Shown: positions 1-64,000 of the stretch, one piece after another | Layout: each line of letters starts with the position of its first letter | Numbering within the stretch: position 1 is the stretch's first letter | Assembly: GCA_026169535.1 (NCBI GenBank) | Contig: JAPFCU010000079.1 | Location: 62,001-126,000, forward strand | Direction: 5' to 3' | Origin: Blautia sp. | GTDB taxonomy: Bacteria > Bacillota > Clostridia > Lachnospirales > Lachnospiraceae | Length of the DNA stretch: 64,000 nt | Notes under the pieces: model-generated | What the model was told of the DNA's origin: nothing | Seen by the model: only the letters and a program-made list of their open reading frames with translations | Databases searched by the model: none | Program-made: the position numbers and the translations under genes

Positions 1-1
1 T

Positions 2-670
2 TTCGGCGGTGGCTTCGGTGGTGGAGCAAACAATCCAGGATTACAAGGATTGGCAACCAGAGCCGATATTAACGAAGGCTTTGCTCTGAATGGTATTGAA
101 CGTTCCCTTGCAGGAATCACACAGGGAATCTGTGACAGCACTTATGGTCTGACCGTAGCAATTAACAATGGTTTTTCCGCAAATCAGTTACAGCTCTGTA
201 ACGGTTTCAATGGAGTAAACCAGGGATTTAATGCTTTGCAGGCGCAGTTGGCTCAGTGCTGCTGCGATAACCGTGAAGCGGTTGCACAGGTTCGATACGA
301 CATGGCTACACAGTCTTGCGATACCAGAAATACAATCCAGAACACAACCAGAGACATTATTGATAACCAGAGTGCTGGAACAAGAGCAATTCTTGAAAAA
401 CTCGGTCAGATGGAATACAATAATCTGAACGACAAGTATCAGGCAGCTTTATCTGAAAATCAGTCTCTGAAATTTGCGGCAAGCCAGAATGCACAGAACG
501 CTTTCATTACTGCAAACAACAGTGCACAGACAGCAGAACTGATTCGTAGACTTGGCGCGGACTGTCCGCAGCCTGCCTACATCGTACAGCCACCGACTCC
601 GGTAAATTTCCCGGTAAATAACTGTGGAACATTTACAGGATGCGGAAACGGCTGCGGCGGTTGTTGCTAA
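2..670 (+). CDS. Phage late protein, 5' partial, Gly/Asn-rich with Cys-rich tail
   Basis: The frame is open at the left edge (F-G-G-G-F-G-G-G-A-N-N repeats), so the start lies outside the window; a TTG at 50 is not needed. The visible ~222 residues contain an Asn/Gln-rich helical middle, a CCC cluster near residue 85 and a C-terminus ending in Gly/Cys repeats (GCGNGCGGCC). I recognise it only as a protein type common in Clostridia phage late regions and assign no function. Base pairs 702-730 after it can form a hairpin. Confidence 0.75.
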   Translation, partial: FGGGFGGGANNPGLQGLATRADINEGFALNGIERSLAGITQGICDSTYGLTVAINNGFSANQLQLCNGFNGVNQGFNALQAQLAQCCCDNREAVAQVRYDMATQSCDTRNTIQNTTRDIIDNQSAGTRAILEKLGQMEYNNLNDKYQAALSENQSLKFAASQNAQNAFITANNSAQTAELIRRLGADCPQPAYIVQPPTPVNFPVNNCGTFTGCGNGCGGCC

Positions 671-701
671 GTAATTCGCCTTTAGAGGTTGACTAATTTC
701 T

Positions 702-730
702 AAGAGGTGGGTTACGGCTCGCCTCTTATT
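702..730 (+). terminator. Possible intrinsic terminator
   Basis: AAGAGG at 702-707 pairs with CCTCTT at 722-727, with partial pairing inside and a short T-rich tail. Weak; it could equally be a leader hairpin of the next gene. Confidence 0.35.
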
Positions 731-749
731 TGATTGAGAGGTAGAAGAT

Positions 750-1184
750 ATGAATTGTAAAAATGTATGCTCCCTTTGCTCGAAATTGGTACTGTCTGAA
801 TCTGTAGCGTTTACTGATGGAAACTTGGTTATCACAATTCCGGCAGGAAGTTATCAGGATGGATGCAAATATTGTATCGTTGTGGCACAAAGAATCCCGG
901 ACGAAACCACGATTGTCGCCCCGGTAGTTATTGAAATCTCTGGTGGAACAGAACAATATCCCCTTACAAAAGCAGGATGCCAGCAGGTAACAGCGTGTGG
1001 CATCAGAACCCGTACAAAATATAGTGTTGTGGTATCTACAAACGCAACAGGTGGTGTGTTCAAGATGCTTGGCAAGCCATATTGCACACCGGATAATAGA
1101 TTAACAGCTATTAACGGTACAGCTCCAACACCGGCTCCTGCACCAGGACCAGCAACGGCAGCAGTAAGAAAGGGGGACAAGTAG
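750..1184 (+). CDS. Hypothetical late phage protein, Cys-containing beta-rich
   Basis: 144 residues. N-terminus has C-x3-C-x2-C spacing (CKNVCSLC) and the body looks beta-rich (VVVAPVVIEISGG). The C-terminus is an Ala/Pro linker (TPAPAPGPATAA) followed by a basic end. Start ATG at 750 follows GAGAGGTAG. It is followed by the next gene after one base, so the two are co-translated. No family recognised; a small virion or decoration protein is a guess from position only. Confidence 0.65.
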   Translation: MNCKNVCSLCSKLVLSESVAFTDGNLVITIPAGSYQDGCKYCIVVAQRIPDETTIVAPVVIEISGGTEQYPLTKAGCQQVTACGIRTRTKYSVVVSTNATGGVFKMLGKPYCTPDNRLTAINGTAPTPAPAPGPATAAVRKGDK

Positions 1185-1185
1185 T

Positions 1186-1881
1186 ATGCATAAGTTCGCA
1201 GAGAAGATCATGGAATGTGTAAAATCCAAAGTCGAAGCTAGAGGAATTGATAATGTCAGTTATGAAGAGGCTAAAGAGCTTGGAGAATGGGTTGACATTG
1301 CAAAAGATATCGTTTGCTATGATAAGGATATGAGACTTATTGAAGCAATGGACGAAGAAGAAAAGTATGGAGACATGGACTACCGCATGGGCTATCGCGG
1401 CAGAGATTCCAGAGGAAGATTTGTCCATCGTCCGGGCAGAGGTCGTTCCGCAGGGTATACGCCATATGTTCATATGATGCCACCTTTTATGGATGGAATG
1501 TATGATGAATATGATGGTATGTTGCCGGAAGATTATCGCATGGGCTATTCTGAAGGTAGAGGTGGACGTTCTGGTAATTATGGCAGTTACAGCAACTCTG
1601 GAAATTCTGGCGGACAGGAAAGTAACTCTGGCAGTTACGGATATTCCGAAGGAAATCGCGGAGGTTCCAGATATGGCGAAAGCTACGATGATTACCGGAA
1701 AGCCAGACGCCATTATACCGAAACCAAATCTCCTGAACATCAGAAAGAGATGCGCGAGAAGATCGGGGAAGTTTTCGATGATATGGAATCCATTACCATT
1801 GATATGGTAAAAGACATGACGCCAGAAGATAAGCAGAAATATCAGCTTAAACTTCAGAAGATGATGCAGAAAATTCAGTAA
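1186..1881 (+). CDS. Hypothetical late phage protein with Gly/Ser/Tyr-rich middle
   Basis: 231 residues. The N-terminal ~65 residues are helical and acidic; residues ~65-170 are low-complexity, rich in Gly, Arg, Ser, Tyr and Met (YRMGYRGRDSRGR, SGNYGSYSNSG); the C-terminal ~60 are helical and charged (KMTPEDKQKYQLKLQKMMQKIQ-like). Start ATG at 1186. This layout is seen in phage genomes of gut Clostridia, but I know no function for it. Confidence 0.7.
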   Translation: MHKFAEKIMECVKSKVEARGIDNVSYEEAKELGEWVDIAKDIVCYDKDMRLIEAMDEEEKYGDMDYRMGYRGRDSRGRFVHRPGRGRSAGYTPYVHMMPPFMDGMYDEYDGMLPEDYRMGYSEGRGGRSGNYGSYSNSGNSGGQESNSGSYGYSEGNRGGSRYGESYDDYRKARRHYTETKSPEHQKEMREKIGEVFDDMESITIDMVKDMTPEDKQKYQLKLQKMMQKIQ

Positions 1882-1889
1882 TACAGATA

Positions 1890-1919
1890 AGGGCTTGCTA
1901 TTTTTAGCAGGCTCTTTTC
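1890..1919 (+). terminator. Intrinsic terminator
   Basis: AGGGCTTGCT (1890-1899) pairs with AGCAGGCTCT (1906-1915), ten base pairs including two G-U, then TTTT. It closes the 750-1881 pair. Confidence 0.7.
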
Positions 1920-1940
1920 GTTATAAAAGGTGGTAAAATC

Positions 1941-2105
1941 ATGACAAGAAAAAGAAAAGAGAAGATTAAAATTGATTTTGTGTGTGAAAAATGTGGAAAA
2001 AAACAAGAACCGGATAAAAATAAATCAACAGAGCAATGGAAGGTTTTTGATTGCCATGAAAGATGTGAATGTGGTGGAAAATTTGTAATGAAGATTGAGG
2101 AATAA
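1941..2105 (+). CDS. Small zinc-ribbon-like protein
   Basis: 54 residues, ATG at 1941 after AAAGGTGG. It contains C-x2-C (VCEKCGKK) and later C-x5-C-x-C (DCHERCECGG), a plausible small zinc ribbon. The stop precedes the next start by three bases, so it belongs to the 1941-3101 operon. Function unknown. Confidence 0.6.
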   Translation: MTRKRKEKIKIDFVCEKCGKKQEPDKNKSTEQWKVFDCHERCECGGKFVMKIEE

Positions 2106-2108
2106 AAT

Positions 2109-2459
2109 ATGCAGGATTGTAAAGTGAACATTTTAGGAACTGAGTGGTCAATAAAATTCGGAGGTGAGGAAGAATATCCGGCATCAAATGGAATTGACGG
2201 ATATGCAGATTCTTCCACAAAAGAAATCGTTGTAGACAACATGGAAAAGAGTAAAGGACAAGCCGATGCAAAAGGAAATCTTGAACGATACCAGAAAGAA
2301 GTTTTGCGCCATGAACTTGTTCATGCTTTTATGACGGAATCCGGTTTGGAACATAATTTTGAGCATAAACCGATTGGAATTGAAGAAACAATGGTAGATT
2401 GGATTGCTATACAGTCTCCGAAAATGTTTAAGGTATTTCAGGAATTGGATATTTTGTAA
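2109..2459 (+). CDS. Zincin-like metallopeptidase domain protein
   Basis: 116 residues with HELVH (residues ~72-76) on a predicted helix, followed by GIEETMVDW, which could supply the third zinc ligand. This is the layout of short phage and ImmA/SprT-like zincins. Substrate unknown. The next gene carries a second HExxH of similar spacing, so the two may be diverged paralogues acting together. Confidence 0.7.
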   Translation: MQDCKVNILGTEWSIKFGGEEEYPASNGIDGYADSSTKEIVVDNMEKSKGQADAKGNLERYQKEVLRHELVHAFMTESGLEHNFEHKPIGIEETMVDWIAIQSPKMFKVFQELDIL

Positions 2460-2472
2460 GGTGGTGGTTTAA

Positions 2473-2859
2473 ATGTTGAAGCGGTTTGCAATCAATAATT
2501 CCATATGGAGAGTTATCACAGTTCCGCCAAACAGTGAGTATCTATGGGATAGAACTGGAAATTTGACAGTCGCAACCACTGACCCTAAAGAACATTGCAT
2601 ATTTGTATCAGAAGCAATTTATGGAGATTTTTTATTACGTGTGCTTATACACGAAATAACTCATGTGGTTTTGTGGGAGTATAAAATTATAGACAGGATA
2701 CATATGTACTGTTTACCAGAATACCGCATACCTATGGAAGAGGAAATCTGCAATATTTTGGCAGACTATGGACGTATGGTGTATGAAACAGCATACATGG
2801 TTTTGGGCGGGAAAGCAATATTTACAGTTCCTTATGAATTGGAAAGGTTGGTGGCATAA
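2473..2859 (+). CDS. Second zincin-like protein (HEITH)
   Basis: 128 residues. HEITH at residues ~57-61 followed by MEEEICNILADYG about 35 residues on, which is the usual HExxH...E zinc site spacing. Start ATG at 2473 with GGTGGT upstream. It is 13 bases after the previous zincin. Function in the virion or during lysogeny is unknown. Confidence 0.7.
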   Translation: MLKRFAINNSIWRVITVPPNSEYLWDRTGNLTVATTDPKEHCIFVSEAIYGDFLLRVLIHEITHVVLWEYKIIDRIHMYCLPEYRIPMEEEICNILADYGRMVYETAYMVLGGKAIFTVPYELERLVA

Positions 2860-2861
2860 AA

Positions 2862-3101
2862 ATGAAAGCAGATAAAAATATGATTGTAGACGGTGTACTT
2901 TACAAGCCCGGAGACGAAATCTGGGACTTGGGAAGTTTTGTTGCGGTGGATGCAGTTGGAATGAAACGAGATTATGAGGGATTATCGGCGGATGTATCTA
3001 AATTGCCGCACTATGTCGATAGCGGAAGTAGTGCATTGACACTTGATACATCTGAACTGTATGAGTATCATAAACCGACGGATACTTGGTATAAATTGTA
3101 A
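2862..3101 (+). CDS. Small hypothetical phage protein
   Basis: 79 residues, ATG at 2862 two bases after the preceding stop. N-terminus resembles short beta-hairpin phage proteins (MIVDGVLYKPGDEIWDLGSF). No family recognised. Confidence 0.6.
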   Translation: MKADKNMIVDGVLYKPGDEIWDLGSFVAVDAVGMKRDYEGLSADVSKLPHYVDSGSSALTLDTSELYEYHKPTDTWYKL

Positions 3102-3113
3102 GGCGGTGATAAC

Positions 3114-3482
3114 ATGGGATTAACAGCCAAAAAGGTATATGCGGTACTTAATGGAAAAATAGAAAAAGTAAGTAGTGACGTTGCATCTCTTGGGACTGTA
3201 CTTTTTTACGCAGGATCAGTCCTGAACGAAAGCTTTTTGCCAAGCTCTCCTAAAGTTGGAGCGGTTTACAATATTGATCAAGATTCCATATATGGAAGCG
3301 GCGGTATGAATGTTGCGTGGAATGGGTCTTTTTGGGATCCACTAGGAGTTTCGTTTGACAAAACTGAAATGGCCGAACAAATAAAAAATCAGGTGAAAGA
3401 TTATATTTTAAATAATCCACCATCACCACAAGTACTGTCACTTGAAAATGATGGAACGCTTGTTCTGAAAGTAGGTGTATAA
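3114..3482 (+). CDS. Baseplate or tail-fibre associated protein
   Basis: 122 residues. The middle (VGAVYNIDQDSIYGSGGMNVAWNGSFW...) is typical of short virion-surface beta repeats found in tail fibres, and the end reads like a linker to a beta domain. Start ATG at 3114 after AAGGCGGTGATAAC. It overlaps the next gene by 8 bases, which argues for coupling. Confidence 0.6.
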   Translation: MGLTAKKVYAVLNGKIEKVSSDVASLGTVLFYAGSVLNESFLPSSPKVGAVYNIDQDSIYGSGGMNVAWNGSFWDPLGVSFDKTEMAEQIKNQVKDYILNNPPSPQVLSLENDGTLVLKVGV

Positions 3483-3795
3483 CATTAGAACATTAAGGTT
3501 TCGAATAGAAAATCAAAAAATATCAAAAAGTACTGGGTGCGATTTCTCAGGATTGGTAAAAGGGACAAGTGGATATTTAAAAGCTTATTTTACATTTTCT
3601 CAAGAGTGGAAAGGATGCCAAAAAGCCGCTTCGTTTTGGAAACTTGGGAAAGAATATCCAGTATTAATAATTAACGGGGAATGTGAAATTCCGCAAGAAG
3701 CTTTAACTTGGGATAATTTTCAAGTTTCTGTTACGGGTATACGAAACGATAATTTTGTTATAACAACAAATAAATTAATTATAGAACAGGGGTGA
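3475..3795 (+). CDS. Baseplate-type phage structural protein
   Basis: 106 residues from a GTG start at 3475 that overlaps the previous gene. The beta-rich sequence (SGYLKAYFTFSQEWKGC...) resembles small Ig-like or baseplate proteins. Assigned to the receptor-binding module because it directly precedes a BppU-like protein and the DGR target. Confidence 0.55.
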   Translation: MYNIRTLRFRIENQKISKSTGCDFSGLVKGTSGYLKAYFTFSQEWKGCQKAASFWKLGKEYPVLIINGECEIPQEALTWDNFQVSVTGIRNDNFVITTNKLIIEQG

Positions 3796-3799
3796 TTAT

Positions 3800-4423
3800 T
3801 TGACTGCAAAAGAATTACTTCAAAAGTCTGTATTAATTGAAAACAGTAATAACATTAGCCAGACTCACGTATGCGTTATTGACCCATGTTCAAAATCTAT
3901 AATACTTCCACCTGATTTATGTGTAAAGGGTGCTGAGAATGATAAAAATTCAGAAAGAATATATTTTGAGTGCCCTAAGATTGTTGGTGATGATATTGAT
4001 TTATCCAAAATGACACTATATGTTAATTATGAAAACGTCAAAAAAGAAAAAGGCACAACAATCATAACGGATATGTCTTCTGACCAAAATAACATATTTT
4101 TTTCATGGCTTATTCCAAGGGAAGCGGTTTTATATAGCGGTATGATGAAATTTTCTTTCCGAGCGGCAAAAACAGAACAGGGTATGCTTATCCAAGAATG
4201 GAATACTACTTACGCAGAAATGGAAGTTTTGATAAGTATTCCTGTCAACAATCCATCTGTTCCGCAAGAACAAGAAGATTTGATAACACAACTCCTGCAA
4301 AATACAAAAAATGTTTCGAAAGAAGCTGTAGATAATGTTATTAAGGAAAAAGAAAAAGCCATTTCGGAAATTATGAATTCTAAAATACCGCAGTTGTCTG
4401 AAGATGGCATATTATTTTTTTAG
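3800..4423 (+). CDS. BppU-like upper baseplate protein
   Basis: 207 residues from TTG 3800 (AGGGGTGATTA upstream). The N-terminal ~145 residues are beta-rich and resemble BppU N-terminal domains of Gram-positive phages, which link receptor-binding proteins to the baseplate. Residues ~150-195 form a charged helix (LITQLLQNTKNVSKEAVDNVIKE...), consistent with trimerisation. It directly precedes the DGR target protein. Confidence 0.55.
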   Translation: MTAKELLQKSVLIENSNNISQTHVCVIDPCSKSIILPPDLCVKGAENDKNSERIYFECPKIVGDDIDLSKMTLYVNYENVKKEKGTTIITDMSSDQNNIFFSWLIPREAVLYSGMMKFSFRAAKTEQGMLIQEWNTTYAEMEVLISIPVNNPSVPQEQEDLITQLLQNTKNVSKEAVDNVIKEKEKAISEIMNSKIPQLSEDGILFF

Positions 4424-4438
4424 GAAGGATTGATTATT

Positions 4439-6154
4439 ATGGATACATATTATGTAAGGAAAATACGAACACTAACCGGAGACAAACAAATTGATTATAC
4501 TGCATTAGCAAATCTTCCTGTATCAGATAAAACGCTTTCAGAAGAAGGTGGTTTTGCAGATGCGAAATTCACCGGAGACGAGTTGAAAAAGAAAGCTTCG
4601 CAAAAAGAAGTGACTAAGTTAAAGGAGAATATAAGCGACATTAAAACATCTGCTTACACAGATACGTTTTTTAAAAACTTTTTTGCCATGCAGAGAACCG
4701 GAAAGAAGTATACTGTACGTTTTCCTTTATGGGAAACGTCCCAGGTGCCCACAGGTGAAAAACTGGATGATAACGAAGGGCTTATTATGGAGCCATCTAC
4801 GCTTACAGAAAAAGGAAGGGATGATTACGAAACCATTCCACTTTTCCGGACTTACGATTGCAATGTAGAAAAAGTTGATGGGAAACTGAAAATTACTGCC
4901 ATGAAGGGTGATACAGGATTTGACCCAAAAGAAAAAGATACCTTTGTCCTTGGTATGCCGTATTACCACAAAGCGTGGGAACAGGACGGATACTTGTACT
5001 ATTCCAGATCTGATACTCCGCACGAAGGATATGTACTTTGTCCGGAAGCAAGAAAAACAGATGGTATGCGGAATTTTTGCCTTTACGGAAAATATATAGC
5101 TGGAAGAAACTCTCAGGGAACGCTTGGATCATACTATGGAGTAAATCCGACAAGAAGTTTGCCAAGCTACAACAACAACATAACGGAAGCAAAGAAACGT
5201 GGAGACGAATACTGCTTTGGAAGCAGCTACGATTACGCATATATCCAGACTACGTTTTTACTTAAATATGCAAACAAAAACTGGAACAACGTCCTCGGTG
5301 GGTGTTTTGCATATAGCTATCAATATCTTGTATCTGTTCCAGAAACTGATGCAAAACGTGTTGTTCTTAAAAAAGCGGAGGCGGACAAGTTTTTAATCGG
5401 GTCATGTGTAATAGTTGGAGATTCAGGAGATGGTAGCAAAGCTCCGGACAGAAGTACCGCAGTAGCATATAATTTATGCGATTCTGCCAAAATCCTTGAC
5501 ATCGTGAAGGTAGACGCGGAAAACAAGGCTCTTGTGCTGGACATTGCAAGTAATATTACTACCACCGCCACTACATGGGTAAGCACGATTCACTGGAGAA
5601 GTGGATTCTCGGACGATATTCTCGGAAGAGATGGATGTCCGTGCCAGACGAAAAGCCAGATATCATCGATGTTATACCCTTCCGTGATCCAGGGAATTGA
5701 ATTAATGGTAGGTGGCTACGAAGTGCCGGGAAATACATTTATGGATATCGTAGACGGACTTACAAGAGATGTTTATGTTTGTACAGATTCCACCAAGCTT
5801 ACTACTAATGTCACCACAGCAAAGGAAACCTATGTAAAACTTGCAAAGCAAATGACGGTAGAGAGAAACAATGAATGGAATTATGGAACAGAAATTTTTA
5901 TCGATACCGAAAATGGAATGAACATAATCACAAAGGCAGGTGCTTCCGGAAGCGGTACAAGCACAGGGTTCTGCGATGGAATTTATTTTGATACCGCCGA
6001 AACAGGACAGAGAGAGTTCCAGTTGCTCGGTGGTCTCTGGAGCTGGGGCGCCTGCGGCGCGTTTTGCGCGGATTGCCGCGGCGGGCTTGGGGTTACCTGG
6101 TGGGATATCCTCGCGCGCCTATCTCTAAGCGTTTTCAGGGGTGAATTTGCGTAG
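4439..6154 (+). CDS. DGR-diversified tail protein with C-type-lectin-like variable domain
   Basis: About 571 residues from ATG 4439 (AGGAAGGA 9 bases upstream; an in-frame TTG at 4430 lies too close to that site). An N-terminal charged linker is followed by a large beta-rich body and a C-terminal domain with the DGR target signature GGLWSWGACGAFCADCRGG...WWDILARLS. The codons of this segment match the template repeat except where the template has A. By family knowledge such proteins display a ligand-binding surface, here probably the tail receptor-binding tip. The last residues include three Trp and three Cys absent from the template peptide, a result of A-to-T and A-to-G changes. Confidence 0.92.
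   Translation: MDTYYVRKIRTLTGDKQIDYTALANLPVSDKTLSEEGGFADAKFTGDELKKKASQKEVTKLKENISDIKTSAYTDTFFKNFFAMQRTGKKYTVRFPLWETSQVPTGEKLDDNEGLIMEPSTLTEKGRDDYETIPLFRTYDCNVEKVDGKLKITAMKGDTGFDPKEKDTFVLGMPYYHKAWEQDGYLYYSRSDTPHEGYVLCPEARKTDGMRNFCLYGKYIAGRNSQGTLGSYYGVNPTRSLPSYNNNITEAKKRGDEYCFGSSYDYAYIQTTFLLKYANKNWNNVLGGCFAYSYQYLVSVPETDAKRVVLKKAEADKFLIGSCVIVGDSGDGSKAPDRSTAVAYNLCDSAKILDIVKVDAENKALVLDIASNITTTATTWVSTIHWRSGFSDDILGRDGCPCQTKSQISSMLYPSVIQGIELMVGGYEVPGNTFMDIVDGLTRDVYVCTDSTKLTTNVTTAKETYVKLAKQMTVERNNEWNYGTEIFIDTENGMNIITKAGASGSGTSTGFCDGIYFDTAETGQREFQLLGGLWSWGACGAFCADCRGGLGVTWWDILARLSLSVFRGEFA
6016..6125 (+). repeat. DGR variable repeat (VR)
   Basis: Aligned base for base to 6240-6349 (offset 224, no gaps). 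Of 29 template adenines, 22 are changed here (to G, T or C) and none of the 81 non-A template bases differ. The first mismatch at a non-A template base is just past the end (6126 versus 6350). The mutations fall mostly on the first two positions of AAY and AGG codons. Confidence 0.97.
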
Positions 6155-6165
6155 CGTAGCGTAGC
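6149..6165 (+). repeat. Triple GCGTA repeat at the end of the DGR target gene
   Basis: Three tandem copies of GCGTA follow the VR and supply the TAG stop (6152-6154). It lies between the VR and the hairpin, the place where mutagenic homing initiates in studied DGRs. Role uncertain. Confidence 0.5.
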
Positions 6166-6188
6166 AAAGAGGGGGGTTCCCCTTCTTT
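6166..6188 (+). promoter_or_regulatory. Hairpin 3' of the VR (DGR cruciform or terminator)
   Basis: AAAGAGGGGG (6166-6175) pairs with CCCCTTCTTT (6179-6188) around a GTT loop. In the BPP-1 DGR a GC-rich hairpin just downstream of the VR is required for efficient retargeting, and this sits at the same place. With the following T residues it could instead terminate transcription. Confidence 0.6.
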
Positions 6189-6239
6189 TCTAATAAAAAA
6201 CAATAAAATTAATATATAAGGACACACAATTAATGCGTG

Positions 6240-6349
6240 GTTCCAGTTGCTCGGTAATCTCAGGAACAGGGGCACCAGCGGCGCGTTTTACGCGAATTGC
6301 AACAACAGGCTTGGGAATACCAGGTGGAATATCCTCGCGCGAATATATA
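6240..6349 (+). repeat. DGR template repeat (TR)
   Basis: Invariant partner of the VR, 110 bp, outside any gene. Translated in the VR frame it would give NLRNRGTSG...NTRWNILAR, i.e. Asn/Arg/Thr codons that start with A and are ideal mutagenesis targets. Its transcript is the template copied with errors at A by the reverse transcriptase at 6574. Confidence 0.97.
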
Positions 6350-6573
6350 GATAAATTGCCAGTAAACTATTTAGATTGTGTGCCGCACCTTGGAAGGGCA
6401 TAAGTTTTACTTATCTTTCACTCTGTGAGAATTTTGGCTGAAAAACGTACCGGGATTTTGTTTGCTGTAATTGCAAAGTTACAGTAATCCAGATTTCGGA
6501 GCATATACAATATGGTATATGCTGGGGTTAGTAGAAAAACCGAAAGCCCCTAATGTCAATATAGGAGAAAAAG
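6350..6573 (+). ncRNA. DGR RNA region between TR and reverse transcriptase
   Basis: 224 non-coding bases between TR and the RT start. In studied DGRs the RNA 3' of the TR is structured and primes or binds the RT; this stretch, with GC-rich CCGCACCTTGGAAGGGC early and a palindromic ATATAC..GTATAT near 6503-6520, is the matching interval. No accessory avd-type gene lies here. AGGAGAAAAAG at 6563-6573 is the RT ribosome site. Confidence 0.7.
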
Positions 6574-7818
6574 ATGAAAAGGTATTTAAGCAACTTTAAA
6601 TTAACCGAAAATTTTATCCTGGAATCCATGCTTGAGTGCCTGTCACATAAAACCAAAAACATTGTAAGATGGAACCGCAAAGATACATCCTACTTTCTGG
6701 CAGATTATTATATCAAAGGAGGATTTGCAGAATCAGAAAACCTGCACGAAACTGCCAATTTTATACATAACGACATACACAACAATTTTGCATTTTACCG
6801 CGATGTATTAACTCCTTATATTGCCGGGGAATTATTCCTGGAAATCAAAAACCGGAACATACAGTTAAGCCCGATAAATTACCAGGAGCGTGTTGATCCG
6901 TCAAGTGGGAAAATACGCGAAATTGGAATCACATCCATCAAACAACAGGTGTACGATTACATTTGTGTAAATGCCTTAAAACCCATGCTGAATGCAAAAA
7001 TCGGATACTATCAGTGTTCATCCATTAAAAATCGCGGACAAAAACGCGCAAAGAAAGCAATCGAGAAGTGCATCCGGAAGAAATACAAAAAGGCAAGATA
7101 TGTAATAAAAAGCGATATAAAGAAATGTTACCAGTCAATTCGACATGATGTTTTATTCTCATTTTTAAAAAGAGATATTAAAAATGACGGTGTAGTATAT
7201 TTGGCGACCGCTCTTGTATCGACATACAGCAAAAATGATGTTGGTCTTTGCATAGGCACGTACCTGTCGCAATATCTTGCAAATTATTTACTGTCCTACG
7301 CCTACCATTATGCTACAGAGATGGCTTGCGTAAACAGAAAAGACAGGAAAACAGGCGGGATAAAGAAAATACATCCATTCACACGGGTTGTCTTTTACAT
7401 GGATGATATGGTTTTTATCGGAGCAAACAAAAAGCGCATGAAAAGGGCTATGAAGATGATTATTGGATATCTTAAATCCACCCTGGGTCTGGAATTAAAA
7501 CATGATACTTATCAGGTCATAGACCTGTTTAAACCTGGTTCTTTTGTGGATGTGGTTGGATACCGGTTTTACAAAGACCACACAACCATCAGAAGAAGGA
7601 TTTTCTTCAGGATTTCCAACGATATAAAAACCATAAGAAAATATGGAGTTAATACTGAGCTTAAGGTGTGCAGAGGGTTTATGTCGCGGCATGGTTTTAT
7701 TAAGGCATCGGATTCTGTCAAATTTAAAAGAAAAAGCAAATACGACACAGCTTATCAAATCGCAAGAGAGGTGATCAGAAATGAAGCAAAAAACAATGTA
7801 CACGGAAACGCAGCCTGA
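6574..7818 (+). CDS. DGR reverse transcriptase
   Basis: 414 residues, start ATG 6574. RT motifs in order: YVIKSDIKKCYQSI (catalytic Asp, ~residue 180), LCIGTYLSQYLAN (~228, the IGxxxSQ hallmark of DGR RTs, where other RTs have a different motif) and FYMDDMVFIG (YMDD, ~274). Length is normal for the family (350-450). It copies the TR RNA with A-specific errors, and the cDNA replaces the VR. Ends in a 38-base overlap with the next gene. Confidence 0.95.
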   Translation: MKRYLSNFKLTENFILESMLECLSHKTKNIVRWNRKDTSYFLADYYIKGGFAESENLHETANFIHNDIHNNFAFYRDVLTPYIAGELFLEIKNRNIQLSPINYQERVDPSSGKIREIGITSIKQQVYDYICVNALKPMLNAKIGYYQCSSIKNRGQKRAKKAIEKCIRKKYKKARYVIKSDIKKCYQSIRHDVLFSFLKRDIKNDGVVYLATALVSTYSKNDVGLCIGTYLSQYLANYLLSYAYHYATEMACVNRKDRKTGGIKKIHPFTRVVFYMDDMVFIGANKKRMKRAMKMIIGYLKSTLGLELKHDTYQVIDLFKPGSFVDVVGYRFYKDHTTIRRRIFFRISNDIKTIRKYGVNTELKVCRGFMSRHGFIKASDSVKFKRKSKYDTAYQIAREVIRNEAKNNVHGNAA

Positions 7819-8140
7819 TGTGAGATACTCTAGGGTTAACGGACGCAAAGCCGATGTAATCGTTAATAAGTACATTGGCGAGGAAGAAATGATTATTGAT
7901 CCGGAAAAAGGAGTAAAACAGATCATGTATGCGTACATGACAAATATCTTTTCTGTTGATCCAAACACGGTCACGGAAACAGATGTGAAGTCAAATCCCG
8001 ATTTTTACCTGGATTACGAAGAGGAAAAAGAAAAGGATTTGACAGAAAAAGTTGCAGTGCTGGAAGAAGCAAACATGGAATTAACTGCAACAATAGATAA
8101 CATATTAACAGATGTGATACCATCCCTGATGGGAATATAA
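7781..8140 (+). CDS. Small tail-module protein with C-terminal coiled coil
   Basis: 119 residues; the final third (EEEKEKDLTEKVAVLEEANMEL-type heptads) is a coiled coil. It overlaps the RT gene by 38 bases and so is translated with it. Position between fibre gene and an XkdX-like gene suggests an XkdW-type accessory tail protein. It does not look like the DGR accessory protein Avd, which is a basic four-helix bundle. Confidence 0.55.
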   Translation: MKQKTMYTETQPDVRYSRVNGRKADVIVNKYIGEEEMIIDPEKGVKQIMYAYMTNIFSVDPNTVTETDVKSNPDFYLDYEEEKEKDLTEKVAVLEEANMELTATIDNILTDVIPSLMGI

Positions 8141-8152
8141 GGAGAAGGAGAA

Positions 8153-8335
8153 ATGGTAGATATGACAACATTTATTGCGAAAAGAATTATGGAACAGGCA
8201 GACAAGAATTTAGAAGCTGGTCAAAACAAGTACAGAGCTTATTTTGTAAGAGTTAAAATTTATGAAAAATGGAGAAGTGAAGTAGAATCCATCCTTATTA
8301 CAGATGGATATGAAGACTGTATTGTAAGATCATAA
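8153..8335 (+). CDS. Small XkdX-like phage protein
   Basis: 60 residues, ATG 8153 after AAGGAGAAGGAG. The centre (VKIYEKWRSEVESILITDGYED) is like the short XkdX family found after tail fibre genes in Gram-positive phages. A weak match, by layout more than by sequence. Confidence 0.45.
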   Translation: MVDMTTFIAKRIMEQADKNLEAGQNKYRAYFVRVKIYEKWRSEVESILITDGYEDCIVRS

Positions 8336-8373
8336 AAGCAGATTTGCAGGAGGGCAATATGACAATCAGAGAC

Positions 8374-8396
8374 AGACCGCAAGAGGTCTTTTTTAA
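8374..8396 (+). terminator. Intrinsic terminator after the DGR/fibre module
   Basis: AGACC (8374-8378) and GGTCT (8385-8389) enclose GCAAGA and are followed by a T-run. A second, weaker GU-rich hairpin with six Ts lies at 8418-8437. Together they separate the fibre module from the connector genes. Confidence 0.55.
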
Positions 8397-8453
8397 ATTA
8401 AAATACAGAAAACATGAGCGTCCGTTTGGGTGTTTTTTAGATAGGAGTATATC

Positions 8454-8846
8454 ATGAGAAGCCCATCAAGATTAAAACAAAAAGTATGGTTTTCTAAAAT
8501 CGAGGAAGTGATTGACGGAATTGATACAGTACAGAAATACAGTAAGCCAATTATGAGGCGTTTTACTGTATCGGCAACCGCCGGAACTCCAGAAGAAATC
8601 GCAGCGGGAATTGTCCCGACATATGACAGATATATCACATCTTATGATAGAAATTTCAAGCCGGAAGAGGGTATGGAAGTTTGGGTGGATACGGTTCCTC
8701 AGCTTGACGATTCTGGAAGTTTGGTTATGGCAGGGGATGGCATAACGCCTGTAACGCCGCCAGATTATACGTTAAAGAAGATACTCGGAACACAGAAAGG
8801 GAAAGTGTTCAGATATGGGATAAGTAAAATCGGAGGTTCGGAATAA
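8454..8846 (+). CDS. Head-closure / minor capsid type connector protein
   Basis: 130 residues, ATG 8454 after ATAGGAG. The second half (EEIAAGIVPTYDRYITSYDRNFKPEEGMEVW and later LKKILGTQKGKVFRYGISKI) matches the pattern of phage head-closure proteins, short beta-rich neck proteins. It ends one base before the HK97-gp10-like gene, the usual order connector, gp10-like, tail terminator. Confidence 0.6.
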   Translation: MRSPSRLKQKVWFSKIEEVIDGIDTVQKYSKPIMRRFTVSATAGTPEEIAAGIVPTYDRYITSYDRNFKPEEGMEVWVDTVPQLDDSGSLVMAGDGITPVTPPDYTLKKILGTQKGKVFRYGISKIGGSE

Positions 8847-9355
8847 TGACAAAGAAAATTAGAATTTCTTTATCCGAGAAATCCATCCAGAATGCCATTA
8901 AAGAAATTGAAGCCTATAAGCGTGAATTTCAAAGAAAAAACCAGATTTTCATTGACCGATTATCTAAAATTGGTCTTGACGTAGTACAAGCCACAATGGA
9001 ATCTATTCCGGAAGAAGAGAAGGGCTCTTACTATACAGAAATTGTAAACAATAGTCATGGAGATATTATCGGTGCGGCAATCAGATTGACCGGGGACAAA
9101 ATTCTTTTCCTTGAATTTTCAGCCGGTATTGCCTACGGAACAGACAGTTATCCAACGCCAGCCGGGGATAAATATGGTATGGGAACATATCCAGGAAAAG
9201 GTCACTGGGATTCTCCCTACGGTTGGTGGTGGATTGATGAAAATGGAGAAAAGCACCATTCCTATGGAAATAGAGCTTATATGCCTATGTATCATGCGGA
9301 GGAAGCTATTGTGCTTGCGGTAAGACAGATTGCACGGGAGGTGTTCGAAAATTGA
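8846..9355 (+). CDS. HK97 gp10-like neck protein
   Basis: 169 residues. N-terminal basic helix with repeated Lys/Glu (IQNAIKEIEAYKREFQRK) then a beta domain containing FLEFSAGIAYG and a Trp/Gly-rich segment (GYGWWWIDENGEKH-like). This is typical of HK97 gp10 family tail completion proteins. Start overlaps the preceding stop by one base. Confidence 0.7.
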   Translation: MTKKIRISLSEKSIQNAIKEIEAYKREFQRKNQIFIDRLSKIGLDVVQATMESIPEEEKGSYYTEIVNNSHGDIIGAAIRLTGDKILFLEFSAGIAYGTDSYPTPAGDKYGMGTYPGKGHWDSPYGWWWIDENGEKHHSYGNRAYMPMYHAEEAIVLAVRQIAREVFEN

Positions 9356-9744
9356 AATATATATACAGAGATAAGGAAATTACAAAAGAAATATTAGATT
9401 CAATCAAAGTTGGCGATAAGGTTCGGTGTAATGATTGGAAACGCTCAAAAAGAGTTGTTGGCGTTTCTACAAATTATTTTGTTATGGCTACAAAGGGCTT
9501 TGGGAAATGGCTGTATTCGGTTTGTCAGAAGAATCCGTTCGGAGGAATAAAATACAACTCTCTTGTGGGAGGGTATTTTTCTATTGGTACTGATAATTAT
9601 ATATTCGGCATACCGATGGAAAACGCTTATGAATTTGACAACGATACATTTTTAAAACAATATCTGAACGCTTTTGAAAATGGAGAATGTGAACTTTCTA
9701 TGCGTAGGTCATGTGCTTTAGTATCCATAGAGATAAGGCGGTGA
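9352..9744 (+). CDS. Hypothetical protein inserted between connector genes
   Basis: 130 residues from TTG 9352 overlapping the previous stop. Beta-rich (KVRCNDWKRSKRVVGVSTNYFVMATKGFG). I do not recognise it. Because its neighbours are neck proteins it may be a small added gene rather than a structural component. Confidence 0.5.
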   Translation: MKYIYRDKEITKEILDSIKVGDKVRCNDWKRSKRVVGVSTNYFVMATKGFGKWLYSVCQKNPFGGIKYNSLVGGYFSIGTDNYIFGIPMENAYEFDNDTFLKQYLNAFENGECELSMRRSCALVSIEIRR

Positions 9745-9749
9745 TTGAT

Positions 9750-10169
9750 ATGGCAGTAACAGTAGAAAATCCAGTATCAAAAGTTTATTCTATTTGGTCT
9801 ACGGCTGTTGAAAATAAAGTGGGGAAAGGTAATTTCTCTATGAGCCAAAGCGGAACACTGGCTTCTAACAAAACAAAGTATGCTAGAATTTTTATGATGG
9901 GAAATCCTACTAGAGATGGAGATTTAGAGGGAGATGAATGTTCCACTATTCCGGCGTTTCAAGTTGATTCCTTTGCTAAAGGTACAAAAGCATTATCAGA
10001 GGTGTATGCCATTGATGATGTAAGTCACAAGGCAATGGTCAGTATGGGATTTCGCAGAAGTTACGGGCCAGAGCTTTTGGAAAATTCTGACAGCACCATT
10101 AAGAGAGTGGTAAGCCGGTACAGCAGGGTATACACAGGTCAGCTTTTAGGAGAAAAAGTGAACTCCTAG
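9750..10169 (+). CDS. Tail terminator-like protein
   Basis: 139 residues from ATG 9750, preceded by GGCGGTGATTGAT. C-terminus reads MGFRRSYGPELLENSDSTIK then SRYSRVYTGQLLG, a pattern of tail-terminator/neck proteins in Clostridia phages. Position just before holin-like and tail-tube genes agrees. Its last codons lie inside the duplicated promoter-like element described at 10164. Confidence 0.55.
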   Translation: MAVTVENPVSKVYSIWSTAVENKVGKGNFSMSQSGTLASNKTKYARIFMMGNPTRDGDLEGDECSTIPAFQVDSFAKGTKALSEVYAIDDVSHKAMVSMGFRRSYGPELLENSDSTIKRVVSRYSRVYTGQLLGEKVNS

Positions 10170-10192
10170 GTGCCATTAAAATGGTTTATAAT
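10164..10192 (+). promoter_or_regulatory. Promoter-like element, copy 1
   Basis: TCCTAG (10164-10169), 17-base spacer, TATAAT (10187-10192). The flanking sequence from GAAAAAGTGA onward is clearly related to copy 2 at 25096-25124. The conserved TCCTAGGT in the -35 position is not the usual TTGACA, so a dedicated activator or operator is possible. Confidence 0.55.
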
Positions 10193-10208
10193 AGTATCAT
10201 AAAATTAG

Positions 10209-10236
10209 GACATCTGGAAACAGGTGTCTATTTTTA
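10209..10236 (+). terminator. Intrinsic terminator close to promoter-like copy 1
   Basis: GACATCTG (10209-10216) and CAGGTGTC (10221-10228) around a GAAA tetraloop, then TATTTTTAT. With the promoter-like element it would define a transcript of only ~35 nt unless read through. Confidence 0.75.
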
Positions 10237-10256
10237 TACAAAGAAAGGCGGATTTT

Positions 10257-10580
10257 ATGATGAAAGCTATGTTATCACAGCCAATGGCAGGAAAGACGGA
10301 TGAGGAAATTATTGCTACTAGGGAAAAAGCCATTAAAGCTTTGAAAGAAAAGGGCTATGAAATTATCAATACCCTATTTACAGATGAGTGGTACAGCAAA
10401 GAGAGTATGGAAGAGCGTGGCGTTGTCCAGATTCCATTATGTTTCCTTGCAAAGTCACTTGAAAATATGTCCTTATGTCATATGGCATATTTTTGTAAGG
10501 GATGGGAAAATGCCAGAGGTTGCCGCATTGAACATGAAGCGGCAAAGACATATGGACTGGACATTATTTATGAAGAGTAA
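10257..10580 (+). CDS. DUF4406 / nucleoside deoxyribosyltransferase-like protein
   Basis: 107 residues from ATG 10257 or 10260 (AAAGGCGG upstream); an upstream GTG inside the terminator is unlikely. MKAMLSQPMAGKTDEEI is the signature start of DUF4406, related in fold to nucleoside 2-deoxyribosyltransferases; the late HMAYFCKGWENARGCRIEHEAAK segment also fits. Substrate unknown. It sits as an accessory gene between two terminators. Confidence 0.75.
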   Translation: MMKAMLSQPMAGKTDEEIIATREKAIKALKEKGYEIINTLFTDEWYSKESMEERGVVQIPLCFLAKSLENMSLCHMAYFCKGWENARGCRIEHEAAKTYGLDIIYEE

Positions 10581-10595
10581 GAAAGGAGAATGAGC

Positions 10596-10856
10596 ATGGA
10601 TTTTGCAGGAGTAGCAAGCGTGGTTGGAATTACGGTTATCTGTTATCTTGTCGGCATGATTGCCAAGGCAACATCGGTTGATAACAAATGGATTCCAGTT
10701 ATCGTTGGAATTTCTGGAGCAGTTCTGGGAGTTGCCGGAATGTATGTTATCAAAGATTTCCCGGCAACAGATGTGATTAACGCACTGGCAGTCGGAATCG
10801 TCAGCGGACTTGCCAGCACAGGAGCAAACCAGATTACTAAAATTTCTAAAAAATAG
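10596..10856 (+). CDS. Phage holin-like membrane protein (holin superfamily V type)
   Basis: 86 residues from ATG 10596 (an ATG at 10590 is too close to the AGGAGA site). Three hydrophobic stretches and the segment GIVSGLASTGANQITK are typical of the Hol44/holin_5 type. Holins permeabilise the membrane for the lysin, encoded here 20 kb away at 30938, an unusual separation. Confidence 0.75.
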   Translation: MDFAGVASVVGITVICYLVGMIAKATSVDNKWIPVIVGISGAVLGVAGMYVIKDFPATDVINALAVGIVSGLASTGANQITKISKK

Positions 10857-10920
10857 AAATGCGGTGATCCCATTTTATCTTCCAGCATTAGGGTTAGAAA
10901 TGTATAAAAATGATTGATTG

Positions 10921-10952
10921 ACCACTGTGTTATACCAGGCAGTGGTTATTTT
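10921..10952 (+). terminator. Intrinsic terminator before the tail-tube leader
   Basis: ACCACTG (10921-10927) pairs perfectly with CAGTGGT (10940-10946), then TATTTTATT. Directly followed by the conserved two-hairpin leader. Confidence 0.75.
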
Positions 10953-11010
10953 ATTACCGGCTATCAAAGAGATAGTCGCTGACCGCCAAAAATTAGCGGT
11001 AGAAAGGATG
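10953..11010 (+). ncRNA. Conserved two-hairpin leader, copy 1
   Basis: Hairpin 1: GGCTATC (10959-10965) with GATAGTC (10971-10977). Hairpin 2: ACCGC (10982-10986) with GCGGT (10996-11000). Copy 2 at 25912-25965 keeps both hairpins while changing the paired bases. It leads into the tail-tube ribosome site. Confidence 0.7.
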
Positions 11011-11016
11011 GAAAAT

Positions 11017-11511
11017 ATGGCAAAAGCAACAGTACCAGGATTATCGACACTTGGAATCACTCTTAGTTATGGAGTTGAAACAATCAAAGGACAAAAACCA
11101 ACAAAATTTACAGTTCTGGAAAGATGTAATGATATTCCAGAAATCACACTGGAAACAGAAACAATTGACGCATCTGCGTTGGAAGACATGCAAAGCAGAT
11201 ATGTTGCAGGACGTCAGGACACAGGCGGTGAATGGGCTCCAGTATTCAACCTTACAGAAGAAGTGATCGGGCAGCTTGATACTATGATGAAAGCATCTGA
11301 TACAGGAATTAAGACTGGTCTTCGTACATGGTTCCAGGTAATTGTTCCGAATCTCACAAAAGCATTTTTTGTTGTTGGACAGCCGGGAACAAAGGTTCCG
11401 CTTCCAGCAATGGCACAAAACGAACTTCTTACAGGTTCCATTAGTATTTCTATTGATGAATACGTTGGACTTGATACAAAAGTAGAGCCTACAGCGGTAG
11501 AAGAGCCTTAA
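11017..11511 (+). CDS. Major tail (tube) protein
   Basis: 164 residues from ATG 11017 (AAAGG 9 bases upstream). Sequence such as LSTLGITLSYGVETIKGQKPTKFTVLERCNDIPEI is typical of Gram-positive siphophage tube proteins, and the C-terminus GSISISIDEYVG agrees. Followed by the tail-assembly chaperone pair and tape measure, the invariant order. Forms the stacked hexamer tube. Confidence 0.8.
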   Translation: MAKATVPGLSTLGITLSYGVETIKGQKPTKFTVLERCNDIPEITLETETIDASALEDMQSRYVAGRQDTGGEWAPVFNLTEEVIGQLDTMMKASDTGIKTGLRTWFQVIVPNLTKAFFVVGQPGTKVPLPAMAQNELLTGSISISIDEYVGLDTKVEPTAVEEP

Positions 11512-11536
11512 TATCTCAAAATCGGGAGGAAAATAA

Positions 11537-11995
11537 ATGTATAAAGTATTAAATATCGGCGGTCAAGATTATAAACTTGAATTTTCTATTGAAGCATCTC
11601 TATATGCAGATTGTGTTTCTGAACTTACCAACATTCTTACAGATGTTGGTGTCGCAGGAATCCAAAAAAATGTAAAAATGATCATCTCTGGAATTTCAAA
11701 CGTTCCGAAAGCAACATTATCTATGTTTTATGCAGGATTAATGGAAGCCCATGGAACACATCCTGGTGGAGATGGAAAAGTTCCAGATATAAATACGGCA
11801 AAGAAACTCATTGCACAATACATCAAAGAACATTCGGAAGATGGAACAGGAAACTTTTACAGTATTATGCAGATGCTTATTGCCCAGATGGAGGAAGACG
11901 GTTTTTTCAAACTGATCGGTCTGGAGGCTCTGACCGAAAAGATGATGGATGCTTCGAAGAAACCGAAAGAGAACAAAAAAGCTTCCGAGAAATAA
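11537..11995 (+). CDS. Tail assembly chaperone (gpG-like)
   Basis: 152 residues, ATG 11537. Helical protein ending in a Lys-rich tail (KKPKENKKASEK). Located between tube and tape measure. An A6G slippery run at 11975-11981 allows -1 frameshifting into the 12025-12357 frame, giving the longer gpGT form. Confidence 0.8.
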   Translation: MYKVLNIGGQDYKLEFSIEASLYADCVSELTNILTDVGVAGIQKNVKMIISGISNVPKATLSMFYAGLMEAHGTHPGGDGKVPDINTAKKLIAQYIKEHSEDGTGNFYSIMQMLIAQMEEDGFFKLIGLEALTEKMMDASKKPKENKKASEK

Positions 11996-12357
11996 TACTT
12001 GGACCAGTACGAGAAAATGCGATTATGTGTGGGATGACTGAATATGAGTTTCGTCATTCCACATTAAGCGAAATAAATTTACGGTTAAAGAAATTCAAAG
12101 AAGAAAAAGAATATAGACAAAAAGAATTAGAATACCATTCTTGGCTGACTGGAGCTTATGTACAAATGGCAATAAGTAGCTGTTTAAGTAAAAAAGTAAA
12201 GTATCCAGAAAATCCGTTGGAAGAAAAAATTATTTCAGAAGAAATTGAAGTGCCAGAAGAAAAGGCAGATTTTTATAGAAAAGAATTTTTGAAACGGCTA
12301 CAGAGAATGGAAAAAAGATTTAATAATGCAAACAAAGAAAACGCGGGTGAAGAATAA
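11537..12357 (+). CDS. Tail assembly chaperone fusion (gpGT-like) by -1 frameshift
   Basis: The second frame (stop at 12357) is open upstream through the slippery run; a -1 shift at 11975-11981 yields KK-SFREIILGPVRENAIMCGMTEYEFRHS in continuity with the helical T domain. MTEYEFRHSTLSEIN is a familiar start of the gpT-like domain. A free start at 12025 has no ribosome site, which supports frameshifting. Minor product that binds the tape measure during tail assembly. Confidence 0.75.
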
Positions 12358-12375
12358 CTCATCCGCGCTTTTTTT
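12342..12375 (+). terminator. Intrinsic terminator overlapping end of gpT
   Basis: CGCGGGTGA (12342-12350) pairs with TCATCCGCG (12359-12367), nine pairs with one G-U, then seven Ts. It precedes the tape-measure gene, so late transcription must partly read through. Confidence 0.8.
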
Positions 12376-12395
12376 ATATTAAGGAGGTGTGAAGA

Positions 12396-15300
12396 TTGCC
12401 CGATAATACAATAGATACCTTGGAATTAGAAATAAAAAGCAATTCGCGAAGTGCGGCAAAATCATTAGATGAGCTTTCAAAAAAATTATATTCATTGAGC
12501 AAGGCTTTTGGTTTTGTCAATAATGGAGGATTTAAAAATTATTCTCAGGGAATTGAAAATGTAACACAATCACTTACTGAACTTTCAAAAGTAAATCTTA
12601 ATAATACCGGTGTTAACAAAACACTTAACGCTATAAAGAGATTATCCATTGCTAAGATAGGTGCTTTTACTCCGATTAAAATAGCAATGATCGGAAATTC
12701 ATTAAAAAGTCTTTCTGAGGTTTCGGATGTATCTCCAACGCTTAATAGATTTGTTTCGTCTTTTGCCAGATTGGCAAACGCAGGAGAAAAGACCGGAAAA
12801 TCTGCTTCTGGAATTGCAAATTTGGGGAATCAGGTAAAAAAAACCATTATAAATCTTTCTGGTGTTGGAGAAATCTCAGATTCTCTTAATTTGTTTGTTC
12901 AGTCTGTAGGTAGGTTGGCAACTGCTGGAGGAAAAGCCGGAGAGACGGCAAGCGGATTAAAAACTCTGTCGATTGAAACGAGATCATTTTTCGACGTAAT
13001 GAAAGACGCGCCAGAAATCAGCGAAAATACTATTAGAATGACAGAATCATTGGCGCAGTTGGCGTCCGCCGGAGGGAAAGTTGGAGTATCAGCAAATACG
13101 ATTAGCAAATCTATTTTCGGAATTTCAAAATCCAGTGGTATTGCAAAAGCATCTTTTAATGTTCTGGTTAAGACTGCGAAATTTGCTGCAAATCAGATTG
13201 TGAAACTTGCTGGTAAAATTTCTTCCGCATTTAAAAGTATTATTTCTTCGAGCCGTGGATTAAACAGAGCTTCTTTAAATTTGGGAACACTTTTGAAAAC
13301 AGCAATAGGTTTTCGCTTGGGTTATGGACTTTTGAATTTTGGAAGATCTGCAATAGAGCTTGGTTCCGACATTACAGAAGTGCAAAACGTTGTTGATGTT
13401 GCGTTTGGCAGTATGTCCGGAATGGTGGAAGATTTTGCAAATACGTCTATAGAGAATTTTGGATTATCCAAAACTGCCGCAAAAGAATATTCCGGTATTC
13501 TTATGTCAATGTTCAAATCATCTGGATTTAATAGTTCTGAAATGCGCCAACAAGCTGCTGAAATGTCGATTGCGTTGACTGGTCTTGCAGGTGATTTGGC
13601 ATCTTTTTATAACATAAGAACAGAAGATGCCTTCTATAAGCTAAGGGCGGCCATGGCGGGCGAAATTGAACCAATGCGACAGCTTGGTGTCAACATGAAT
13701 ATTGCCAACTTGGAAGCATATGCGTTGGCGAATGGGATCAATAAATCTTATCAGTCAATGTCTCAGGCAGAGCAACAGTTATTAAGATACAACTACTTAA
13801 TGGCAGTTACTGGAGCACAACAGGGAGACTTTGCTAGGACAAGCGGATCATGGGCAAACCAAACAAGAATTTTGGCAGAGAATTTTAAATATTTATCAGC
13901 AGTTCTTGGGCAGGGACTTATAGCTGCCGTTCTTCCGGGAATACAAGCACTTAATGCCCTTATGGGAAAATTAATCCAGGTTGCAGAGACGTTCCGAAAT
14001 TTTGTTTATACCCTTATGGGCAAAAAACTTGAGGGTTCTCAAGGCGGAATCGTAAATGATCTGGCAGGAATTGGAGATACATCTTATGGGCTTGAAAACT
14101 TAGGAACTGCCGGCGGAGATGCTGCATCCGGAATGGAAGATGCCACAGGCGCAGCACACGATCTTAAAAAAGCTTTATCTGTACTTAGCTTTGATGAATT
14201 AAATCAGCTTTCGGAAAGTGCATCGGCTGCCGGAGGGGCATTAGGCGGAATTGGAGGCGGCGGTGGACTGGATAATATCCAGACACCGACTTTCGGAGGG
14301 TTAACAGACGCTTTAGATGATGCAATTAATAGTGGTGAAAATTTTGTCAGCTTATTTGCACATAGAATCATAAAAGCAATAAAAAGTGAAAATTGGCAAG
14401 CATTAGGAATTGTCCTGGCAAACGAATTAAACAAAGGTTTGCAAAAAGTATATGATGTGATTAGTTGGAAAAATGTAGGGCCAAAAATCACAGCATTTAC
14501 TACGGCGTTTACAGAAACATTCAATAGTTTGGTTACTCACTTTGATTGGGACTTGCTTGGAAGGACTGTAGGTACAGGCGTCAACACAATTGTCAACACG
14601 CTGAACCAACTTGCAGATGGAATTGACTGGATAAATCTTGGATCCAAAATGGCAGAAGGCTTCAATGGATTGTTTGACGAAGTCGATTGGAACAATCTCG
14701 GACACCTCATAGGCAATAAATTCCGTATTGCATGGGATATGTTTGCTGGATTTGTAAAAAATCTGGATTATGCAGATATTGGCCGTTCTATTGCAGAACT
14801 TTTAACATCAGCTTTCGGCACTGTATCATTTGGAAACGTAGGTACAGCACTAAGTAACCTCATGAACGGAGCTTTTGAATCACTTCGTACTTTCACAAAA
14901 GAATTTGAATGGAATGATTTTGCAAACAATGTGGCTGAAGGAATAAGTAATTTCCTTAAAAACACAGAATGGAAAGAAAACGGCGCAGCTCTTGGAGAAT
15001 TTCTCACGAAATTAGGAAGTGCCTTGAAAGGTGCAATAACAAACGACACGTTTTATGATCTTGGAAAAGGAATAGGCGAGTTTATAGGCGCTTTGCCGTG
15101 GTCAGAACTTTTAGTTGGAGCTGCAGAAACAATCATAGGAGGTATTGCTTCATTACTACAAGGATTGTGGGACAGCGATGATGAAGGAAAAATCGCAGCT
15201 GGAATTTCCGGAGCTTTTTTGGCTATTAAAGTAGCTGATATAACTGGAATCTCTACACTTGCAGGTAAAATCATACAACATATGATTGATAATATAAAAG

Positions 15301-16808
15301 ACCAGAAGCAAATTGATAAAATGACGGAAGCATTTAAAAAGATATTTTCTACTTCTTCCCAAAATGCCTCTACGGTTGTAACAGAAGAGCTTGGAAAAAT
15401 CGGTGGATCTGTTGATGAAGTTGGTGGCAAAGCTGTTAAAACAGGAGGACTTCTTTCAAATTTATGGAAAGTTTTATGGGGGCAAGGTCAAATTTCAGGA
15501 ACTGCCGGGATTATTGGTGCGATAGATCTTTTTAACAAAGGGCAAAAAGATGCGGAACTATATTCTAGTGGTGCTTTTGATGCGATAAGTGTAGTCGGAA
15601 ATGCAATCATGGAGGCTGGTGAAAAAAGCGGGACAAGTGCTTGGCAAATGTCACAGCTTCAAGGACAACTCTCTGGGTTCCAGACTGGATCATTAACATT
15701 TGAAGAGGCCTTTGGAAAAATCATAAAAAATCTTGAAAACGCAGGAATTTCTTCTGATGAATTTAAGACTGCGCTCGGAAATGCTATGCAGCAAGTGGGA
15801 CTTACGACAGGAGAATATGCAGGAGTTATTCAAACATACATTGGTCAAGTCGGAGAGTCATTTGGAAATGCTTCGCAAAAATCTGAGTCCATGAAAAATT
15901 CTGTTACAAATAATACTAGTTCAATGAAATCTAATGTTTCAAGAAATTTATCACGTATTCGATCGGATGTAGATACATCTTTTGGTAAAGTCAACGATAC
16001 AACCGTCCTTAACTGGGGAAATTCCGCAAGAGAAGTTACACTTAAACTTCGTGAAATGAAACTTGCAGCATCCACAGAACTTGGAAACATGACAGAAACC
16101 GTAAGAAGTTTTTCTGAATCCATGTATAATATCATGACCAAGAAGTTTGAATATCTTGGAGAAAGAATCAAGCAACTTATCCAGAGCATGAGTACATCCG
16201 TAGATTCTATATTTGACACGATGCTTTCTGGTCTTTCGGAAAGTGTCCGGAATGCGACGAATAATATAGTTAGAAGTTTTTCTAATTTATCAAAGCGTAT
16301 ATCTTCGAATATGGGAAATGGAATGTATAATGCTGGGCGAAGCGCAGCTATCTCTTTTGCAAACGGAATTTCTTCTGTCCACATTCCGATGCCACATATT
16401 AATGTGGATTCCAATACATGGTTCAATGGAAGCGGATATTCATACCGAATGAGTTCTTCCGTAAGATGGTATAAAGCCGGTGGTTTATTTGGTGCTCCTT
16501 CCGTAATCGGTGTTGGAGAGGCTGGTAAAGAAGCTGTCTTACCACTTGAAAACAAGCGCACCATGTCCATGATCGCGGACAGCATTATGTCCAGAGCACC
16601 GCAAGGCGGATTAGATCAGACAACCATTGAGAATGCGGTTGCCAAAGGTGTAGCTATGGCAATGATGAATAATCAGCAAAACCCTATTAATGTAACATGC
16701 TATGCAGAATTGAAAACAGAAGATAATGAGGTACTGGCAAGAGCGGTAACAAAAGGTCAGCAGAGTCTTGACTACCGCATGAACCCGACTCCGCAGTTTG
16801 GATATTAA
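12396..16808 (+). CDS. Tape measure protein
   Basis: 1470 residues from TTG 12396 (AAGGAGGTG 9 bases upstream). Long helical Ser/Ala/Gly-rich protein with repeats of NAGEKTGKSASGIANL type in the first 250 residues, hydrophobic stretches near residue 300, and the tape-measure C-terminal motif LFGAPSVIGVGEAGKEAVLPLENK. Sets tail length; by the usual 0.15 nm per residue rule the tail would be roughly 200 nm. Confidence 0.93.
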   Translation: MPDNTIDTLELEIKSNSRSAAKSLDELSKKLYSLSKAFGFVNNGGFKNYSQGIENVTQSLTELSKVNLNNTGVNKTLNAIKRLSIAKIGAFTPIKIAMIGNSLKSLSEVSDVSPTLNRFVSSFARLANAGEKTGKSASGIANLGNQVKKTIINLSGVGEISDSLNLFVQSVGRLATAGGKAGETASGLKTLSIETRSFFDVMKDAPEISENTIRMTESLAQLASAGGKVGVSANTISKSIFGISKSSGIAKASFNVLVKTAKFAANQIVKLAGKISSAFKSIISSSRGLNRASLNLGTLLKTAIGFRLGYGLLNFGRSAIELGSDITEVQNVVDVAFGSMSGMVEDFANTSIENFGLSKTAAKEYSGILMSMFKSSGFNSSEMRQQAAEMSIALTGLAGDLASFYNIRTEDAFYKLRAAMAGEIEPMRQLGVNMNIANLEAYALANGINKSYQSMSQAEQQLLRYNYLMAVTGAQQGDFARTSGSWANQTRILAENFKYLSAVLGQGLIAAVLPGIQALNALMGKLIQVAETFRNFVYTLMGKKLEGSQGGIVNDLAGIGDTSYGLENLGTAGGDAASGMEDATGAAHDLKKALSVLSFDELNQLSESASAAGGALGGIGGGGGLDNIQTPTFGGLTDALDDAINSGENFVSLFAHRIIKAIKSENWQALGIVLANELNKGLQKVYDVISWKNVGPKITAFTTAFTETFNSLVTHFDWDLLGRTVGTGVNTIVNTLNQLADGIDWINLGSKMAEGFNGLFDEVDWNNLGHLIGNKFRIAWDMFAGFVKNLDYADIGRSIAELLTSAFGTVSFGNVGTALSNLMNGAFESLRTFTKEFEWNDFANNVAEGISNFLKNTEWKENGAALGEFLTKLGSALKGAITNDTFYDLGKGIGEFIGALPWSELLVGAAETIIGGIASLLQGLWDSDDEGKIAAGISGAFLAIKVADITGISTLAGKIIQHMIDNIKDQKQIDKMTEAFKKIFSTSSQNASTVVTEELGKIGGSVDEVGGKAVKTGGLLSNLWKVLWGQGQISGTAGIIGAIDLFNKGQKDAELYSSGAFDAISVVGNAIMEAGEKSGTSAWQMSQLQGQLSGFQTGSLTFEEAFGKIIKNLENAGISSDEFKTALGNAMQQVGLTTGEYAGVIQTYIGQVGESFGNASQKSESMKNSVTNNTSSMKSNVSRNLSRIRSDVDTSFGKVNDTTVLNWGNSAREVTLKLREMKLAASTELGNMTETVRSFSESMYNIMTKKFEYLGERIKQLIQSMSTSVDSIFDTMLSGLSESVRNATNNIVRSFSNLSKRISSNMGNGMYNAGRSAAISFANGISSVHIPMPHINVDSNTWFNGSGYSYRMSSSVRWYKAGGLFGAPSVIGVGEAGKEAVLPLENKRTMSMIADSIMSRAPQGGLDQTTIENAVAKGVAMAMMNNQQNPINVTCYAELKTEDNEVLARAVTKGQQSLDYRMNPTPQFGY

Positions 16809-16815
16809 TAATTTA

Positions 16816-16844
16816 TTGACAAAACACTATTCTTATGATAAATT
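16816..16844 (+). promoter_or_regulatory. Strong promoter after the tape measure gene
   Basis: TTGACA (16816-16821), 17 bases, TAAATT (16839-16844) with an extended TGa just before the -10. It opens the accessory block. Confidence 0.75.
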
Positions 16845-16849
16845 ACATT

Positions 16850-17083
16850 CAAAACTGAATTATAGTTTTAGCGCATGTTTAGGAGCTATAAAGCCTGTCA
16901 TCTAGTTGGTTGGGTCTAGTAACCCGTAAAATCGGCCAACATCAGAGCTTATATAGCTCCTTTTGCATTTTTTGGAATAATCCTTCGGGATTTCCATATA
17001 GGAGTGAGACGAATTTACGGGTATGCTCCGGTAGCACTTCAAAATCATTAGGCGGTTAGCGAAATGCAGACCGCCCAGTAAAA
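16850..17083 (+). ncRNA. Candidate structured RNA / leader
   Basis: No gene in this stretch. Nested pairing: GGAGCTATA (16882-16890) with TATAGCTCC (16952-16960), GTTGG (16905-16909) with CCAAC (16936-16940), GGGT with ACCC inside. Poly-T follows the outer stem at 16961-16973. Further hairpins: a UUCG-capped one at 16974-16995 and GGCGGT/ACCGCC near 17051-17075. ATTTACGGGT (17013-17022) can pair with ACCCGTAAAAT (16922-16932), a possible long-range contact. Not a canonical tRNA. Confidence 0.5.
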
Positions 17084-17101
17084 ATGAAAGGAGTGCGTGT
17101 G

Positions 17102-17539
17102 ATGCACGAAGTATCAAACATTTTTACCAAGGATAAAACCATTTCTTCATTGGAAGTGGCTGAGATGATGGAAATTGAGCACAAGGAAATATTAAAAAAA
17201 CTGGAAGGAACTACAAAACCAGATGGGACGGTAAAGCAAGTTGGAATAATCCCAACATTAACTAAGGGGAATTTTCCCCTCAGTGATTATTTCCGTCTTT
17301 CTTCTTACAAGGATTCCAGTGGAAAAGAAAATAAATGTTATAATATCACAAAGCTAGGATGCGACTTTCTTGCTAACAAATTTACTGGAGAAAAAGGAAT
17401 TTTATTCACGGCTAAATATGTAAAACGTTTCCATGAGATGGAAGAGAAATTAAAACCAAAAGTTCCGCAGACATACCTTGAAGCGTTGAAAGAACTGGTT
17501 ACTGTATTTGGTTTGAATTATAAGAGGGTGGCAGCATGA
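17102..17539 (+). CDS. Rha-family phage regulatory protein
   Basis: 145 residues from ATG 17102 (AAAGGAG 9 bases upstream). The N-terminal ~100 residues match the Rha pattern: TISSLEVAEMMEIEHKEILKKL, then FRLSSYKDSSGKENKCYNITKLGCDFLANKF and the helix AKYVKRFHEMEEKL. Rha proteins act as phage regulators and antirepressors. Overlaps the next antirepressor gene by 4 bases, so they form a two-gene unit. Confidence 0.8.
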   Translation: MHEVSNIFTKDKTISSLEVAEMMEIEHKEILKKLEGTTKPDGTVKQVGIIPTLTKGNFPLSDYFRLSSYKDSSGKENKCYNITKLGCDFLANKFTGEKGILFTAKYVKRFHEMEEKLKPKVPQTYLEALKELVTVFGLNYKRVAA

Positions 17540-18240
17540 ATGAATTAAAAGTGATGAATATTGAAGGTATTGAATGCTACGAGAAGAATGGAACAGCGTA
17601 TTTGAAATTGGAAACAATAGCAAGGGGGTTGGGTTTTGTCGATAATAGTAAAGGAACTGAGTATGTTAGATGGAATACAGTAAGGCAATATTTAAGTGAT
17701 ATTGGATTTTCGCAGGAAGTTGCGAAAGATATTTTTATTCCCGAAAACATCTTTTATCGCCTTGCTATGAAAGCAAAAAATGAAGTTGCTGAAAGATTTC
17801 AAGCAAAAGTAGCTGATGAAATTATACCTTCTATCCGCAAGCATGGAATCTACGCTACTGATAAAGTTATCGACGACATTCTCAACAATCCAGACTTTGG
17901 AATTGAACTTCTAACAAAACTGAAAGAAGAACGAACTGCCAGAGTGGCAGCTGAGCGCAGAAATGCAATCCTTACTCATGTGAATAAAACTTATACCATG
18001 ACGGAAATTGCAAAAGAGCTGAATATGAAGTCTGCAATTCAGTTAAACAAACTTTTGGCAGAAAAGAAAATACAGTATCAAGTGAATAACACTTGGGTCA
18101 TGTATTCACAGTACAGCAATTTGGGATATGAAGAAATTAAGCAGGAAGTTCTTGATAGCGGAAAGGTAATCTATCATAGACGAATCACACAGATTGGCAG
18201 AGAATTTATATTGAATTTGTTTCAAAATAAAGTTGCATAG
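17536..18240 (+). CDS. Antirepressor with Bro-N-like and KilAC-like domains
   Basis: 234 residues. N-terminal Bro-N-like region (AYLKLETIARGLGFVDN, then FYRLAMKAKNEVAERFQAKVADEIIPSIRKHG) and a C-terminal KilAC/ANT-like winged region (YTMTEIAKELNMKSAIQLNKLLAEKKIQYQVNNTW). Such proteins bind phage repressors or DNA to trigger induction. Terminator follows at 18248. Confidence 0.85.
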   Translation: MNELKVMNIEGIECYEKNGTAYLKLETIARGLGFVDNSKGTEYVRWNTVRQYLSDIGFSQEVAKDIFIPENIFYRLAMKAKNEVAERFQAKVADEIIPSIRKHGIYATDKVIDDILNNPDFGIELLTKLKEERTARVAAERRNAILTHVNKTYTMTEIAKELNMKSAIQLNKLLAEKKIQYQVNNTWVMYSQYSNLGYEEIKQEVLDSGKVIYHRRITQIGREFILNLFQNKVA

Positions 18241-18247
18241 CATACAT

Positions 18248-18274
18248 AGAGGTGGCTTGACCGCCTCTTTTTTC
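18248..18274 (+). terminator. Intrinsic terminator after the antirepressor pair
   Basis: AGAGGTGG (18248-18255) pairs with CCGCCTCT (18261-18268) around TTGA-type loop, then six Ts. Confidence 0.8.
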
Positions 18275-18333
18275 TTGCATTTTCTTGTATATATGTTAAG
18301 ATTATTATAAGTACAAAAGAGGGAGGAAATACA

Positions 18334-20157
18334 ATGGCATTAATAAAGTGTCCAGAATGTGGGAAAGAATTTTCCGATAAAGCACAGGCTTGTCCGAATT
18401 GCGGATGCCCGACAGCGGAAGCAAAAAATCAAGAGTTAAAACAGGAAGAGATAAAAGAAGATCCTGAATTTGAATTACAACTCGAAAATGATTATTCAAT
18501 AAAAATTAATTCAGATACAATGACCCTTTTTTACCAAAGTGGATTTATTTTGGAATCAGATGTTAGGGGATTTGTTCTTAACTGGTTATCTGAGGAAGAG
18601 GAACTTGGTCGGAATCAATTAAAGGTAGTTTTCTCCCATCCCGGATATAAAAAACCAATGAAATTAAGTGTAAGTAATACATCTGAGAGATACGAAAAAG
18701 CAAAGTATTTTGCAGAAAATGTGGCAGAAAAATATTTTAAAAAAGATATTTGCCCTGGTTATTTTGAATCCATACATTATGCAGAGCAGCACGTAGACAA
18801 TGTTTTATTCCGAAAAGCCTATGAGAATGAGCGAAAGATTATTAAAGAAAAGAAACAAGCTGTTCAAAACCAGCCGAATAATCAACAGATTTCAAGCAGA
18901 CCTGTAAATAATTCTGCACTTGTTCAAAATGTCCAAATACAATCCGCACCAAAAAAGAAGAAAAAATGTCATTGCGGAACTTTTCTTTGGGTGATTATTA
19001 TTCTGGTTGTATTAGGTTCTGTTTTTGGAAATAAAGATAAAAAGAAAACTTCTGATGAGATTATAGAAAAAGATGGAACTATCTGGTCTAATATAGAAAC
19101 ACCATTAAGCCAATTTGAATATTATGCAAACGGAAACGATTTATACATCACAAAACATATAGGTGAAAGTCAAAAGATAAAAATTGCACAAGAATATGAC
19201 GGAAAAAAAGTAGTTGGAATAGAAGACGCAACATTTTTTTCATCTGATGCAGTAAGTGTAATTATTCCAGAGGGAGTTACAAAAATGGAAGATACTGTAT
19301 TTAATTCATGCGATATAGAATATATGTATCTTCCGTCAACTCTTCAAAACATAAATGAAAAATTTTGGGGATATATGCATGATATAAAAGAACTGTACTA
19401 TGGTGGAACTCAAGAACAATGGAATGAAATATGTAATATTCCGCGTGGAGAATTAGAAGCTAGTGAAATGTATTGTGATGTAACAATAGAAGCACTTGGA
19501 ACAAATGATGCAAAATCCACACCAATAATAATGCCAGAAGTTGTAGAAGAGGCCAAAGAAGAGGAACCAATTCCGATTCCTGTTTTAGATCAACATGATG
19601 AATTTATTACAGATGCTTCTGAATTTTTATCAACTGATATTTCTGAAAAATTATACAATATTTTATTAAATGACATTGGTTTTACAGAAATATATTTTAT
19701 TGGAAAAAACGAATCCGGAGATTCAATATGGGATTTAGGATGTGATGATATTGGAGTTACTGTAACTGCCAGTGATGATGTTTATATGATATGGAGTGGT
19801 GACTACACATTTTATGATAGTGGCGTAAAAATGACAAAAGAGCAATTTGATAGTCTTCACGTTTCCGAATCAGATAAAGTTGCATATTATTTAATTGCAA
19901 AAGAGATTGTAAAAAATAGCTTGAAATCTCCTAAAAGCGCAGATTTCCCCTGGCTTATGGACGATATAGGTTTTGGCAAAAACGGAGACATAGTTGCGGT
20001 CCAGGGATATGTAGATGCAATGAATTCATTCGGAGCACAAATAAGAAGTCAATGGACAGTTGAATTTAAAGTTATAGACCTAGATACCTATTCATATGAA
20101 GTGGTTTATGTAAACATTGATGGTGAATCATATGGAACATATGTGGAAATGAATTAA
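18334..20157 (+). CDS. Zinc-ribbon membrane protein with BspA-like leucine-rich repeats
   Basis: 607 residues. N-terminal zinc ribbon (CPECGKEFSDKAQACPNCGC), a variable region, a basic stretch and one transmembrane segment near residues 215-232 (TFLWVIIILVVLGSVFG). It continues with a BspA-type LRR (VVGIEDATFF...VIIPEGVTKMED...YLPSTLQNI) and an alpha/beta C-terminal domain. Own terminators on both sides, so it behaves as a free-standing lysogenic-conversion gene. N-in, C-out topology is inferred. Similar proteins occur in Clostridia chromosomes; function unknown. Confidence 0.75.
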   Translation: MALIKCPECGKEFSDKAQACPNCGCPTAEAKNQELKQEEIKEDPEFELQLENDYSIKINSDTMTLFYQSGFILESDVRGFVLNWLSEEEELGRNQLKVVFSHPGYKKPMKLSVSNTSERYEKAKYFAENVAEKYFKKDICPGYFESIHYAEQHVDNVLFRKAYENERKIIKEKKQAVQNQPNNQQISSRPVNNSALVQNVQIQSAPKKKKKCHCGTFLWVIIILVVLGSVFGNKDKKKTSDEIIEKDGTIWSNIETPLSQFEYYANGNDLYITKHIGESQKIKIAQEYDGKKVVGIEDATFFSSDAVSVIIPEGVTKMEDTVFNSCDIEYMYLPSTLQNINEKFWGYMHDIKELYYGGTQEQWNEICNIPRGELEASEMYCDVTIEALGTNDAKSTPIIMPEVVEEAKEEEPIPIPVLDQHDEFITDASEFLSTDISEKLYNILLNDIGFTEIYFIGKNESGDSIWDLGCDDIGVTVTASDDVYMIWSGDYTFYDSGVKMTKEQFDSLHVSESDKVAYYLIAKEIVKNSLKSPKSADFPWLMDDIGFGKNGDIVAVQGYVDAMNSFGAQIRSQWTVEFKVIDLDTYSYEVVYVNIDGESYGTYVEMN

Positions 20158-20160
20158 TTC

Positions 20161-20190
20161 AAGCGGAGATTAAATTCTCCGCTTTTTTGT
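20161..20190 (+). terminator. Intrinsic terminator
   Basis: AAGCGGAG (20161-20168) pairs perfectly with CTCCGCTT (20177-20184), then TTTT. Confidence 0.9.
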
Positions 20191-20198
20191 TTTGGGTA

Positions 20199-20227
20199 TT
20201 GACATGGTGATAAAATGGTGATATTAT
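20199..20227 (+). promoter_or_regulatory. Promoter of the small RHH gene
   Basis: TTGACA (20199-20204), 17 bases, TATTAT (20222-20227). Near-consensus. The start codon follows at 20253. Confidence 0.8.
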
Positions 20228-20252
20228 ACACACTATAAGGAGGTGGATATAA

Positions 20253-20408
20253 ATGTCACCAAGACAAAAAGCTAACTCAGAAAGAACTAATGTATTCTTT
20301 TCACCAGAAGTTATGAATGAATTAAGAAAACTAGCGGAAGAAAAAGGAACATCTGTTAGTGGACTTATCAGAATGATAGTTCTTGAGTATTTAGCTAAAT
20401 TAAAATAG
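20253..20408 (+). CDS. Ribbon-helix-helix (CopG/Arc-type) DNA-binding protein
   Basis: 51 residues, ATG 20253 after AAGGAGGTGG. RTNVFFSPEVMNELRKLAEEK then SVSGLIRMIVLEYL is a complete RHH fold (beta strand, two helices). Own promoter and, at 20411-20440, a hairpin of the AGCATT...AATGCT type after the stop. Probably autoregulated. Confidence 0.85.
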   Translation: MSPRQKANSERTNVFFSPEVMNELRKLAEEKGTSVSGLIRMIVLEYLAKLK

Positions 20409-20663
20409 AGCATTACCGCCCTGAGAAAGTAGTAAATGCTCTATATCACCCAGAAGTCTCCTTCTGATAAATCCATCATATCACAAGTGAGACTTCTACG
20501 CAAGAAACTAAAAGAAAATAGTTTACAAACATATGTTCAAGTGATATGATTGATATGTCGAAAAAATGCGAATGGAAAAATTTGACTTTTCGACAAATAA
20601 ATGTTTTAATGGGTAATGGGCGCAGGATAGCCCGATAAAAACTAAACCAATTGTTACAATAAT
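20409..20663 (+). other. Non-coding stretch with inverted repeats and a promoter
   Basis: No convincing gene. Contains AGAAGTCTC (20452-20460) inverted at 20489-20497 (nine of nine) and an extended promoter TTTACA-17-TATGAT (20522-20550, TGa before the -10). Near the expected transcript start, TGTCGAAAA (20556-20564) is inverted at 20587-20595. A small RNA running toward the opposite-strand ORF at 20664 is possible; no T-run terminator is seen before it. Confidence 0.5.
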
Positions 20664-20867
20664 TTATTTTTTATCTTTGGTAGTTTTCCTGCACTTGGCA
20701 GTCTTATCTTTTGTACGTTTTTTACACCATTTGCGAAATTTATTTGCAAAATAGGTGGTAATCATTAGTGAAAAAGTCAAAACCAGTGTTGTATCAATTA
20801 CAACGTGCAAATTAAGAGTAAGGGTCAATATAGCACCATCCTTCCAAATGGTTATCCATACGCCCAT
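20664..20867 (-). CDS. Possible small hydrophobic protein (uncertain)
   Basis: 67 residues if started at ATG 20867. One predicted transmembrane span (VVIDTTLVLTFSLMITTYFA) followed by a very basic tail (KFRKWCKKRTKDKTAKCRK), the layout of small membrane toxins. No clear ribosome site and coding quality is doubtful. A + strand promoter at 20522 points at its 3' end. Reported with low confidence. Confidence 0.25.
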   Translation of the reverse strand: MGVWITIWKDGAILTLTLNLHVVIDTTLVLTFSLMITTYFANKFRKWCKKRTKDKTAKCRKTTKDKK

Positions 20868-20918
20868 CACATTTTCAATATACCACAATTCGACAAGCTT
20901 GTATATATATTTTCTTTT

Positions 20919-20948
20919 AGTGCCTTGCAACACAGGCACTATTTTTTG
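20919..20948 (+). terminator. Intrinsic terminator
   Basis: AGTGCCT (20919-20925) pairs perfectly with AGGCACT (20934-20940), then TTTTTT. Could end a + strand RNA from 20557, which would then be antisense to the small ORF at 20664-20867. Confidence 0.75.
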
Positions 20949-20985
20949 TGTCTAAAAAATACAGATGTGATAAGGAGAAAATACG

Positions 20986-21045
20986 ATGAATACAAAAGAG
21001 GAAGCCAGAAGTTTGGCAAGTAAAAACATTTCAAAATCTTCTTGA
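20986..21045 (+). CDS. 19-residue micro-ORF (possible remnant)
   Basis: ATG 20986 has a very good AAGGAG site, giving MNTKEEARSLASKNISKSS. Its stop lies in the -35 of the next promoter. Could be a leader peptide or the head of a deleted gene. Confidence 0.3.
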   Translation: MNTKEEARSLASKNISKSS

Positions 21046-21086
21046 CGGTTACTAACAACCATGATAGTACAATGTTGTTAGCAACC
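21042..21086 (+). promoter_or_regulatory. Promoter with palindromic operator for the second RHH gene
   Basis: TTGACG (21042-21047), 17 bases, TAGTAC (21065-21070) with TGa extension. Two inverted arms flank the -10: GGTTACTAACAAC (21047-21059) and GTTGTTAGCAACC (21074-21086), matching 12 of 13 as inverted repeats. The layout suggests autorepression by the RHH protein at 21103. Confidence 0.75.
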
Positions 21087-21102
21087 ATAAGGAGGTGTTA
21101 CA

Positions 21103-21279
21103 ATGGCTGCTAAAAGAGAGCGTGCCGAATACTTTAGGGAACGAAGAAAGGAATTTAAACAATTCAACGTATCATTAAAGCGTGAAAAAATCGAAGCACT
21201 TGAAGAATGTATTAAGTCTCAAGGAAAGACGAAAGTTGAATGGTTTGAAGAAATCGTTGATAAAGAATTAGGCAAATAG
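21103..21279 (+). CDS. Arc-like ribbon-helix-helix protein
   Basis: 58 residues, ATG 21103 after AAGGAGGTG. KQFNVSLKREKIEALEECIKS then TKVEWFEEIVDKEL fits the RHH fold. A palindromic operator covers its promoter. A perfect ten-base inverted repeat follows its stop. Confidence 0.75.
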   Translation: MAAKRERAEYFRERRKEFKQFNVSLKREKIEALEECIKSQGKTKVEWFEEIVDKELGK

Positions 21280-21290
21280 TTAAAGAAAAA

Positions 21291-21403
21291 GGGAACAGTC
21301 CACAATCCTACCAAGATAATCGACTGTTCCCAACCGCAAGGGTTGTAAATAGTATACCATGCAACCCTCCTCTTTAACAAGTAGAAATTACACAAACAGG
21401 AGG
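21291..21403 (+). promoter_or_regulatory. Stacked inverted repeats before the HNH gene
   Basis: GGGAACAGTC (21291-21300) is perfectly inverted at 21322-21331. Then CAACC (21331-21335), GGGTTG (21340-21345) and CAACCC (21362-21367) allow two exclusive hairpins. CCTCCT (21366-21371) is complementary to the HNH ribosome site AGGAGG (21398-21403), so translation of the nuclease may be held off. Confidence 0.5.
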
Positions 21404-21411
21404 ATTTTGAA

Positions 21412-21708
21412 ATGGCAAATAGAAGAAAGTTTACTCTTGATGAAAAACGAATCATTTATGCAAAATATAACGGAAAATGCGCTATCTGCGGTCAGCCAGT
21501 GAAATTTAAGAAAATGACCGTAGACCATAAAGTACCTCTTTCCAAGGGTGGAACAAACGCTATGGAAAATTTACAACTGGCGTGTCATTGTTGCAACCTT
21601 ATGAAAACTAATTTTTCCATGGATGATCTTATCGGAAAGATGACACAGGTTATGCAGAACTACCAGAAGAACAGAATCAAAAATATTTTTATGAGAGAGG
21701 TATTGTGA
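21412..21708 (+). CDS. HNH endonuclease
   Basis: 98 residues, ATG 21412. Zinc-finger HNH: CAICGQPV, then VDHKVPLSKGGTNAMENLQLACHCCNLMK. All four zinc Cys and the catalytic His are present. Free-standing homing or packaging-type nuclease; its place in an accessory block favours homing or element mobility. Confidence 0.88.
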   Translation: MANRRKFTLDEKRIIYAKYNGKCAICGQPVKFKKMTVDHKVPLSKGGTNAMENLQLACHCCNLMKTNFSMDDLIGKMTQVMQNYQKNRIKNIFMREVL

Positions 21709-21709
21709 T

Positions 21710-21955
21710 ATGAGCAGATTTGACAAAGATAATGCAATTTTTAAGATAGAAACCGCCGTAGAGAAAGCTGATTATCTGGCAAAATGCCTGATTCAGAATT
21801 ACAGTCTGGATGCCGGAGTTATAACGGATGAGACAGAAGCCCTTGTATTCGCTGGGAACAGAGAAAATATCGGAATGGAAATGGAAATCTTGTGTGACTA
21901 TATAGACAGCATCCAAAGTTCCTTAAAATCTTTCAGAGAGGCGGTATCAGCATGA
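21710..21955 (+). CDS. Small hypothetical helical protein
   Basis: 81 residues, ATG 21710 one base after the HNH stop. Acidic, helical (IFKIETAVEKADYLAKCLIQNYSL). No family recognised. Overlaps the next small gene by 4 bases. Confidence 0.6.
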   Translation: MSRFDKDNAIFKIETAVEKADYLAKCLIQNYSLDAGVITDETEALVFAGNRENIGMEMEILCDYIDSIQSSLKSFREAVSA

Positions 21956-22071
21956 AGTATAAATCAAAAATCCTGTTTTACTTGAAATATATCACGGATG
22001 AAAAAGTTTTAGAAACAATTTACCGAATTGTACGTGCTGAATTTGACAAGGAGGAATTTTCATATGAATGA
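21952..22071 (+). CDS. Very small hypothetical protein
   Basis: 39 residues, ATG 21952 overlapping the previous stop and ending 8 bases into the next gene. Sequence MKYKSKILFYLKYITDEKVLETIYRI-type, helical. Tight coupling on both sides supports it being real. Confidence 0.55.
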   Translation: MKYKSKILFYLKYITDEKVLETIYRIVRAEFDKEEFSYE

Positions 22072-22822
22072 TATGATAGAAAATAAAATTCAGAGCCCGA
22101 TTGAGGTTGCACTGGGGATTGACGAGGATGGAATGACTACAGCAAGAAAGTTGTATGAATTTCTTGGATTGAACTCAAAAAATTATTCACATTGGTGTAA
22201 AAGAAACATTACAGAAAATGAATTTGCAACAGAAAACGAGGACTATTGGGCGTTCGTCCCAAAAGACGAACGGGAATTTAATCCAAAACCAACCACTGAT
22301 TACCGCCTTACTGCCAGCTTTGCAAAGAAACTTTCCATGATGGCAAAGAGTGAGAAAGGTGAACAGGCTAGAAAGTATTTCGTCAAGGTGGAAGATGGAA
22401 TGAAAGAACTTGCTGTCAGATTCCAGAATATGTCCCCGGAACTTCGGGCTGTATTGGTTGTAGACCAGAGGGTGACAAGAGTTGAGAAAAAGGCTGACAC
22501 ACTGGAGGAACGTTTCAACGATTTTGAACAGAACCTTCCGCTGCTCCCAGAGGATGCCGATGATGTTTCCAAAGAAGTTAAGAAGCGAGTAGTTGAAATC
22601 CTAGGAGGCAAAGACAGCAATGCTTACCATGACAAGAGCCTAAGCCAGAAAGTTTTTATGGATGCTTACCGGAATCTAAAGAGTAATTTTGATGTTAGTT
22701 CTTACAAGGCAATCAAGCGGAATCGCCGGGATATGGCGGTGCAGATTGCCAGAGAGTATAAGCCGCCGCTGTATCTGGCGGAACAGATTCTGGCAGAGAA
22801 CAATCAAATATCTTTATTCTAA
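22064..22822 (+). CDS. AntA/AntB antirepressor with ORF6C domain
   Basis: 252 residues from ATG 22064 (AAGGAGGAATTTTCAT upstream). N-terminal AntA/AntB region (DGMTTARKLYEFLGLNSKNYSHWCKRN, then ASFAKKLSMMAKSEKGEQARKYFVKVE), a coiled coil near 150-180, and a C-terminal ORF6C-type domain (KRVVEILGGKDSNAYHD...VAIQIAREYKPP-like). Probable repressor antagonist. Confidence 0.85.
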   Translation: MNDMIENKIQSPIEVALGIDEDGMTTARKLYEFLGLNSKNYSHWCKRNITENEFATENEDYWAFVPKDEREFNPKPTTDYRLTASFAKKLSMMAKSEKGEQARKYFVKVEDGMKELAVRFQNMSPELRAVLVVDQRVTRVEKKADTLEERFNDFEQNLPLLPEDADDVSKEVKKRVVEILGGKDSNAYHDKSLSQKVFMDAYRNLKSNFDVSSYKAIKRNRRDMAVQIAREYKPPLYLAEQILAENNQISLF

Positions 22823-22964
22823 TGTAGATAAAGGAAAAATGGTTTAATTTCGGCTCTAAATAGGACAATCCATAAAATGTATGCCTGTAAACTTTAAAGG
22901 CAAATTTGGATTCATGTGACTAGAATACATGTTGTTACGGATATGGAAAAATCATAAAAGATTA

Positions 22965-22993
22965 TTGCGTAAATATAGGTATAGTGCTATATT
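22965..22993 (+). promoter_or_regulatory. Promoter of the antisense RNA
   Basis: TTGCGT (22965-22970), 17 bases, TATATT (22988-22993) preceded by TGc (extended -10). Confidence 0.65.
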
Positions 22994-22999
22994 ATAAAG

Positions 23000-23096
23000 A
23001 GAGGCACTGCCGCATACAATGACAGTCAGCCCGTGGATATTTAACTTAAAAAAGTAACCGTATCCTTTTGGCGTGGGGCGGTTACTTTTTTGTTCC
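23000..23096 (+). ncRNA. Antisense RNA, putative type I antitoxin
   Basis: About 95 nt from the promoter at 22965-22993 to a bidirectional terminator (AGTAACCG at 23053-23060 with CGGTTACT at 23079-23086, A-run before and T-run after). It converges on and overlaps the 3' end of the small toxin gene on the other strand, the layout of txpA/RatA-type and Clostridioides prophage type I modules. Confidence 0.7.
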
Positions 23097-23174
23097 GTTG
23101 ATATATGCAATCAAAATCTGTATGACAATTCCGAGAATCATCAATACGATGGATAACAATTCAAAGTCACTCAT
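23082..23174 (-). CDS. Putative holin-like type I toxin
   Basis: 30 residues: MSDFELLSIVLMILGIVIQI then a short polar, basic end with two Lys. One transmembrane span. Start ATG at 23174 with a strong AAAGGAGGG. This is the Hol_Tox type of small membrane peptide, toxic when overproduced. Its stop lies inside the shared bidirectional terminator. Confidence 0.8.
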   Translation of the reverse strand: MSDFELLSIVLMILGIVIQILIAYINGTKK

Positions 23175-23290
23175 AAGCTAATCCCTCCTTTCATTGATTT
23201 CTGTTGTTTCAGATTTCTATGTAACTGGAGGGTTTAGTCCCTCCGAAGAGGGCTAACCGCCACTGTCCTCCCGATACGACAGTGTCCAAA
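23175..23290 (-). promoter_or_regulatory. Structured 5' UTR of the toxin
   Basis: About 115 nt leader. GGAGGG..CCCTCC at 23227-23244 and CACTGTC..GACAGTG at 23262-23285 form hairpins. On the toxin strand an upstream CCCTCC can pair with the GGAGGG ribosome site, a usual way to silence such toxins. Confidence 0.55.
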
Positions 23291-23293
23291 GTT

Positions 23294-23321
23294 ATTCTAT
23301 CATATTTTTGAATATTTTCAA
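23294..23321 (-). promoter_or_regulatory. Toxin promoter
   Basis: Reading leftward: TTGAAA (23321-23316), 16 bases, TAGAAT (23299-23294) with TGa extension. Confidence 0.7.
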
Positions 23322-23355
23322 TAAAAATAATATCCAATTATTCGGCATGATATGT

Positions 23356-23361
23356 TATAAT
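23356..23361 (+). promoter_or_regulatory. Extended -10 of a small hairpin RNA
   Basis: TATAAT with TGt directly before it. No clear -35 hexamer. Expected start about 23368. Confidence 0.6.
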
Positions 23362-23367
23362 AGAACC

Positions 23368-23432
23368 AGAAACGCACTTACAGAAGAGGAAGCCGGAAAT
23401 TCGGCACAATCTGTAGGTGCGTTTTCTTTTAT
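23368..23432 (+). ncRNA. Short hairpin RNA with its own promoter and terminator
   Basis: A 15-pair stem (23370-23384 with 23410-23424, one G-U) encloses a second stem GCCG/CGGC (23392-23395 and 23402-23405), then TCTTTT. Either a ~60 nt stable RNA or a strong start-then-stop leader for the GIY-YIG gene at 23532. Not obviously complementary to the neighbouring toxin mRNA. Confidence 0.6.
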
Positions 23433-23531
23433 GCAGCGGACTAGCCCGACGGGGCGAAAAGCAGAACTGTGACTGCCTGTCTGCTGTGTTTGTAAATCAC
23501 AGATGTTTCCTTAGCACAGGAGGGATTGATT

Positions 23532-24014
23532 ATGAAATTTCAAGAAAATAATGCTGATACATATCCTAGTATACAAGAGCCTATAATATACTTCTTACTT
23601 GATAAAGAAGAAGTGGTATATGTCGGGCAGTCCAAGTTCGGAATGGGAAGGCCATATCAGCATAAAGACAAAATTTTTGATAAAATTTCCGTGTTGAAAT
23701 GTAGCGAAAAAGATCTGGATGCTTTAGAAACAGAATACATAGAAAAATATAAACCTAAATATAACAAAAAAATTGGGAATACTCATTATTCATTAGCAAG
23801 GACTAAGAGAATAATTAAGGAAAATACTAATATACACGATTTCAATATATATGATTTGAATAAAATTCTAAAAAAACTAGATATTTCAACTTATGAATTT
23901 AAAGGAACAGATTACATAACATCATTAGATTTTGACAGAATCTTTTCATTTGTAAAAAAAACAAGTGATGGAATTTTTGAAAGAAATATATGGAAAAAGA
24001 AAGTTTTTAACTAA
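23532..24014 (+). CDS. GIY-YIG nuclease domain protein
   Basis: 160 residues from ATG 23532 (AGGAGGGATT upstream). IIYFLLDKEEVVYVGQS carries the GIY-YIG core (IYF...YVG), followed by RPYQHK and a conserved Glu in LDALETEYIEKYKPKYNK. The rest is AT-rich and helical. Possible homing or restriction-type nuclease. Confidence 0.8.
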   Translation: MKFQENNADTYPSIQEPIIYFLLDKEEVVYVGQSKFGMGRPYQHKDKIFDKISVLKCSEKDLDALETEYIEKYKPKYNKKIGNTHYSLARTKRIIKENTNIHDFNIYDLNKILKKLDISTYEFKGTDYITSLDFDRIFSFVKKTSDGIFERNIWKKKVFN

Positions 24015-24032
24015 TATAAAGGTGGTGATGTT

Positions 24033-25085
24033 ATGAATTATAAAGAATTTTTATACGATAAAGACAAAGTCTTGTCATTCTATCCAGAGTTGGCTGTTAT
24101 ATTTAATAAATATGACGATATGGAAATTGAAAGAATAAAGAGAGAGGAAGAAGAAGCCGAAAGAAAAGGGATTATTTTAGAGGAAAAAGAAAAGAGGCCT
24201 GACAAGAATGGGCTTGGCAAGGCAATCGTTGTGAATCAGCTTAATTATTGGCTGAATCTAAATGAAAAGACTCATCACAACTACAAAGATGGGCATTATT
24301 GGCTATACTTTTCATATAGTAATTGGATAAAAGAGGATTTTAAGTTTTGGTCTGTTAAAACGCTACAGAGAATTTTGAAATCTTTAGAAAATTGTGGAGT
24401 AGTAGTTTCGACTTCTGAATACAACAGGTGGAAAATAGACAATACAAAGTGGTATAGGATTGATTACGAACGGCTCCAGGAAATTATTGATATAGTTTAT
24501 GAAAGAGATTGTGCGTCTGGTCAAGTTGACCAGACTGTCGAGACAGATTGTCCAGATGGTCAATTCAATCTGACCAGGCCATTACCAGAGATTACTAACA
24601 AAGATTACAATACAGAGAATACTATTTCTCCTACGGAGTTAAATTCTTTTTCAAAAGAAAAAGGGAAAAACACTTCCCCTATGGGGTTAAATTCTTCTAT
24701 TTCTAAAAGAAATAAGAAGGGCGGAGAAAATAATCCAGATAAATGGGTAGCTACTAAAACCCATATAGAAATCTGCATGGAGCGTAATGGACACAGCAAA
24801 GAATCATTTGAGACAGCAGAAGCTATCGAGGTTGTAAGAATCTATTATGAAAAATATATGGAAGTTATTGGACAGCCACATCCCCGATTGAATGATAAAA
24901 CCATGATGTTTGTGGTTGATCAATACCTAAAAGGATTTGGGGACGGAAATACCAGTGTGCAAACATATCGGGACTTAATCGACTTCCACTTTTCCACAGA
25001 GTACCGGGAAAATATCGACTGGACGATTCAGCATTTTATGAGCGGGGAAATCCGAGAAAAGCTGCTTCGTCACAATATGCTCTGA
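24033..25085 (+). CDS. Replication-initiator-like protein
   Basis: 350 residues. N-terminal region with a winged-helix look (GKAIVVNQLNYWLNLN...WLYFSYSNWIKEDFKFWSVKTLQRILKSLENCGVVV), as in phage and plasmid replication initiators and replisome organizers. A polar linker (~180-245) and a helical C-terminus follow. A second, separate replication set exists at 52485-53794, so this one may belong to the accessory block. Confidence 0.65.
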   Translation: MNYKEFLYDKDKVLSFYPELAVIFNKYDDMEIERIKREEEEAERKGIILEEKEKRPDKNGLGKAIVVNQLNYWLNLNEKTHHNYKDGHYWLYFSYSNWIKEDFKFWSVKTLQRILKSLENCGVVVSTSEYNRWKIDNTKWYRIDYERLQEIIDIVYERDCASGQVDQTVETDCPDGQFNLTRPLPEITNKDYNTENTISPTELNSFSKEKGKNTSPMGLNSSISKRNKKGGENNPDKWVATKTHIEICMERNGHSKESFETAEAIEVVRIYYEKYMEVIGQPHPRLNDKTMMFVVDQYLKGFGDGNTSVQTYRDLIDFHFSTEYRENIDWTIQHFMSGEIREKLLRHNML

Positions 25086-25095
25086 AAAAGTGAGT

Positions 25096-25124
25096 TCCTA
25101 GGTAACGCTAAAACGTGTTATGAT
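25096..25124 (+). promoter_or_regulatory. Promoter-like element, copy 2
   Basis: TCCTAG (25096-25101), 17 bases, TATGAT (25119-25124). Shares GAAAAAGTGA, TCCTAGGT and spacing with copy 1 at 10164. Confidence 0.55.
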
Positions 25125-25150
25125 AGAAAAGTAAAAGATTGAACAGAGAA

Positions 25151-25180
25151 GCATCTGCCTTTTGGGTGGGTGCTTTTTTT
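25151..25180 (+). terminator. Intrinsic terminator following promoter-like copy 2
   Basis: GCATCTGCC (25151-25159) and GGTGGGTGC (25165-25173), nine pairs with three G-U, then seven Ts. Confidence 0.75.
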
Positions 25181-25232
25181 GTTACAGGAAATTTAGGAGT
25201 ATGTTGAGCATTTTTGAAGAAAAAACGTAAGG

Positions 25233-25883
25233 ATGATTTGGAACTCTGACAAGACGGAAGTGTGGTTTAGTGCTTCCGATGTGGGAGAGGAATTAGGAAT
25301 TATCAATATTCGAGATACATTGAGAAATATCGATAAGGAAGAAAAGAAAAAATTCATAAACGATATGATTTCAGGTGTCGGAAATATCTACACCCGAAAT
25401 TTTCAATCTCCACTAAATAATTATGGTGAAACATTTGTGTCAGAAGAAGCGGTATACAATATGTCGTTCCGAAGCAATAAGCCAGAAGCAAAACTTTTCA
25501 CAAAATGGGTTACAAAGGTTTTAAAGCATATTAGAATAAATGGTTATTTTGTTTCTGACCAAAAAACATCTGAATGGCTTGGCATACGTCAGGAAACCAA
25601 ACAGGTCCGCAAAATGGAAACGGACACTATTAAGAAATTTGTGGAATATGCAAAAGAGCAGGGAAGCACTCATGCGGATAATTACTATATGAATTTTACG
25701 AAACTTGTTCAAAATCATTTAGGCATATCCCCGGAAAGCCGTGATAATCAAGACCAAAGATCGCTGCTTCGGCTCAAATCCATGGAAACGATTGTAGATA
25801 TGCATTTGGAAACGCTTATGAGAGAGAAGCTTCCCTACAAAGAAGTGTATGGTGGAGTGAAAAATTTGATACAGAGCATTTGA
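25233..25883 (+). CDS. Bro-N antirepressor, possibly frameshifted at its N-terminus
   Basis: 216 residues from ATG 25233. VWFSASDVGEELGIINIRDTLRNI, then VYNMSFRSNKPEAKLFTKWVTKVLKHIRINGYFVSDQ are Bro-N motifs. The C-terminal part is helical. The usual first ~10 residues seem to lie upstream in another frame (ATG 25201, MLSIFEEKT), joined by one missing base in the A-run near 25219-25225. Intergenic terminators on both sides. Confidence 0.75.
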   Translation: MIWNSDKTEVWFSASDVGEELGIINIRDTLRNIDKEEKKKFINDMISGVGNIYTRNFQSPLNNYGETFVSEEAVYNMSFRSNKPEAKLFTKWVTKVLKHIRINGYFVSDQKTSEWLGIRQETKQVRKMETDTIKKFVEYAKEQGSTHADNYYMNFTKLVQNHLGISPESRDNQDQRSLLRLKSMETIVDMHLETLMREKLPYKEVYGGVKNLIQSI

Positions 25884-25885
25884 TA

Positions 25886-25914
25886 TAAGTCCTATTCGTA
25901 GGGCTTATTTTTAT
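25886..25914 (+). terminator. Intrinsic terminator before the distal-tail leader
   Basis: TAAGTCCT (25886-25893) and AGGGCTTA (25900-25907), one G-U, then TTTTTAT. Followed at once by leader copy 2. Confidence 0.75.
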
Positions 25915-25965
25915 ACCGGCTAACAAGAGAAGTTGGTCGCTAACCTCAAAAAGTTTGGAGGTGGA
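25912..25965 (+). ncRNA. Conserved two-hairpin leader, copy 2
   Basis: GGCTAAC (25918-25924) with GTTGGTC (25932-25938); ACCTC (25943-25947) with GAGGT (25958-25962). Same order, spacing and flanks as 10953-11010 but with compensated base changes (ACCGC/GCGGT there). The second hairpin covers part of the GGAGGTGG ribosome site. Confidence 0.7.
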
Positions 25966-25972
25966 ATTTTTA

Positions 25973-26335
25973 ATGGCAGAAATTATGATTACAGTGGACG
26001 GGGTGGAGATGCCCTGTCCTTCTTCTTTTCAATGGGGGTTGCAAGATATATCTGCATCAGAATCAGGAAGAACAGATGATACGATCATGCATAAAAATCG
26101 CATTGGTCAAAAAAGAAAGATATCTTTGCAGTGGAACGGAAAAGACTGGAAAACCACATCAAAAATTCTGAAAGCATTTAACCCACAGTATATACAAGTT
26201 AAATACCCAGATATGATGTCGGGTGCATATGAAACCAGGACATTTTACGTTGGAGACAGAACCGCACCTGTGAAGTGGTGGTGGATAGGGAACCAGAGAA
26301 CAGAATCAATTAGCTTTGACATAATAGAAAGGTAA
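25973..26335 (+). CDS. Distal tail-associated protein (DUF6711-like)
   Basis: 120 residues from ATG 25973 (GGAGGTGG upstream). GVEMPCPSSFQWGLQDISASESGRT and later KISLQWNGKDWKTTSKILKAF fit a small protein that regularly follows the tape measure in Clostridia phages. Probable tail-tip component. It marks resumption of the tail operon after the accessory block. Confidence 0.65.
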   Translation: MAEIMITVDGVEMPCPSSFQWGLQDISASESGRTDDTIMHKNRIGQKRKISLQWNGKDWKTTSKILKAFNPQYIQVKYPDMMSGAYETRTFYVGDRTAPVKWWWIGNQRTESISFDIIER

Positions 26336-26339
26336 TGTA

Positions 26340-29300
26340 ATGAGAAATGCATCAAGTGAATACAAAGAAGCACTAAAACAAGATTCCAGAAATTATATTA
26401 CATACGCTGATATTAAGTTAAGAGATGGAACTATTTTAAAAATATCGAATGAAGATTTGTGGAAAGGTGGATTTGCATTCGAAGATTCAGTTTCATCATC
26501 TGATTCTTTCGATGTGGGATCTGCAATAGTAAATAAATTCACACTTACGTTAAACAATATTGACGAAAAATATTCAGGATATGATTTTGAAGGTGCAGAA
26601 GGAGTTGTTTTTGTAGCAATTGCTCTTGAAGGAATGAATGCTATTCCTGAGCCTCTTAAAGATTCGGAGGGGCAGTTGATCACTGACCATAATGGAGAAC
26701 AGATCGGAGCGTTTTTTAGAAGCGAAACAGAAAGAATCAGAATATGCACAGGATATATATCAGATAGCCCGAAAGAGGTAAGCTCAATAATTGCATTAAG
26801 CTTTTTCGATAATATGTCGAAATTTGATAAGCCATACTCAAAAAGCAAACTAGTATATCCAGCAACTCTTAATCAGATTGTAAGAGATGCTTGCTCTGAA
26901 TGTGATGTTTCTCTTCAAACAGTAAGTTTTCCACATGATGATTTTATTGTTAAAATCAGGCCAAATGATGAGGCAATCACTTTCCGTGAAATTATTTCGT
27001 GGTGTGCACAGATAGCGGGATGTTTTTGCAGATGTGATGTTTATGGAAGACTTGAGTTGAAATGGTTTGACAAAAATGCTGTACATCAAATCACATCAAA
27101 TTATTCGGCTCCTCAAATATCTGTGTCGGACGTTATTATTACAGGAGTTCGCGTTGTAGAAAAAAATGAATCCGATAAATCCGAAGAGAAAATTACAATA
27201 TATCAATCAGGCGAAGACGGATATGTAATAAGCATAGAGGAAAATGAGTTAATAAAAAATGGCGCTGGGCAAACGGTAGCAGGATGGCTTGGAGAGAAAC
27301 TTGTTGGATACAGATTCAGAAAGGCTTCTGTTAGTCATGCAAGTGATCCGACAATAGAAGCCGGAGATATTGGCGTCTTACAGGATCGAAAAGGCAATAA
27401 ATATAATATTGTTATATCTTCTACAAAATTTTCAACAGGATCCGGACAGTCTACGCAAAGTAGCGCAGAATCTAAAGCATTAAATTCAGCAGCAAGATAT
27501 TCTTCGTCAACAAAAAATTATGTAGATCTACAAAATGGAATTGCTAAAGAAAAAACAGAACGCGAAAAAGCGTTGGAAGAATTAGCCAATAGATTGGAAA
27601 CTTCACCCGGTGTATTTACTACAGTAGAAACAGATACGGGCGGTGGAAAAATATATTATTTGCACAACAAACCGAAACTTTCTGATTCTGATATGGTTTG
27701 GAAAATGACCGCAGAAGCCTGGGCGGTATCTACAGACGGAGGAAAGACATGGAATGCTGGAATGACAGTAGATGGAGATACTATTGTTCGCATTTTGACA
27801 GCGACAGGCGTTAATGCGGATTGGATTAATACCGGAGCAATTACAGTAAGAGATTCAAATCAGAATATTATTTTTTCTGTAGATATGGATACCAAAAAGG
27901 TAATTATATCAGGTGATGCGGTTAGCATAGGTGGAAGACCAATATCTGGTGCGATCAATGATGCAATATCACAATCACAGCAATATGCGGATAAGGCATT
28001 AGGAGACTATGCAGATACAGTATCAAAAGAATTGTCCAGCATTCAGGAGCAGGTAGATGGGCAAATAAACGACTGGTATTTCGATTATGAACCGTCTATG
28101 CAAAATTATCCGGCATCTGAATGGACAACAACAGAAGAAAGAAGAAAACATATCGGTGATAGATTTTTCTGGAAATCTAAAGGTTATGCATACCGGTTTA
28201 TGGAAAACAACGGTATATGGGGATGGACGCTTTTACAAGACACTGATATTACAAAAGCTATGCAGGCAGCTGCTAATGCCCAAGATACAGCGGATGGGAA
28301 AAGACGTGTGTTTGTAACTACACCGCAACCTCCCTATGATATCGGAGACTTGTGGACAAATGGACAAGATATATTGACGGCGACGGTTGCAAGAGAACAG
28401 GGAGGTGTTTATGTATCATCTGACTGGAGGAAACTGAACAACTATACCGATGATACGGTCGCAAACCAAGCTTTGGAAGAAGCTCGAAAAGCACACAATA
28501 TTGTGATGCAATTAGATAATGAGTATCAAGGAATACCTACAGATTGGCAGGGAAACATAACATCATTTCCAAATGTTCAGACAACAGTTCAAGTGTTTTA
28601 TGGGCATCAAGATGTTTCTGCAAGCTGCACCTATTCGATAAATAAATCTAGTGGAATAACAGGAAGTTGGAATAATTATCTTAGGACTTACACAGTGACA
28701 GCACTGAGTACAGATACAGGATGGGTTGATATTACAGCAAATTATATGGGAATATTTGATGTAACAAAACGATTCAATATTTCTAAAAATAAAGGCGGAC
28801 AACCTGGTGAAAACGGTGCAGACGGAATTGGAATAAGAAGTATAACAGAATATTTTGCGACTAGTGCATCAAGTACATATGCTCCTAGTAGTTGGTATAC
28901 TACTCCACAGCAAACAACAGAAACTTACCGATATTTATGGAACTATGAAAGAATATACTATTCTAATGGACAAAGTTTAGATACAGAAAAAAGAATAATT
29001 GGTGTTCATGGCATAAGTGGATCAAACGGGTCTGATGGGAAAGGAATAAAACAAGTTACGAATTATTATCTGGCAACTTCCCGGCAGAGCGGTGTTACCA
29101 CATCCACCTATGGATGGACTACAAGCCCACAAAATACATCGACATACAATAGGCATCTTTGGAATTATGAAGTAATTACGTATACAGACAATACCACCCA
29201 TACCGTAGAACCGCATATTATAGGAACTCACGGACAAGATGGAAATGATGGACAAGACGGAAGTCCGGGAAGAACATATTTTATAGAAGTATCAGCGAAT

Positions 29301-30473
29301 GTACTGAAAAAAGGAAAAAATTCCGTAATTACTCCATCTTCTATTACAGCTTATGCATATTACAGAGATGGAAACAGTGCTACAAGATATTCTTATTCCG
29401 GACGCTGGCAGGTGCAAACATCAACTAATGGAAGTAGCTTTTCTACTGTTTTAACATCTTCCTATGATGAAACATCAAAGACATATTCTGTTGGAAGTTT
29501 ATCAAATTCTATAGTAGCTATAAGATTTGTTTTGTACGCTTCCGGAGGAACGTCAACAAAATTGGATATGCAATCGATTCCGATAGTGTTAGACGCAGCA
29601 TCTCTGACAAAAGATGATTTACTCGATATAATTACTGATAACGGAGCTTGGCAGGGATTCTATAAAGGTCCGGATAATCGAGTTTACATATCGTTCGAAG
29701 CGGCGCGAGGTGGATTAATGAAATTAGGCGGTAAAAACAATGGTGATGGAAGACAAGAAATTTTTGATTCAAGGGGTAGAATTATAGGTAGATTGGATAA
29801 TTTGGGGCTGACATTTTATTATGATTATCTTACATACTCAAATTACAAGAGTTACAAAGGGGTAATGATAAGCAAAGAAGGAATAGGATACGTACAGGGA
29901 TCACTATATAATGATGGCACTAGCGTTATTATATCACAAGATCCAGTAATATCATTTAATTCTAATGCATCAGGAATGGATGCTGATTTTGATAAATTTA
30001 CAGCAAACGAATTAACGGTTTACAAATCTTCAAAATTTAATAAACCGCCACAACTTTTTAATCTTACTCATGTATCTTCTGGCGGACATTTGGTTTTTGC
30101 GTCAGACGGATCAACATTGGCATATCTGTCTTCATCGTCACAACGATATAAAGATATCAAAGGAAATATTAGTGACTCTGATATAGATGAATGGTATAAA
30201 GTATCTCCTGTTTGGGCTAAATACAAAGACGGATATTTAGCAAAAAGTGATAATCGAAATGGAAAATACATGCCAATGTTTATTGCGGAAGATGTAGAAG
30301 AACATATTCCGATAGCTACTAATTATTTAGATGGGAAAGTGGAAGATTGGAATGAAAGAATAATGATTCCTGCCATGTTTGCAATGATAAAATCGCAAAA
30401 ATCAGAAATTGAACTATTAAAAAGCGAAATTAAAGAAATAAAAAATATGATAAAGGAGAATAAAAATGCCTAA
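26340..30473 (+). CDS. Large tail-tip / host-interaction protein with S74 chaperone domain
   Basis: 1377 residues. The N-terminal ~400 residues look like a baseplate-hub/tail protein. Beta-rich repeats follow, with collagen-like GxY tracts near residues 820-830 and 960-975. From residue ~1265 there is a peptidase S74-type intramolecular chaperone (SSSQRYKDIKGNISDSDI, FIAEDVEEHIPIA, a final coiled coil), which trimerises fibres and then cuts itself off. Overlaps the next gene by 8 bases. Confidence 0.85.
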   Translation: MRNASSEYKEALKQDSRNYITYADIKLRDGTILKISNEDLWKGGFAFEDSVSSSDSFDVGSAIVNKFTLTLNNIDEKYSGYDFEGAEGVVFVAIALEGMNAIPEPLKDSEGQLITDHNGEQIGAFFRSETERIRICTGYISDSPKEVSSIIALSFFDNMSKFDKPYSKSKLVYPATLNQIVRDACSECDVSLQTVSFPHDDFIVKIRPNDEAITFREIISWCAQIAGCFCRCDVYGRLELKWFDKNAVHQITSNYSAPQISVSDVIITGVRVVEKNESDKSEEKITIYQSGEDGYVISIEENELIKNGAGQTVAGWLGEKLVGYRFRKASVSHASDPTIEAGDIGVLQDRKGNKYNIVISSTKFSTGSGQSTQSSAESKALNSAARYSSSTKNYVDLQNGIAKEKTEREKALEELANRLETSPGVFTTVETDTGGGKIYYLHNKPKLSDSDMVWKMTAEAWAVSTDGGKTWNAGMTVDGDTIVRILTATGVNADWINTGAITVRDSNQNIIFSVDMDTKKVIISGDAVSIGGRPISGAINDAISQSQQYADKALGDYADTVSKELSSIQEQVDGQINDWYFDYEPSMQNYPASEWTTTEERRKHIGDRFFWKSKGYAYRFMENNGIWGWTLLQDTDITKAMQAAANAQDTADGKRRVFVTTPQPPYDIGDLWTNGQDILTATVAREQGGVYVSSDWRKLNNYTDDTVANQALEEARKAHNIVMQLDNEYQGIPTDWQGNITSFPNVQTTVQVFYGHQDVSASCTYSINKSSGITGSWNNYLRTYTVTALSTDTGWVDITANYMGIFDVTKRFNISKNKGGQPGENGADGIGIRSITEYFATSASSTYAPSSWYTTPQQTTETYRYLWNYERIYYSNGQSLDTEKRIIGVHGISGSNGSDGKGIKQVTNYYLATSRQSGVTTSTYGWTTSPQNTSTYNRHLWNYEVITYTDNTTHTVEPHIIGTHGQDGNDGQDGSPGRTYFIEVSANVLKKGKNSVITPSSITAYAYYRDGNSATRYSYSGRWQVQTSTNGSSFSTVLTSSYDETSKTYSVGSLSNSIVAIRFVLYASGGTSTKLDMQSIPIVLDAASLTKDDLLDIITDNGAWQGFYKGPDNRVYISFEAARGGLMKLGGKNNGDGRQEIFDSRGRIIGRLDNLGLTFYYDYLTYSNYKSYKGVMISKEGIGYVQGSLYNDGTSVIISQDPVISFNSNASGMDADFDKFTANELTVYKSSKFNKPPQLFNLTHVSSGGHLVFASDGSTLAYLSSSSQRYKDIKGNISDSDIDEWYKVSPVWAKYKDGYLAKSDNRNGKYMPMFIAEDVEEHIPIATNYLDGKVEDWNERIMIPAMFAMIKSQKSEIELLKSEIKEIKNMIKENKNA

Positions 30474-30924
30474 TTTTAATGAATATCCTCTTGAAGCAAC
30501 GCCAACAGACGATGATACTATTTTAATGTATGAAGTTACATCTAAAAGAAATCGACAGGTTCAGTTTGGAAATATATGGGACTGGATAAAAGAAAAATTA
30601 AAAAATATTTCTATAGAGATTTTAAAAACAAAAGACAAAACTGTTTTTGGCTCAATTAACGAGTTGTACTTAAATAGCCTTCCTGTAGAAGATGGAGTTT
30701 CCATGTCCGAAAAAGATTTTAATAATATAACAAAAAATGGTATTTATGGATATAATCAACCACCCGAAAGCCTTGGGGTTTCTAATTGCCCATCCCAAAA
30801 AGAAGGGTATCTGAGTGTTCGAAATGTTTCAGGAATTGTGTTTCAGTGCTACATAGATAGCATAGGCACAATATATACGAGAGTAAAAAATAGCACATCA
30901 TTTAGTGAATGGAAACAGCATTGA
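30466..30924 (+). CDS. Short tail fibre or receptor-binding accessory protein
   Basis: 152 residues, ATG 30466. The start MPNFNEYPLEATPTDDDTIL is typical of proteins that begin a pyocin-knob/fibre cassette, and the C-terminal half (NGIYGYNQPPESLGVS...GIVFQCYIDSIGTIYTRV) looks like a knob domain. Lies between the S74 tail protein and the lysin. Confidence 0.65.
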   Translation: MPNFNEYPLEATPTDDDTILMYEVTSKRNRQVQFGNIWDWIKEKLKNISIEILKTKDKTVFGSINELYLNSLPVEDGVSMSEKDFNNITKNGIYGYNQPPESLGVSNCPSQKEGYLSVRNVSGIVFQCYIDSIGTIYTRVKNSTSFSEWKQH

Positions 30925-30937
30925 AAAGGAGAAAAAT

Positions 30938-32578
30938 ATGGAAATTAAAGGAATTGATATATCAAGCTATCAGGGAAAACCGGATTGGAAAAAAGTAAAA
31001 AAGGCAGGGATAAAATATGCGATTTTGCGTATTCATGAGAGGTACGGAATTGACGCAAGCTTTGAATATAACTATAAAGAATGTGACAAAAACGGAATTC
31101 CGGTAGGAGTGTATAAATACAGTTATGCTTTAAATGTGGCACAGGCAGAAGATGAAGCAGATTCTGTAATTTCTGTGCTTAATGGAAGAAAACTTGATTT
31201 TCCGGTGTTTTATGATTTGGAATGGTCTGAACAGAGAAAGCTCGGAAACACTGCGGTGGAAAAGATTGCTTTGGCATTTTTGAATAAAATTCAGGCAGAA
31301 GGGCACAAAGTCGGTATCTACTGCAACGTGGACTGGTATCAGAATGTGTTGACAGCAGCTCTTAAAAAATATGACTGTTGGGTTGCCAGATATCCATTAA
31401 ATGACAATGGGGGCATACAGGAACGTCTCCGGCCTGATTTTGGTATAGGATGGCAATACAGTTCAAAAGGCCATGTGGATGGAGTAAACGGTAATGTAGA
31501 CATGAATGTGTTTTACAAGGATTATAAAAAAACGGAAGGAGATGCAGGCAAAGTGAACTTATGGGATAAAGCAAAAAAACTTCTGGACGATCAGGTGGGG
31601 TATCTGGAAAAACGCAGCAATTCAAATCTGGACAGCAAAACCGCCAATGCCGGATATGGGAATTACACGAAATATTCCCGTGACGTAAATGATATGGGAC
31701 TGATGGGATGCCAGGGACAGCCCTGGTGCGCGACATATCAGTTTTGGAATTGTGCAAAAATTTTTGGAAAAGCAAAAGCACTTGAAATCATGGGGAACGG
31801 TTTTTATAATTGCAATAGTGTCAAGGCTCATTCCCGGTCAAAAGGCACATGGCACAGTAAACCGAAGGTTGGAGCACTGGTTATTTTTCGGAATGGAGCA
31901 CATATTGGTCGGGTCATACGAATTGAAAATGGACGGATTTACACAAATGAGGGAAATACATCTTCCGGTGGTCTGAACCATGTGGAGGCAAACGGCGGCT
32001 GTGTGGCTGAGAAATCTTATACCATTGGAAACAACCAGATTGATGGCTATGTATGGATTAATTATGGAGCAGAAACGGAATCTGGAACTGAGGGCGAACC
32101 ATGGAAGGCAACTGGGACAGCCACATCCACTGTAGACAATCTTTTTGTACGAGCAGATCCAAATGGCGAGGTAATCGGAGAGCTGATGAAAGGTAACAGG
32201 TTCGAGATTAACGGAATCAAGGACGGATTTTGGACACAGGTTAATGTTGTCGAAATCGGCGTAGGCTGGGTATGGACTGCATATGTCAAGAAAGACGGAT
32301 CGCAGTCTTCAGAGCCTCCAAAACAGGAAATCAACAATAAACAGGACAAAACACAGAGACTCTTTGTAGGAAAGGTGACAGCCGGTGTCCTGAATGTCCG
32401 GACATGGGCAGGAACAGAACATCCGCAGATCAAGTCCTATCCGACCCTCAACAAAGGAAACCTTGTGGATGTGATGAACTTTACTCAGGAAGCAGCGGAC
32501 GGCGAACAGTGGTACTACATCCGGATTGATGGAAAATACCATGGTTTTGTAAGTGCTAAATACATTTTAAAACAGTAA
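30938..32578 (+). CDS. Modular endolysin: GH25 muramidase, CHAP amidase, two SH3 repeats
   Basis: 546 residues from ATG 30938 (AAAGGAG upstream). Residues ~1-195: GH25 fold (GIDISSYQGKPDWKKV, FYDLEW, with the catalytic Asp/Glu pair). Residues ~205-370: CHAP-like domain (GQPWCATYQFWNC, then GAHIGRVIRIENGRIYTNEGN) with Cys-His. Residues ~390-546: two SH3b segments for wall binding. It cuts both glycan and peptide bonds of peptidoglycan. Confidence 0.88.
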   Translation: MEIKGIDISSYQGKPDWKKVKKAGIKYAILRIHERYGIDASFEYNYKECDKNGIPVGVYKYSYALNVAQAEDEADSVISVLNGRKLDFPVFYDLEWSEQRKLGNTAVEKIALAFLNKIQAEGHKVGIYCNVDWYQNVLTAALKKYDCWVARYPLNDNGGIQERLRPDFGIGWQYSSKGHVDGVNGNVDMNVFYKDYKKTEGDAGKVNLWDKAKKLLDDQVGYLEKRSNSNLDSKTANAGYGNYTKYSRDVNDMGLMGCQGQPWCATYQFWNCAKIFGKAKALEIMGNGFYNCNSVKAHSRSKGTWHSKPKVGALVIFRNGAHIGRVIRIENGRIYTNEGNTSSGGLNHVEANGGCVAEKSYTIGNNQIDGYVWINYGAETESGTEGEPWKATGTATSTVDNLFVRADPNGEVIGELMKGNRFEINGIKDGFWTQVNVVEIGVGWVWTAYVKKDGSQSSEPPKQEINNKQDKTQRLFVGKVTAGVLNVRTWAGTEHPQIKSYPTLNKGNLVDVMNFTQEAADGEQWYYIRIDGKYHGFVSAKYILKQ

Positions 32579-32585
32579 GAAATAT

Positions 32586-32616
32586 CCCCGGGGCGCAATC
32601 CCGGGGACTTTTTTTA
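32586..32616 (+). terminator. Terminator ending the late operon
   Basis: CCCCGGG (32586-32592) with CCCGGGG (32600-32606), then a long T-run. Confidence 0.9.
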
Positions 32617-33339
32617 TTCTATGTAATTTCCATCTAATTTTCCAATGACTTTTCCTAATATTTTAAAAGTGTCATCGGGTCTTACATAAATGTGAGGGCT
32701 GCATACGTTAAATGGTATCAGTTTGGTTTCTTTTTTGGTACGGTAAAGCATACATATACACATCGATCCATTTACTTCAAAAAGACCTATTTCATTATGC
32801 TTTACAGTTGATTTTTTTATTAAAACAATATCACCAGCATTATACATTGGTTTATTCCGCGAAGATATTATCTTAACACAAAAATCAGCTTCTTGATTTA
32901 ATACCGTAGAATAAATTTGTATGGTTTTTGGTGTTTCGGCAACAGCACATATGCCATTTAAAATTGTCGGCAAAACCATTTTTATTTTCCTTAGTTCTTG
33001 TGTCATAACACCTTCAAGCGCACGACGATATTCCAATTCTGTCACAACTCTAACAACTTCTTTGCCATGACTATTTAATCTGCGGTATTTAGATATAATG
33101 TCAAATTCTTCTTCTGACGTCCCCCTTATATTAGAAGTTCCAATATAATCTTGAAACAGATAATTGGCATCACACCCAAGCTTGTTCATTATATCTACCA
33201 GAACGACAGGCTTTGGATAATTCAGCCCGTTTTCGTAATTTGCAATGGCAGTATTAGAAACATGTATCATTCGTGCTAATTCTATTTGCGATAATCTTTT
33301 ATTGGTTCTTAATTCTCTTAAACGTTCTCCGAATCCCAT
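32614..33339 (-). CDS. XRE repressor with S24-like C-terminal domain
   Basis: 241 residues from ATG 33339 (AAAGGA upstream). HTH: LRELRTNKRLSQIELARMIHVSNTAIANYENG. The C-terminal half (ADFCVKIISSRNKPMYNAGDIVLIKKSTVKHNEIGLFEVNG) is LexA/CI-like, but the usual GDSM catalytic Ser is not visible at the expected site, so self-cleavage is doubtful. Likely lysogeny repressor, controlled by the antirepressors. Confidence 0.85.
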   Translation of the reverse strand: MGFGERLRELRTNKRLSQIELARMIHVSNTAIANYENGLNYPKPVVLVDIMNKLGCDANYLFQDYIGTSNIRGTSEEEFDIISKYRRLNSHGKEVVRVVTELEYRRALEGVMTQELRKIKMVLPTILNGICAVAETPKTIQIYSTVLNQEADFCVKIISSRNKPMYNAGDIVLIKKSTVKHNEIGLFEVNGSMCICMLYRTKKETKLIPFNVCSPHIYVRPDDTFKILGKVIGKLDGNYIE

Positions 33340-33387
33340 AAATTTCCTTTCTTTATGCAAACTTTGTCGAAAACCATTATATTACAG

Positions 33388-33431
33388 AAATACTTTAATA
33401 TCAATAAAAACATATAAAAATACTTTAATAT
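33388..33431 (+). promoter_or_regulatory. Paired operators of the S24-type repressor
   Basis: AAATACTTTAATAT occurs at 33388-33401 and again at 33418-33431, a 14-base exact direct repeat with 30-base spacing in the gap between the divergent genes. Confidence 0.6.
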
Positions 33432-33480
33432 GTGCTAAAATTACAAAAACACAAAAAATGAAAAAATGGAAAAGAAAAAT

Positions 33481-33825
33481 ATGAACAAAAAAACAATTGT
33501 TGTAATTTTGTTGTTAATATATTTTATTGCAGCACCTAATGATTATTATAGAAAATACAATCCCTTATACGGAGTAGATAACTATAAATCAAAAATGACT
33601 ATAGAGGTTGGAGATCATTTTTCAAATCTGACAGAAGTAAGCCATATTTTATTTGATCGTATAGATGTTGAACCGTGTTTATGGAACCTAAATAAGAAAT
33701 ATGAAATAATTAACATATACGAGAAAACAAGTCGGATTACTATTCTTAGATTGATTAAAAAGCAATTACCTCGTGGAAGACTAAAAAACAGAACATTTGT
33801 TCTTGAAAAGAACGAACGTTTGTAG
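33481..33825 (+). CDS. Membrane-anchored or exported hypothetical protein
   Basis: 114 residues from ATG 33481. N-terminal hydrophobic segment (TIVVILLLIYFIAAP) like an uncleaved signal anchor, then a polar, basic domain. Divergent from the repressor and lying between two repressor genes, a usual place for lysogenic conversion or superinfection exclusion genes. No family recognised. Confidence 0.5.
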   Translation: MNKKTIVVILLLIYFIAAPNDYYRKYNPLYGVDNYKSKMTIEVGDHFSNLTEVSHILFDRIDVEPCLWNLNKKYEIINIYEKTSRITILRLIKKQLPRGRLKNRTFVLEKNERL

Positions 33826-33876
33826 TAGAATAAAATCAACACTTATGGTGGCTATATAATGAAAGAGGGATATGCT

Positions 33877-33984
33877 ATGGATTACAAGAAAATGATTATT
33901 GAGTTATTAGATAATGTTCAGGATGAAAAAATAATTGAATATTTGTATGGATTAATAAAAGGATTAATAAAAAAGTGGGGGTGA
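33877..33984 (+). CDS. Small helical protein, common beside phage repressors
   Basis: 35 residues from ATG 33877 (AAAGAGGG upstream; ATG 33859 in frame is possible). IIELLDNVQDEKIIEYLYGLIKGLIK is amphipathic. Similar short peptides are frequent in Clostridia. Stop overlaps a bidirectional terminator. Confidence 0.6.
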   Translation: MDYKKMIIELLDNVQDEKIIEYLYGLIKGLIKKWG

Positions 33985-34000
33985 TTATTCCCCACTTTCT
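33972..34000. terminator. Bidirectional terminator between convergent genes
   Basis: AAAGTGGGG (33972-33980 region) pairs perfectly with CCCCACTTT (33990-33998); T-rich on the right, A-rich on the left. Serves both the 33877 gene and the repressor coming the other way. Confidence 0.85.
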
Positions 34001-34332
34001 TTATTTATCATCGAATCCATAATTTCTAAAATAAGTTCTTTGTCTCTGCTCTTCAGAAGAGAAAATTTATATAAAAATTCAGAGTCTTTTAATCCTTCTT
34101 CTTTCGAGAATTCTTTTTTCATTTCTACTTCAAATCCCATAAGCCAAAGCGGCTCAACGCCTAATACTTTCGCTATTTTTCCAGCGCTTATATTGGATGG
34201 CGCATGAGATCCGTTTATATAGTGGCTGATAGAAGATTTTCCAACACCAGATTTTTCTACCAACTCTTGTTGACTCATATTAGCATTTGATAATGCAAAC
34301 TGTAATCTTTTTGCGGTTACTTCGTTTTTCAT
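33985..34332 (-). CDS. XRE-family repressor (CI-like, short)
   Basis: 115 residues. N-terminal HTH (RLQFALSNANMSQQELVEKSGVGKSSISHYINGSHAPS), followed by VEPLWLMGFE, a usual CI-type linker, and a short helical tail. No S24 domain. Divergent from the Cro-like gene at 34472, with three operators between and beyond. Confidence 0.9.
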   Translation of the reverse strand: MKNEVTAKRLQFALSNANMSQQELVEKSGVGKSSISHYINGSHAPSNISAGKIAKVLGVEPLWLMGFEVEMKKEFSKEEGLKDSEFLYKFSLLKSRDKELILEIMDSMINKESGE

Positions 34333-34390
34333 AGGAAACCTCCTTTCTAATTTCTATAATACAATAAAATATGTTTTTTTTCAATAGAAA

Positions 34391-34443
34391 GTTCAACTTT
34401 TTTAAACTTTTATATTGACAAAATGGTTTAACGATGTTAAACT
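34391..34443 (+). promoter_or_regulatory. Early promoter with two operators
   Basis: TTGACA (34415-34420), 17 bases, TAAACT (34438-34443). Operator GTTTAACgatGTTAAAC (34426-34442) is a perfect palindrome across spacer and -10. A second site, GTTCAACtttTTTAAAC (34391-34407), is imperfect and lies between this promoter and the leftward one (TTGAAA-17-TATTAT on the minus strand). Confidence 0.85.
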
Positions 34444-34471
34444 AACAACAGTCAAAGAAAGGAGTGATTAA

Positions 34472-34678
34472 GTGCCATATAAGTATGATAAACTAAGAGG
34501 ACGGATTGTAGAAAAATATGGGACACAAGGAAAATTTGCCGAAACACTGGGAATATCAAAGAATTCCATGTCAAAAAAAATGAATTGTGAGACTGGTTTT
34601 TCTCAAGAGGATATAATCATTTGGTCAAATCTTCTTGATATAAAAAAAGAAGAATATGGGTCATATTTTTTTACATAA
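34472..34678 (+). CDS. Cro-like HTH protein
   Basis: 68 residues from GTG 34472 (AAAGGAG upstream). LRGRIVEKYGTQGKFAETLGISKNSMSKKMN is an HTH of the small DUF739/Cro type. First gene of the early operon, opposite the repressor, so it likely competes for the GTTNAAC operators. Confidence 0.8.
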   Translation: MPYKYDKLRGRIVEKYGTQGKFAETLGISKNSMSKKMNCETGFSQEDIIIWSNLLDIKKEEYGSYFFT

Positions 34679-34681
34679 CAA

Positions 34682-34698
34682 GTTCAACTGAGTTAAAC
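34682..34698 (+). promoter_or_regulatory. Third repressor operator
   Basis: GTTCAACtgaGTTAAAC, same palindrome with one mismatch, lies directly after the Cro-like gene. A downstream roadblock or a second control point. Confidence 0.7.
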
Positions 34699-34727
34699 TA
34701 AGAATAATTAAAAGAAGAGGTGAGTAA

Positions 34728-34913
34728 GTGAACAAAAAGAAACCGATTGTTTATTCTCTTGACTTCATAAAACCAACCATTTCTAAAGTTGTCTTTACCG
34801 ATTCAAGAGAGGAAGCGCAACGATTAGAAAAGAATGGAATGCATATTTACTTCCCCTCTGAATTGGCAAAGTTTGACACTGGAAACCTTATTTATGTTTT
34901 GCTTGACGGATAA
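34728..34913 (+). CDS. Small hypothetical early protein
   Basis: 61 residues from GTG 34728 (GAAGAGGTG upstream). Beta-alpha pattern (VFTDSREEAQRLEKNGMHIYFPSELAKF). No family recognised. Its 3' end overlaps an opposite-strand gene by 22 bases. Confidence 0.55.
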   Translation: MNKKKPIVYSLDFIKPTISKVVFTDSREEAQRLEKNGMHIYFPSELAKFDTGNLIYVLLDG

Positions 34914-35074
34914 ATTGGTTCAGATTCCTTATCCCAAGTAAAACAAGCCCACAAATGTGGTGGAGGAAAGTCAATATATGCATTAAATTCCCAATCGCAT
35001 TCAACATATGATCTTATACGCTCTTGCACAGCGTTATCGGTCATTTTAGAGCAATCAAAACGTTCCTTATGCAT
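34892..35074 (-). CDS. Small protein encoded against the early operon
   Basis: 60 residues from ATG 35074 with a strong GGGAGGTG. Contains DFPPPHLWACFTWDKESEP. Not recognised. The strong ribosome site favours a real gene, but it would run against the early transcript, so it may be a lysogeny-expressed regulator or an antisense unit. Confidence 0.4.
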   Translation of the reverse strand: MHKERFDCSKMTDNAVQERIRSYVECDWEFNAYIDFPPPHLWACFTWDKESEPIYPSSKT

Positions 35075-35123
35075 ATTCAACACCTCCCTTCTACGGGAGA
35101 TTATACAAGAAAGGAGAGATTAA

Positions 35124-35903
35124 GTGAACGAGTTACAAATTTTTAATAATGAAGAATTTGGAGAAATCCGAACAGTAACTATTAAGAATGAGACGTGGTT
35201 TGTTGGAAAAGATGTCGCAACGGCTTTAGGATACGCAAAACCAGAAAATGCTATTGCTACCCATGTAAGTGGCGAAGATAAAACCAGTACCTTGATTCAG
35301 GGGAGTGGTTCTAACTACAAAAGCAAGGCGATTTTGATTAACGAATCTGGATTATACGCATTGATTTTTGGAAGCAAACTTGAATCCGCAAAGAGATTTA
35401 AGTGCTGGGTAACAAGTGAGATTCTTCCATCAATACGGAAGAATGGTGGATACATAGCAGGGCAAGAAAATATGTCTGATGATGAGTTGCTTGCAAAGGC
35501 ATTGATGGTAGCACAGAACAAGATTGCGGAACGAGATAAGATAATTTTACAAAAGCAAAAGAGGATTGATGAGATGCGTCCGAAAGAAATTTTTGCAGAT
35601 GCGGTAACGTGTAGCAATACCTCAATTCTTGTTGGAGACTTAGCAAAATTATTAAAACAGAACGGTTTCCATGTTGGACAGAATCGTTTATTTGAAATTT
35701 TAAGGAAAGAGGGATTTCTTATTAAAAGCGGTTCCAGTAAGAATATGCCAACTCAGAAAAGTATGGAGATGAAACTGTTCGAGATTAAGGAAAGCACAGT
35801 TACCAATCCAGACGGAAGTATCAGAACGACCAAAACACCAAAAGTAACCGGACGTGGACAGGTATATTTTATTAATAAATTTGTAAAGGAGAAAAGACAA
35901 TGA
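35124..35903 (+). CDS. Phage antirepressor, Bro-N plus KilAC/ANT
   Basis: 259 residues from GTG 35124 (AAAGGAG upstream). Bro-N: FGEIRTVTIKNETWFVGKDVATALGY, then LIFGSKLESAKRFKCWVTSEILPSIRKNG. Helical linker near 115-155. C-terminal ANT domain (VGDLAKLLKQNGFHVGQNRLFEILRKEGFL...VTGRGQVYFINKFVKE). Complete, normal length. Best candidate for the antirepressor of this phage's own repressor. Confidence 0.92.
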   Translation: MNELQIFNNEEFGEIRTVTIKNETWFVGKDVATALGYAKPENAIATHVSGEDKTSTLIQGSGSNYKSKAILINESGLYALIFGSKLESAKRFKCWVTSEILPSIRKNGGYIAGQENMSDDELLAKALMVAQNKIAERDKIILQKQKRIDEMRPKEIFADAVTCSNTSILVGDLAKLLKQNGFHVGQNRLFEILRKEGFLIKSGSSKNMPTQKSMEMKLFEIKESTVTNPDGSIRTTKTPKVTGRGQVYFINKFVKEKRQ

Positions 35904-36103
35904 GTGAATACAAAAAATATACCCCAGAAAACCATACAGAAGAACTTTTTGAGTTGGTAGGAAGAGTTAAAGCTTTTTCAGCTTATGTAAATTCTACAAA
36001 ATACAGTATTGAAAGAGAAATTTGTGCTTCGATGATTGGGTTTGAACTTGAGGAGGAAACAAAAGATGCCAGAGAAGACAGCAATATTAAAATGGATTGC
36101 TGA
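35900..36103 (+). CDS. Small hypothetical early protein
   Basis: 67 residues, ATG 35900, overlapping the antirepressor stop by 4 bases. Helical (ELFELVGRVKAFSAYVNSTKYSIEREICASMIGFE). Common in Clostridia phages next to antirepressors; function unknown. Confidence 0.6.
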   Translation: MSEYKKYTPENHTEELFELVGRVKAFSAYVNSTKYSIEREICASMIGFELEEETKDAREDSNIKMDC

Positions 36104-36224
36104 GAGAATGGAAAACTTTGATTTAGAGTTTGCCAATGAAAAAGAAGCACTGGTTACCGATGAGAGCGGAAACACAATGCTTCTGAAATACGATAGCAAT
36201 ACCAAACAGGTATACGCAATATAA
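36066..36224 (+). CDS. Small hypothetical early protein
   Basis: 52 residues from ATG 36066; GAGGAGG nine bases upstream decides the start. Overlaps the previous gene by 38 bases in another frame. After it, 36228-36350 holds hairpins (GCGGT/ACCGC near 36239, ATCAAGAG/CTCTTGAT at 36287-36318) and no gene. Confidence 0.55.
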   Translation: MPEKTAILKWIAERMENFDLEFANEKEALVTDESGNTMLLKYDSNTKQVYAI

Positions 36225-36350
36225 AATGCCCGGGCAGTGCGGTAACACCGCCCAGAGCTGATAGCAGTAAAGCACACTTACCACTATCAAGAGTTAAGTA
36301 TATCAAATCCTCTTGATTTTGGCAAGGACAAATTTAAGGAGGATATTTTT

Positions 36351-36683
36351 ATGCAAGAAAAAGTGAAAGCACCAGAAAACTGGGAAGAAATCGAACAGAA
36401 GTATGCAGAAATGCAGTCCAGAGAAACACTGGCATCGGAAGTTATTTCCTGGAGCCATAAAGTGGCAAAAGCGAAGGACTTTGCCATAGGATGCCTAGTT
36501 GCAGGAATCATCATCGTTGGTATCGGCATGGCAATCATTAACTATTGCAATGATCGGGATTGGCGAGAGCTGTTTTCTTCTTACGATTATGTTTCCCAGA
36601 ACGGTGAAGGTTATAACTATTACAATTCAGGGATTGGAGGAAATGTAGAGAATGGGGCAGAAGATACGGAGACAGAAAAATAG
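36351..36683 (+). CDS. Small single-span membrane protein
   Basis: 110 residues. Helical charged N-terminus, one transmembrane span near residues 45-65 (AIGCLVAGIIIVGIGMAII), acidic Tyr/Gly-rich C-terminus. Start ATG 36351 after AAGGAGGATATTTTT. Function unknown. Confidence 0.6.
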   Translation: MQEKVKAPENWEEIEQKYAEMQSRETLASEVISWSHKVAKAKDFAIGCLVAGIIIVGIGMAIINYCNDRDWRELFSSYDYVSQNGEGYNYYNSGIGGNVENGAEDTETEK

Positions 36684-36728
36684 AAAAAAAGTTCGGGGGA
36701 CGGCAGTAAGAAGAAAGGGCCGAAAAAA

Positions 36729-36938
36729 ATGAAATGGTTTTTACACTTGATGGGGATTGCATCATCAATGGGAATCTATTTGATTGTGTTTATGTTGATG
36801 TATGCATTCACCCAAAAAGATGCTTTAGAAATTATGATCGTAGATTTAATTTTTGTATATCCATTTTTTTTCTTTATAGAAGGAAATGTAGAAAAACTTA
36901 TAAGGAGAATAGAAAATGTTGAAAAACGTAGTAGATAA
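36729..36938 (+). CDS. Small two-span membrane protein
   Basis: 69 residues with two hydrophobic stretches (LMGIASSMGIYLIVFMLMYAF; IVDLIFVYPFFFFI). ATG 36729, weak ribosome site. Overlaps the next gene by 23 bases. Confidence 0.5.
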   Translation: MKWFLHLMGIASSMGIYLIVFMLMYAFTQKDALEIMIVDLIFVYPFFFFIEGNVEKLIRRIENVEKRSR

Positions 36939-37539
36939 AAACTGTGTTTTGGTCGCAGGGAAAATCACAGGATTAAAATATGATTTTACTTTTTGCAAAG
37001 AAAAGTTTTATAAGGCGAAAATTTATGTAAACAGAATGAGCGATACGGTGGACGAACTTCCGGTCGTGATACCAGAAAAAATTATTCAACCAGAAATTAA
37101 TTACGAAGGAAAATTTGCCGAAATTACAGGTGAATATCGAAGCATTAACAAAAATGGAAGATTAATCCTGTATATATACGCCACAAGCATAACGGCTCCG
37201 GAATATGGAGAATGGAGTCTAAACATTATTGATCTGACTGGATGTATATGTAAAGTCCCGAACCTCCGAAAAACGCCAAAGCAAGAAAGATATATTGCGG
37301 ATTTACTTTTGGCAGTAAACCGGGCATATAAGAAATCCTGTTATATTCCATGCATAGCATGGGGGAAAGATGCGAAATATGTATCCGAATTGTCTGTTGG
37401 AACAAAAATATCCTTAAACGGAAGGATTCAGAGTAGAGAATATGGTAAGAAAATTTCGGGTGGAGAATACGAAATAAGAACCGCTTATGAGGTTTCGATA
37501 AAAGAAGTAGGAAAGGTTGATACTGATGATAAAGATTGA
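36916..37539 (+). CDS. SSB-like OB-fold protein
   Basis: 207 residues. KNCVLVAGKITGLKYDFTFCKEKFYKAKIYVNRMS plus a second repeat-like half (LNIIDLTGCICKVPNLRKTP, then ACIAWGKDAKYVSEL and RIQSREYGKK) resembles single-stranded DNA-binding proteins with OB folds, perhaps two. A second, conventional SSB exists at 47810. Function here inferred. Confidence 0.55.
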   Translation: MLKNVVDKNCVLVAGKITGLKYDFTFCKEKFYKAKIYVNRMSDTVDELPVVIPEKIIQPEINYEGKFAEITGEYRSINKNGRLILYIYATSITAPEYGEWSLNIIDLTGCICKVPNLRKTPKQERYIADLLLAVNRAYKKSCYIPCIAWGKDAKYVSELSVGTKISLNGRIQSREYGKKISGGEYEIRTAYEVSIKEVGKVDTDDKD

Positions 37540-38017
37540 TGTTTCAAAAAATAGCAAAAATACCGTAATTGCTATGTTATCAAGTGCCATTGAACTTGAT
37601 AGCTGCGCGGAAATTTGGATTAAGGAAAAAGGTGAAGCAATTAAAACAAATGAAAGGAAATTGAAGCAAGAAAATATTGGAGATGTTTTAAAAAGGATTG
37701 GAATTCCGTGCCATTTGCTTGGATATCACTATATACAGGATGCAGTTAGAATTTCAATTTCCGATCCAATGAAATTCAGTAAATTTGCAACGATCGTGTA
37801 CGGTGACGTTGCATCTAAAAATAAAACATCATCAACTCGAGTGGAACGGGCTATAAGACATGCTATAGATGTGGCTTTCAAGTGCGGAGATATTGATGAG
37901 ATATATAAATTGTTTGGCAGCTCTTATAGTAAAAACAGGGGCAAACCAACAAATAAGGAGTTTATAGCAACGCTTACAGAATTAATAAAAGAAGGGGACA
38001 TGGAAGATGAATATTAA
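37526..38017 (+). CDS. Spo0A C-terminal-domain protein without receiver domain
   Basis: 163 residues from ATG 37526 (GGAAAGG upstream). Residues ~55-160 match the Spo0A DNA-binding effector domain: IGIPCHLLGYHYIQDAVRIS, then SSTRVERAIRHAIDVAFKCG, IDEIYKLFGS and KPTNKEFIATL. The phosphorylated receiver domain is replaced by a ~50-residue unrelated N-terminus. By family knowledge the domain binds 0A boxes and contacts sigma factors; in a phage it may read or disturb the host sporulation or stationary-phase programme. Confidence 0.88.
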   Translation: MIKIDVSKNSKNTVIAMLSSAIELDSCAEIWIKEKGEAIKTNERKLKQENIGDVLKRIGIPCHLLGYHYIQDAVRISISDPMKFSKFATIVYGDVASKNKTSSTRVERAIRHAIDVAFKCGDIDEIYKLFGSSYSKNRGKPTNKEFIATLTELIKEGDMEDEY

Positions 38018-40040
38018 ACTCAAGTCATTGACACTGGAAAATTACAAGAAATTTATAGGTCAGGAGACATTTAGATTTTATGATCGTACTATGATTTCCG
38101 GTAAGAACAAAGAGGGAAAATCCACTCTGGAAAATGCCTATATGGAGATTTTGACCGGAAAAGAGGTTGACGGAACACATCCAGATGGAATCAGACCACA
38201 TGGAGAAGATGGAAAGGACTTAAACCGGGCGGATGTTATCCGGGAAGTGGTTCTGGACATTGACGGAAAAGAAACTACTATTCGGAAAATCACAAAGCAG
38301 AAATGGAGAAAACCTCATGGACAGACAGAAGAAGTTCTTGACGGAAACACAGTTTCCTATGAGATTGACGGTTTTCCTTATGCGCCGAAGAAATTTGAGG
38401 AGTACATGAAAGAACTTACAGACCCGGAAATCCTGCTGATGTGCAGCAATCCGAATCCTTTCCTTTCTACATTAAAGAAGTCAACAGCGGACGCAAGAAA
38501 AGTCCTCGAAAAACTGTCTGGGTTCAGCCTTGAAGAATTTTTGGCGAAGAATCCGCAGTATGCAGAGGTGCAGGACCTTACAAAAGGTCATTCCGTGGAA
38601 GATACCATGAAAAAGTTGAGAAAACAGCTTACAGACCAGAAAAAGAAGCTTGACCAGAAATCTACAGAACTGAAATATGAGCAGACCAGAGATTCCGGCG
38701 ATCAGATCGAAACAGCAGATTTGGAACTGGCAAAAGGTGAATGGCAAGATAAGATTGCGGAGATTGACAAGCAGGAACAGGCACTTGATGAAGCAGCAAA
38801 AGCTTATGATGCGGCAAATTCAGAGATTATTTCTATGAAATCCAAACTGAATGAGATTGCTAATAACGCCGGAGCAGGATTGAGAGAGCAGAGAGCAAAT
38901 CTTGACCAGAAGATTTCTGATCTGAATATTCAGAACATGGGTTATGCCAATGATATGAAACTGGCCGAACTGGATTTGCAACACTCTCATATGGGAATTG
39001 AACGTCATAAAGCAGAATTGGAAAAGGCAAGGAAAGATTATTCGGCTGCTTCACAAAAGACCTTTGACGAAACCAAACTCCATGAGATTGAAGTGGAACA
39101 GTTTGACGAAGATTCCTTGATTTGCCCGGAATGTGGACAGGTTCGTCCAGTATCTCAGAGAAACAACATTCGAGAAACTTTTGAGCAGAGCAAAGCCAGA
39201 AGAATTGCAGAACAGGAGAAAGCAAGAGAGGTATTCAACGCTGAACTTTCCAAAATGCTTGATTCCATTACGGAAATTGGAAATAAGGCTGCAGATGATT
39301 TGAAAGTAGCGCAGGAAGCTAAGAAAGAAACGGAACAGAAGATTGCAGAAGTGAGAAAACAGATTCTTGAAACGTCCTCTGAAATCGAAAAGTTGTGCGG
39401 AGAACTGGACAAGCTTCCAAAAGAGGTTGATTTGTCTGGAAATGAAGAATACCAGGAACTTTCAAAACAGATTAAAAAGAAAGAATTTGCCCTGTCTGCT
39501 ATGGATAACGGCTCTGAGAAACGTATGGAATTGCGACAGCAGAGAAACCATTGCATAGATGAAATCTCAAAATTGGATGCACAGATTCAAAAAGCCAATG
39601 CAGACGCAGAACAGAAAGAGCGAAAGTTATCGGAACTTAAGGCAGAGTTTGACAAACAGAAACAGACCGTTGCGGATATTGAGCGGCAGATGGATGTTAT
39701 CAGTCAGTTTTCAATCGAGAAAAATGCGGCACTGGCAGAGAAAATCAATCCGTTTATGGATGGGTTCAAGTTTGAATTTCTTGCATTTACACTGGAGAAC
39801 AATCCTTATGATGTTTGCAAACTAATTCGTGAGGGGACAGAATACAGCAATTTGAATTATTCTGACAGATTACTGGTTGAAACAGCAATGGTTCGTGGAT
39901 TCCAGAAGATGAACAATCTGGATTTGCCGATTTGGATTGATAACAGCGAGAGTATTAATGATTATAGATTGCCGGATCTTGACACACAGATGATTGTGCT
40001 GAAAGTGACGAACAATGAATTAAGAGTAGAACCTTTTTAA
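38007..40040 (+). CDS. Rad50/SbcC-like ATPase with CxxC hook
   Basis: 677 residues. Walker A GKNKEGKST near residues 33-41. Coiled coil ~190-340 and ~395-560 around a zinc-hook-like CPECG (near residue 373). C-terminal motor half ends LDLPIWIDNSESINDYRLPDLD, the Walker B/D-loop region. Smaller than host SbcC. No SbcD-like nuclease is adjacent. Likely DNA end processing with RecT at 42855. Confidence 0.8.
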   Translation: MNIKLKSLTLENYKKFIGQETFRFYDRTMISGKNKEGKSTLENAYMEILTGKEVDGTHPDGIRPHGEDGKDLNRADVIREVVLDIDGKETTIRKITKQKWRKPHGQTEEVLDGNTVSYEIDGFPYAPKKFEEYMKELTDPEILLMCSNPNPFLSTLKKSTADARKVLEKLSGFSLEEFLAKNPQYAEVQDLTKGHSVEDTMKKLRKQLTDQKKKLDQKSTELKYEQTRDSGDQIETADLELAKGEWQDKIAEIDKQEQALDEAAKAYDAANSEIISMKSKLNEIANNAGAGLREQRANLDQKISDLNIQNMGYANDMKLAELDLQHSHMGIERHKAELEKARKDYSAASQKTFDETKLHEIEVEQFDEDSLICPECGQVRPVSQRNNIRETFEQSKARRIAEQEKAREVFNAELSKMLDSITEIGNKAADDLKVAQEAKKETEQKIAEVRKQILETSSEIEKLCGELDKLPKEVDLSGNEEYQELSKQIKKKEFALSAMDNGSEKRMELRQQRNHCIDEISKLDAQIQKANADAEQKERKLSELKAEFDKQKQTVADIERQMDVISQFSIEKNAALAEKINPFMDGFKFEFLAFTLENNPYDVCKLIREGTEYSNLNYSDRLLVETAMVRGFQKMNNLDLPIWIDNSESINDYRLPDLDTQMIVLKVTNNELRVEPF

Positions 40041-40049
40041 ATAGTTAGC

Positions 40050-40197
40050 TTCCGGGTGTTTGCGTGGCAACAGTAGGTTACCAGAAAGTAAAAAAATAGA
40101 ACAGCGCAAAACAGTACAGCGCAAAACAGTACAGTACAGTATATTACAGCACAGAACAAAACAAGACATCTTACTGTTGCGATTCAAGCACCCGGAG
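40050..40197 (+). ncRNA. Hairpin-array element A
   Basis: Stem of 26 positions: 40050-40075 with 40172-40197, 24 paired including G-U, no bulges. Strong ends are TTCCGGGTG/CACCCGGAG and GCAACAGTA/TACTGTTGC. Loop 40076-40171 (96 nt). From 40102 to 40167 every fifth base is C (13 of 14; T at 40142) and most units are ACA. Lies between the ATPase gene and the gene at 40212, whose ribosome site AGGAGG follows the stem by a few bases. Confidence 0.85.
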
Positions 40198-40211
40198 AAT
40201 AGGAGGAAATA

Positions 40212-40652
40212 ATGTCAGAAATTATCAAATGGAAAATAAACGGAAAATTCCATGCAGATGCTAAAAAATGCAAACAGGAAATTGAAAGCATTGGTTCTGA
40301 CGTTAAGCCGAAACAAATTGTTGATTATGCGAAGAATCCAGATACAGAACTTCATAAGTGCTTCACATGGGATAACGATTTAGCGGCAGAAAAATGGAGG
40401 TTATACGAAGCAAGACAGATTGTTTGCAATCTGGTAATTGTAGAAACCGATTCTGGTGGAAAAAACGAAACACAGATTCGAGTATTCCATAAGACGGATA
40501 ACGAAGATGGATATAAACCATTACAGTTTATATTACAAGACAAAGATGAATACAAGAAACTGCTTGAACAGTGTTCGTATGATTTGAAGAATTTAAAGAG
40601 AAAATATCAAACCATTTCTGAATATCAAGAGATTTGGGATTTGATTCATTGA
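40212..40652 (+). CDS. Hypothetical early protein
   Basis: 146 residues, ATG 40212. KINGKFHADAKKCKQEIESIG, PDTELHKCFTWDNDLAAEKWRLYEARQIV and a helical C-terminus (YKKLLEQCSYDLKNLKRKYQ). The tELHkcFtWDNdlAAekwR segment is common to a phage protein family of unknown function. It is flanked by hairpin-array elements on both sides. Confidence 0.65.
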   Translation: MSEIIKWKINGKFHADAKKCKQEIESIGSDVKPKQIVDYAKNPDTELHKCFTWDNDLAAEKWRLYEARQIVCNLVIVETDSGGKNETQIRVFHKTDNEDGYKPLQFILQDKDEYKKLLEQCSYDLKNLKRKYQTISEYQEIWDLIH

Positions 40653-40669
40653 CAACTGAATATTGATTT

Positions 40670-40812
40670 TCTTCGGGCGTTTTGATGGTGGCAGAAGCCA
40701 TATCGCAGTCACATAACAACAGAACAAAACAGAACAGAACAGCACACGACATATCAATACAGAACAAAATATATAAAAAAACAGCTTTTGTCACTTTGAA
40801 AGCGTCCGAAGA
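40670..40812 (+). ncRNA. Hairpin-array element B
   Basis: Stem of 29 positions: 40670-40698 with 40784-40812, all but two paired when G-U is counted. Ends TCTTCGGGCG/CGTCCGAAGA and GTGGCAGAAGC/GCTTTTGTCAC. Loop 40699-40783 (85 nt). C at every fifth base from 40720 to 40765 (10 of 10), nearly all as ACA; two more units precede out of phase by two. Confidence 0.85.
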
Positions 40813-40815
40813 TTA

Positions 40816-40960
40816 GCGGTAGGTGTGAATGAGGGCTTAATATATGCCTAAGACATTATAAATCAAATCATAATAGAACAGTTTATATCAGCATAAAACA
40901 ATACAAAAAACAATTTTAAAAGAATTCAGAAATCATTAAGTCCTGATTCATGCCTACCGC
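40816..40960 (+). ncRNA. Hairpin-array element C
   Basis: Stem of 26 positions: 40816-40841 with 40935-40960, one mismatch. Ends GCGGTAGGT/GCCTACCGC and GGGCTTAAT/ATTAAGTCC. Loop 40842-40934 (93 nt). From 40854 to 40904 every fifth base is a pyrimidine (7 C, 4 T), always followed by A and preceded by A or T (11 of 11). Confidence 0.85.
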
Positions 40961-40968
40961 ATGAGCAA

Positions 40969-41035
40969 AATACAGAATAGCACAAGACAGTATAATACAG
41001 CAAATGACTCTGTATCATAAAACAGAACAAAACAT
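40969..41035 (+). ncRNA. Array D, without the long stem
   Basis: Every fifth base from 40973 to 41033 is a pyrimidine in 12 of 13 places, mostly ACA or ATA. A shorter inverted repeat ATACAGA (40970-40976)/TCTGTAT (41009-41015) encloses part of it. It runs up to the ribosome site (AGAGAGG) of the gene at 41056. Confidence 0.7.
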
Positions 41036-41055
41036 AGAAAAGAGAGGAAACCAAT

Positions 41056-41685
41056 ATGGCAGAGAAAAAAGAAATTATCAGTTTGAACAAAATTCACGTA
41101 AGTCACGCAAAAGTAATGATTGCCGGAGATGGTGATTTGTGTTTAAACAAAATGAATGATGTGTCGGCAAGAGGTCTAATAGAACAGAGAAAGAGTAAAG
41201 CAAAAACACTTGAAAAAACAAATATGTGGGAAGAAGTGATTACCGCTATACATTGGAGAGATGGAAAACCGAAAGATTTTTCGGAAGAGGGACTTCATAA
41301 GGCGTTGGAAGAAAACGCTCCGTGTATTACAGCTTTTGGTCTTAAAAAGTCATTTGGTGATGCAGTTGTAAGAAATGGTATTGACAAATATAAGACCAAA
41401 TTCGATGCAAGCGTTAATATCATTGCCACGGGCAATCTTGTTCCAATTAAATTCACCAATTATACTCTTGACGAAAAATTAATGTCACCGAAAAAGGGAA
41501 GCCCGGTGCTTGTACATTTGAGTAGATTTTCTGGTTGGAGTGCTGAAATAGAAATTGCATTTACCGAGAACACATACTCACTTGAGCAGATTATCAATAT
41601 TATCAATCTCGCCGGTTTTGGAATTGGAATCGGTTCTGGCAGATCAAGTGGTTACGGGCGCTATCATGTTGTGGGGGTGGAGTAA
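41056..41685 (+). CDS. RAMP-like protein (candidate RNA-binding)
   Basis: 209 residues, ATG 41056 after AGAGAGGAAACC. Long N-terminal alpha/beta half (VSARGLIEQRKSKAKTLEKT, VITAIHWRDGKPKDF, ITAFGLKKSFGDAVVRNG). The second half is a ferredoxin-like beta-alpha-beta pattern (SAEIEIAFTENTYSLEQIINIINLAG) ending in GFGIGIGSGRSSGYGRYHVV, a glycine-rich loop like that of RAMP proteins. Homologous-looking phage proteins ending GIGxxRPxxGRF are widespread and unassigned. RNA binding is inferred. Confidence 0.55.
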   Translation: MAEKKEIISLNKIHVSHAKVMIAGDGDLCLNKMNDVSARGLIEQRKSKAKTLEKTNMWEEVITAIHWRDGKPKDFSEEGLHKALEENAPCITAFGLKKSFGDAVVRNGIDKYKTKFDASVNIIATGNLVPIKFTNYTLDEKLMSPKKGSPVLVHLSRFSGWSAEIEIAFTENTYSLEQIINIINLAGFGIGIGSGRSSGYGRYHVVGVE

Positions 41686-41999
41686 TGAAACAAAACCCAT
41701 GTAGATATTGTGCTTTGGCATTTGTCCATAACGGGAGACATTCTCCCAGTTGGAATGATAAATGTGCAAAATGCGAGAACATTAAGGCACATAAAGAATA
41801 TCTGGAATCTCAAAGAAAATTTATTGAGGGAGAGCCAATTACCACACTTGATGAACTTTTGGAACAGGAGTGGGTGATGTGGTATCACAACTCAAGGCAT
41901 ATTGAAGCAATAAAATCGACACCTATCCGAACTGTTCTGAAGTGGATTGAAATAGGAGTATTTCATAAGGCGATAAGAAAAGAAAGCGAGGAAAATTAA
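41685..41999 (+). CDS. Hypothetical early protein with Cys pairs
   Basis: 104 residues; start ATG overlaps previous stop by one base. N-terminal C-x2-C...C-x2-C (NPCRYCALAF, DKCAKCENIK) makes a zinc finger plausible; the C-terminus is helical and basic. No family recognised. Confidence 0.6.
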   Translation: MKQNPCRYCALAFVHNGRHSPSWNDKCAKCENIKAHKEYLESQRKFIEGEPITTLDELLEQEWVMWYHNSRHIEAIKSTPIRTVLKWIEIGVFHKAIRKESEEN

Positions 42000-42851
42000 A
42001 TGGCAGAAACAATCAAGGCGGTCAAAGGTTTTAATCCGGACATGACCTGTACTCCAACAGATGATATTAAATTCCAGTATGAAGAAGGAAAAACATATGA
42101 GGAAGAAACTGTTAAGGCATGTGCAAAAGGATTTCATGCTTGCGAGCTTCCGATTAATGTATTTCGATATTATACACCTGAAAAAAGCGTTTATCATGAA
42201 GTGGAAATGTCTGGTGAAATAGATAGTTCTCAAAACGATAAAATATGTTCTTCTAAAATTAAAATTGGGGCGAAGATCAATATATCAGGAATTATAAAAA
42301 CATCTATTGATATTATTCGAAGCAAAGCAGAAAAAGAGTCAGCGGCTTCTTCCGGGTACAAAGGCAATGCGGCTTCTTCCGGGTACTGTGGCAATGCGGC
42401 TTCTTCCGGGGACTATGGCAATGCGGCTTCTTCCGGGGACTGTGGCAATGCGGCTTCTTCCGGGGACTGTGGCAATGCGGCTTCTTCCGGGTACTGTGGC
42501 AATGCGGCTTCTTCCGGGTACAAAGGCAATGCGGCTTCTTCCGGGGACTATGGCAATGCGGCTTCTTCCGGGAACTGTGGCAATGCGGCTTCTTCCGGGT
42601 ACTATGGTTCCGCAGAAGCAGATCATCCCAATTCTTGCGCTATAGCATGGGGTCCAGAGTCAAAAGCAAAAGGAGTGATTGGATCACATCTCGTTTTAGC
42701 GGAATGGGAATCGAATGGAGGAAAATATTGGGAAGAAAAAACATGGAAATTTAAGGGCGCAACGATGGTTAGAGTTGATGGCAAAAACATCAAGGAAAAA
42801 ACATGGTATGGATTAAAAAATGGAAAAGTTATTGAAATTAAGGAGGATTAA
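42000..42851 (+). CDS. DUF7666-like protein with nine-residue tandem repeats
   Basis: 283 residues. N-terminal ~95 residues: IKAVKGFNPDMTCTPTDDIKFQYEEGKTYEEE, then CAKGFHACELPINVFRYYTPE, a widespread phage/host domain of unknown role. Middle: ten copies of NAASSG-x-x-G (27 bp each). C-terminal 80 residues: a beta domain (GVIGSHLVLAEWESNGGKYW). A short beta-solenoid is likely. Confidence 0.75.
   Translation: MAETIKAVKGFNPDMTCTPTDDIKFQYEEGKTYEEETVKACAKGFHACELPINVFRYYTPEKSVYHEVEMSGEIDSSQNDKICSSKIKIGAKINISGIIKTSIDIIRSKAEKESAASSGYKGNAASSGYCGNAASSGDYGNAASSGDCGNAASSGDCGNAASSGYCGNAASSGYKGNAASSGDYGNAASSGNCGNAASSGYYGSAEADHPNSCAIAWGPESKAKGVIGSHLVLAEWESNGGKYWEEKTWKFKGATMVRVDGKNIKEKTWYGLKNGKVIEIKED
42341..42612 (+). 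repeat. Ten 27-bp tandem coding repeats
   Basis: Unit core AATGCGGCTTCTTCCGGG followed by two variable codons and GGC. The first variable codon is TAC, GAC or AAC; the second AAA, TGT or TAT. All other bases are almost invariant, so change is limited to two sites per unit. Copy number could change by slippage. Confidence 0.9.
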
Positions 42852-42854
42852 ATC

Positions 42855-43676
42855 ATGGCAGAAACAAAAAATGCAGTAGCAACAACACCGAAGCAGACAT
42901 TTAGCGTGGCTTTAACAGAAAAACTTAATGGGGTTTCAGATGCACTTCCGAAAGATTTTAATAAATCAAGGTTTGTGCAGAATGCCTTGGCTCTTATCAA
43001 TGATAATCCGCAGTTGCAGAAATATAATCAGGCACAGCTTATGGGCGGACTTATGAAAGGTGCTTATTTGGGTTTGGATTTTTATTCAAAGGAATGCTAC
43101 TTGGTTCCTTACGGTCAGCAACTTAATTATCAGACTGATTACAGGGGTGCTAAGAAATTGGCAAAGAAGTATTCTATCCGACCGATTAAAGACATCTATG
43201 CAAAGCTGATTCGTGAGGGAGACGAGTTCGAGGAAATGATTTTAAATGGAGAGCCAACGTTTAATTTTAAACCTAAATTTCTAAATGACGGGAAGATTAT
43301 TGGAGCATTTGCAGTTGTTCTTTATCAAGATGGTGGTCTTGGATATGATGTTATGTCACTTTCAGAACTGGAAAATACCAGGAAGCACAGCAAAGCCAGC
43401 AATTCTCCGGCATGGAAAGATTTTACCGGGGAGATGTACAAAAAGACTGTTTTACATAGGCTTTGCAAGCACATTGAGCTTGATTTTGAAAATCCAACAC
43501 AAAGAGATATTTTTTCGGCTGGCATGGAAATTGAAACAGATGTTGCGGAACAGGTCAAAAATGATATTGAATGCAATGCAAATAAAACGGAGTTTGTTGT
43601 TGATGATATTGTCGAGGAAGATGTAGTTGAGAATGGCAAAGAATTGCCACCATTTATGACCGGTGGAGGAATGTAA
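42855..43676 (+). CDS. recT: RecT-family single-strand annealing protein
   Basis: 273 residues, ATG 42855 after AAGGAGG. RecT pattern: NPQLQKYNQAQLMGGLMKGAYLGL, CYLVPYGQQLNYQTDYRGAKKLAKK, SKASNSPAWKDFTGEMYKKTVLHRL. Normal length. Anneals single strands in phage recombination, with the ATPase at 38007 and SSB at 47810 as possible partners. No RecE-type exonuclease is seen. Confidence 0.93.
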   Translation: MAETKNAVATTPKQTFSVALTEKLNGVSDALPKDFNKSRFVQNALALINDNPQLQKYNQAQLMGGLMKGAYLGLDFYSKECYLVPYGQQLNYQTDYRGAKKLAKKYSIRPIKDIYAKLIREGDEFEEMILNGEPTFNFKPKFLNDGKIIGAFAVVLYQDGGLGYDVMSLSELENTRKHSKASNSPAWKDFTGEMYKKTVLHRLCKHIELDFENPTQRDIFSAGMEIETDVAEQVKNDIECNANKTEFVVDDIVEEDVVENGKELPPFMTGGGM

Positions 43677-43677
43677 T

Positions 43678-43821
43678 ATGAATGTAGTTTGGATATTATG
43701 TTTTGTTGGGTGGATTTTATCTTTTGGGTCGTGAGCATTTCAACTTGGAAGAAAAGGAAATACATATAAACCAATAATAGTTATGTGTGTTTTTACTGCT
43801 CTTTTGTGGTTGACGAAATAA
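43678..43821 (+). pseudogene. Small membrane protein with internal TGA
   Basis: ATG 43678 opens MNVVWILCFVGWILSFGS, then TGA (43732-43734), then the same frame continues AFQLGRKGNTYKPIIVMCVF... to TAA 43821. Both halves look like one two-span membrane protein of ~47 residues. Either a nonsense mutation or a sequencing error. Confidence 0.6.
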
Positions 43822-43864
43822 ATTAATTTGGGCGGTTTATCCGCCCTTGAAGAGAGGAAATGAT

Positions 43865-44179
43865 ATGACAAACAGATATATGAGAGAAAAATTCAAATAC
43901 GCAGGTCAGACAGTAAAGACGAAACAGGGAGTTGGAATTAGTTCTTTTGGTCAGGATATGAGCGGACAGGATTTTATTGTTGAGGACTGGTGGGAGAATG
44001 TTACGGGATGCTCATGGATGAATGCAGACGGAAATCTGGCAGCATTGGAGTACGCTATACGTTCTGCAAAATACGGAGATAACAATAATGTTCCATTGCT
44101 TGGTAACGATGTGGTTTATGGGAAAATCGGACCGTTTGGACATATCTTTCATGTGAGTGAACTGGAGATTGAATTATGA
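43865..44179 (+). CDS. Hypothetical early protein
   Basis: 104 residues from ATG 43865 (AGAGAGGAAATGAT upstream). TVKTKQGVGISSFGQDMSGQDFIVEDWWENVTG; looks like a compact beta-rich fold, common in phage early operons. Function unknown. Ends in a 4-base overlap with the next gene. Confidence 0.65.
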   Translation: MTNRYMREKFKYAGQTVKTKQGVGISSFGQDMSGQDFIVEDWWENVTGCSWMNADGNLAALEYAIRSAKYGDNNNVPLLGNDVVYGKIGPFGHIFHVSELEIEL

Positions 44180-44934
44180 TAGGCACATTACAACAGGCTT
44201 TTGATGATATGGAGCATGGAGTTTACGATTTCACAAAAGACGGTAAGTGTTCTGGTTGTGGAAAACCGTCTGTATATGTTGATGATTTGGCTGGTAAAAA
44301 ATTTTGGAACATGACCGTTATTAGATATGCAGGAATAAACCAGAAAGGAAGAAGTGTCTGGTTGTGTAAATGCGATTGTGGAAAAGAAAAAATTGTTGTT
44401 GGTAGCGAATTAAAAAGAGGAAAAGTGAAATCATGTGGTTGCTTAAATCGGAGTATAAATGGGATGTACAGAAGCAGACTTTATAGAATACACCATATGA
44501 TGCTATGCAGATGTTATACGGAAAGTACCACATGCTATGATTTATATGGTGGGCGAGGAATAATAGTTTGCAACGAATGGCGTGGCAAGAATGGATTCAT
44601 GAATTTCTATAACTGGTCTATGAAAAATGGTTACGCAGATGATTTGAGCATTGACCGAATTGATGCAAATGGAAACTATGAACCAAATAATTGCCGATGG
44701 GCTACTCATGAAGAACAGTCTAACAATATGAGAAGAAATAAGTTTTTAGAATATGGTGGCGAAAGATTAACAGTGTCGCAATGGGCAAGAAAATTGGGAA
44801 TAAATCATAATACTTTGGATAAGCGCTTGAGAAAAGGCTGGTCGGTAGAAGTTGCACTGACTAAACCGATAGATAAAAAATACGCTACCAAAACAAAGAG
44901 CTGTTCTGGCGAACCAGAAAGCCATGCGACATGA
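44176..44934 (+). CDS. HNH endonuclease fused to a YkgJ-like N-terminal fragment
   Basis: 252 residues. Residues 1-30 (FDDMEHGVYDFTKDGKCSGCG) read like the start of a phage YkgJ-type cysteine-cluster protein. From ~36 on it is a free-standing HNH: DLAGKKFWNMTVIRY, CDCGKEKIVVGSELKRGKVK, SCGCL zinc module, then LSIDRIDANGNYEPNNCRW and EEQSNN, with a C-terminal HTH (LTVSQWARKLGINHNTLDKRLRKG). Suggests HNH insertion that replaced the rest of the host gene. Confidence 0.8.
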   Translation: MIGTLQQAFDDMEHGVYDFTKDGKCSGCGKPSVYVDDLAGKKFWNMTVIRYAGINQKGRSVWLCKCDCGKEKIVVGSELKRGKVKSCGCLNRSINGMYRSRLYRIHHMMLCRCYTESTTCYDLYGGRGIIVCNEWRGKNGFMNFYNWSMKNGYADDLSIDRIDANGNYEPNNCRWATHEEQSNNMRRNKFLEYGGERLTVSQWARKLGINHNTLDKRLRKGWSVEVALTKPIDKKYATKTKSCSGEPESHAT

Positions 44935-44962
44935 GAGAAACATTTTTCGGGGAGTAATAAAT

Positions 44963-45151
44963 ATGTTGAATAAATCAAACATAGTGGAAATTATTAAAGA
45001 CCACGAAAAAGAAATGTCAGAGATAAGAATTGAGATAATGAAAGCTGACAGTGATATTGCGAAACGAGCCTTAAAGGATAAACTTAATTTTCTTGAAGAT
45101 AACTGCTATCGGTACAAATTACAGGCTAATGCTTGGGGGATTGAAGTATGA
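44963..45151 (+). CDS. Small coiled-coil hypothetical protein
   Basis: 62 residues from ATG 44963 (GGGGAGTAATAAAT upstream). Heptad-like (IVEIIKDHEKEMSEIRIEIM). Overlaps the next gene by 4 bases. Confidence 0.55.
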   Translation: MLNKSNIVEIIKDHEKEMSEIRIEIMKADSDIAKRALKDKLNFLEDNCYRYKLQANAWGIEV

Positions 45152-45666
45152 CAGTAGGAGAAAAAATACAGGTAGTTAGGAAAGAAAAAAGGCTGACGCA
45201 AAAAGAGTTAGGTAATTTGTGTGGAATGTCTGATTCCGCTATACGAAGGTATGAAAATGGACGAGCAATTCCTAAAATCAAGACATTGCAAAAAATAGCT
45301 AATTCTCTTGAAGTTCCGGTCGAAAGATTGATTCCGCACAACAAAACTTGCTTACCAAGCGAATCAAAGAAGCAAAAATTACAATCCATAGCCGACCATT
45401 ACGGATTCAAAAAGCAGTCCATGATAACGATTGAAGAATGTTCAGAACTGCAAAAAGCTATTTGCAAATGGCATAGGGAGCGTGGCGATTATCTTCTGTC
45501 TGAATCTTCTGGCTGTGACGAAAGAACAGCCATTATTGATGAACTTGCAGATGTAATCATTATGGCAAATCAGATTTCATATTTACTTTCTGCGGAAGAT
45601 GAGGTTTCGGAACAGATTGAATTTAAACTTGATCGCCAGTTGCGGAGAATGGAGGAAAATTTATGA
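45148..45666 (+). CDS. XRE HTH fused to a MazG-like pyrophosphohydrolase domain
   Basis: 172 residues. Residues ~3-65: XRE HTH (KIQVVRKEKRLTQKELGNLCGMSDSAIRRYENG). Residues ~85-165: MazG-like fold with the metal motif EECSEL and later DELADVIIMANQI. MazG-type enzymes hydrolyse NTPs or alarmones. The fusion would let a transcription regulator respond to nucleotides, or tether the enzyme to DNA. Confidence 0.85.
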   Translation: MTVGEKIQVVRKEKRLTQKELGNLCGMSDSAIRRYENGRAIPKIKTLQKIANSLEVPVERLIPHNKTCLPSESKKQKLQSIADHYGFKKQSMITIEECSELQKAICKWHRERGDYLLSESSGCDERTAIIDELADVIIMANQISYLLSAEDEVSEQIEFKLDRQLRRMEENL

Positions 45667-45878
45667 TTGAGATTATTTCGGACTACAAGCTAACAAATGC
45701 GGACAGAATCAGAAGCTTAAATGATGAAGAATTAGCACAAGAAAATGTGGTGGGATTCACTTATATGAACGGTTATAGACCTTCTCATTTATGGAGAAGT
45801 GTTCATGCCGGAGATTTTGACACAAAGGAAGAGGCTATTGAAGCAGAATTAGAATGGCTTCAGCAACCGGCAAGGTGA
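45663..45878 (+). CDS. Small hypothetical phage protein
   Basis: 71 residues overlapping the previous stop by 4 bases. MTNADRIRSLNDEELA-like start (LTNADRIRSLNDEELAQ) and ending KEEAIEAELEWLQQPAR, a pattern often seen in Clostridia phage early operons. Function unknown. Confidence 0.65.
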   Translation: MIEIISDYKLTNADRIRSLNDEELAQENVVGFTYMNGYRPSHLWRSVHAGDFDTKEEAIEAELEWLQQPAR

Positions 45879-45886
45879 GGTGGAAA

Positions 45887-46132
45887 ATGATTGGATATGT
45901 TCAGCTATATTTTAAGGTAGTAGGGGAAAAAGAAACCTATTACGCAAAATTTGATGGAGATTTTGAGAAGCCTTTGACGCGTTTTCGCTTATTCTCTATT
46001 AAGAGTAGCATGAAGCGTGCATATAAAAAATTTGACAAGATTTATTCGGTAGACTTCATTTCTAAGGAAGAATGGGAAGAAAATAGAAGTGGAGATGAAA
46101 TAAGTATTAGTTGGGGTGAAAATGTAAAATAA
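45887..46132 (+). CDS. Hypothetical early protein
   Basis: 81 residues from ATG 45887; GAGGTGG upstream decides this start. Beta-alpha sequence (YVQLYFKVVGEKETYYAKF...KRAYKKFDKIYSVDFISKEEW). Not recognised. Confidence 0.55.
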   Translation: MIGYVQLYFKVVGEKETYYAKFDGDFEKPLTRFRLFSIKSSMKRAYKKFDKIYSVDFISKEEWEENRSGDEISISWGENVK

Positions 46133-46269
46133 AAAAATCGAAGAAAGATATTGCATTTGACAAAGAATGTGCAAAATATCGCCATGAAATAAGAAAGCGC
46201 GGTGATGCAATGTTCTTGAGAGTAATTTCAACGGGCAGTAAAGATTGGAGGAAGTATATGGATGATTGA
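46129..46269 (+). pseudogene. Small reading frame without a normal start
   Basis: Frame KKSKKDIAFDKECAKYRHEI...ISTGSKDWRKYMDD is open for 46 codons with only an ATA (46129) at its head and a GGGGTG ten bases upstream. Codon use looks real. It may start at ATA or be a gene whose ATG was lost. The following HNH gene begins inside its end. Confidence 0.4.
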
Positions 46270-46831
46270 AGAATGGAAATGGATAAAAGGCTACGAAGGA
46301 AGATATTCCATTTCCAATATGGGAAGATTGAAAAGTTATCTATCAGATAAAAATGGGAAAATATTATCCTTGAAAAATCAATATGGATGGTATTTTACTG
46401 TAAATCTTCTTGATGATAATGGAAAAAGAAACACCAAAAGAATACATGTTTTAGTTGCTGAACATTTTATAGGAGAAATACCAAAGGGTTATCATGTTCA
46501 TCACAAGGATGGAAACAGGCAAAATAATAAAGTGAATAACCTTGAAATTATTCATCCTATAAAGCACTATCAAGAAACATTAAAAGAACATCCGCAAATA
46601 GTTACATGTATGAGACACTACAACCAATACGAGAGAACAAAAGAAATATATATGTACGATGTTGATGGGAATTACATTGCTTCTTTCCCTAACGCGGTAA
46701 TGGCAGAGAGAATAACTGGCGTGTGTAGTAGAAATATTATACAAGTTGCTAACAAAGAAGAATATAAGCCTGGAAAAACAAGAAAAACTGCTGGTGGATA
46801 TGTTTGGAGTTTTGATAAGGGGGTGGTCTAA
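46262..46831 (+). CDS. Homing HNH endonuclease (NUMOD4-HNH-NUMOD1)
   Basis: 189 residues. NUMOD4 start (EEWKWIKGYEGRYSISNMGRLKS), HNH core (HVLVAEHFIGEIPKGYHVHHKDGNRQNNKVNNLEII), C-terminal NUMOD1-like helix (YDVDGNYIASFPNAVMAERITGVCSRNI). Standard free-standing homing nuclease. Genes on both sides are damaged, as expected near a homing site. Confidence 0.88.
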   Translation: MIEEWKWIKGYEGRYSISNMGRLKSYLSDKNGKILSLKNQYGWYFTVNLLDDNGKRNTKRIHVLVAEHFIGEIPKGYHVHHKDGNRQNNKVNNLEIIHPIKHYQETLKEHPQIVTCMRHYNQYERTKEIYMYDVDGNYIASFPNAVMAERITGVCSRNIIQVANKEEYKPGKTRKTAGGYVWSFDKGVV

Positions 46832-46833
46832 AT

Positions 46834-47573
46834 ATGCTTATGAAAATAGTAAACTCTGGAAGTAAAAAAGGAAATTGCTATGCTTTGTGTTCAGAAAATG
46901 AAATATTATTGCTCGATTGTGGATGCGACAAGAAAAGTATAAAAAGAACTATTGACTATGATATTTCCAAGGTAGTAGGGTGCTTACTTACTCATGGGCA
47001 TGGTTAGGAGATCATTCCAAAAGCTACAAGTGGTTACTTGAAAACCAGATTCCAATTTACACCAACGATGAAACGGCAGCAGAATTTGAAACAGTTACTG
47101 GAGAGCTTGTGAAAGGAGTTCCAGAAAAGAAATGGATTCAGCGTGGAGAATTTAAGGTTATGGGATTTTATGTACCCCATGACAACACTCCTAATTTTGG
47201 GTTCTTGATTGAACATGAGGAAATGGGACGGTTGCTTTACATGACAGACCTTGAATATTGCCCATATAGTTTCAAAAATCTTCGTGTGCAGCATCTTCTA
47301 ATTGAAGCAAATTATATAGAAGATTTAGTAAATCGGGAAGCTGAAAACTATAGCCACCAGATAAGAGGACATTGTTCACTCAACACCTGTAAGGGAATTG
47401 TTGAAACAAACAAGACACCAGATTTACGAACGGTAACGCTGATTCATTTGTCGGATAAGGCTTGCGATTCAAACCGAGTTCTGGAAGAAATTAAGGAAGT
47501 TGCTGGAGATAGAGTTGAGGTGAATGTGGCGGTTCCGGGGTTAGAGGTGGTTCTTAATAGATTCCCTTTTTAG
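46834..47573 (+). pseudogene. Metallo-beta-lactamase-fold protein, frameshifted at its active site
   Basis: N-terminal part (ATG 46834) reads MLMKIVNSGSKKGNCYALCS...GCLLTHGHG then stops at TAG 47005-47007. The rest follows in another frame: GDHSKSYKWLLENQIPIY to VVLNRFPF (TAA 47573). About five extra bases (GGTTA type, near 47002-47006) break the HxHxDH metal motif. An intact gene would encode ~245 residues, a YycJ-like phage hydrolase. Probably inactive. Confidence 0.8.
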
Positions 47574-47593
47574 AAAGGATTGGAAGAAAAATA

Positions 47594-47770
47594 ATGAACA
47601 AGATATTAGTAGAATTTTCCATGTGTTTTTCATTCCTATATTTTCTTGAAGGAATCGAAAACTGTATACGCAAAAGAGGAAATATAGCATATAGGATTAC
47701 ACACATTTTGTTTCCATTATTTATGACCGGAACAATGATTTATTTACTGTTGATAAGAAATTTGCAATGA
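47594..47770 (+). CDS. Small two-span membrane protein
   Basis: 58 residues, ATG 47594 after AAAGGATTGGAAG. Two hydrophobic stretches (FSMCFSFLYFL; ILFPLFMTGTMIYLLLI) around a basic loop. No family recognised. Confidence 0.55.
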   Translation: MNKILVEFSMCFSFLYFLEGIENCIRKRGNIAYRITHILFPLFMTGTMIYLLLIRNLQ

Positions 47771-47809
47771 ACAGATATAATGAATGAAAATAGAAAGGTG
47801 GAATGACTT

Positions 47810-48250
47810 ATTAATAAAGTAATTTTGTGTGGAAGATTGACTAAGGATCCGGATATAAGATATTCAGCAGGGGCAACCCAGATGTGTGTAGCAAAATTTA
47901 CTCTTGCTGTTGATCGTAAATTCAAGAAAGAAGGAGAAGCATCAGCAGATTTTATTAATTGTGTATCTTTTGGAAAAACAGCAGAATTTGCAGAAAAATA
48001 TTTCAGAAAAGGAACAAAAATTCTTGTTTCCGGAAGAATACAGACAGGAAGCTACACTAATAAAGATGGGAATAAAGTATATACAACAGATGTCGTTGTT
48101 GAGGAGCAGGAATTTGCAGAAAGTAAGAACCAAAATAACGGTACATATCAGAATCAGAACACACAGCCTACCCCGACGCCAATGACTGGAAATACAGATG
48201 GATGGATGAATATACCGGACGGAATTGACGAATCACTGCCTTTTGACTGA
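47810..48250 (+). CDS. ssb: Single-stranded DNA-binding protein, ATT start
   Basis: 146 residues if started at ATT 47810: (M)NKVILCGRLTKDPDIRYS, the invariant SSB start, with AAAGGTGG eight bases upstream. No ATG, GTG or TTG lies in frame before residue 6, and TGA closes the frame just upstream. OB fold to ~residue 105, Gln/Asn/Pro linker, acidic tail ending ESLPFD, the partner-binding tip. Binds ssDNA in phage replication and recombination. Confidence 0.93.
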   Translation: MNKVILCGRLTKDPDIRYSAGATQMCVAKFTLAVDRKFKKEGEASADFINCVSFGKTAEFAEKYFRKGTKILVSGRIQTGSYTNKDGNKVYTTDVVVEEQEFAESKNQNNGTYQNQNTQPTPTPMTGNTDGWMNIPDGIDESLPFD

Positions 48251-48324
48251 TAGGAGGAGTTAAGTGATGGTTATACTCTTGAAGTCGAGTACAGATATGA
48301 ATGTGAGGATTACGAGGAGAGAGA

Positions 48325-49059
48325 ATGAATGGACAGTTAAGCATATTTGACCTTACAATGCCGATTTTTTCAATAAACAAGCGGATTCGTCTCATAGAAC
48401 TTTTCGCTGGTATTGGTTCACAGGCGATGGCATTAAGGGATTTGGGCGTTGATTTTGAACATTATCGAGTAGTGGAATTTGATGATTTTGCAATTAAAAG
48501 CTATAACGCTATTCATGGAACGGATTTTCCTACAACGGATATTAAGAATATTCATGGTGAAGATTTAGAAATTGTTGATAAGAGTAAATTTTGCTATATC
48601 CTTACATATTCGTTTCCTTGCCAAGATTTATCAGCCGCCGGAAAGCGTAAAGGAATGAAAAAAGGAGAGGGAACACGGTCCGGACTGCTCTGGGAAGTGC
48701 AACGACTTTTAAACGAAACGAAAGAATTACCTGATGTGCTGCTTATGGAAAATGTTCCAGAAGTTATCGGACAAGCAAATATACAAGATTTCCATTTGTG
48801 GCAAGACTTTCTTGTTTCCAAAGGATATGAGAATTATGTTCAGATTCTCAATTCTAAGGATTATGGAGTAGCACAGAATCGTAAGCGATGTTTTATGGTT
48901 TCGTTGTTTGGAGAATATAATTTCCATTTTCCAGAACCTATTTTACTTAACAAATGTATTGATGATTATTGCGAGGAAATCGTTGATGAAAGCTACTACA
49001 TCAATACAGAAAAGGCGAGGAAATTAATAGAAGATTATGTGAGGGAAAATGAAGCATGA
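48325..49059 (+). CDS. C5-cytosine methyltransferase, N-terminal catalytic half
   Basis: 244 residues. Motif I LFAGIGSQ, motif IV SFPCQDLSAAGK with the catalytic Cys, motif VI MENVPE, motif VIII QNRKRCFMV. Motifs IX and X are absent and are found in the next gene, with a 4-base overlap. So the enzyme is split in two chains, as in two-subunit C5 methyltransferases. Probably protects phage DNA from restriction. Confidence 0.9.
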   Translation: MNGQLSIFDLTMPIFSINKRIRLIELFAGIGSQAMALRDLGVDFEHYRVVEFDDFAIKSYNAIHGTDFPTTDIKNIHGEDLEIVDKSKFCYILTYSFPCQDLSAAGKRKGMKKGEGTRSGLLWEVQRLLNETKELPDVLLMENVPEVIGQANIQDFHLWQDFLVSKGYENYVQILNSKDYGVAQNRKRCFMVSLFGEYNFHFPEPILLNKCIDDYCEEIVDESYYINTEKARKLIEDYVRENEA

Positions 49060-49958
49060 ATAAAGAATTGATAGTTGTAGGTAATTTGCGTCCAGAAAAA
49101 GGAATTGCAGATAAAGCAAGAGTTTTTGATGTAGGGGGGGTGGCTCCAACGATATTAGCAACTCATTATAAGGACCCTCCGAAGATTTTAGAAAGGAAAT
49201 CGAAGGTATTGGAAATCGGAAATTTGAAAGCATGGGAGCAATCGTGGAAATCTCCACAAACAGGGAGGGTTTACCACCCAAAAGGTATTGCACCTACATT
49301 AAATACCTGTGGAGGCGGAGGTCATGAGGTTAAAATTTTGGAAGAAAAAAGAATTTTAGGAGGATTATACATAAACGACTCAGAATCATTTCACAAAGGT
49401 GTGTTAGATAGAATGAGCCGAACACTTAAAGCAAGCAAACATGATTCAGCTTGCATTGAACGGACTATAGTTGCAAGCCGTGGAAGAAATCCGGACAATC
49501 CATCTGATAGAACCACAGGAAGTCAAACGGAGCAGAGATTAGAGCCAAACAGTCAAGGAATATGTAATACTTTAACTAGTGTTCAGAAAGATAATTTGCT
49601 TTTGGAATCTGTAATAGCACAACTTCCACATGGATTTAATAAGGGCGGTTATTTCAAAATCTGTCCTACTATTACTGGAAGTTCTTTTCAAGAAAACAAT
49701 TTCGTTGTGAATATTTATCGCATACGAAAATTGACACCAAAAGAAACATGGAGATTGATGGATTTTTCTGACAAAGATTTTGATATGGCAACGCAAATAA
49801 ATTCAAAAACACAATTGTATAAACAGGCCGGGAACAGTATCGTAAGAGCTGTTTTAATGGCGATATTCAGCCAGTTGAATATTCAAGGGATAAAACCTTG
49901 GAACGATAGGACACTTGAGGAAAGAGAAGATATGTTAAAGGAGTGTGAGAACGATTGA
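49056..49958 (+). CDS. C5-cytosine methyltransferase, C-terminal half with repeated target-recognition-like motifs
   Basis: 300 residues. C-terminus has motifs IX and X: YRIRKLTPKETWRLMDFSDKDF and YKQAGNSIVRAVLMAIFSQL. Before it, a motif like G-V/I-A-P-T-I/L...KILE recurs about four times (near residues 28, 75, 125 and 170). This could be a multi-part recognition region. Needs the 48325 chain to act. Confidence 0.85.
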   Translation: MNKELIVVGNLRPEKGIADKARVFDVGGVAPTILATHYKDPPKILERKSKVLEIGNLKAWEQSWKSPQTGRVYHPKGIAPTLNTCGGGGHEVKILEEKRILGGLYINDSESFHKGVLDRMSRTLKASKHDSACIERTIVASRGRNPDNPSDRTTGSQTEQRLEPNSQGICNTLTSVQKDNLLLESVIAQLPHGFNKGGYFKICPTITGSSFQENNFVVNIYRIRKLTPKETWRLMDFSDKDFDMATQINSKTQLYKQAGNSIVRAVLMAIFSQLNIQGIKPWNDRTLEEREDMLKECEND

Positions 49959-50542
49959 ACCAATACAAGAACATTGCAAAGGCAAAAGCCATAGAGAGAA
50001 AGAACCGGGAACGGCTGCTGAAAGTAAATCCGGTACTTGATGATAAAAGCGGCATCTATTTTCTTACAAGAACCGATGAGGACGGGATCAATTATTTTTA
50101 TATCGGACAAGCGGTACACATCATGCAGCGAATGTGTAGTCACTTAGTTGGCTACCAGCATATAGATCTTTCGGTTAAAAAGAGAGGATTTTATTCCACT
50201 GAGAATCCGTATGGTTGGAAATTGAATTTCAAGCATTATCCTGTATCTGAGCTGAACAAGTGGGAGCAATACTGGATTCTGGAATATACAAAGCGTGGCT
50301 ATCAGTGCCGGTACAATAAGACCGCCGGAGGGCAGGGTGAGGGAAAAGAGAAAATCAATGAATTTCGCCCGGCAAAAGGTTACAGGGACGGTTTGTCGCA
50401 GGGTAGAAAGAATATGGCCAGAGAACTTTCGCACATCATTGATACCCACTTGACCGTATCTTTGAAACCGGAGAAGCAGAATAACAAAGTATCTCAGCGG
50501 GCTTTTGAGAAGTTTAATGGGCTTTTGGAGGAAGGGAAATGA
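49955..50542 (+). CDS. GIY-YIG domain phage protein
   Basis: 195 residues from TTG 49955, overlapping the previous stop. SGIYFLTRTDEDGINYFYIGQAVHIMQRMCSHL is a GIY-YIG core; WEQYWILEYTKRGYQCRYNKTAGGQGEGK completes it. A common phage type, function unknown; distinct from the 23532 protein. Confidence 0.8.
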   Translation: MNQYKNIAKAKAIERKNRERLLKVNPVLDDKSGIYFLTRTDEDGINYFYIGQAVHIMQRMCSHLVGYQHIDLSVKKRGFYSTENPYGWKLNFKHYPVSELNKWEQYWILEYTKRGYQCRYNKTAGGQGEGKEKINEFRPAKGYRDGLSQGRKNMARELSHIIDTHLTVSLKPEKQNNKVSQRAFEKFNGLLEEGK

Positions 50543-50772
50543 CATTCAAACAGTTTGAAGCATGGTGCAATCAACGTGCTTGTGACGCATGTTGGGGCAT
50601 GTTAGAAGCCATGACCTGTATTGATATTATCGGAAAGGTTCGAGAGAAACGGTTTTGGAAAAGGGAAAAGTTCTGGCAAGAAGAATATGCTACTGATGTC
50701 ATGGAACAGATTGTAAACCCGATTGAAAAGAAGATTGCAGAACTAGCAAAAGCAGCAAATGACAATATTTAA
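50539..50772 (+). CDS. Hypothetical early protein
   Basis: 77 residues overlapping the previous stop by 4 bases. TFKQFEAWCNQRACDACWGMLEAMTCIDIIGKV; a known-looking small phage protein type. The frame continues after the TAA into the next remnant. Confidence 0.65.
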   Translation: MTFKQFEAWCNQRACDACWGMLEAMTCIDIIGKVREKRFWKREKFWQEEYATDVMEQIVNPIEKKIAELAKAANDNI

Positions 50773-50985
50773 TTTTATGAAGATCTGGAAGAATTTGCGA
50801 ACGAACATGGATTTGAAGATTTTTGGGTGAACGGTTTTGGGGTATCCCAAGAACCGGAAGGCGAAGAGCAGTCTGACGGAGAATACTGTGACCAATGGAT
50901 GCGAGGAGAAGATTCCGGAGATGGAACATATTATTATCCAATCGAAGAAAGCACACAATATTTCTGGATAGCGTATTCGTTTTGA
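50773..50985 (+). pseudogene. Start-less reading frame, probable 5'-damaged gene
   Basis: 71 codons open directly after the previous stop, same frame: EFANEHGFEDFWVNGFGVSQ, then EYCDQWMRGEDSGDG to AYSF. Coding quality is good but no ATG or GTG heads it; CTG 50785 is the only near-start. Likely lost its start, or is reached by readthrough of TAA 50770-50772. Confidence 0.5.
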
Positions 50986-50997
50986 TAGGAGGGAATG

Positions 50998-51285
50998 ATG
51001 GACGAAAAGAAAGTTAGAGAAGCGATAGAAGCACTAAAATATATCAATCTTAAAAGCGTACACCCCTTTTATGATTGGGAAGAAATGATGGAAGTAAGAG
51101 ATACAGCAATCGAAGCATTGGAAAAGCAGTTGGCGAAGAAGCCAGAGATGCGAACAGCATATAATGATTTTGTTGGACGTTTAATATGCTATAAAGGATT
51201 TTGTCCTAGCTGCGGAGGCGTTGTGGAGTCCTACAGAAATGAGAGTTGTCACCATTGTACACAGGTGCTTGATTGGTCGGAATAG
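50998..51285 (+). CDS. Zinc-ribbon hypothetical protein
   Basis: 95 residues (ATG 50998; 50995 is also possible, GAGGGA upstream). N-terminal helices (REAIEALKYINLKS), C-terminal CPSCGGVVESYRNESCHHC zinc ribbon. A usual Clostridia phage protein of unknown role. Confidence 0.7.
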   Translation: MDEKKVREAIEALKYINLKSVHPFYDWEEMMEVRDTAIEALEKQLAKKPEMRTAYNDFVGRLICYKGFCPSCGGVVESYRNESCHHCTQVLDWSE

Positions 51286-51303
51286 GAGGGTGGAAGAATA
51301 AAA

Positions 51304-51645
51304 ATGGCAATATATAGAGAAGTGACAACAGATGTTTACTGTGATGTATGCGGAGAAAATATATTGAGCTGGAGTAGTAGAGTTGGAGTAAGTAAAGCTT
51401 GGGCGGCATACTACGCAAGGCAAAAAGGATGCACGACAGGAAAAAAGATCGTTTGCAAGCAATGCCGCATAAATAAGCGCATGGAAAAGTGTAGTCTGCG
51501 AAAGAAATATGGTGCTACAGATACGAATGGCACATGCTCTGGAATCCCGGACGAATTTAATGACGAGACAACAGAAAAGTGCAGACAATGTATTGCATAT
51601 TCTTCGTTCGATTGGAACAAAGAGGAAGGACGGTTAAAAAAATGA
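51304..51645 (+). CDS. Cys-rich hypothetical protein
   Basis: 113 residues. Zinc-ribbon-like start (DVYCDVCGENILSW), then GKKIVCKQCRINKR and CSGIPDEF, C-x2-C at CRQCIAYS. Overlaps the next gene by 4 bases. Role unknown. Confidence 0.65.
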   Translation: MAIYREVTTDVYCDVCGENILSWSSRVGVSKAWAAYYARQKGCTTGKKIVCKQCRINKRMEKCSLRKKYGATDTNGTCSGIPDEFNDETTEKCRQCIAYSSFDWNKEEGRLKK

Positions 51646-52184
51646 ATGTATTAGAGAAAATTTTGGAAGAAGTTGAAGATTGCGCAATAGAGTTTGAATT
51701 ATTTGGAATATGTGATGAGTATGTAAGCGTTGGCCGGGTAAAAGAAATCATACGTTTACACATGGACGATATTCCAGATACAAATGTAGGTGGAGACAAC
51801 GATACAGAAGAAAAAATAAGAGTTCACATTGCAGAGTGTTTACACAGGATAGATAACATAAGGAGCTTCGTAGGAAGTAAAGAACATGTCAGCAATGATG
51901 AAAAATGCATTAGAAATATAGAAATATTAAAAACAAGCATAGCAGCATTGGAAGAATATTTAAGATTGAAAAAGAAGAATGGCAATGATAGTTGGATTCC
52001 GTATACGGTACAAAATATGCCTAAAAAAGAAGGATTATACTTTGTGACATGTGATGATGAAAAATACCCAGTAAAAAGAATGCGATTTAAAAATAATATG
52101 TGGCACTGGAATTGTGGTATATATGATGGGAAGATTCTAGCCTGGCAGCCACTTCCAGAACCATACAGACCAGAGGAGAGATAA
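51642..52184 (+). CDS. DUF551-containing hypothetical protein
   Basis: 180 residues from ATG 51642. Helical first 120 residues; C-terminal ~60 match DUF551 (WIPYTVQNMPKKEGLYFVTCD, then WHWNCGIYDGKILAWQPLPEPY). DUF551 is common in phage early proteins, function unknown. Confidence 0.75.
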   Translation: MNVLEKILEEVEDCAIEFELFGICDEYVSVGRVKEIIRLHMDDIPDTNVGGDNDTEEKIRVHIAECLHRIDNIRSFVGSKEHVSNDEKCIRNIEILKTSIAALEEYLRLKKKNGNDSWIPYTVQNMPKKEGLYFVTCDDEKYPVKRMRFKNNMWHWNCGIYDGKILAWQPLPEPYRPEER

Positions 52185-52186
52185 TT

Positions 52187-52483
52187 ATGTCAGATAAAAA
52201 AGGATTTATTGTTACTAATATGCCAGAAACATGTCTGGACTGCCAGTTTTGTTTTGAACTTGACGAAGGCGTTGAAGCTTGTTGTAGTATTACAGATAAC
52301 CCAAACGACACAAATTTAATGCGAGAAATTGATAAAGACTATTGCCAGGATAAGCCAGACTGGTGTCCGATCAAGGAATTTCCGGATAAGAAACCTTTGT
52401 ACGCTGAAAACGGTGATCGTGCTTTAGATTGGGAATTTAATGTTGGATGGAACAGTTGCGTTGATTGTTTGGAGGGTAAGTGA
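52187..52483 (+). CDS. Cys-rich hypothetical early protein
   Basis: 98 residues. ETCLDCQFCFEL, then EACCSITDNP and CQDKPDWCPIKEFPDKKP: a familiar phage pattern probably binding zinc. No function known. Stop is followed by GTG of the replication gene. Confidence 0.7.
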   Translation: MSDKKGFIVTNMPETCLDCQFCFELDEGVEACCSITDNPNDTNLMREIDKDYCQDKPDWCPIKEFPDKKPLYAENGDRALDWEFNVGWNSCVDCLEGK

Positions 52484-52484
52484 T

Positions 52485-53177
52485 GTGTGCGGATCTATTA
52501 AAATCGACAGAAAAATCTTAGAGTGGGAATGGTATAAAGATAAAAATACAAAAATTTTGTTTCTCCATTGCCTGCTAAAAGCTAATTATAAAGAAACAAA
52601 ATATAAGGAATTAATATTAGAAAGAGGTCAATTTGTATCTTCAATAACATCTCTTTCACAGGAACTTTCACTTACACCTAACGAGGTTAGGACAGCAATC
52701 AATCACCTTAAATCCACAGGCGAAATCACAAGCAAATCACATTCAAAATTTACTGTGTTTACAGTGGTTTGCTACGATTCCTACACAAACAAATCACAAG
52801 CAGAATCACAAACTAATCACATGGATAGTAACAAACAAATCACAAACAAATCATATAGTGATGCACAATCAATTGACAGAATGTCAACAATGCAAAAAGA
52901 AAGTAAGGATAAAATTTATTATCCTAAGGATGAGCTTCTTAACTCTGCATTTAAAGAATTTCTTACTATGCGGAATAAAATTAAAAAGCCAATAGCTACA
53001 AAACAGGCGATGACCAGAATTAGGAATAAAATTGAATCATTGTCTGGTGGAGATAATGATTTAGCTATTCAAATTCTAAACCAGTCTACAGACCATTGTT
53101 GGCAAGATGTATACCCATTAAGAGAAGAAACTCAGATGAAAAGTAATAACATATATGATGAATGGAGGAACGCATAA
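52485..53177 (+). CDS. Phage replication initiator-like protein
   Basis: 230 residues from GTG 52485 (GGAGGGTAA upstream). CGSIKIDRKILEWEWYKDKNTK then LFLHCLLKANYKETK and an HTH (SLSQELSLTPNEVRTAINHLKSTGEI) are typical of phage replisome-organizer/DnaD-like proteins. C-terminal helical domain follows a polar linker. Works with the helicase loader next to it. Confidence 0.8.
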   Translation: MCGSIKIDRKILEWEWYKDKNTKILFLHCLLKANYKETKYKELILERGQFVSSITSLSQELSLTPNEVRTAINHLKSTGEITSKSHSKFTVFTVVCYDSYTNKSQAESQTNHMDSNKQITNKSYSDAQSIDRMSTMQKESKDKIYYPKDELLNSAFKEFLTMRNKIKKPIATKQAMTRIRNKIESLSGGDNDLAIQILNQSTDHCWQDVYPLREETQMKSNNIYDEWRNA

Positions 53178-53794
53178 TGACCCGGGATGAAACCATAAAT
53201 ATTCTTATGTCAATACAGGCGGCATATCCAAGTTTTAAAGTTCCGGATAAAACAGTGGCCGTTAATACATGGTATTCTCTTTTAAGAGATTATGAATATA
53301 GTCAAGTAAGCGCTGCGTTAAAGAAATATATTCAGACCAATAAAAGCAGCTTTGCGCCTAGTATAGGGCAGATTATAGACGAAATTTCAGATATATACTC
53401 TGAAAACGAAGAAAATGAAATGGAAGCCTGGATATTGGTTCAAAAAGCAATTAGAAATTCTACATATCATGCAGACGAGGAGTTCGCAAAGCTTCCAGAG
53501 ATCGTGCAGAAAGCAGTCTCACATCCAAGACAGCTCCAGGAATGGGCCATAATGGAAAATATTGATGGTCGTGCCTGGAATGTTATGCAGTCAAATTTCA
53601 TGAGGACTTATAGAGCCGAAGCTGAAAAAGAAAAAAACATGAGAAAATTAAGTCCAGATTTATTAAATTTAATATCTCAGAAAGATAAGGAGAAAATAGG
53701 ATATGAACAGGGCAGAACGGAGACGGATGAAAAAACAAAAAGGGAAAAGCTACTTAGCCCCCCCTATGAACTCGGTATCAAATTATACGATTGA
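53177..53794 (+). CDS. Replicative helicase loader/inhibitor-like protein
   Basis: 205 residues from ATG 53177, whose A is the last base of the previous stop. TRDETINILMSIQAAYPSFK...TVAVNTWYSLLRDYEYSQVSAALKKYI, then SFAPSIGQIIDEI fits the G39P-type loader fold. C-terminus helical and basic. No phage DnaB-like helicase is in the window, so it may recruit the host enzyme. Confidence 0.8.
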   Translation: MTRDETINILMSIQAAYPSFKVPDKTVAVNTWYSLLRDYEYSQVSAALKKYIQTNKSSFAPSIGQIIDEISDIYSENEENEMEAWILVQKAIRNSTYHADEEFAKLPEIVQKAVSHPRQLQEWAIMENIDGRAWNVMQSNFMRTYRAEAEKEKNMRKLSPDLLNLISQKDKEKIGYEQGRTETDEKTKREKLLSPPYELGIKLYD

Positions 53795-54170
53795 GCAAAT
53801 ATCAAAAGCAACCGGAACAAAAATAGAATCTCTTATGTATTGGAAGGAAGCCAGAGAAAAGGAAATGTTCGATGGATTTCAAAAAGAAGCGCAGGAGAAA
53901 CTATGGAAGGCCGAGGACTATATAGCTGTGGCAAACATTTTAATTTCTGTTTATGCAATAAAAATGTCGAGAAAAAGCCGAGAGCATACAAAAGACTTGA
54001 TACAGAGGATGATTTCCAACATGAATCCTGCAAGAGAATATATTGAGAGGGTTGGAATTCAAAAAGCATATGAATATGCAAAGAATGATTTTGGTATAGA
54101 ACTTGAATTTGATTCAATTGATATCAATAAAGAATTTGGGTTTGGTGATTTTGGTGATAAAACAAAGTGA
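53703..54170 (+). CDS. Hypothetical protein overlapping the helicase loader
   Basis: 155 residues; ATG 53703 lies inside the loader gene, a 92-base overlap. Basic start (NRAERRRMKKQKGKSYL), helical body with SNYTIEQISKATGTKIESLM. The overlap is long but the frame is well formed. Function unknown. Confidence 0.6.
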   Translation: MNRAERRRMKKQKGKSYLAPPMNSVSNYTIEQISKATGTKIESLMYWKEAREKEMFDGFQKEAQEKLWKAEDYIAVANILISVYAIKMSRKSREHTKDLIQRMISNMNPAREYIERVGIQKAYEYAKNDFGIELEFDSIDINKEFGFGDFGDKTK

Positions 54171-54171
54171 A

Positions 54172-54387
54172 ATGTACCGTATATCTGGTGGCTGCCGGTA
54201 TGATAAACAATGCTTTGAATGTGATAATTTTATTCATAAGAAAATAGATCAGTGCATTGTATATCCTAAAGAACAAAATTTTTCATGGAATGGGAAACGA
54301 ATGGCATGCAAGTTCTTTTATAAAAATGAAGATCACAATCAAATGTCAATCATGGATTTATTAAAGGAGATGAAATACAGTGGATAA
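54172..54387 (+). CDS. Small Cys-rich phage protein
   Basis: 71 residues from ATG 54172, one base after the previous stop. RISGGCRYDKQCFECDNFI then CIVYPKEQNFSWNG and KFFYKNE: a usual Cys-cluster protein of Clostridia phages. Function unknown. Confidence 0.7.
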   Translation: MYRISGGCRYDKQCFECDNFIHKKIDQCIVYPKEQNFSWNGKRMACKFFYKNEDHNQMSIMDLLKEMKYSG

Positions 54388-54502
54388 AAATATTAAAGAA
54401 ATCGAGAATGCTGCATCTGAAGAAGTTAAAGAAATGGACGAAAAACGCGAATATAACGATTGGAGAGAAGATTTTCTCAAAACATTTTTAGCTAATCATT
54501 AG
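54380..54502 (+). CDS. Small acidic hypothetical protein
   Basis: 40 residues from GTG 54380, overlapping the previous gene by 8 bases (AAGGAGATG upstream). Helical, acidic (IENAASEEVKEMDEKREYNDWR). Last gene before the integrase. Confidence 0.55.
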   Translation: MDKNIKEIENAASEEVKEMDEKREYNDWREDFLKTFLANH

Positions 54503-54508
54503 AAAATT

Positions 54509-54556
54509 AGAAAGGAGTCGGAGCTCCGGCCGGATAAGGTGTACACCGGCTCCTTA
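54509..54556 (+). promoter_or_regulatory. Hairpin holding an AAGGAG site before the integrase
   Basis: AAGGAGTCGG pairs with CCGGCTCCTT (one G-U), with GC-rich sequence between. The only AAGGAG near the integrase start is inside this stem, and no ribosome site lies between it and ATG 54564. It may act as a terminator of the early operon or limit integrase translation. Confidence 0.55.
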
Positions 54557-54563
54557 AAAAAAT

Positions 54564-55781
54564 ATGGATAAAGAAGCGTTGAAATTTGCCATCGAGAATG
54601 GCATAATAAATGTATCATACATACAAGATGAATTTGAAATGAACAAAAGAGAAAAGATTTTATCAAAACACAGATGGGCAATTAGCCAGGGAAAAGATGG
54701 GCTTTGGAGAACGTATTTACCAGATGAGCAAAAGGGAAGGGCGATGATAAAAAGGACCACCAAAAAGGATGTAGAAGACAAAGTCATTGCTTTTTACAAA
54801 AAACAGGAAGAAAAGCCTAAAACATTCAATGATGCATATTTTATGTGGAGAAAGTTTCAGGATGAAATGGTTTCAGGAAACACTATATCAAAGTATAACA
54901 CGGATTATAAAAGGTATTTTGAAAAAACTGAGTTTTCCAGAACAAAGATAGAAGATATAACGGAGGAAACTATAAAAATATTTATTGTAAGGACCGTGAA
55001 GAGTAAAAAGCTATGCAAGGAAGCCTGCAAGACATTGTTTGGATACATAAAAAACACGATTTATAGTGCGAGAAAAAATAAATTTATGGAAGATGACCCT
55101 ATGGAATTTTTACAGGCTAAAAATTTCTATAAATATTGTACTAAAGCCAGAAAAAGTAATGATACAAGAGTTGTGTCAGAAGATGATATGAATCTTTTAT
55201 ACAAAAAATTCCGCGAAGATTACATAGAAAAGCCAGATTACATACCTACTTATGCAGTACACCTGGCTACTCTTACAGGGATGCGTGTTGGAGAGATTGC
55301 AGCTTTACGGTGGGACAGTATAACGAACAATTACATTATAATAGATAAATCTGAAAAATATGATCGTATTACAAAGAAATATTTTATTGACAAGACCAAA
55401 AATGAAAAGGAACGCATATTTCCCCTTACAGAAGAAATAAAAAAACTTCTTGGAGATGTGAAAAAAGCTGAAATGTCAAGTGGCTTTTTATGCGAATGGG
55501 TTTTTTGTAATCAAGATGGCAGAATTCATGCTCCGATGATATCATCGTGTTCCAAAAATAAATGCCGGCAGATAGGAATAACTGAAAAAGGGATACATGC
55601 ATACAGAAGAACTATTAATTCAAAAATGAGATGTGATGGAGTTTCATCCGTTGTAGCCGCATCACTTCTCGGGCACAGTCCAGAGGTGAACGAAAAATAC
55701 TATACATTCGATGTATGCTCGTTAAAAGAAAAAGCTGAAATCGTCGAAAATGTCACAAAAAATATGATTATGGCAAAGTAA
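54564..55781 (+). CDS. int: Tyrosine recombinase integrase
   Basis: 405 residues. N-terminal arm-binding domain, core-binding domain (~75-185), catalytic domain with LTGMRVGEIAALRW (Arg), the Lys in a beta-hairpin, HAYRRTINSKM (H-x2-R) and LLGHSPEVNEKYYT (His and nucleophile Tyr). Catalyses integration at the adjacent tRNA-Pro. The stop codon lies in the first arm-site-like repeat. Confidence 0.95.
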   Translation: MDKEALKFAIENGIINVSYIQDEFEMNKREKILSKHRWAISQGKDGLWRTYLPDEQKGRAMIKRTTKKDVEDKVIAFYKKQEEKPKTFNDAYFMWRKFQDEMVSGNTISKYNTDYKRYFEKTEFSRTKIEDITEETIKIFIVRTVKSKKLCKEACKTLFGYIKNTIYSARKNKFMEDDPMEFLQAKNFYKYCTKARKSNDTRVVSEDDMNLLYKKFREDYIEKPDYIPTYAVHLATLTGMRVGEIAALRWDSITNNYIIIDKSEKYDRITKKYFIDKTKNEKERIFPLTEEIKKLLGDVKKAEMSSGFLCEWVFCNQDGRIHAPMISSCSKNKCRQIGITEKGIHAYRRTINSKMRCDGVSSVVAASLLGHSPEVNEKYYTFDVCSLKEKAEIVENVTKNMIMAK

Positions 55782-55808
55782 TCAAAAAGTAATCAAAAGT
55801 AATCAAAA
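55777..55808 (+). repeat. Three AGTAATCAAAA repeats, probable integrase arm sites
   Basis: Direct repeats at 55777-55787, 55788-55798 and 55798-55808, spaced 11 and 10 bases, i.e. on one face of the helix, directly before the tRNA. No separate excisionase gene is evident next to the integrase. Confidence 0.65.
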
Positions 55809-55854
55809 CATACGTTCACACAATGCTCGAAAACCCTTGATTTTAAAGGGAAAA

Positions 55855-55928
55855 TCGGGGCAACAGGATTTGAACCTGCGACCTCGCGGCCCCCAGCCGC
55901 GCGCGCTACCAAGCTACGCCATACCCCG
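55855..55928 (-). tRNA. tRNA-Pro (anticodon GGG)
   Basis: Acceptor pair CGGGGTA/TGCCCCG with one T-G pair, T-arm GCAGGTTCAAATCCTGT-type, anticodon stem CGCGG/CCGCG with loop CTGGGGG. The GGG anticodon reads Pro codons CCC/CCU. The 3' end faces the integrase: this is the likely integration site, whose 3' end would be kept by the phage att core. Confidence 0.95.
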
Positions 55929-56109
55929 ATAAATTATATTATAACAAATTGTGCATGATTTTGCAATAATTTTTTGATACATATTGTTCTGAAAATTTTT
56001 TGTTTTTTCTGTTATTTTATAAAAGATATAATCTGATACTATTTTTTCTTGACAAAAACTTGGCGTCGTGTTAGTCTATACTCAATTAATAATTTAATAC
56101 ATAAATGCG

Positions 56110-56405
56110 TTGATAAGGAACAGTACATAAGGTCTGAAGCCCAGAGAACTGTCGGCTGGTGGGAGACAGTGGAAGGAAATTATGGAACTCGCCTTGGAGC
56201 ATCTGCCTGAACTTCTTTAGGAAAAGTAGGTGCAGACGGCAGCCACCGTTATCAGGAAAGGGTATAAGAATGTTGTGTGCTGGATTATAGATGTTCCGTA
56301 CCCGCTGAGTGTATGAAGTTATTCATAAAAAAGAGTGGTACCGCGAGGAAACAAATCTTTCGTCTCTTAGAAAATAGTTAAGAGGCGGAAGATTTTTTTA
56401 ACTAA
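56110..56405 (+). promoter_or_regulatory. T-box leader for leuA (leucine)
   Basis: Leader of ~300 nt. T-box-like sequence GTGGTACCGCG at 56335-56345; terminator AATCTTTCGTCTCTTA (56354-) pairing with TAAGAGGCGGAAGATT, then seven Ts. Specifier-loop region GGAACTCGCC carries CTC (56188-56190), a leucine codon. Uncharged tRNA-Leu binding would favour antitermination and leuA expression. A promoter TTGACA-type lies near 56050. Confidence 0.85.
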
Positions 56406-56506
56406 GAAATTAGTATATTTTGTATTAACTTTTCCAGTGAACAGCAAATGCTCTGCTCTACTCATTAGGGAGACGCTTATGTGTATAGGAAATTGGAGGG
56501 AAAGCA

Positions 56507-58162
56507 ATGAAAAATGTATCAAAGTATCAGAGACAGTATTATATGCCGCCTGTTAAATGTACAAAATGGACAGAAAAAGAATATGTAGATAAGGCACCGA
56601 TATGGTGCAGTGTTGATCTTAGGGATGGAAATCAGGCGTTGGTGATACCAATGAGCCTGGAACAGAAAATAAAATTTTTTAAACTGCTTGTGAAAATTGG
56701 ATTTAAGGAGATTGAGGTTGGTTTTCCTGCTGCTTCTGAAACAGAGTATATATTCCTTAGAACCTTGATCGAGCAGAATCTGATTCCGGACGATGTGACT
56801 ATACAGGTTCTTACCCAGGCAAGAGAGCATATTATCCGTAAAACCTTTGAGGCAGTAAAGGGAGCACCAAAAGCTATCATTCATGTATATAATTCCACTT
56901 CTGTTGCACAGAGAGAACAGGTATTTAAGAAATCCAAGGAAGAAATTATCCAGATAGCTGTAGAGGGTGCAAAACTTCTGAAAAAACTGGCAGAGGAGAC
57001 GGAAGGTAATTTTCAGTTTGAATACAGTCCAGAAAGCTTTACAGGAACTGAACCGGAGTATGCGCTGGAAGTTTGTAATGCAGTTCTTGATGTATGGCAG
57101 CCAACTCCGGATAATAAATGTATCATTAACCTTCCGGTGACGGTACAGCTTTCCATGCCGCATGTTTATGCCAGTCAAATTGAATATATGAGTGAAAATA
57201 TGAAATACAGAGAAAATGTGATCCTTTCTCAGCACCCTCATAATGACCGTGGGTGCGGTGTGGCAGATGCGGAAATGGGACTTTTGGCAGGCTCAGACAG
57301 AGTAGAGGGCACACTTTTCGGAAATGGAGAGCGTACTGGAAATGTAGATATTGTAACACTTGCAATGAATATGTATTCTCAGGGAGTAGATCCGGAACTT
57401 GATTTTTCTGATATGTCTTATATCAGCGAGGTATATGAAGAATGTACCGGAATGAAGGTGGATGAAAGAAGTCCATACAGCGGAGCACTTGTATTTGCCG
57501 CATTTTCCGGCTCTCACCAGGATGCTATTGCCAAAGGAATGCACTGGAGAGAAGAAAAGGATCTCGGCCGCTGGACAGTGCCGTATCTTCCAATCGATCC
57601 GACTGATGTGGGAAGGAACTACGATGCTGATGTGATCCGCATCAACAGCCAGTCTGGAAAGGGTGGTGTGGGCTATATTCTGGAGACCAGATATGGACTG
57701 AATCTTCCTGCCAAAATGCGGGAAGCTATGGGCTATGCGGCCAAAGCTGTTTCAGATCATAATCATAAGGAATTGCGTCCTGACGAAATCTTCAGTCTTT
57801 TCAAACAAACCTTTGAAAATGTAAAAGAACCATATAGTATCAAGGAAGTACACTTCCAGCAGAAAGAAAGTGAAATTGTTACACAGGTGACTTCCTGCTT
57901 TAACGGAAAAACAATTACTACAGAAGCATCTGGAAACGGACGTCTTAATGCAGTCAGCAATGCACTGAAAAAGGCTTATGAACTGAAATTTAATCTGGTT
58001 ACTTATCAGGAGCATGCGTTGGAAAAAAGCTCCAGTTCAAAGGCGATTGCATATGTTGGAATACAAAAACCTGATGGAAGCCTTTCATGGGGAGCTGGCG
58101 TGGATCCGGATATTATCCATGCATCTATCGATGCGCTGGTTACAGCCATCAATAATCGGTAA
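56507..58162 (+). CDS. leuA: 2-isopropylmalate synthase
   Basis: 551 residues, ATG 56507 after GGAGGG. First committed step of leucine synthesis: acetyl-CoA plus 2-oxoisovalerate. DLRDGNQALVIPMSLEQK carries the active-site motif, QHPHNDRGCGVADAE the metal His pair, and a C-terminal LeuA dimer domain follows (~430-551). Controlled by the upstream T-box. First host gene right of the prophage. Confidence 0.96.
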   Translation: MKNVSKYQRQYYMPPVKCTKWTEKEYVDKAPIWCSVDLRDGNQALVIPMSLEQKIKFFKLLVKIGFKEIEVGFPAASETEYIFLRTLIEQNLIPDDVTIQVLTQAREHIIRKTFEAVKGAPKAIIHVYNSTSVAQREQVFKKSKEEIIQIAVEGAKLLKKLAEETEGNFQFEYSPESFTGTEPEYALEVCNAVLDVWQPTPDNKCIINLPVTVQLSMPHVYASQIEYMSENMKYRENVILSQHPHNDRGCGVADAEMGLLAGSDRVEGTLFGNGERTGNVDIVTLAMNMYSQGVDPELDFSDMSYISEVYEECTGMKVDERSPYSGALVFAAFSGSHQDAIAKGMHWREEKDLGRWTVPYLPIDPTDVGRNYDADVIRINSQSGKGGVGYILETRYGLNLPAKMREAMGYAAKAVSDHNHKELRPDEIFSLFKQTFENVKEPYSIKEVHFQQKESEIVTQVTSCFNGKTITTEASGNGRLNAVSNALKKAYELKFNLVTYQEHALEKSSSSKAIAYVGIQKPDGSLSWGAGVDPDIIHASIDALVTAINNR

Positions 58163-58188
58163 AAAAAATCTGTTAGTTGAGAAAGAGT

Positions 58189-58222
58189 CAAAAGACAGCT
58201 CATCAGGAGCTGTCTTTTTGCA
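58189..58222 (+). terminator. Intrinsic terminator of leuA
   Basis: AAAGACAGCTC (58191-58201) with GAGCTGTCTTT (58207-58217), then TT. Confidence 0.9.
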
Positions 58223-58341
58223 GTATAAAATATAGATTTTTTTTTAAATACATGTTAAAATAAAATTAAGTATGCCCATTTGGCAGGGCAGACTGTATAT
58301 CTGTTATTTGGATATTAATTGATAAAAGAAAGGAAGTTCAT

Positions 58342-59154
58342 ATGCTAAAGATTAAAAGCTATGTAAAGGTGAACAGTATTGCTGAAGCCTACGAGCTGAA
58401 TCAGAAAAAAAGTGCCTGTGTTTTGGGTGGTATGATATGGCTGAAAATGGGAAACAGAAATGTTTCTACAGCAATTGATCTTTCAGGTCTGGGCTTGGAT
58501 ACGGTTCAGGAGCTGGAGGATGAATATGTGATTGGATGTATGACAACACTTCGTGATCTGGAAATGGATAAATCCCTGAATACATTTACACAGGGTGCCA
58601 TCAGAGAAAGTCTCCGTCACATTGTTGGAGTGCAGTTTCGTAACTGTACTACGGTAGGAGGAAGTATTTTTGGGAGGTATGGATTTTCCGATGTCCTGTC
58701 GATGTTTCTTGCTATGGATACCTGGGTGGATTTGTATCAGGCAGGCAGAATTCCCCTTGCTGAGTTTGTAAAAATGAAAAAAGACAGAGATATCCTGCAG
58801 TCTGTTATCGTAAAGAAAACACCTTTGAAAACTGTATATCTCAGTCAGAGAAATACTGAAACAGATTTTCCGGTCCTTACCTGTGCGGCATCTCTGATCG
58901 GGGAGCAGCCAAGGACAATTATCGGTGCAAGACCCGGCTGTGCTATGGTGGTAGAAGACAGAGAAGATCTTCTTTATGGATTTACAGAAATGTCCAAAAA
59001 AGAAAAGGCAGAGGCTGTCCGGAAATTTTCAGAATATGCGGCTGCAAATGTGCCGGTTGGCAGTAATATGCGAGGATCTAAGGAATATCGCAGGCTCCTT
59101 ACGGAAGTATTGACCAGAAGAGCCTGGGAAGCATTAGGAGGGATAAAAGAATGA
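58342..59154 (+). CDS. Molybdenum hydroxylase, FAD-binding subunit
   Basis: 270 residues. Xanthine-dehydrogenase-type FAD fold: AYELNQKKSACVLGGM, FRNCTTVGGSIFGRYGFSD, C-terminal helical domain. First gene of a three-gene operon with 4-base overlaps. The subunit passes electrons from the 2Fe-2S clusters to FAD. Substrate not readable from sequence. Confidence 0.88.
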   Translation: MLKIKSYVKVNSIAEAYELNQKKSACVLGGMIWLKMGNRNVSTAIDLSGLGLDTVQELEDEYVIGCMTTLRDLEMDKSLNTFTQGAIRESLRHIVGVQFRNCTTVGGSIFGRYGFSDVLSMFLAMDTWVDLYQAGRIPLAEFVKMKKDRDILQSVIVKKTPLKTVYLSQRNTETDFPVLTCAASLIGEQPRTIIGARPGCAMVVEDREDLLYGFTEMSKKEKAEAVRKFSEYAAANVPVGSNMRGSKEYRRLLTEVLTRRAWEALGGIKE

Positions 59155-59630
59155 ATCTGAGTTTTTGGCTGAATGGTGTTTATCGTCATGATGAAGTGGA
59201 ACCGGATACGATGCTTCTGGATTTTTTGAGAGATAAGGGATGTTATAGCATTAAATGCGGCTGTGAGACTTCAAATTGTGGTCTGTGTACTGTTTTGATG
59301 GATGGGAAACCGATCCTTTCCTGCAGTACGCTTGCCCTTCGTGCAGAAGGCAAGAAAATTGTCACAATGGAAGGAATGCAGAAAGAAGCAGAAGAATTTG
59401 GTACTTTTCTGGCAGATGAAGGTGCGGAGCAATGCGGATTCTGCAATCCGGGATTTATCATGAATATATTTGCAATGGAGAATGAACTGGAAGATCCTAC
59501 AGAGGAGGACATTAAGGAGTATCTTGCAGGAAATCTCTGCAGATGTTCAGGATTTGTGGGACAAACGAGAAGTATTTTGAAATATCTTCAGTATAAAAAA
59601 ACAAAGAAGAGGGAGGAGGCAGAAAAATGA
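59151..59630 (+). CDS. Molybdenum hydroxylase, 2Fe-2S subunit
   Basis: 159 residues with both cluster motifs: CGCETSNCGLCTV...C (plant ferredoxin type) and CGFCNPGF, LAGNLCRCSG. Normal length. Overlaps both neighbours by 4 bases. Confidence 0.95.
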   Translation: MNLSFWLNGVYRHDEVEPDTMLLDFLRDKGCYSIKCGCETSNCGLCTVLMDGKPILSCSTLALRAEGKKIVTMEGMQKEAEEFGTFLADEGAEQCGFCNPGFIMNIFAMENELEDPTEEDIKEYLAGNLCRCSGFVGQTRSILKYLQYKKTKKREEAEK

Positions 59631-61915
59631 GTTATGTCAGTAAGCCGGTAAGAAAAAAAGATGCTATGGCGCTGGTAACCGGAAAGCCGGTATTTACCAA
59701 TGATCTGGCACCGAAAGACTGCCTGATCGTTAAGATTTTACGAAGCCCTCATGCGAATGCCTGGATCGAGGAGATAAAAACAGGCACAGCAAGGCAGGTC
59801 AATGGTGTTGTGGCTGTCTATACATGTAAGGATGTACCCCGGAAACGTTTTACTCTGGCAGGACAAACTTATCCGGAGTTAAGCCCTTATGACCATTATA
59901 TTCTGGATCAAAGGTTGAGATTTGTCGGGGATGCAGTTGCGATTGTTGCAGCGGAAACAGAAGAAGCAGCTGAGAAAGCGCTTAAAAGGATCAAAGTAAA
60001 ATATCGTGTAGATGAGCCTGTGCTCGATATGCATAAAGCAAAGGACGGAAAAATTCTTGTACATCCGGAAGAAGACTGGGAGACAAAAGTTCCGGTAGGA
60101 GCAGACAATAAAAGAAATCTTTGTGCCTCTGGTGTGGAAGAATCCGGTGATGTGGAAAAAATCCTTGGAGAGTGCAAATATACCATAGACAGGACTTATC
60201 ATACCAAGGCTAATCAACAGGCGATGATGGAAACGTTCCGTACATATTGCTATAAGGATCATTTTGGACGTCTGAATGTGGTTTCTTCTACACAGGTTCC
60301 TTTCCATGTAAGAAGAATCCTTGGCAATGCACTGGATATCCCTTCATCAAAAATTCGTGTGATCAAACCCAGGATCGGCGGCGGCTTTGGAGCGAAACAG
60401 ACATCAGTAAGTGAAATCTATCCGGCTTTTGTTACATGGATGACTGGTCGTCCGTCCAAAATTCTTTATTCACGTTATGAATCACAGATCTGTGCCTCTC
60501 CACGACATGAAATGGAAATACGGGTGAGAGCAGGAGCTGATGAAAATGGAATTGTCCGGGCACTGGATGTTTATACTCTTTCTAATGCAGGTGCTTATGG
60601 AGAGCACAGTCCTACAACAGTAGGATTAAGCGGACATAAATCCATTGCTCTTTATCGTCATACAGAAGCGTATCGTTTTGCCTATGATGTAGTGTATACG
60701 AATGTACAGGCAGCTGGAGCATATCGGGGATATGGGGCTACTCAGGGCATTTATGCAGTAGAATCTGCAGTGAATGAACTGGCTCATATGATGCATATGG
60801 ATCCGGTGAAGCTGCGCGAACTGAACATGCCGATGGAAGGAGAGCCCCTTCCTGCATATCAGGATTGTACCACAGCGCCCAGCTGCACCATGGATCAGTG
60901 TATGAAGCGGGCAAAAGAAATGATGAGCTGGGATGAGAAATATCCATATAAAGATATGGGAAATGGAAAAGTCAGAGGCGTAGGTGTTGCTATGGCTATG
61001 CAGGGCTCATCTATTGCAGGCATTGATGTAGGTGGAGCAGATATGAAGCTCAATGAGGATGGATCTTATACCCTGGGACTTGGATGTACGGATATGGGTA
61101 CCGGATGCGATACGATCCTCTCACAGATAGCTGCTGATTGTTTGGAGACTTCTATTGAAAATATTGTGGTATTTGGCGTAGATACAGATATTTCTCCTTA
61201 TGATTCCGGATCTTATGCCTCGGCAACTACCTATACGACAGGAATGGCTGTTTTTCAGGCATGTCAGGAGATGAGAAAAAAGATTTGTGCTCTGGGTGCA
61301 AAAATGCTGGAGGCAGAACCGGAAGAAGTGAATTTTGACGGTGAATTTGTATTTACAGATGAGATACATAAGGTATCCCTGAAAGATATTGCAATTAAAG
61401 GAACCTGTGGAAATACACAGGAGCTTCAGGTTACCAGAACTCATTGCTCACCGATCTCACCGCCGCCTTTTATGGTAGGTATGGCTGAGGTTGAGGTAGA
61501 CAAAGAAACAGGAAGCGTCAAGGTAGTTGACTATGCTGCTGTAGTAGATTGTGGTACACCGATCAATCCAAATCTTGTACGGGTACAGACTGAGGGAGGA
61601 ATTGTTCAGGGAATAGGCATGGCACTTCATGAAGACGTCCAGTATACGGAGAAAGGAAAAATCCGTAATAATTCCTTTATGCAGTATAAGATTCCGTCTC
61701 GCCTTGATATTGGTGATGTTCGAGTGGAGATTCGTGGAAGTTATGAACCAAGTGGTCCGTTTGGTGCCAAATCTATAGGAGAGCTGGTTATCAATACTCC
61801 GTGTCCGGCAATTGCAGATGCTGTTTATAATGCCACAGGAGTAAGGGTACGGGAACTTCCCATTACTCCGGAAAAGGTTGCTATGGGGATTTTGAAACAG
61901 AAACTGGAGAAGTAG
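59627..61915 (+). CDS. Molybdenum hydroxylase, molybdopterin-binding subunit
   Basis: 762 residues. PRIGGGFGAKQ (cofactor loop), GAYRGYGATQG, and GPFGAKSIGELV with the general-base Glu near the C-terminus. Catalyses hydroxylation of a purine-like or heteroaromatic substrate; xanthine dehydrogenase is the usual annotation but substrate is uncertain. Confidence 0.92.
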   Translation: MSYVSKPVRKKDAMALVTGKPVFTNDLAPKDCLIVKILRSPHANAWIEEIKTGTARQVNGVVAVYTCKDVPRKRFTLAGQTYPELSPYDHYILDQRLRFVGDAVAIVAAETEEAAEKALKRIKVKYRVDEPVLDMHKAKDGKILVHPEEDWETKVPVGADNKRNLCASGVEESGDVEKILGECKYTIDRTYHTKANQQAMMETFRTYCYKDHFGRLNVVSSTQVPFHVRRILGNALDIPSSKIRVIKPRIGGGFGAKQTSVSEIYPAFVTWMTGRPSKILYSRYESQICASPRHEMEIRVRAGADENGIVRALDVYTLSNAGAYGEHSPTTVGLSGHKSIALYRHTEAYRFAYDVVYTNVQAAGAYRGYGATQGIYAVESAVNELAHMMHMDPVKLRELNMPMEGEPLPAYQDCTTAPSCTMDQCMKRAKEMMSWDEKYPYKDMGNGKVRGVGVAMAMQGSSIAGIDVGGADMKLNEDGSYTLGLGCTDMGTGCDTILSQIAADCLETSIENIVVFGVDTDISPYDSGSYASATTYTTGMAVFQACQEMRKKICALGAKMLEAEPEEVNFDGEFVFTDEIHKVSLKDIAIKGTCGNTQELQVTRTHCSPISPPPFMVGMAEVEVDKETGSVKVVDYAAVVDCGTPINPNLVRVQTEGGIVQGIGMALHEDVQYTEKGKIRNNSFMQYKIPSRLDIGDVRVEIRGSYEPSGPFGAKSIGELVINTPCPAIADAVYNATGVRVRELPITPEKVAMGILKQKLEK

Positions 61916-61919
61916 TAGG

Positions 61920-62948
61920 ATGAGTATGGTGATAAAGGGATTCCTGGCGGTTTTGTGGCTGGCGGCAGTTCCGGCTTCAGTGGGGCTTCTTTTTACAGGC
62001 AGAAAGCAGCTGAAAATTTCTGAGCTTTTTCTTCATGGATATATTTTGCTTTTTGCAGTAATGGAAATTTTAGTTCTTCCCATGATATTATTAAAAATGC
62101 CTCTTCATATTCTGACATCAGTATATGGAATTCTTGCTGCTGGATTTGCTGCAGGAGGCTTACTGCTCTGGAAAAAAAAGAACAGCAGTAAGAATCTGCT
62201 GGGAAATATGGAACGGCCATCCATATATTTCTGGATGGCTGTTCTGGTGATTGTTCTTCAGGTACTTATGTGTGCAGCTATGGCACATATGGATGCAGAC
62301 GATTGTTTTTATGTTGCGGCAGCGACAACAGATGTCCATACAGATTCTATTTTTGCTGTGGATCCTTATACGGGCTGTGAATACAGAGTTCTTCCCAGGC
62401 GTTATGTACTTTCTCCGTTTCCGGTGTTCCTGGCAGTGGCAAGCCGGCTTAGCGGTGGAATGCACCCGGCGGTCATGGCTCATATGGTTTTTCCTGTGAT
62501 CTTTCTGCCTATGGCATATATGGTGCAGTATTGTCTTGCAGAAAAAATGTTTTCAGGGGAAAGAAAAGCAAAAGATATCTATCTCCTTCTGACAGCATGT
62601 ATATGCAGTTTCTCGGGATATTCTGTATACAATACAGGGAATTTTCAAATGGTTCGGATCTGGCAGGGAAAGGCTGTTCTGGCATCTGTTTTACTGCCTT
62701 ACCTGCTGTACCTTTGTATCTCGATATTTTTGGGAGAAAAAAGAAAAAATTCATGGACAGCTCTTTTTCTGACCAATATCAGCTGCTGTCTTTTGTCCTC
62801 CATGGGGATTATCCTGGCACCGCTTATGACAGGGTGTTTTCTGGCAGCATCCTTTGTAATGCAAAGAGAGTGGAAGACAGCGGCAAAAGGTTTTTTGTGC
62901 TGTCTTCCCTCGATTGTTTTGGGTGTGGCATACATTTTGATAGGCTGA
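61920..62948 (+). CDS. Multi-pass membrane protein (DUF6077-like), first chain
   Basis: 342 residues with about nine hydrophobic segments; HMDADDCFYVAAATTDVHT in an outer loop resembles membrane glycosyltransferase-like DUF6077 proteins. Starts 4 bases after the hydroxylase stop. The following gene continues the same domain type, so the protein may be split. Confidence 0.65.
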   Translation: MSMVIKGFLAVLWLAAVPASVGLLFTGRKQLKISELFLHGYILLFAVMEILVLPMILLKMPLHILTSVYGILAAGFAAGGLLLWKKKNSSKNLLGNMERPSIYFWMAVLVIVLQVLMCAAMAHMDADDCFYVAAATTDVHTDSIFAVDPYTGCEYRVLPRRYVLSPFPVFLAVASRLSGGMHPAVMAHMVFPVIFLPMAYMVQYCLAEKMFSGERKAKDIYLLLTACICSFSGYSVYNTGNFQMVRIWQGKAVLASVLLPYLLYLCISIFLGEKRKNSWTALFLTNISCCLLSSMGIILAPLMTGCFLAASFVMQREWKTAAKGFLCCLPSIVLGVAYILIG

Positions 62949-62961
62949 CAGGAGGGCAGAA

Positions 62962-63780
62962 ATGAAAGAAATATTTCAACAGACACAAATTTTCTGGAAG
63001 AATTACTGGGGGAAAGGTCTGGTCATATGGCTCCTTCTGGCCTCCATGCTGTTTCTTCTGATATTTCGCAGGAATAAAAAAAGTACGAAATATCTGATTC
63101 CATATACAGTAGTCGTGCTGGCCGTATTTTCTTGTCCAATATCTGCAAAGGTTATTCAAAAATGTATTGGAAGTACAGTATACTGGCGTGTGCTGTGGCT
63201 TCTCCCGGTAATTCCGTTAATCGCATCTGCCATGACAGAATTTCTGAAGGAACGAAAGAATAAAGGTATCCAGTTCGTGCTGGTTTTATTGTGTATAGCT
63301 GCAATTGTTTGTTCTGGAAAGGGGATATATAAGGCTGGAAATTATAAGCTGGTCAATAATTATCAGCAAGTGCCGGACGAGGTGGCTGCCATTTGTGAAA
63401 TGGTAAAAAAAGACGCAGGTGATTCGGAATTTCTTCTGGCAGCGGATAATTATATTGGACCCTATGTACGAGTGTACGATCCGTCTATCTGTATGATGTT
63501 TAACAGGGAGGGACGTGGAAATGCCGGAGCAGGAGCAAGACGGCTGTATCTGGAAATCAATGCACCGGTCTTTAATTACACTAATATAGGTGCAGTGGGA
63601 AAAAGCATTATGTGCAATTATCTTGTTGTAAAGATTCCGAACGAACAACAAAAAAAGGAAATAGAAGCACAAGACTATCAGGAAGTAGGAACAGCCGGCA
63701 ATTACAGTCTGTATCGTCTTGGAGAATCTGCCGGTGCAGTCAGAAGCCCTTTACTGGACCGGTGGGAGTGGGCAGCCTGA
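62962..63780 (+). CDS. Membrane protein (DUF6077-like), second chain
   Basis: 272 residues, ATG 62962 after GGAGGG. Four predicted spans, then an extracytoplasmic domain (DEVAAICEMVKKDAGDSEFLLAADNYIGPYVRVYDPS). Pairs with the previous gene; its own ribosome site argues against a mere frameshift. Confidence 0.6.
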   Translation: MKEIFQQTQIFWKNYWGKGLVIWLLLASMLFLLIFRRNKKSTKYLIPYTVVVLAVFSCPISAKVIQKCIGSTVYWRVLWLLPVIPLIASAMTEFLKERKNKGIQFVLVLLCIAAIVCSGKGIYKAGNYKLVNNYQQVPDEVAAICEMVKKDAGDSEFLLAADNYIGPYVRVYDPSICMMFNREGRGNAGAGARRLYLEINAPVFNYTNIGAVGKSIMCNYLVVKIPNEQQKKEIEAQDYQEVGTAGNYSLYRLGESAGAVRSPLLDRWEWAA

Positions 63781-63830
63781 TCATATATCAGATTGCTATG
63801 AATTGGAAATTTGATGAGTACGTGGCGTGA

Positions 63831-63867
63831 AAAATACCCTGAAGTATGTTCTGCTTCAGGGTATTTT
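63831..63867 (+). terminator. Terminator between convergent genes
   Basis: AAAATACCCTGAAG (63831-63844) pairs perfectly with CTTCAGGGTATTTT (63853-63866). A/T runs on both sides make it bidirectional. Confidence 0.92.
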
Positions 63868-63887
63868 TGCGTTGATATATAAATCCC

Positions 63888-64000
63888 TTAAATACAGCTG
63901 AAATCCGGTGTTCCCATCAGATCATACGGTGTACTCTGGTAAACGTAGTAATTCAGCCAGTTGGTATAGAGGTTGTTTGCGTGGGCACGCCACAAAAGCA
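63888..64000 (-). CDS. metA: Homoserine O-acyltransferase, C-terminal part
   Basis: Read leftward the visible 37 codons give [27 protein letters not shown] and end TPDFSCI, TAA at 63888-63890. This is the conserved C-terminus of MetA, which starts methionine synthesis by acylating homoserine. The start is beyond the right edge. Confidence 0.88.

Follow-up and report, generated by a model that had tools for sequence, protein, structure and literature searches.

The 64,000-nt stretch of a Blautia sp. contig analysed here (the window) very probably carries, within a prophage, a VIPR system whose class is marked by the triplet ACA, with phased pentanucleotide arrays as its guide RNAs. Viral Interference Programmable Repeat (VIPR) was described in a preprint of April–June 2026 for SUSP1 and a P. 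fulva prophage (PMC13142463). Vipr is a RAMP protein, and its vrRNAs alternate the triplet GGY with two variable bases (NN), which pair with DNA with a 1-nt skip on codon wobble positions (PMC13142463). The guides are directed against rival phages and against further VIPR loci, and the complex represses transcription (PMC13142463). The arrays in the preprint have 9–16 units, the guide RNA carries a conserved 3′ tail, and all VIPR types are given as GGY/NN 'or a related consensus (fig. S17)' (PMC13142463). VIPR was also proposed as a forerunner of CRISPR, in whose Class 1 systems RAMP proteins coat the guide RNA and pairing is interrupted periodically (PMC13142463). A literature search, part of which used the names vrRNA and Vipr, returned no second VIPR paper.

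The sequence-only reading of this DNA had described four 5-nt-phased ACA arrays, and these are real: a position-weighted scan of the window finds exactly four NNACA arrays in this phase, all on the plus strand, and zero on the minus strand. They are array A (40094–40168, 15 NNACA-type units), array B (40717–40771, 11 units), array C (40851–40905, 11 units) and array D (40970–41034, 13 units, two of them off-pattern), each with a conserved triplet and a variable NN. A and B each have one unit more than had been counted. The periodicity at lag 5 also withstood shuffling, as the score of each array exceeds those of all 1000 dinucleotide shuffles of its own stretch. In a simpler run test (pyrimidine then A, at least 7 units, periods 3 to 12), lag-5 runs occur in the window only at 40097 (16 units), 40720 (11) and 40849 (12), all on the plus strand. 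Periods 3, 4, 6 and 9 gave no run in this test, and periods 7, 8, 11 and 12 gave one each of 7 or 8 units, away from the locus; period 10 was set aside as a multiple of 5. An Rfam scan of 36000–46000 returned no family at the arrays, its sole match being SymR, below the gathering score and elsewhere in the stretch.

Directly 3′ of array D lies the vipr gene (41056–41685, plus strand), encoding a 209-aa RAMP-superfamily protein with a C-terminal Gly-rich loop, GFGIGIGSGRSSGYGRYH. A profile of the family, built from 32 relatives, matches SUSP1 Vipr (PDB 36pp) with an E-value of 2.6e-13 over profile positions 134–203, and it is on this match that we assign the locus to VIPR. The match of the window protein itself to Pfam RAMPs is weak and below cut-off (E 0.017), and apart from it no Cas family was found in the eight window proteins scanned. 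Relatives of the window Vipr are present in 36 IMG/VR viral contigs, 32 of them at 57–69% identity, and two further relatives with 70–71% identity were found in Clostridia assemblies. In a search of 299 host-family genomes, the only copies were the window's own and a distant one (27% identity); within the host group the gene is thus rare. Its carriage by phages and prophages is evident from the viral-contig relatives and from the RecT, SSB and SbcC-like genes nearby. Beside the prophage SSB and SbcC-like genes, a protein with a Spo0A C-terminal domain is encoded at 37517–38017 (Pfam E 1e-29), and 27-nt repeats coding SSGYCGNAA-like units lie at 42338–42610 within a DUF7666 protein (collagen-like match).

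Between arrays A and B is a 146-aa ORF (40212–40652, plus strand; phrog_15946, E 4e-16), whose homologues are found in 29/29 loci of the ACA clade and 3/4 of a distant clade. RecT, SbcC and SSB are present in 9, 8 and 4 of the same 29 loci, many of which are cut short. We regard the 146-aa family as a candidate for the accessory gene of the ACA-clade VIPR; with this putative vap, the locus has the minimal make-up of a VIPR locus. Hairpin A lies immediately ahead of the start region of the 146-aa ORF, and array D ahead of that of vipr; with a RAMP-type protein encoded adjacent, this arrangement would also suit a TRAP-like ring or filament that regulates its own operon, the arrays serving as leader operators for vipr and the accessory gene. 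The TRAP ring binds ~11 (G/U)AG triplets, and its targets share with the arrays a triplet spacing of ~5 nt in single-stranded RNA. Here the triplet is ACA, the neighbouring protein is an unrelated RAMP protein, some loci have many arrays, including downstream of vipr, and arrays of the ACA clade range from 6 to 23 units in length, which does not suit an 11-mer ring.

The claim that A, B and C are enclosed in long stem-loops was borne out by RNAfold. Hairpin A (40046–40201, plus strand) has a 32-position stem (40046–40077/40170–40201) and folds at -49.2 kcal/mol (z -6.9); hairpin B (40670–40812, plus strand) has a 32-position stem (40670–40701/40781–40812) and folds at -37.1 kcal/mol (z -5.8); hairpin C (40816–40960, plus strand) has a 26-position stem (40816–40841/40935–40960) and folds at -41.1 kcal/mol (z -7.4). 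For each of them 0/200 shuffles were as good. Array D lies outside any stem and shows no structure (RNAfold, z -0.05). The sequences of the three stems differ, and a CRISPR array, with near-identical repeats and unique spacers, was rejected as a description of the locus. In the clade as a whole, a long stem pairs the flanks of 84/136 ACA arrays, compared with 4/408 mis-partnered controls; for GGY arrays the counts are 1/56 and 0/168 (stems called above a threshold of 14, set by us). In one relative (L031:4100–5000), seven arrays were called within a single intergenic stretch, several with their own stems.

The stems also bear on the strand of the RNA. With symmetric scoring, mismatches in the ACA-clade stems read on the NNACA strand are G.T in 254 cases and A.C in 64 (p 6e-28 if pairs are taken as independent, which those of related stems are not), and this bias speaks for the NNACA strand being the RNA. 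An antisense reading, with TGT/NN on the other strand, lies nearer to GGY and gives identical decoded DNA; it was dropped for the ACA clade, where the mismatches on the vipr strand are G.T and not A.C. Arrays near two remote relatives of Vipr (L038:9400–9830 and L107:9600–11095; HMM E 9e-10 and 5e-7, respectively) read NNACA opposite the vipr strand (NNTGT on the vipr strand), and either strand may be the RNA there. In both, recurring short repeats separate the units in a CRISPR-like layout.

The phase recurs among the relatives. In the loci of 36 relatives and the window, all 48 period-5 runs of at least 8 units lie on the strand that carries vipr (copies of one contig included), periods 3, 4 and 6 to 8 together give one such run, and period 9 gives five, on the opposite strand. 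Thirteen loci (L001, L005, L010–L013, L017, L018, L020 and L033–L036) have no run of 7 units. When off-pattern units are tolerated, as in the weighted scan, all 29 deduplicated close-clade loci prove to hold arrays: over 284 kb at these vipr loci it counts 133 ACA arrays, every one on the vipr strand, and the same scan finds 0 in 36 stretches (666 kb) around polA genes. We think that 28 other-strand arrays in another scan come from five reverse-oriented loci (L049, L051, L067, L113 and L130). In an unweighted scan of periods, period 5 does not rank first in L001, L010, L018, L033, L034, L035, L036, L171 and L179; L035 ranks period 10 first, and L107 ties.

Distant relatives, at ~30% identity, keep period 5 with a different triplet. 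In L033, L035 and L036 this is NNGGY downstream of the vipr homologue, and GGC or GGT arrays lie within ~1 kb of a vipr homologue in 6/6 named phages examined (L180–L185: Gordonia Pipp and ODay, Mycobacterium Saal, Pseudomonas LESphi2, cyanophage Cy-LDV1 and Escherichia phage wV8), the array stretch of Pipp overlapping an annotated gene. No GGY array shows in the top period-5 windows that the unweighted scan gave for L168 and L171, which are both cut short. The Vipr relatives in the six named phages are annotated as hypothetical proteins only, and the two array stretches of wV8 are marked only as repeat_region DR_4. The change of triplet bears on another reading, in which the arrays would act as an ACA sponge that titrates a MazF-type endoribonuclease or some other RNase of the host. 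ACA is a MazF cut site and the arrays are rich in it; yet a sponge would not need an exact 5-nt phase, and in sister Vipr clades the phase is retained with GGY, not ACA, as the triplet. Given also the decoding described below, a sponge has next to no probability in our judgement.

Plain slippage, giving functionless simple tandem repeats, would find a parallel in the pentamer repeats of viral contigs, many of which are plain tandem repeats. Against this origin, the NN positions of ACA arrays are diverse, the stems vary by pairing and G.U exchange, the arrays are confined to the vipr strand in the scanned loci and absent from the polA stretches, and, as shown next, the arrays decode to targets. 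With the controls for strand, neighbourhood and decoding, we hold slippage to be refuted and its remaining probability to be negligible.

ACA arrays of at least 9 units were decoded with skips of 0 to 4 target bases and compared with DNA in which the arrays themselves were masked and loci presumed to be duplicates were taken out. The E-values are binomial estimates with a match chance of 0.28 and were judged against controls in which the order of the NNs was shuffled. In a first target set of ~3.3 Mb, searched on both strands (11 presumed copies removed from 3.49 Mb), skip 1 gave 5/127 arrays at E<0.01 and skips 0, 2, 3 and 4 gave 0; the shuffled arrays gave 0/635 at skip 1, 1/635 at skip 4 and 0 at the other skips. 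The second set added 30 polA loci to the first and left out 19 presumed-copy loci (L008, L009, L011, L012, L032, L037, L049, L052, L067, L090, L113, L130, L158, L163, L164, L173, L177, L178 and L189), of which L173 is perhaps no copy, its array being placed elsewhere than in L172. Here 16/130 arrays matched at skip 1 and 0 at other skips; the count is 17 less the row of array A against L221, dropped because that site had been pre-selected by the pattern search itself. The third set consisted of 36 stretches around phage-type polA genes of the host family, and holds most of the polA loci of the second. It gave 20/130 at skip 1 and 0/130 at each of skips 0, 2, 3 and 4 (E<0.01), compared with 1/650 at skip 1 and 2, 0, 1 and 2 of 650 at skips 0, 2, 3 and 4 after shuffling. 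These polA loci and stretches were chosen after window array D and the array L001:882 had matched polA; without those two, skip 1 gives 18/128.

The best skip-1 matches are 26/26, 29/30, 32/34 and 33/36, the first of them between the L029:1201 array and polA in L229. In 19/20 matches the base passed over is the third of a codon in the longest ORF at the site, in keeping with the wobble-position skip of VIPR. By decoding, the 1-nt skip code is thereby shown to hold for the ACA clade; in the window it is seen with array D only, 1/4. The 20 matches are not 20 separate events, as L024:4494 and L019:4569 match one stretch of one gene family, and likewise L021:4758 and L030:4545. The other 110/130 ACA arrays have no match at E<0.01 in the polA stretches. 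GGY arrays of distant relatives gave 0/54 with a target at any skip in the second set, so that the decoding did not recover the published GGY class, taken as its positive control, perhaps because the searched DNA belongs to other hosts.

A TRAP-like regulator of its own operon does not predict NNs that, at a single skip value, read as codon-phased stretches of phage genes, and this is where the earlier proposals of an autoregulator, a decoy or a MazF sponge gave way. With the placement of hairpin A and array D on one side, and the decoding, the loci with many arrays and the varying unit number on the other, we consider the TRAP-like reading very unlikely, and the arrays are taken below as guides of a VIPR system.

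The predicted targets are mostly genes of phage replication. Among the 13/20 target ORFs that were scanned, two encode DNA polymerase A, two a ssDNA-binding protein and four a DUF2800/PD-(D/E)XK nuclease, the rest being an SNF2 helicase, a VapE-type primase-helicase, a sigma-like protein, a small terminase and one without a match. Most identified targets of the ACA clade would thus be replication genes, a lean that is partly built in, because the stretches were chosen around polA. The strongest match in the ~3.3-Mb set is that of a 20-unit array of another phage, L014:5660, which spells the glycine loop of sister-phage vipr genes. Its predicted site inside the window's vipr is 41596–41655 on the plus strand (33/40 NN, codon-phased). 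The same array corresponds to the vipr of many sister phages, the window's included, a case of VIPR against VIPR.

Array D matches the DNA polymerase A gene in L146 (Pfam DNA_pol_A, E 2.8e-24) at 23/26 NN positions and decodes to a stretch conserved in phage DNA polymerase A, IEARVIAWLA, which we take to be motif A. It matches L233 equally at 23/26 (E 2.6e-4). polA was found in 35/299 host-family genomes, and in 30/30 polA loci returned the best site for array D is the same polA site (18–23 of 26), a result that restates a single conserved site and adds nothing independent of the L146 match, which came first. The best match of array D anywhere is 23/26. Contig C30 of the host genome has a gene for phage-type DNA polymerase A (C30:79967–81940; L215, L243), likely in a second prophage, and there array D matches at only 18/26. 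At E 1e-30 the sole polA in the window's genome (~90% complete) sits on this other contig, so the window prophage shows none. Among viral contigs, scanning for polA recovered none but the contig of the query itself.

Arrays A, B and C have no established target in pattern searches (A and B) and decoding scans (all three). For array A, an exact 11-unit pattern gave 0 matches and a 9-unit pattern gave two, L221 (25/32) and L222 (24/32). Both sites are codon-phased in an open frame: in L221 an antisense frame of 611 aa, in L222 a short ORF for which 299 genomes yielded a single weak match. As the two sites were picked by the pattern itself they are no proof, and we keep them as loose candidates. 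The one pattern match of array B, in L186, was rejected, being out of codon register with the same-strand ORF of >60 aa there. Array C gave no match at E<0.01 in any decoding scan (three target sets, skips 0–4).

Together, the homology to SUSP1 Vipr and the conserved period suggest a mechanism in which the vipr product coats the phased RNA with one subunit per 5 nt. The sequence-only reading had envisaged an RNA target for a ring or filament protein; what stands of it is the phased RNA, with presumably one protein subunit per 5 nt, and a RAMP protein, Vipr, encoded adjacent. ACA would hold the RNA, and the two variable bases of each unit would pair with DNA, the skip of one target base between pairs being shown for the clade by decoding. 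Each array would be one guide, and the long stem around most guides is probably cut, so that the guide is released or capped. The bound complexes would most likely repress the target gene, as SUSP1 VIPR does (PMC13142463). The guides match replication genes of polA-type phages, which presumably compete with the window's prophage, and once other VIPR loci.

The locus resembles VIPR in its homologous RAMP protein Vipr, its pentanucleotide arrays (11–15 units in the window), its small phage-borne locus with an accessory gene, its NN code with a 1-nt skip on the wobble base, and its predicted targets in other phages and in VIPR loci. In contrast to the main text of the preprint, the triplet is ACA and not GGY (the 'related consensus' of PMC13142463 may or may not be ACA), and the guides mostly lie within a long stem, where a 3′ tail was described. 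The candidate accessory protein has no BLASTP similarity to the wV8 gene adjoining vipr, and many predicted ACA-clade targets fall in polA-type replication modules. With Class 1 CRISPR–Cas, where a Cas7 backbone lies on the crRNA, the locus shares a RAMP protein, a guide RNA and periodically interrupted pairing. It differs in having no identical repeats, no Cas family in the eight window proteins but the weak RAMP match, and a period of 5 with two reading bases, whereas CRISPR interrupts every sixth position. It is set apart from TRAP targets by the coding content of its spacer bases as well as by triplet, unit number and protein.

Whether the Clostridia phages thus hold an undescribed VIPR class with an ACA handle, hairpin-loop guides, its own 146-aa accessory protein and a multi-guide battery against polA-type replication modules and VIPR loci is, in our estimate, evenly balanced; an ACA class with enclosed guides may already be described in the supplement of PMC13142463.

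For the family, the decoding alone indicates a one-base-skip code with ACA in place of GGY in a clade far from SUSP1. The handle, that is the triplet read by the protein, would thus be separable from the message carried by the NNs, and the paired variants of protein and triplet would offer a means to work out how the triplet is recognized. A guide held in a hairpin loop would be a second guide-RNA architecture. Finally, the decoding names the likely natural targets, the replication genes of other phages.
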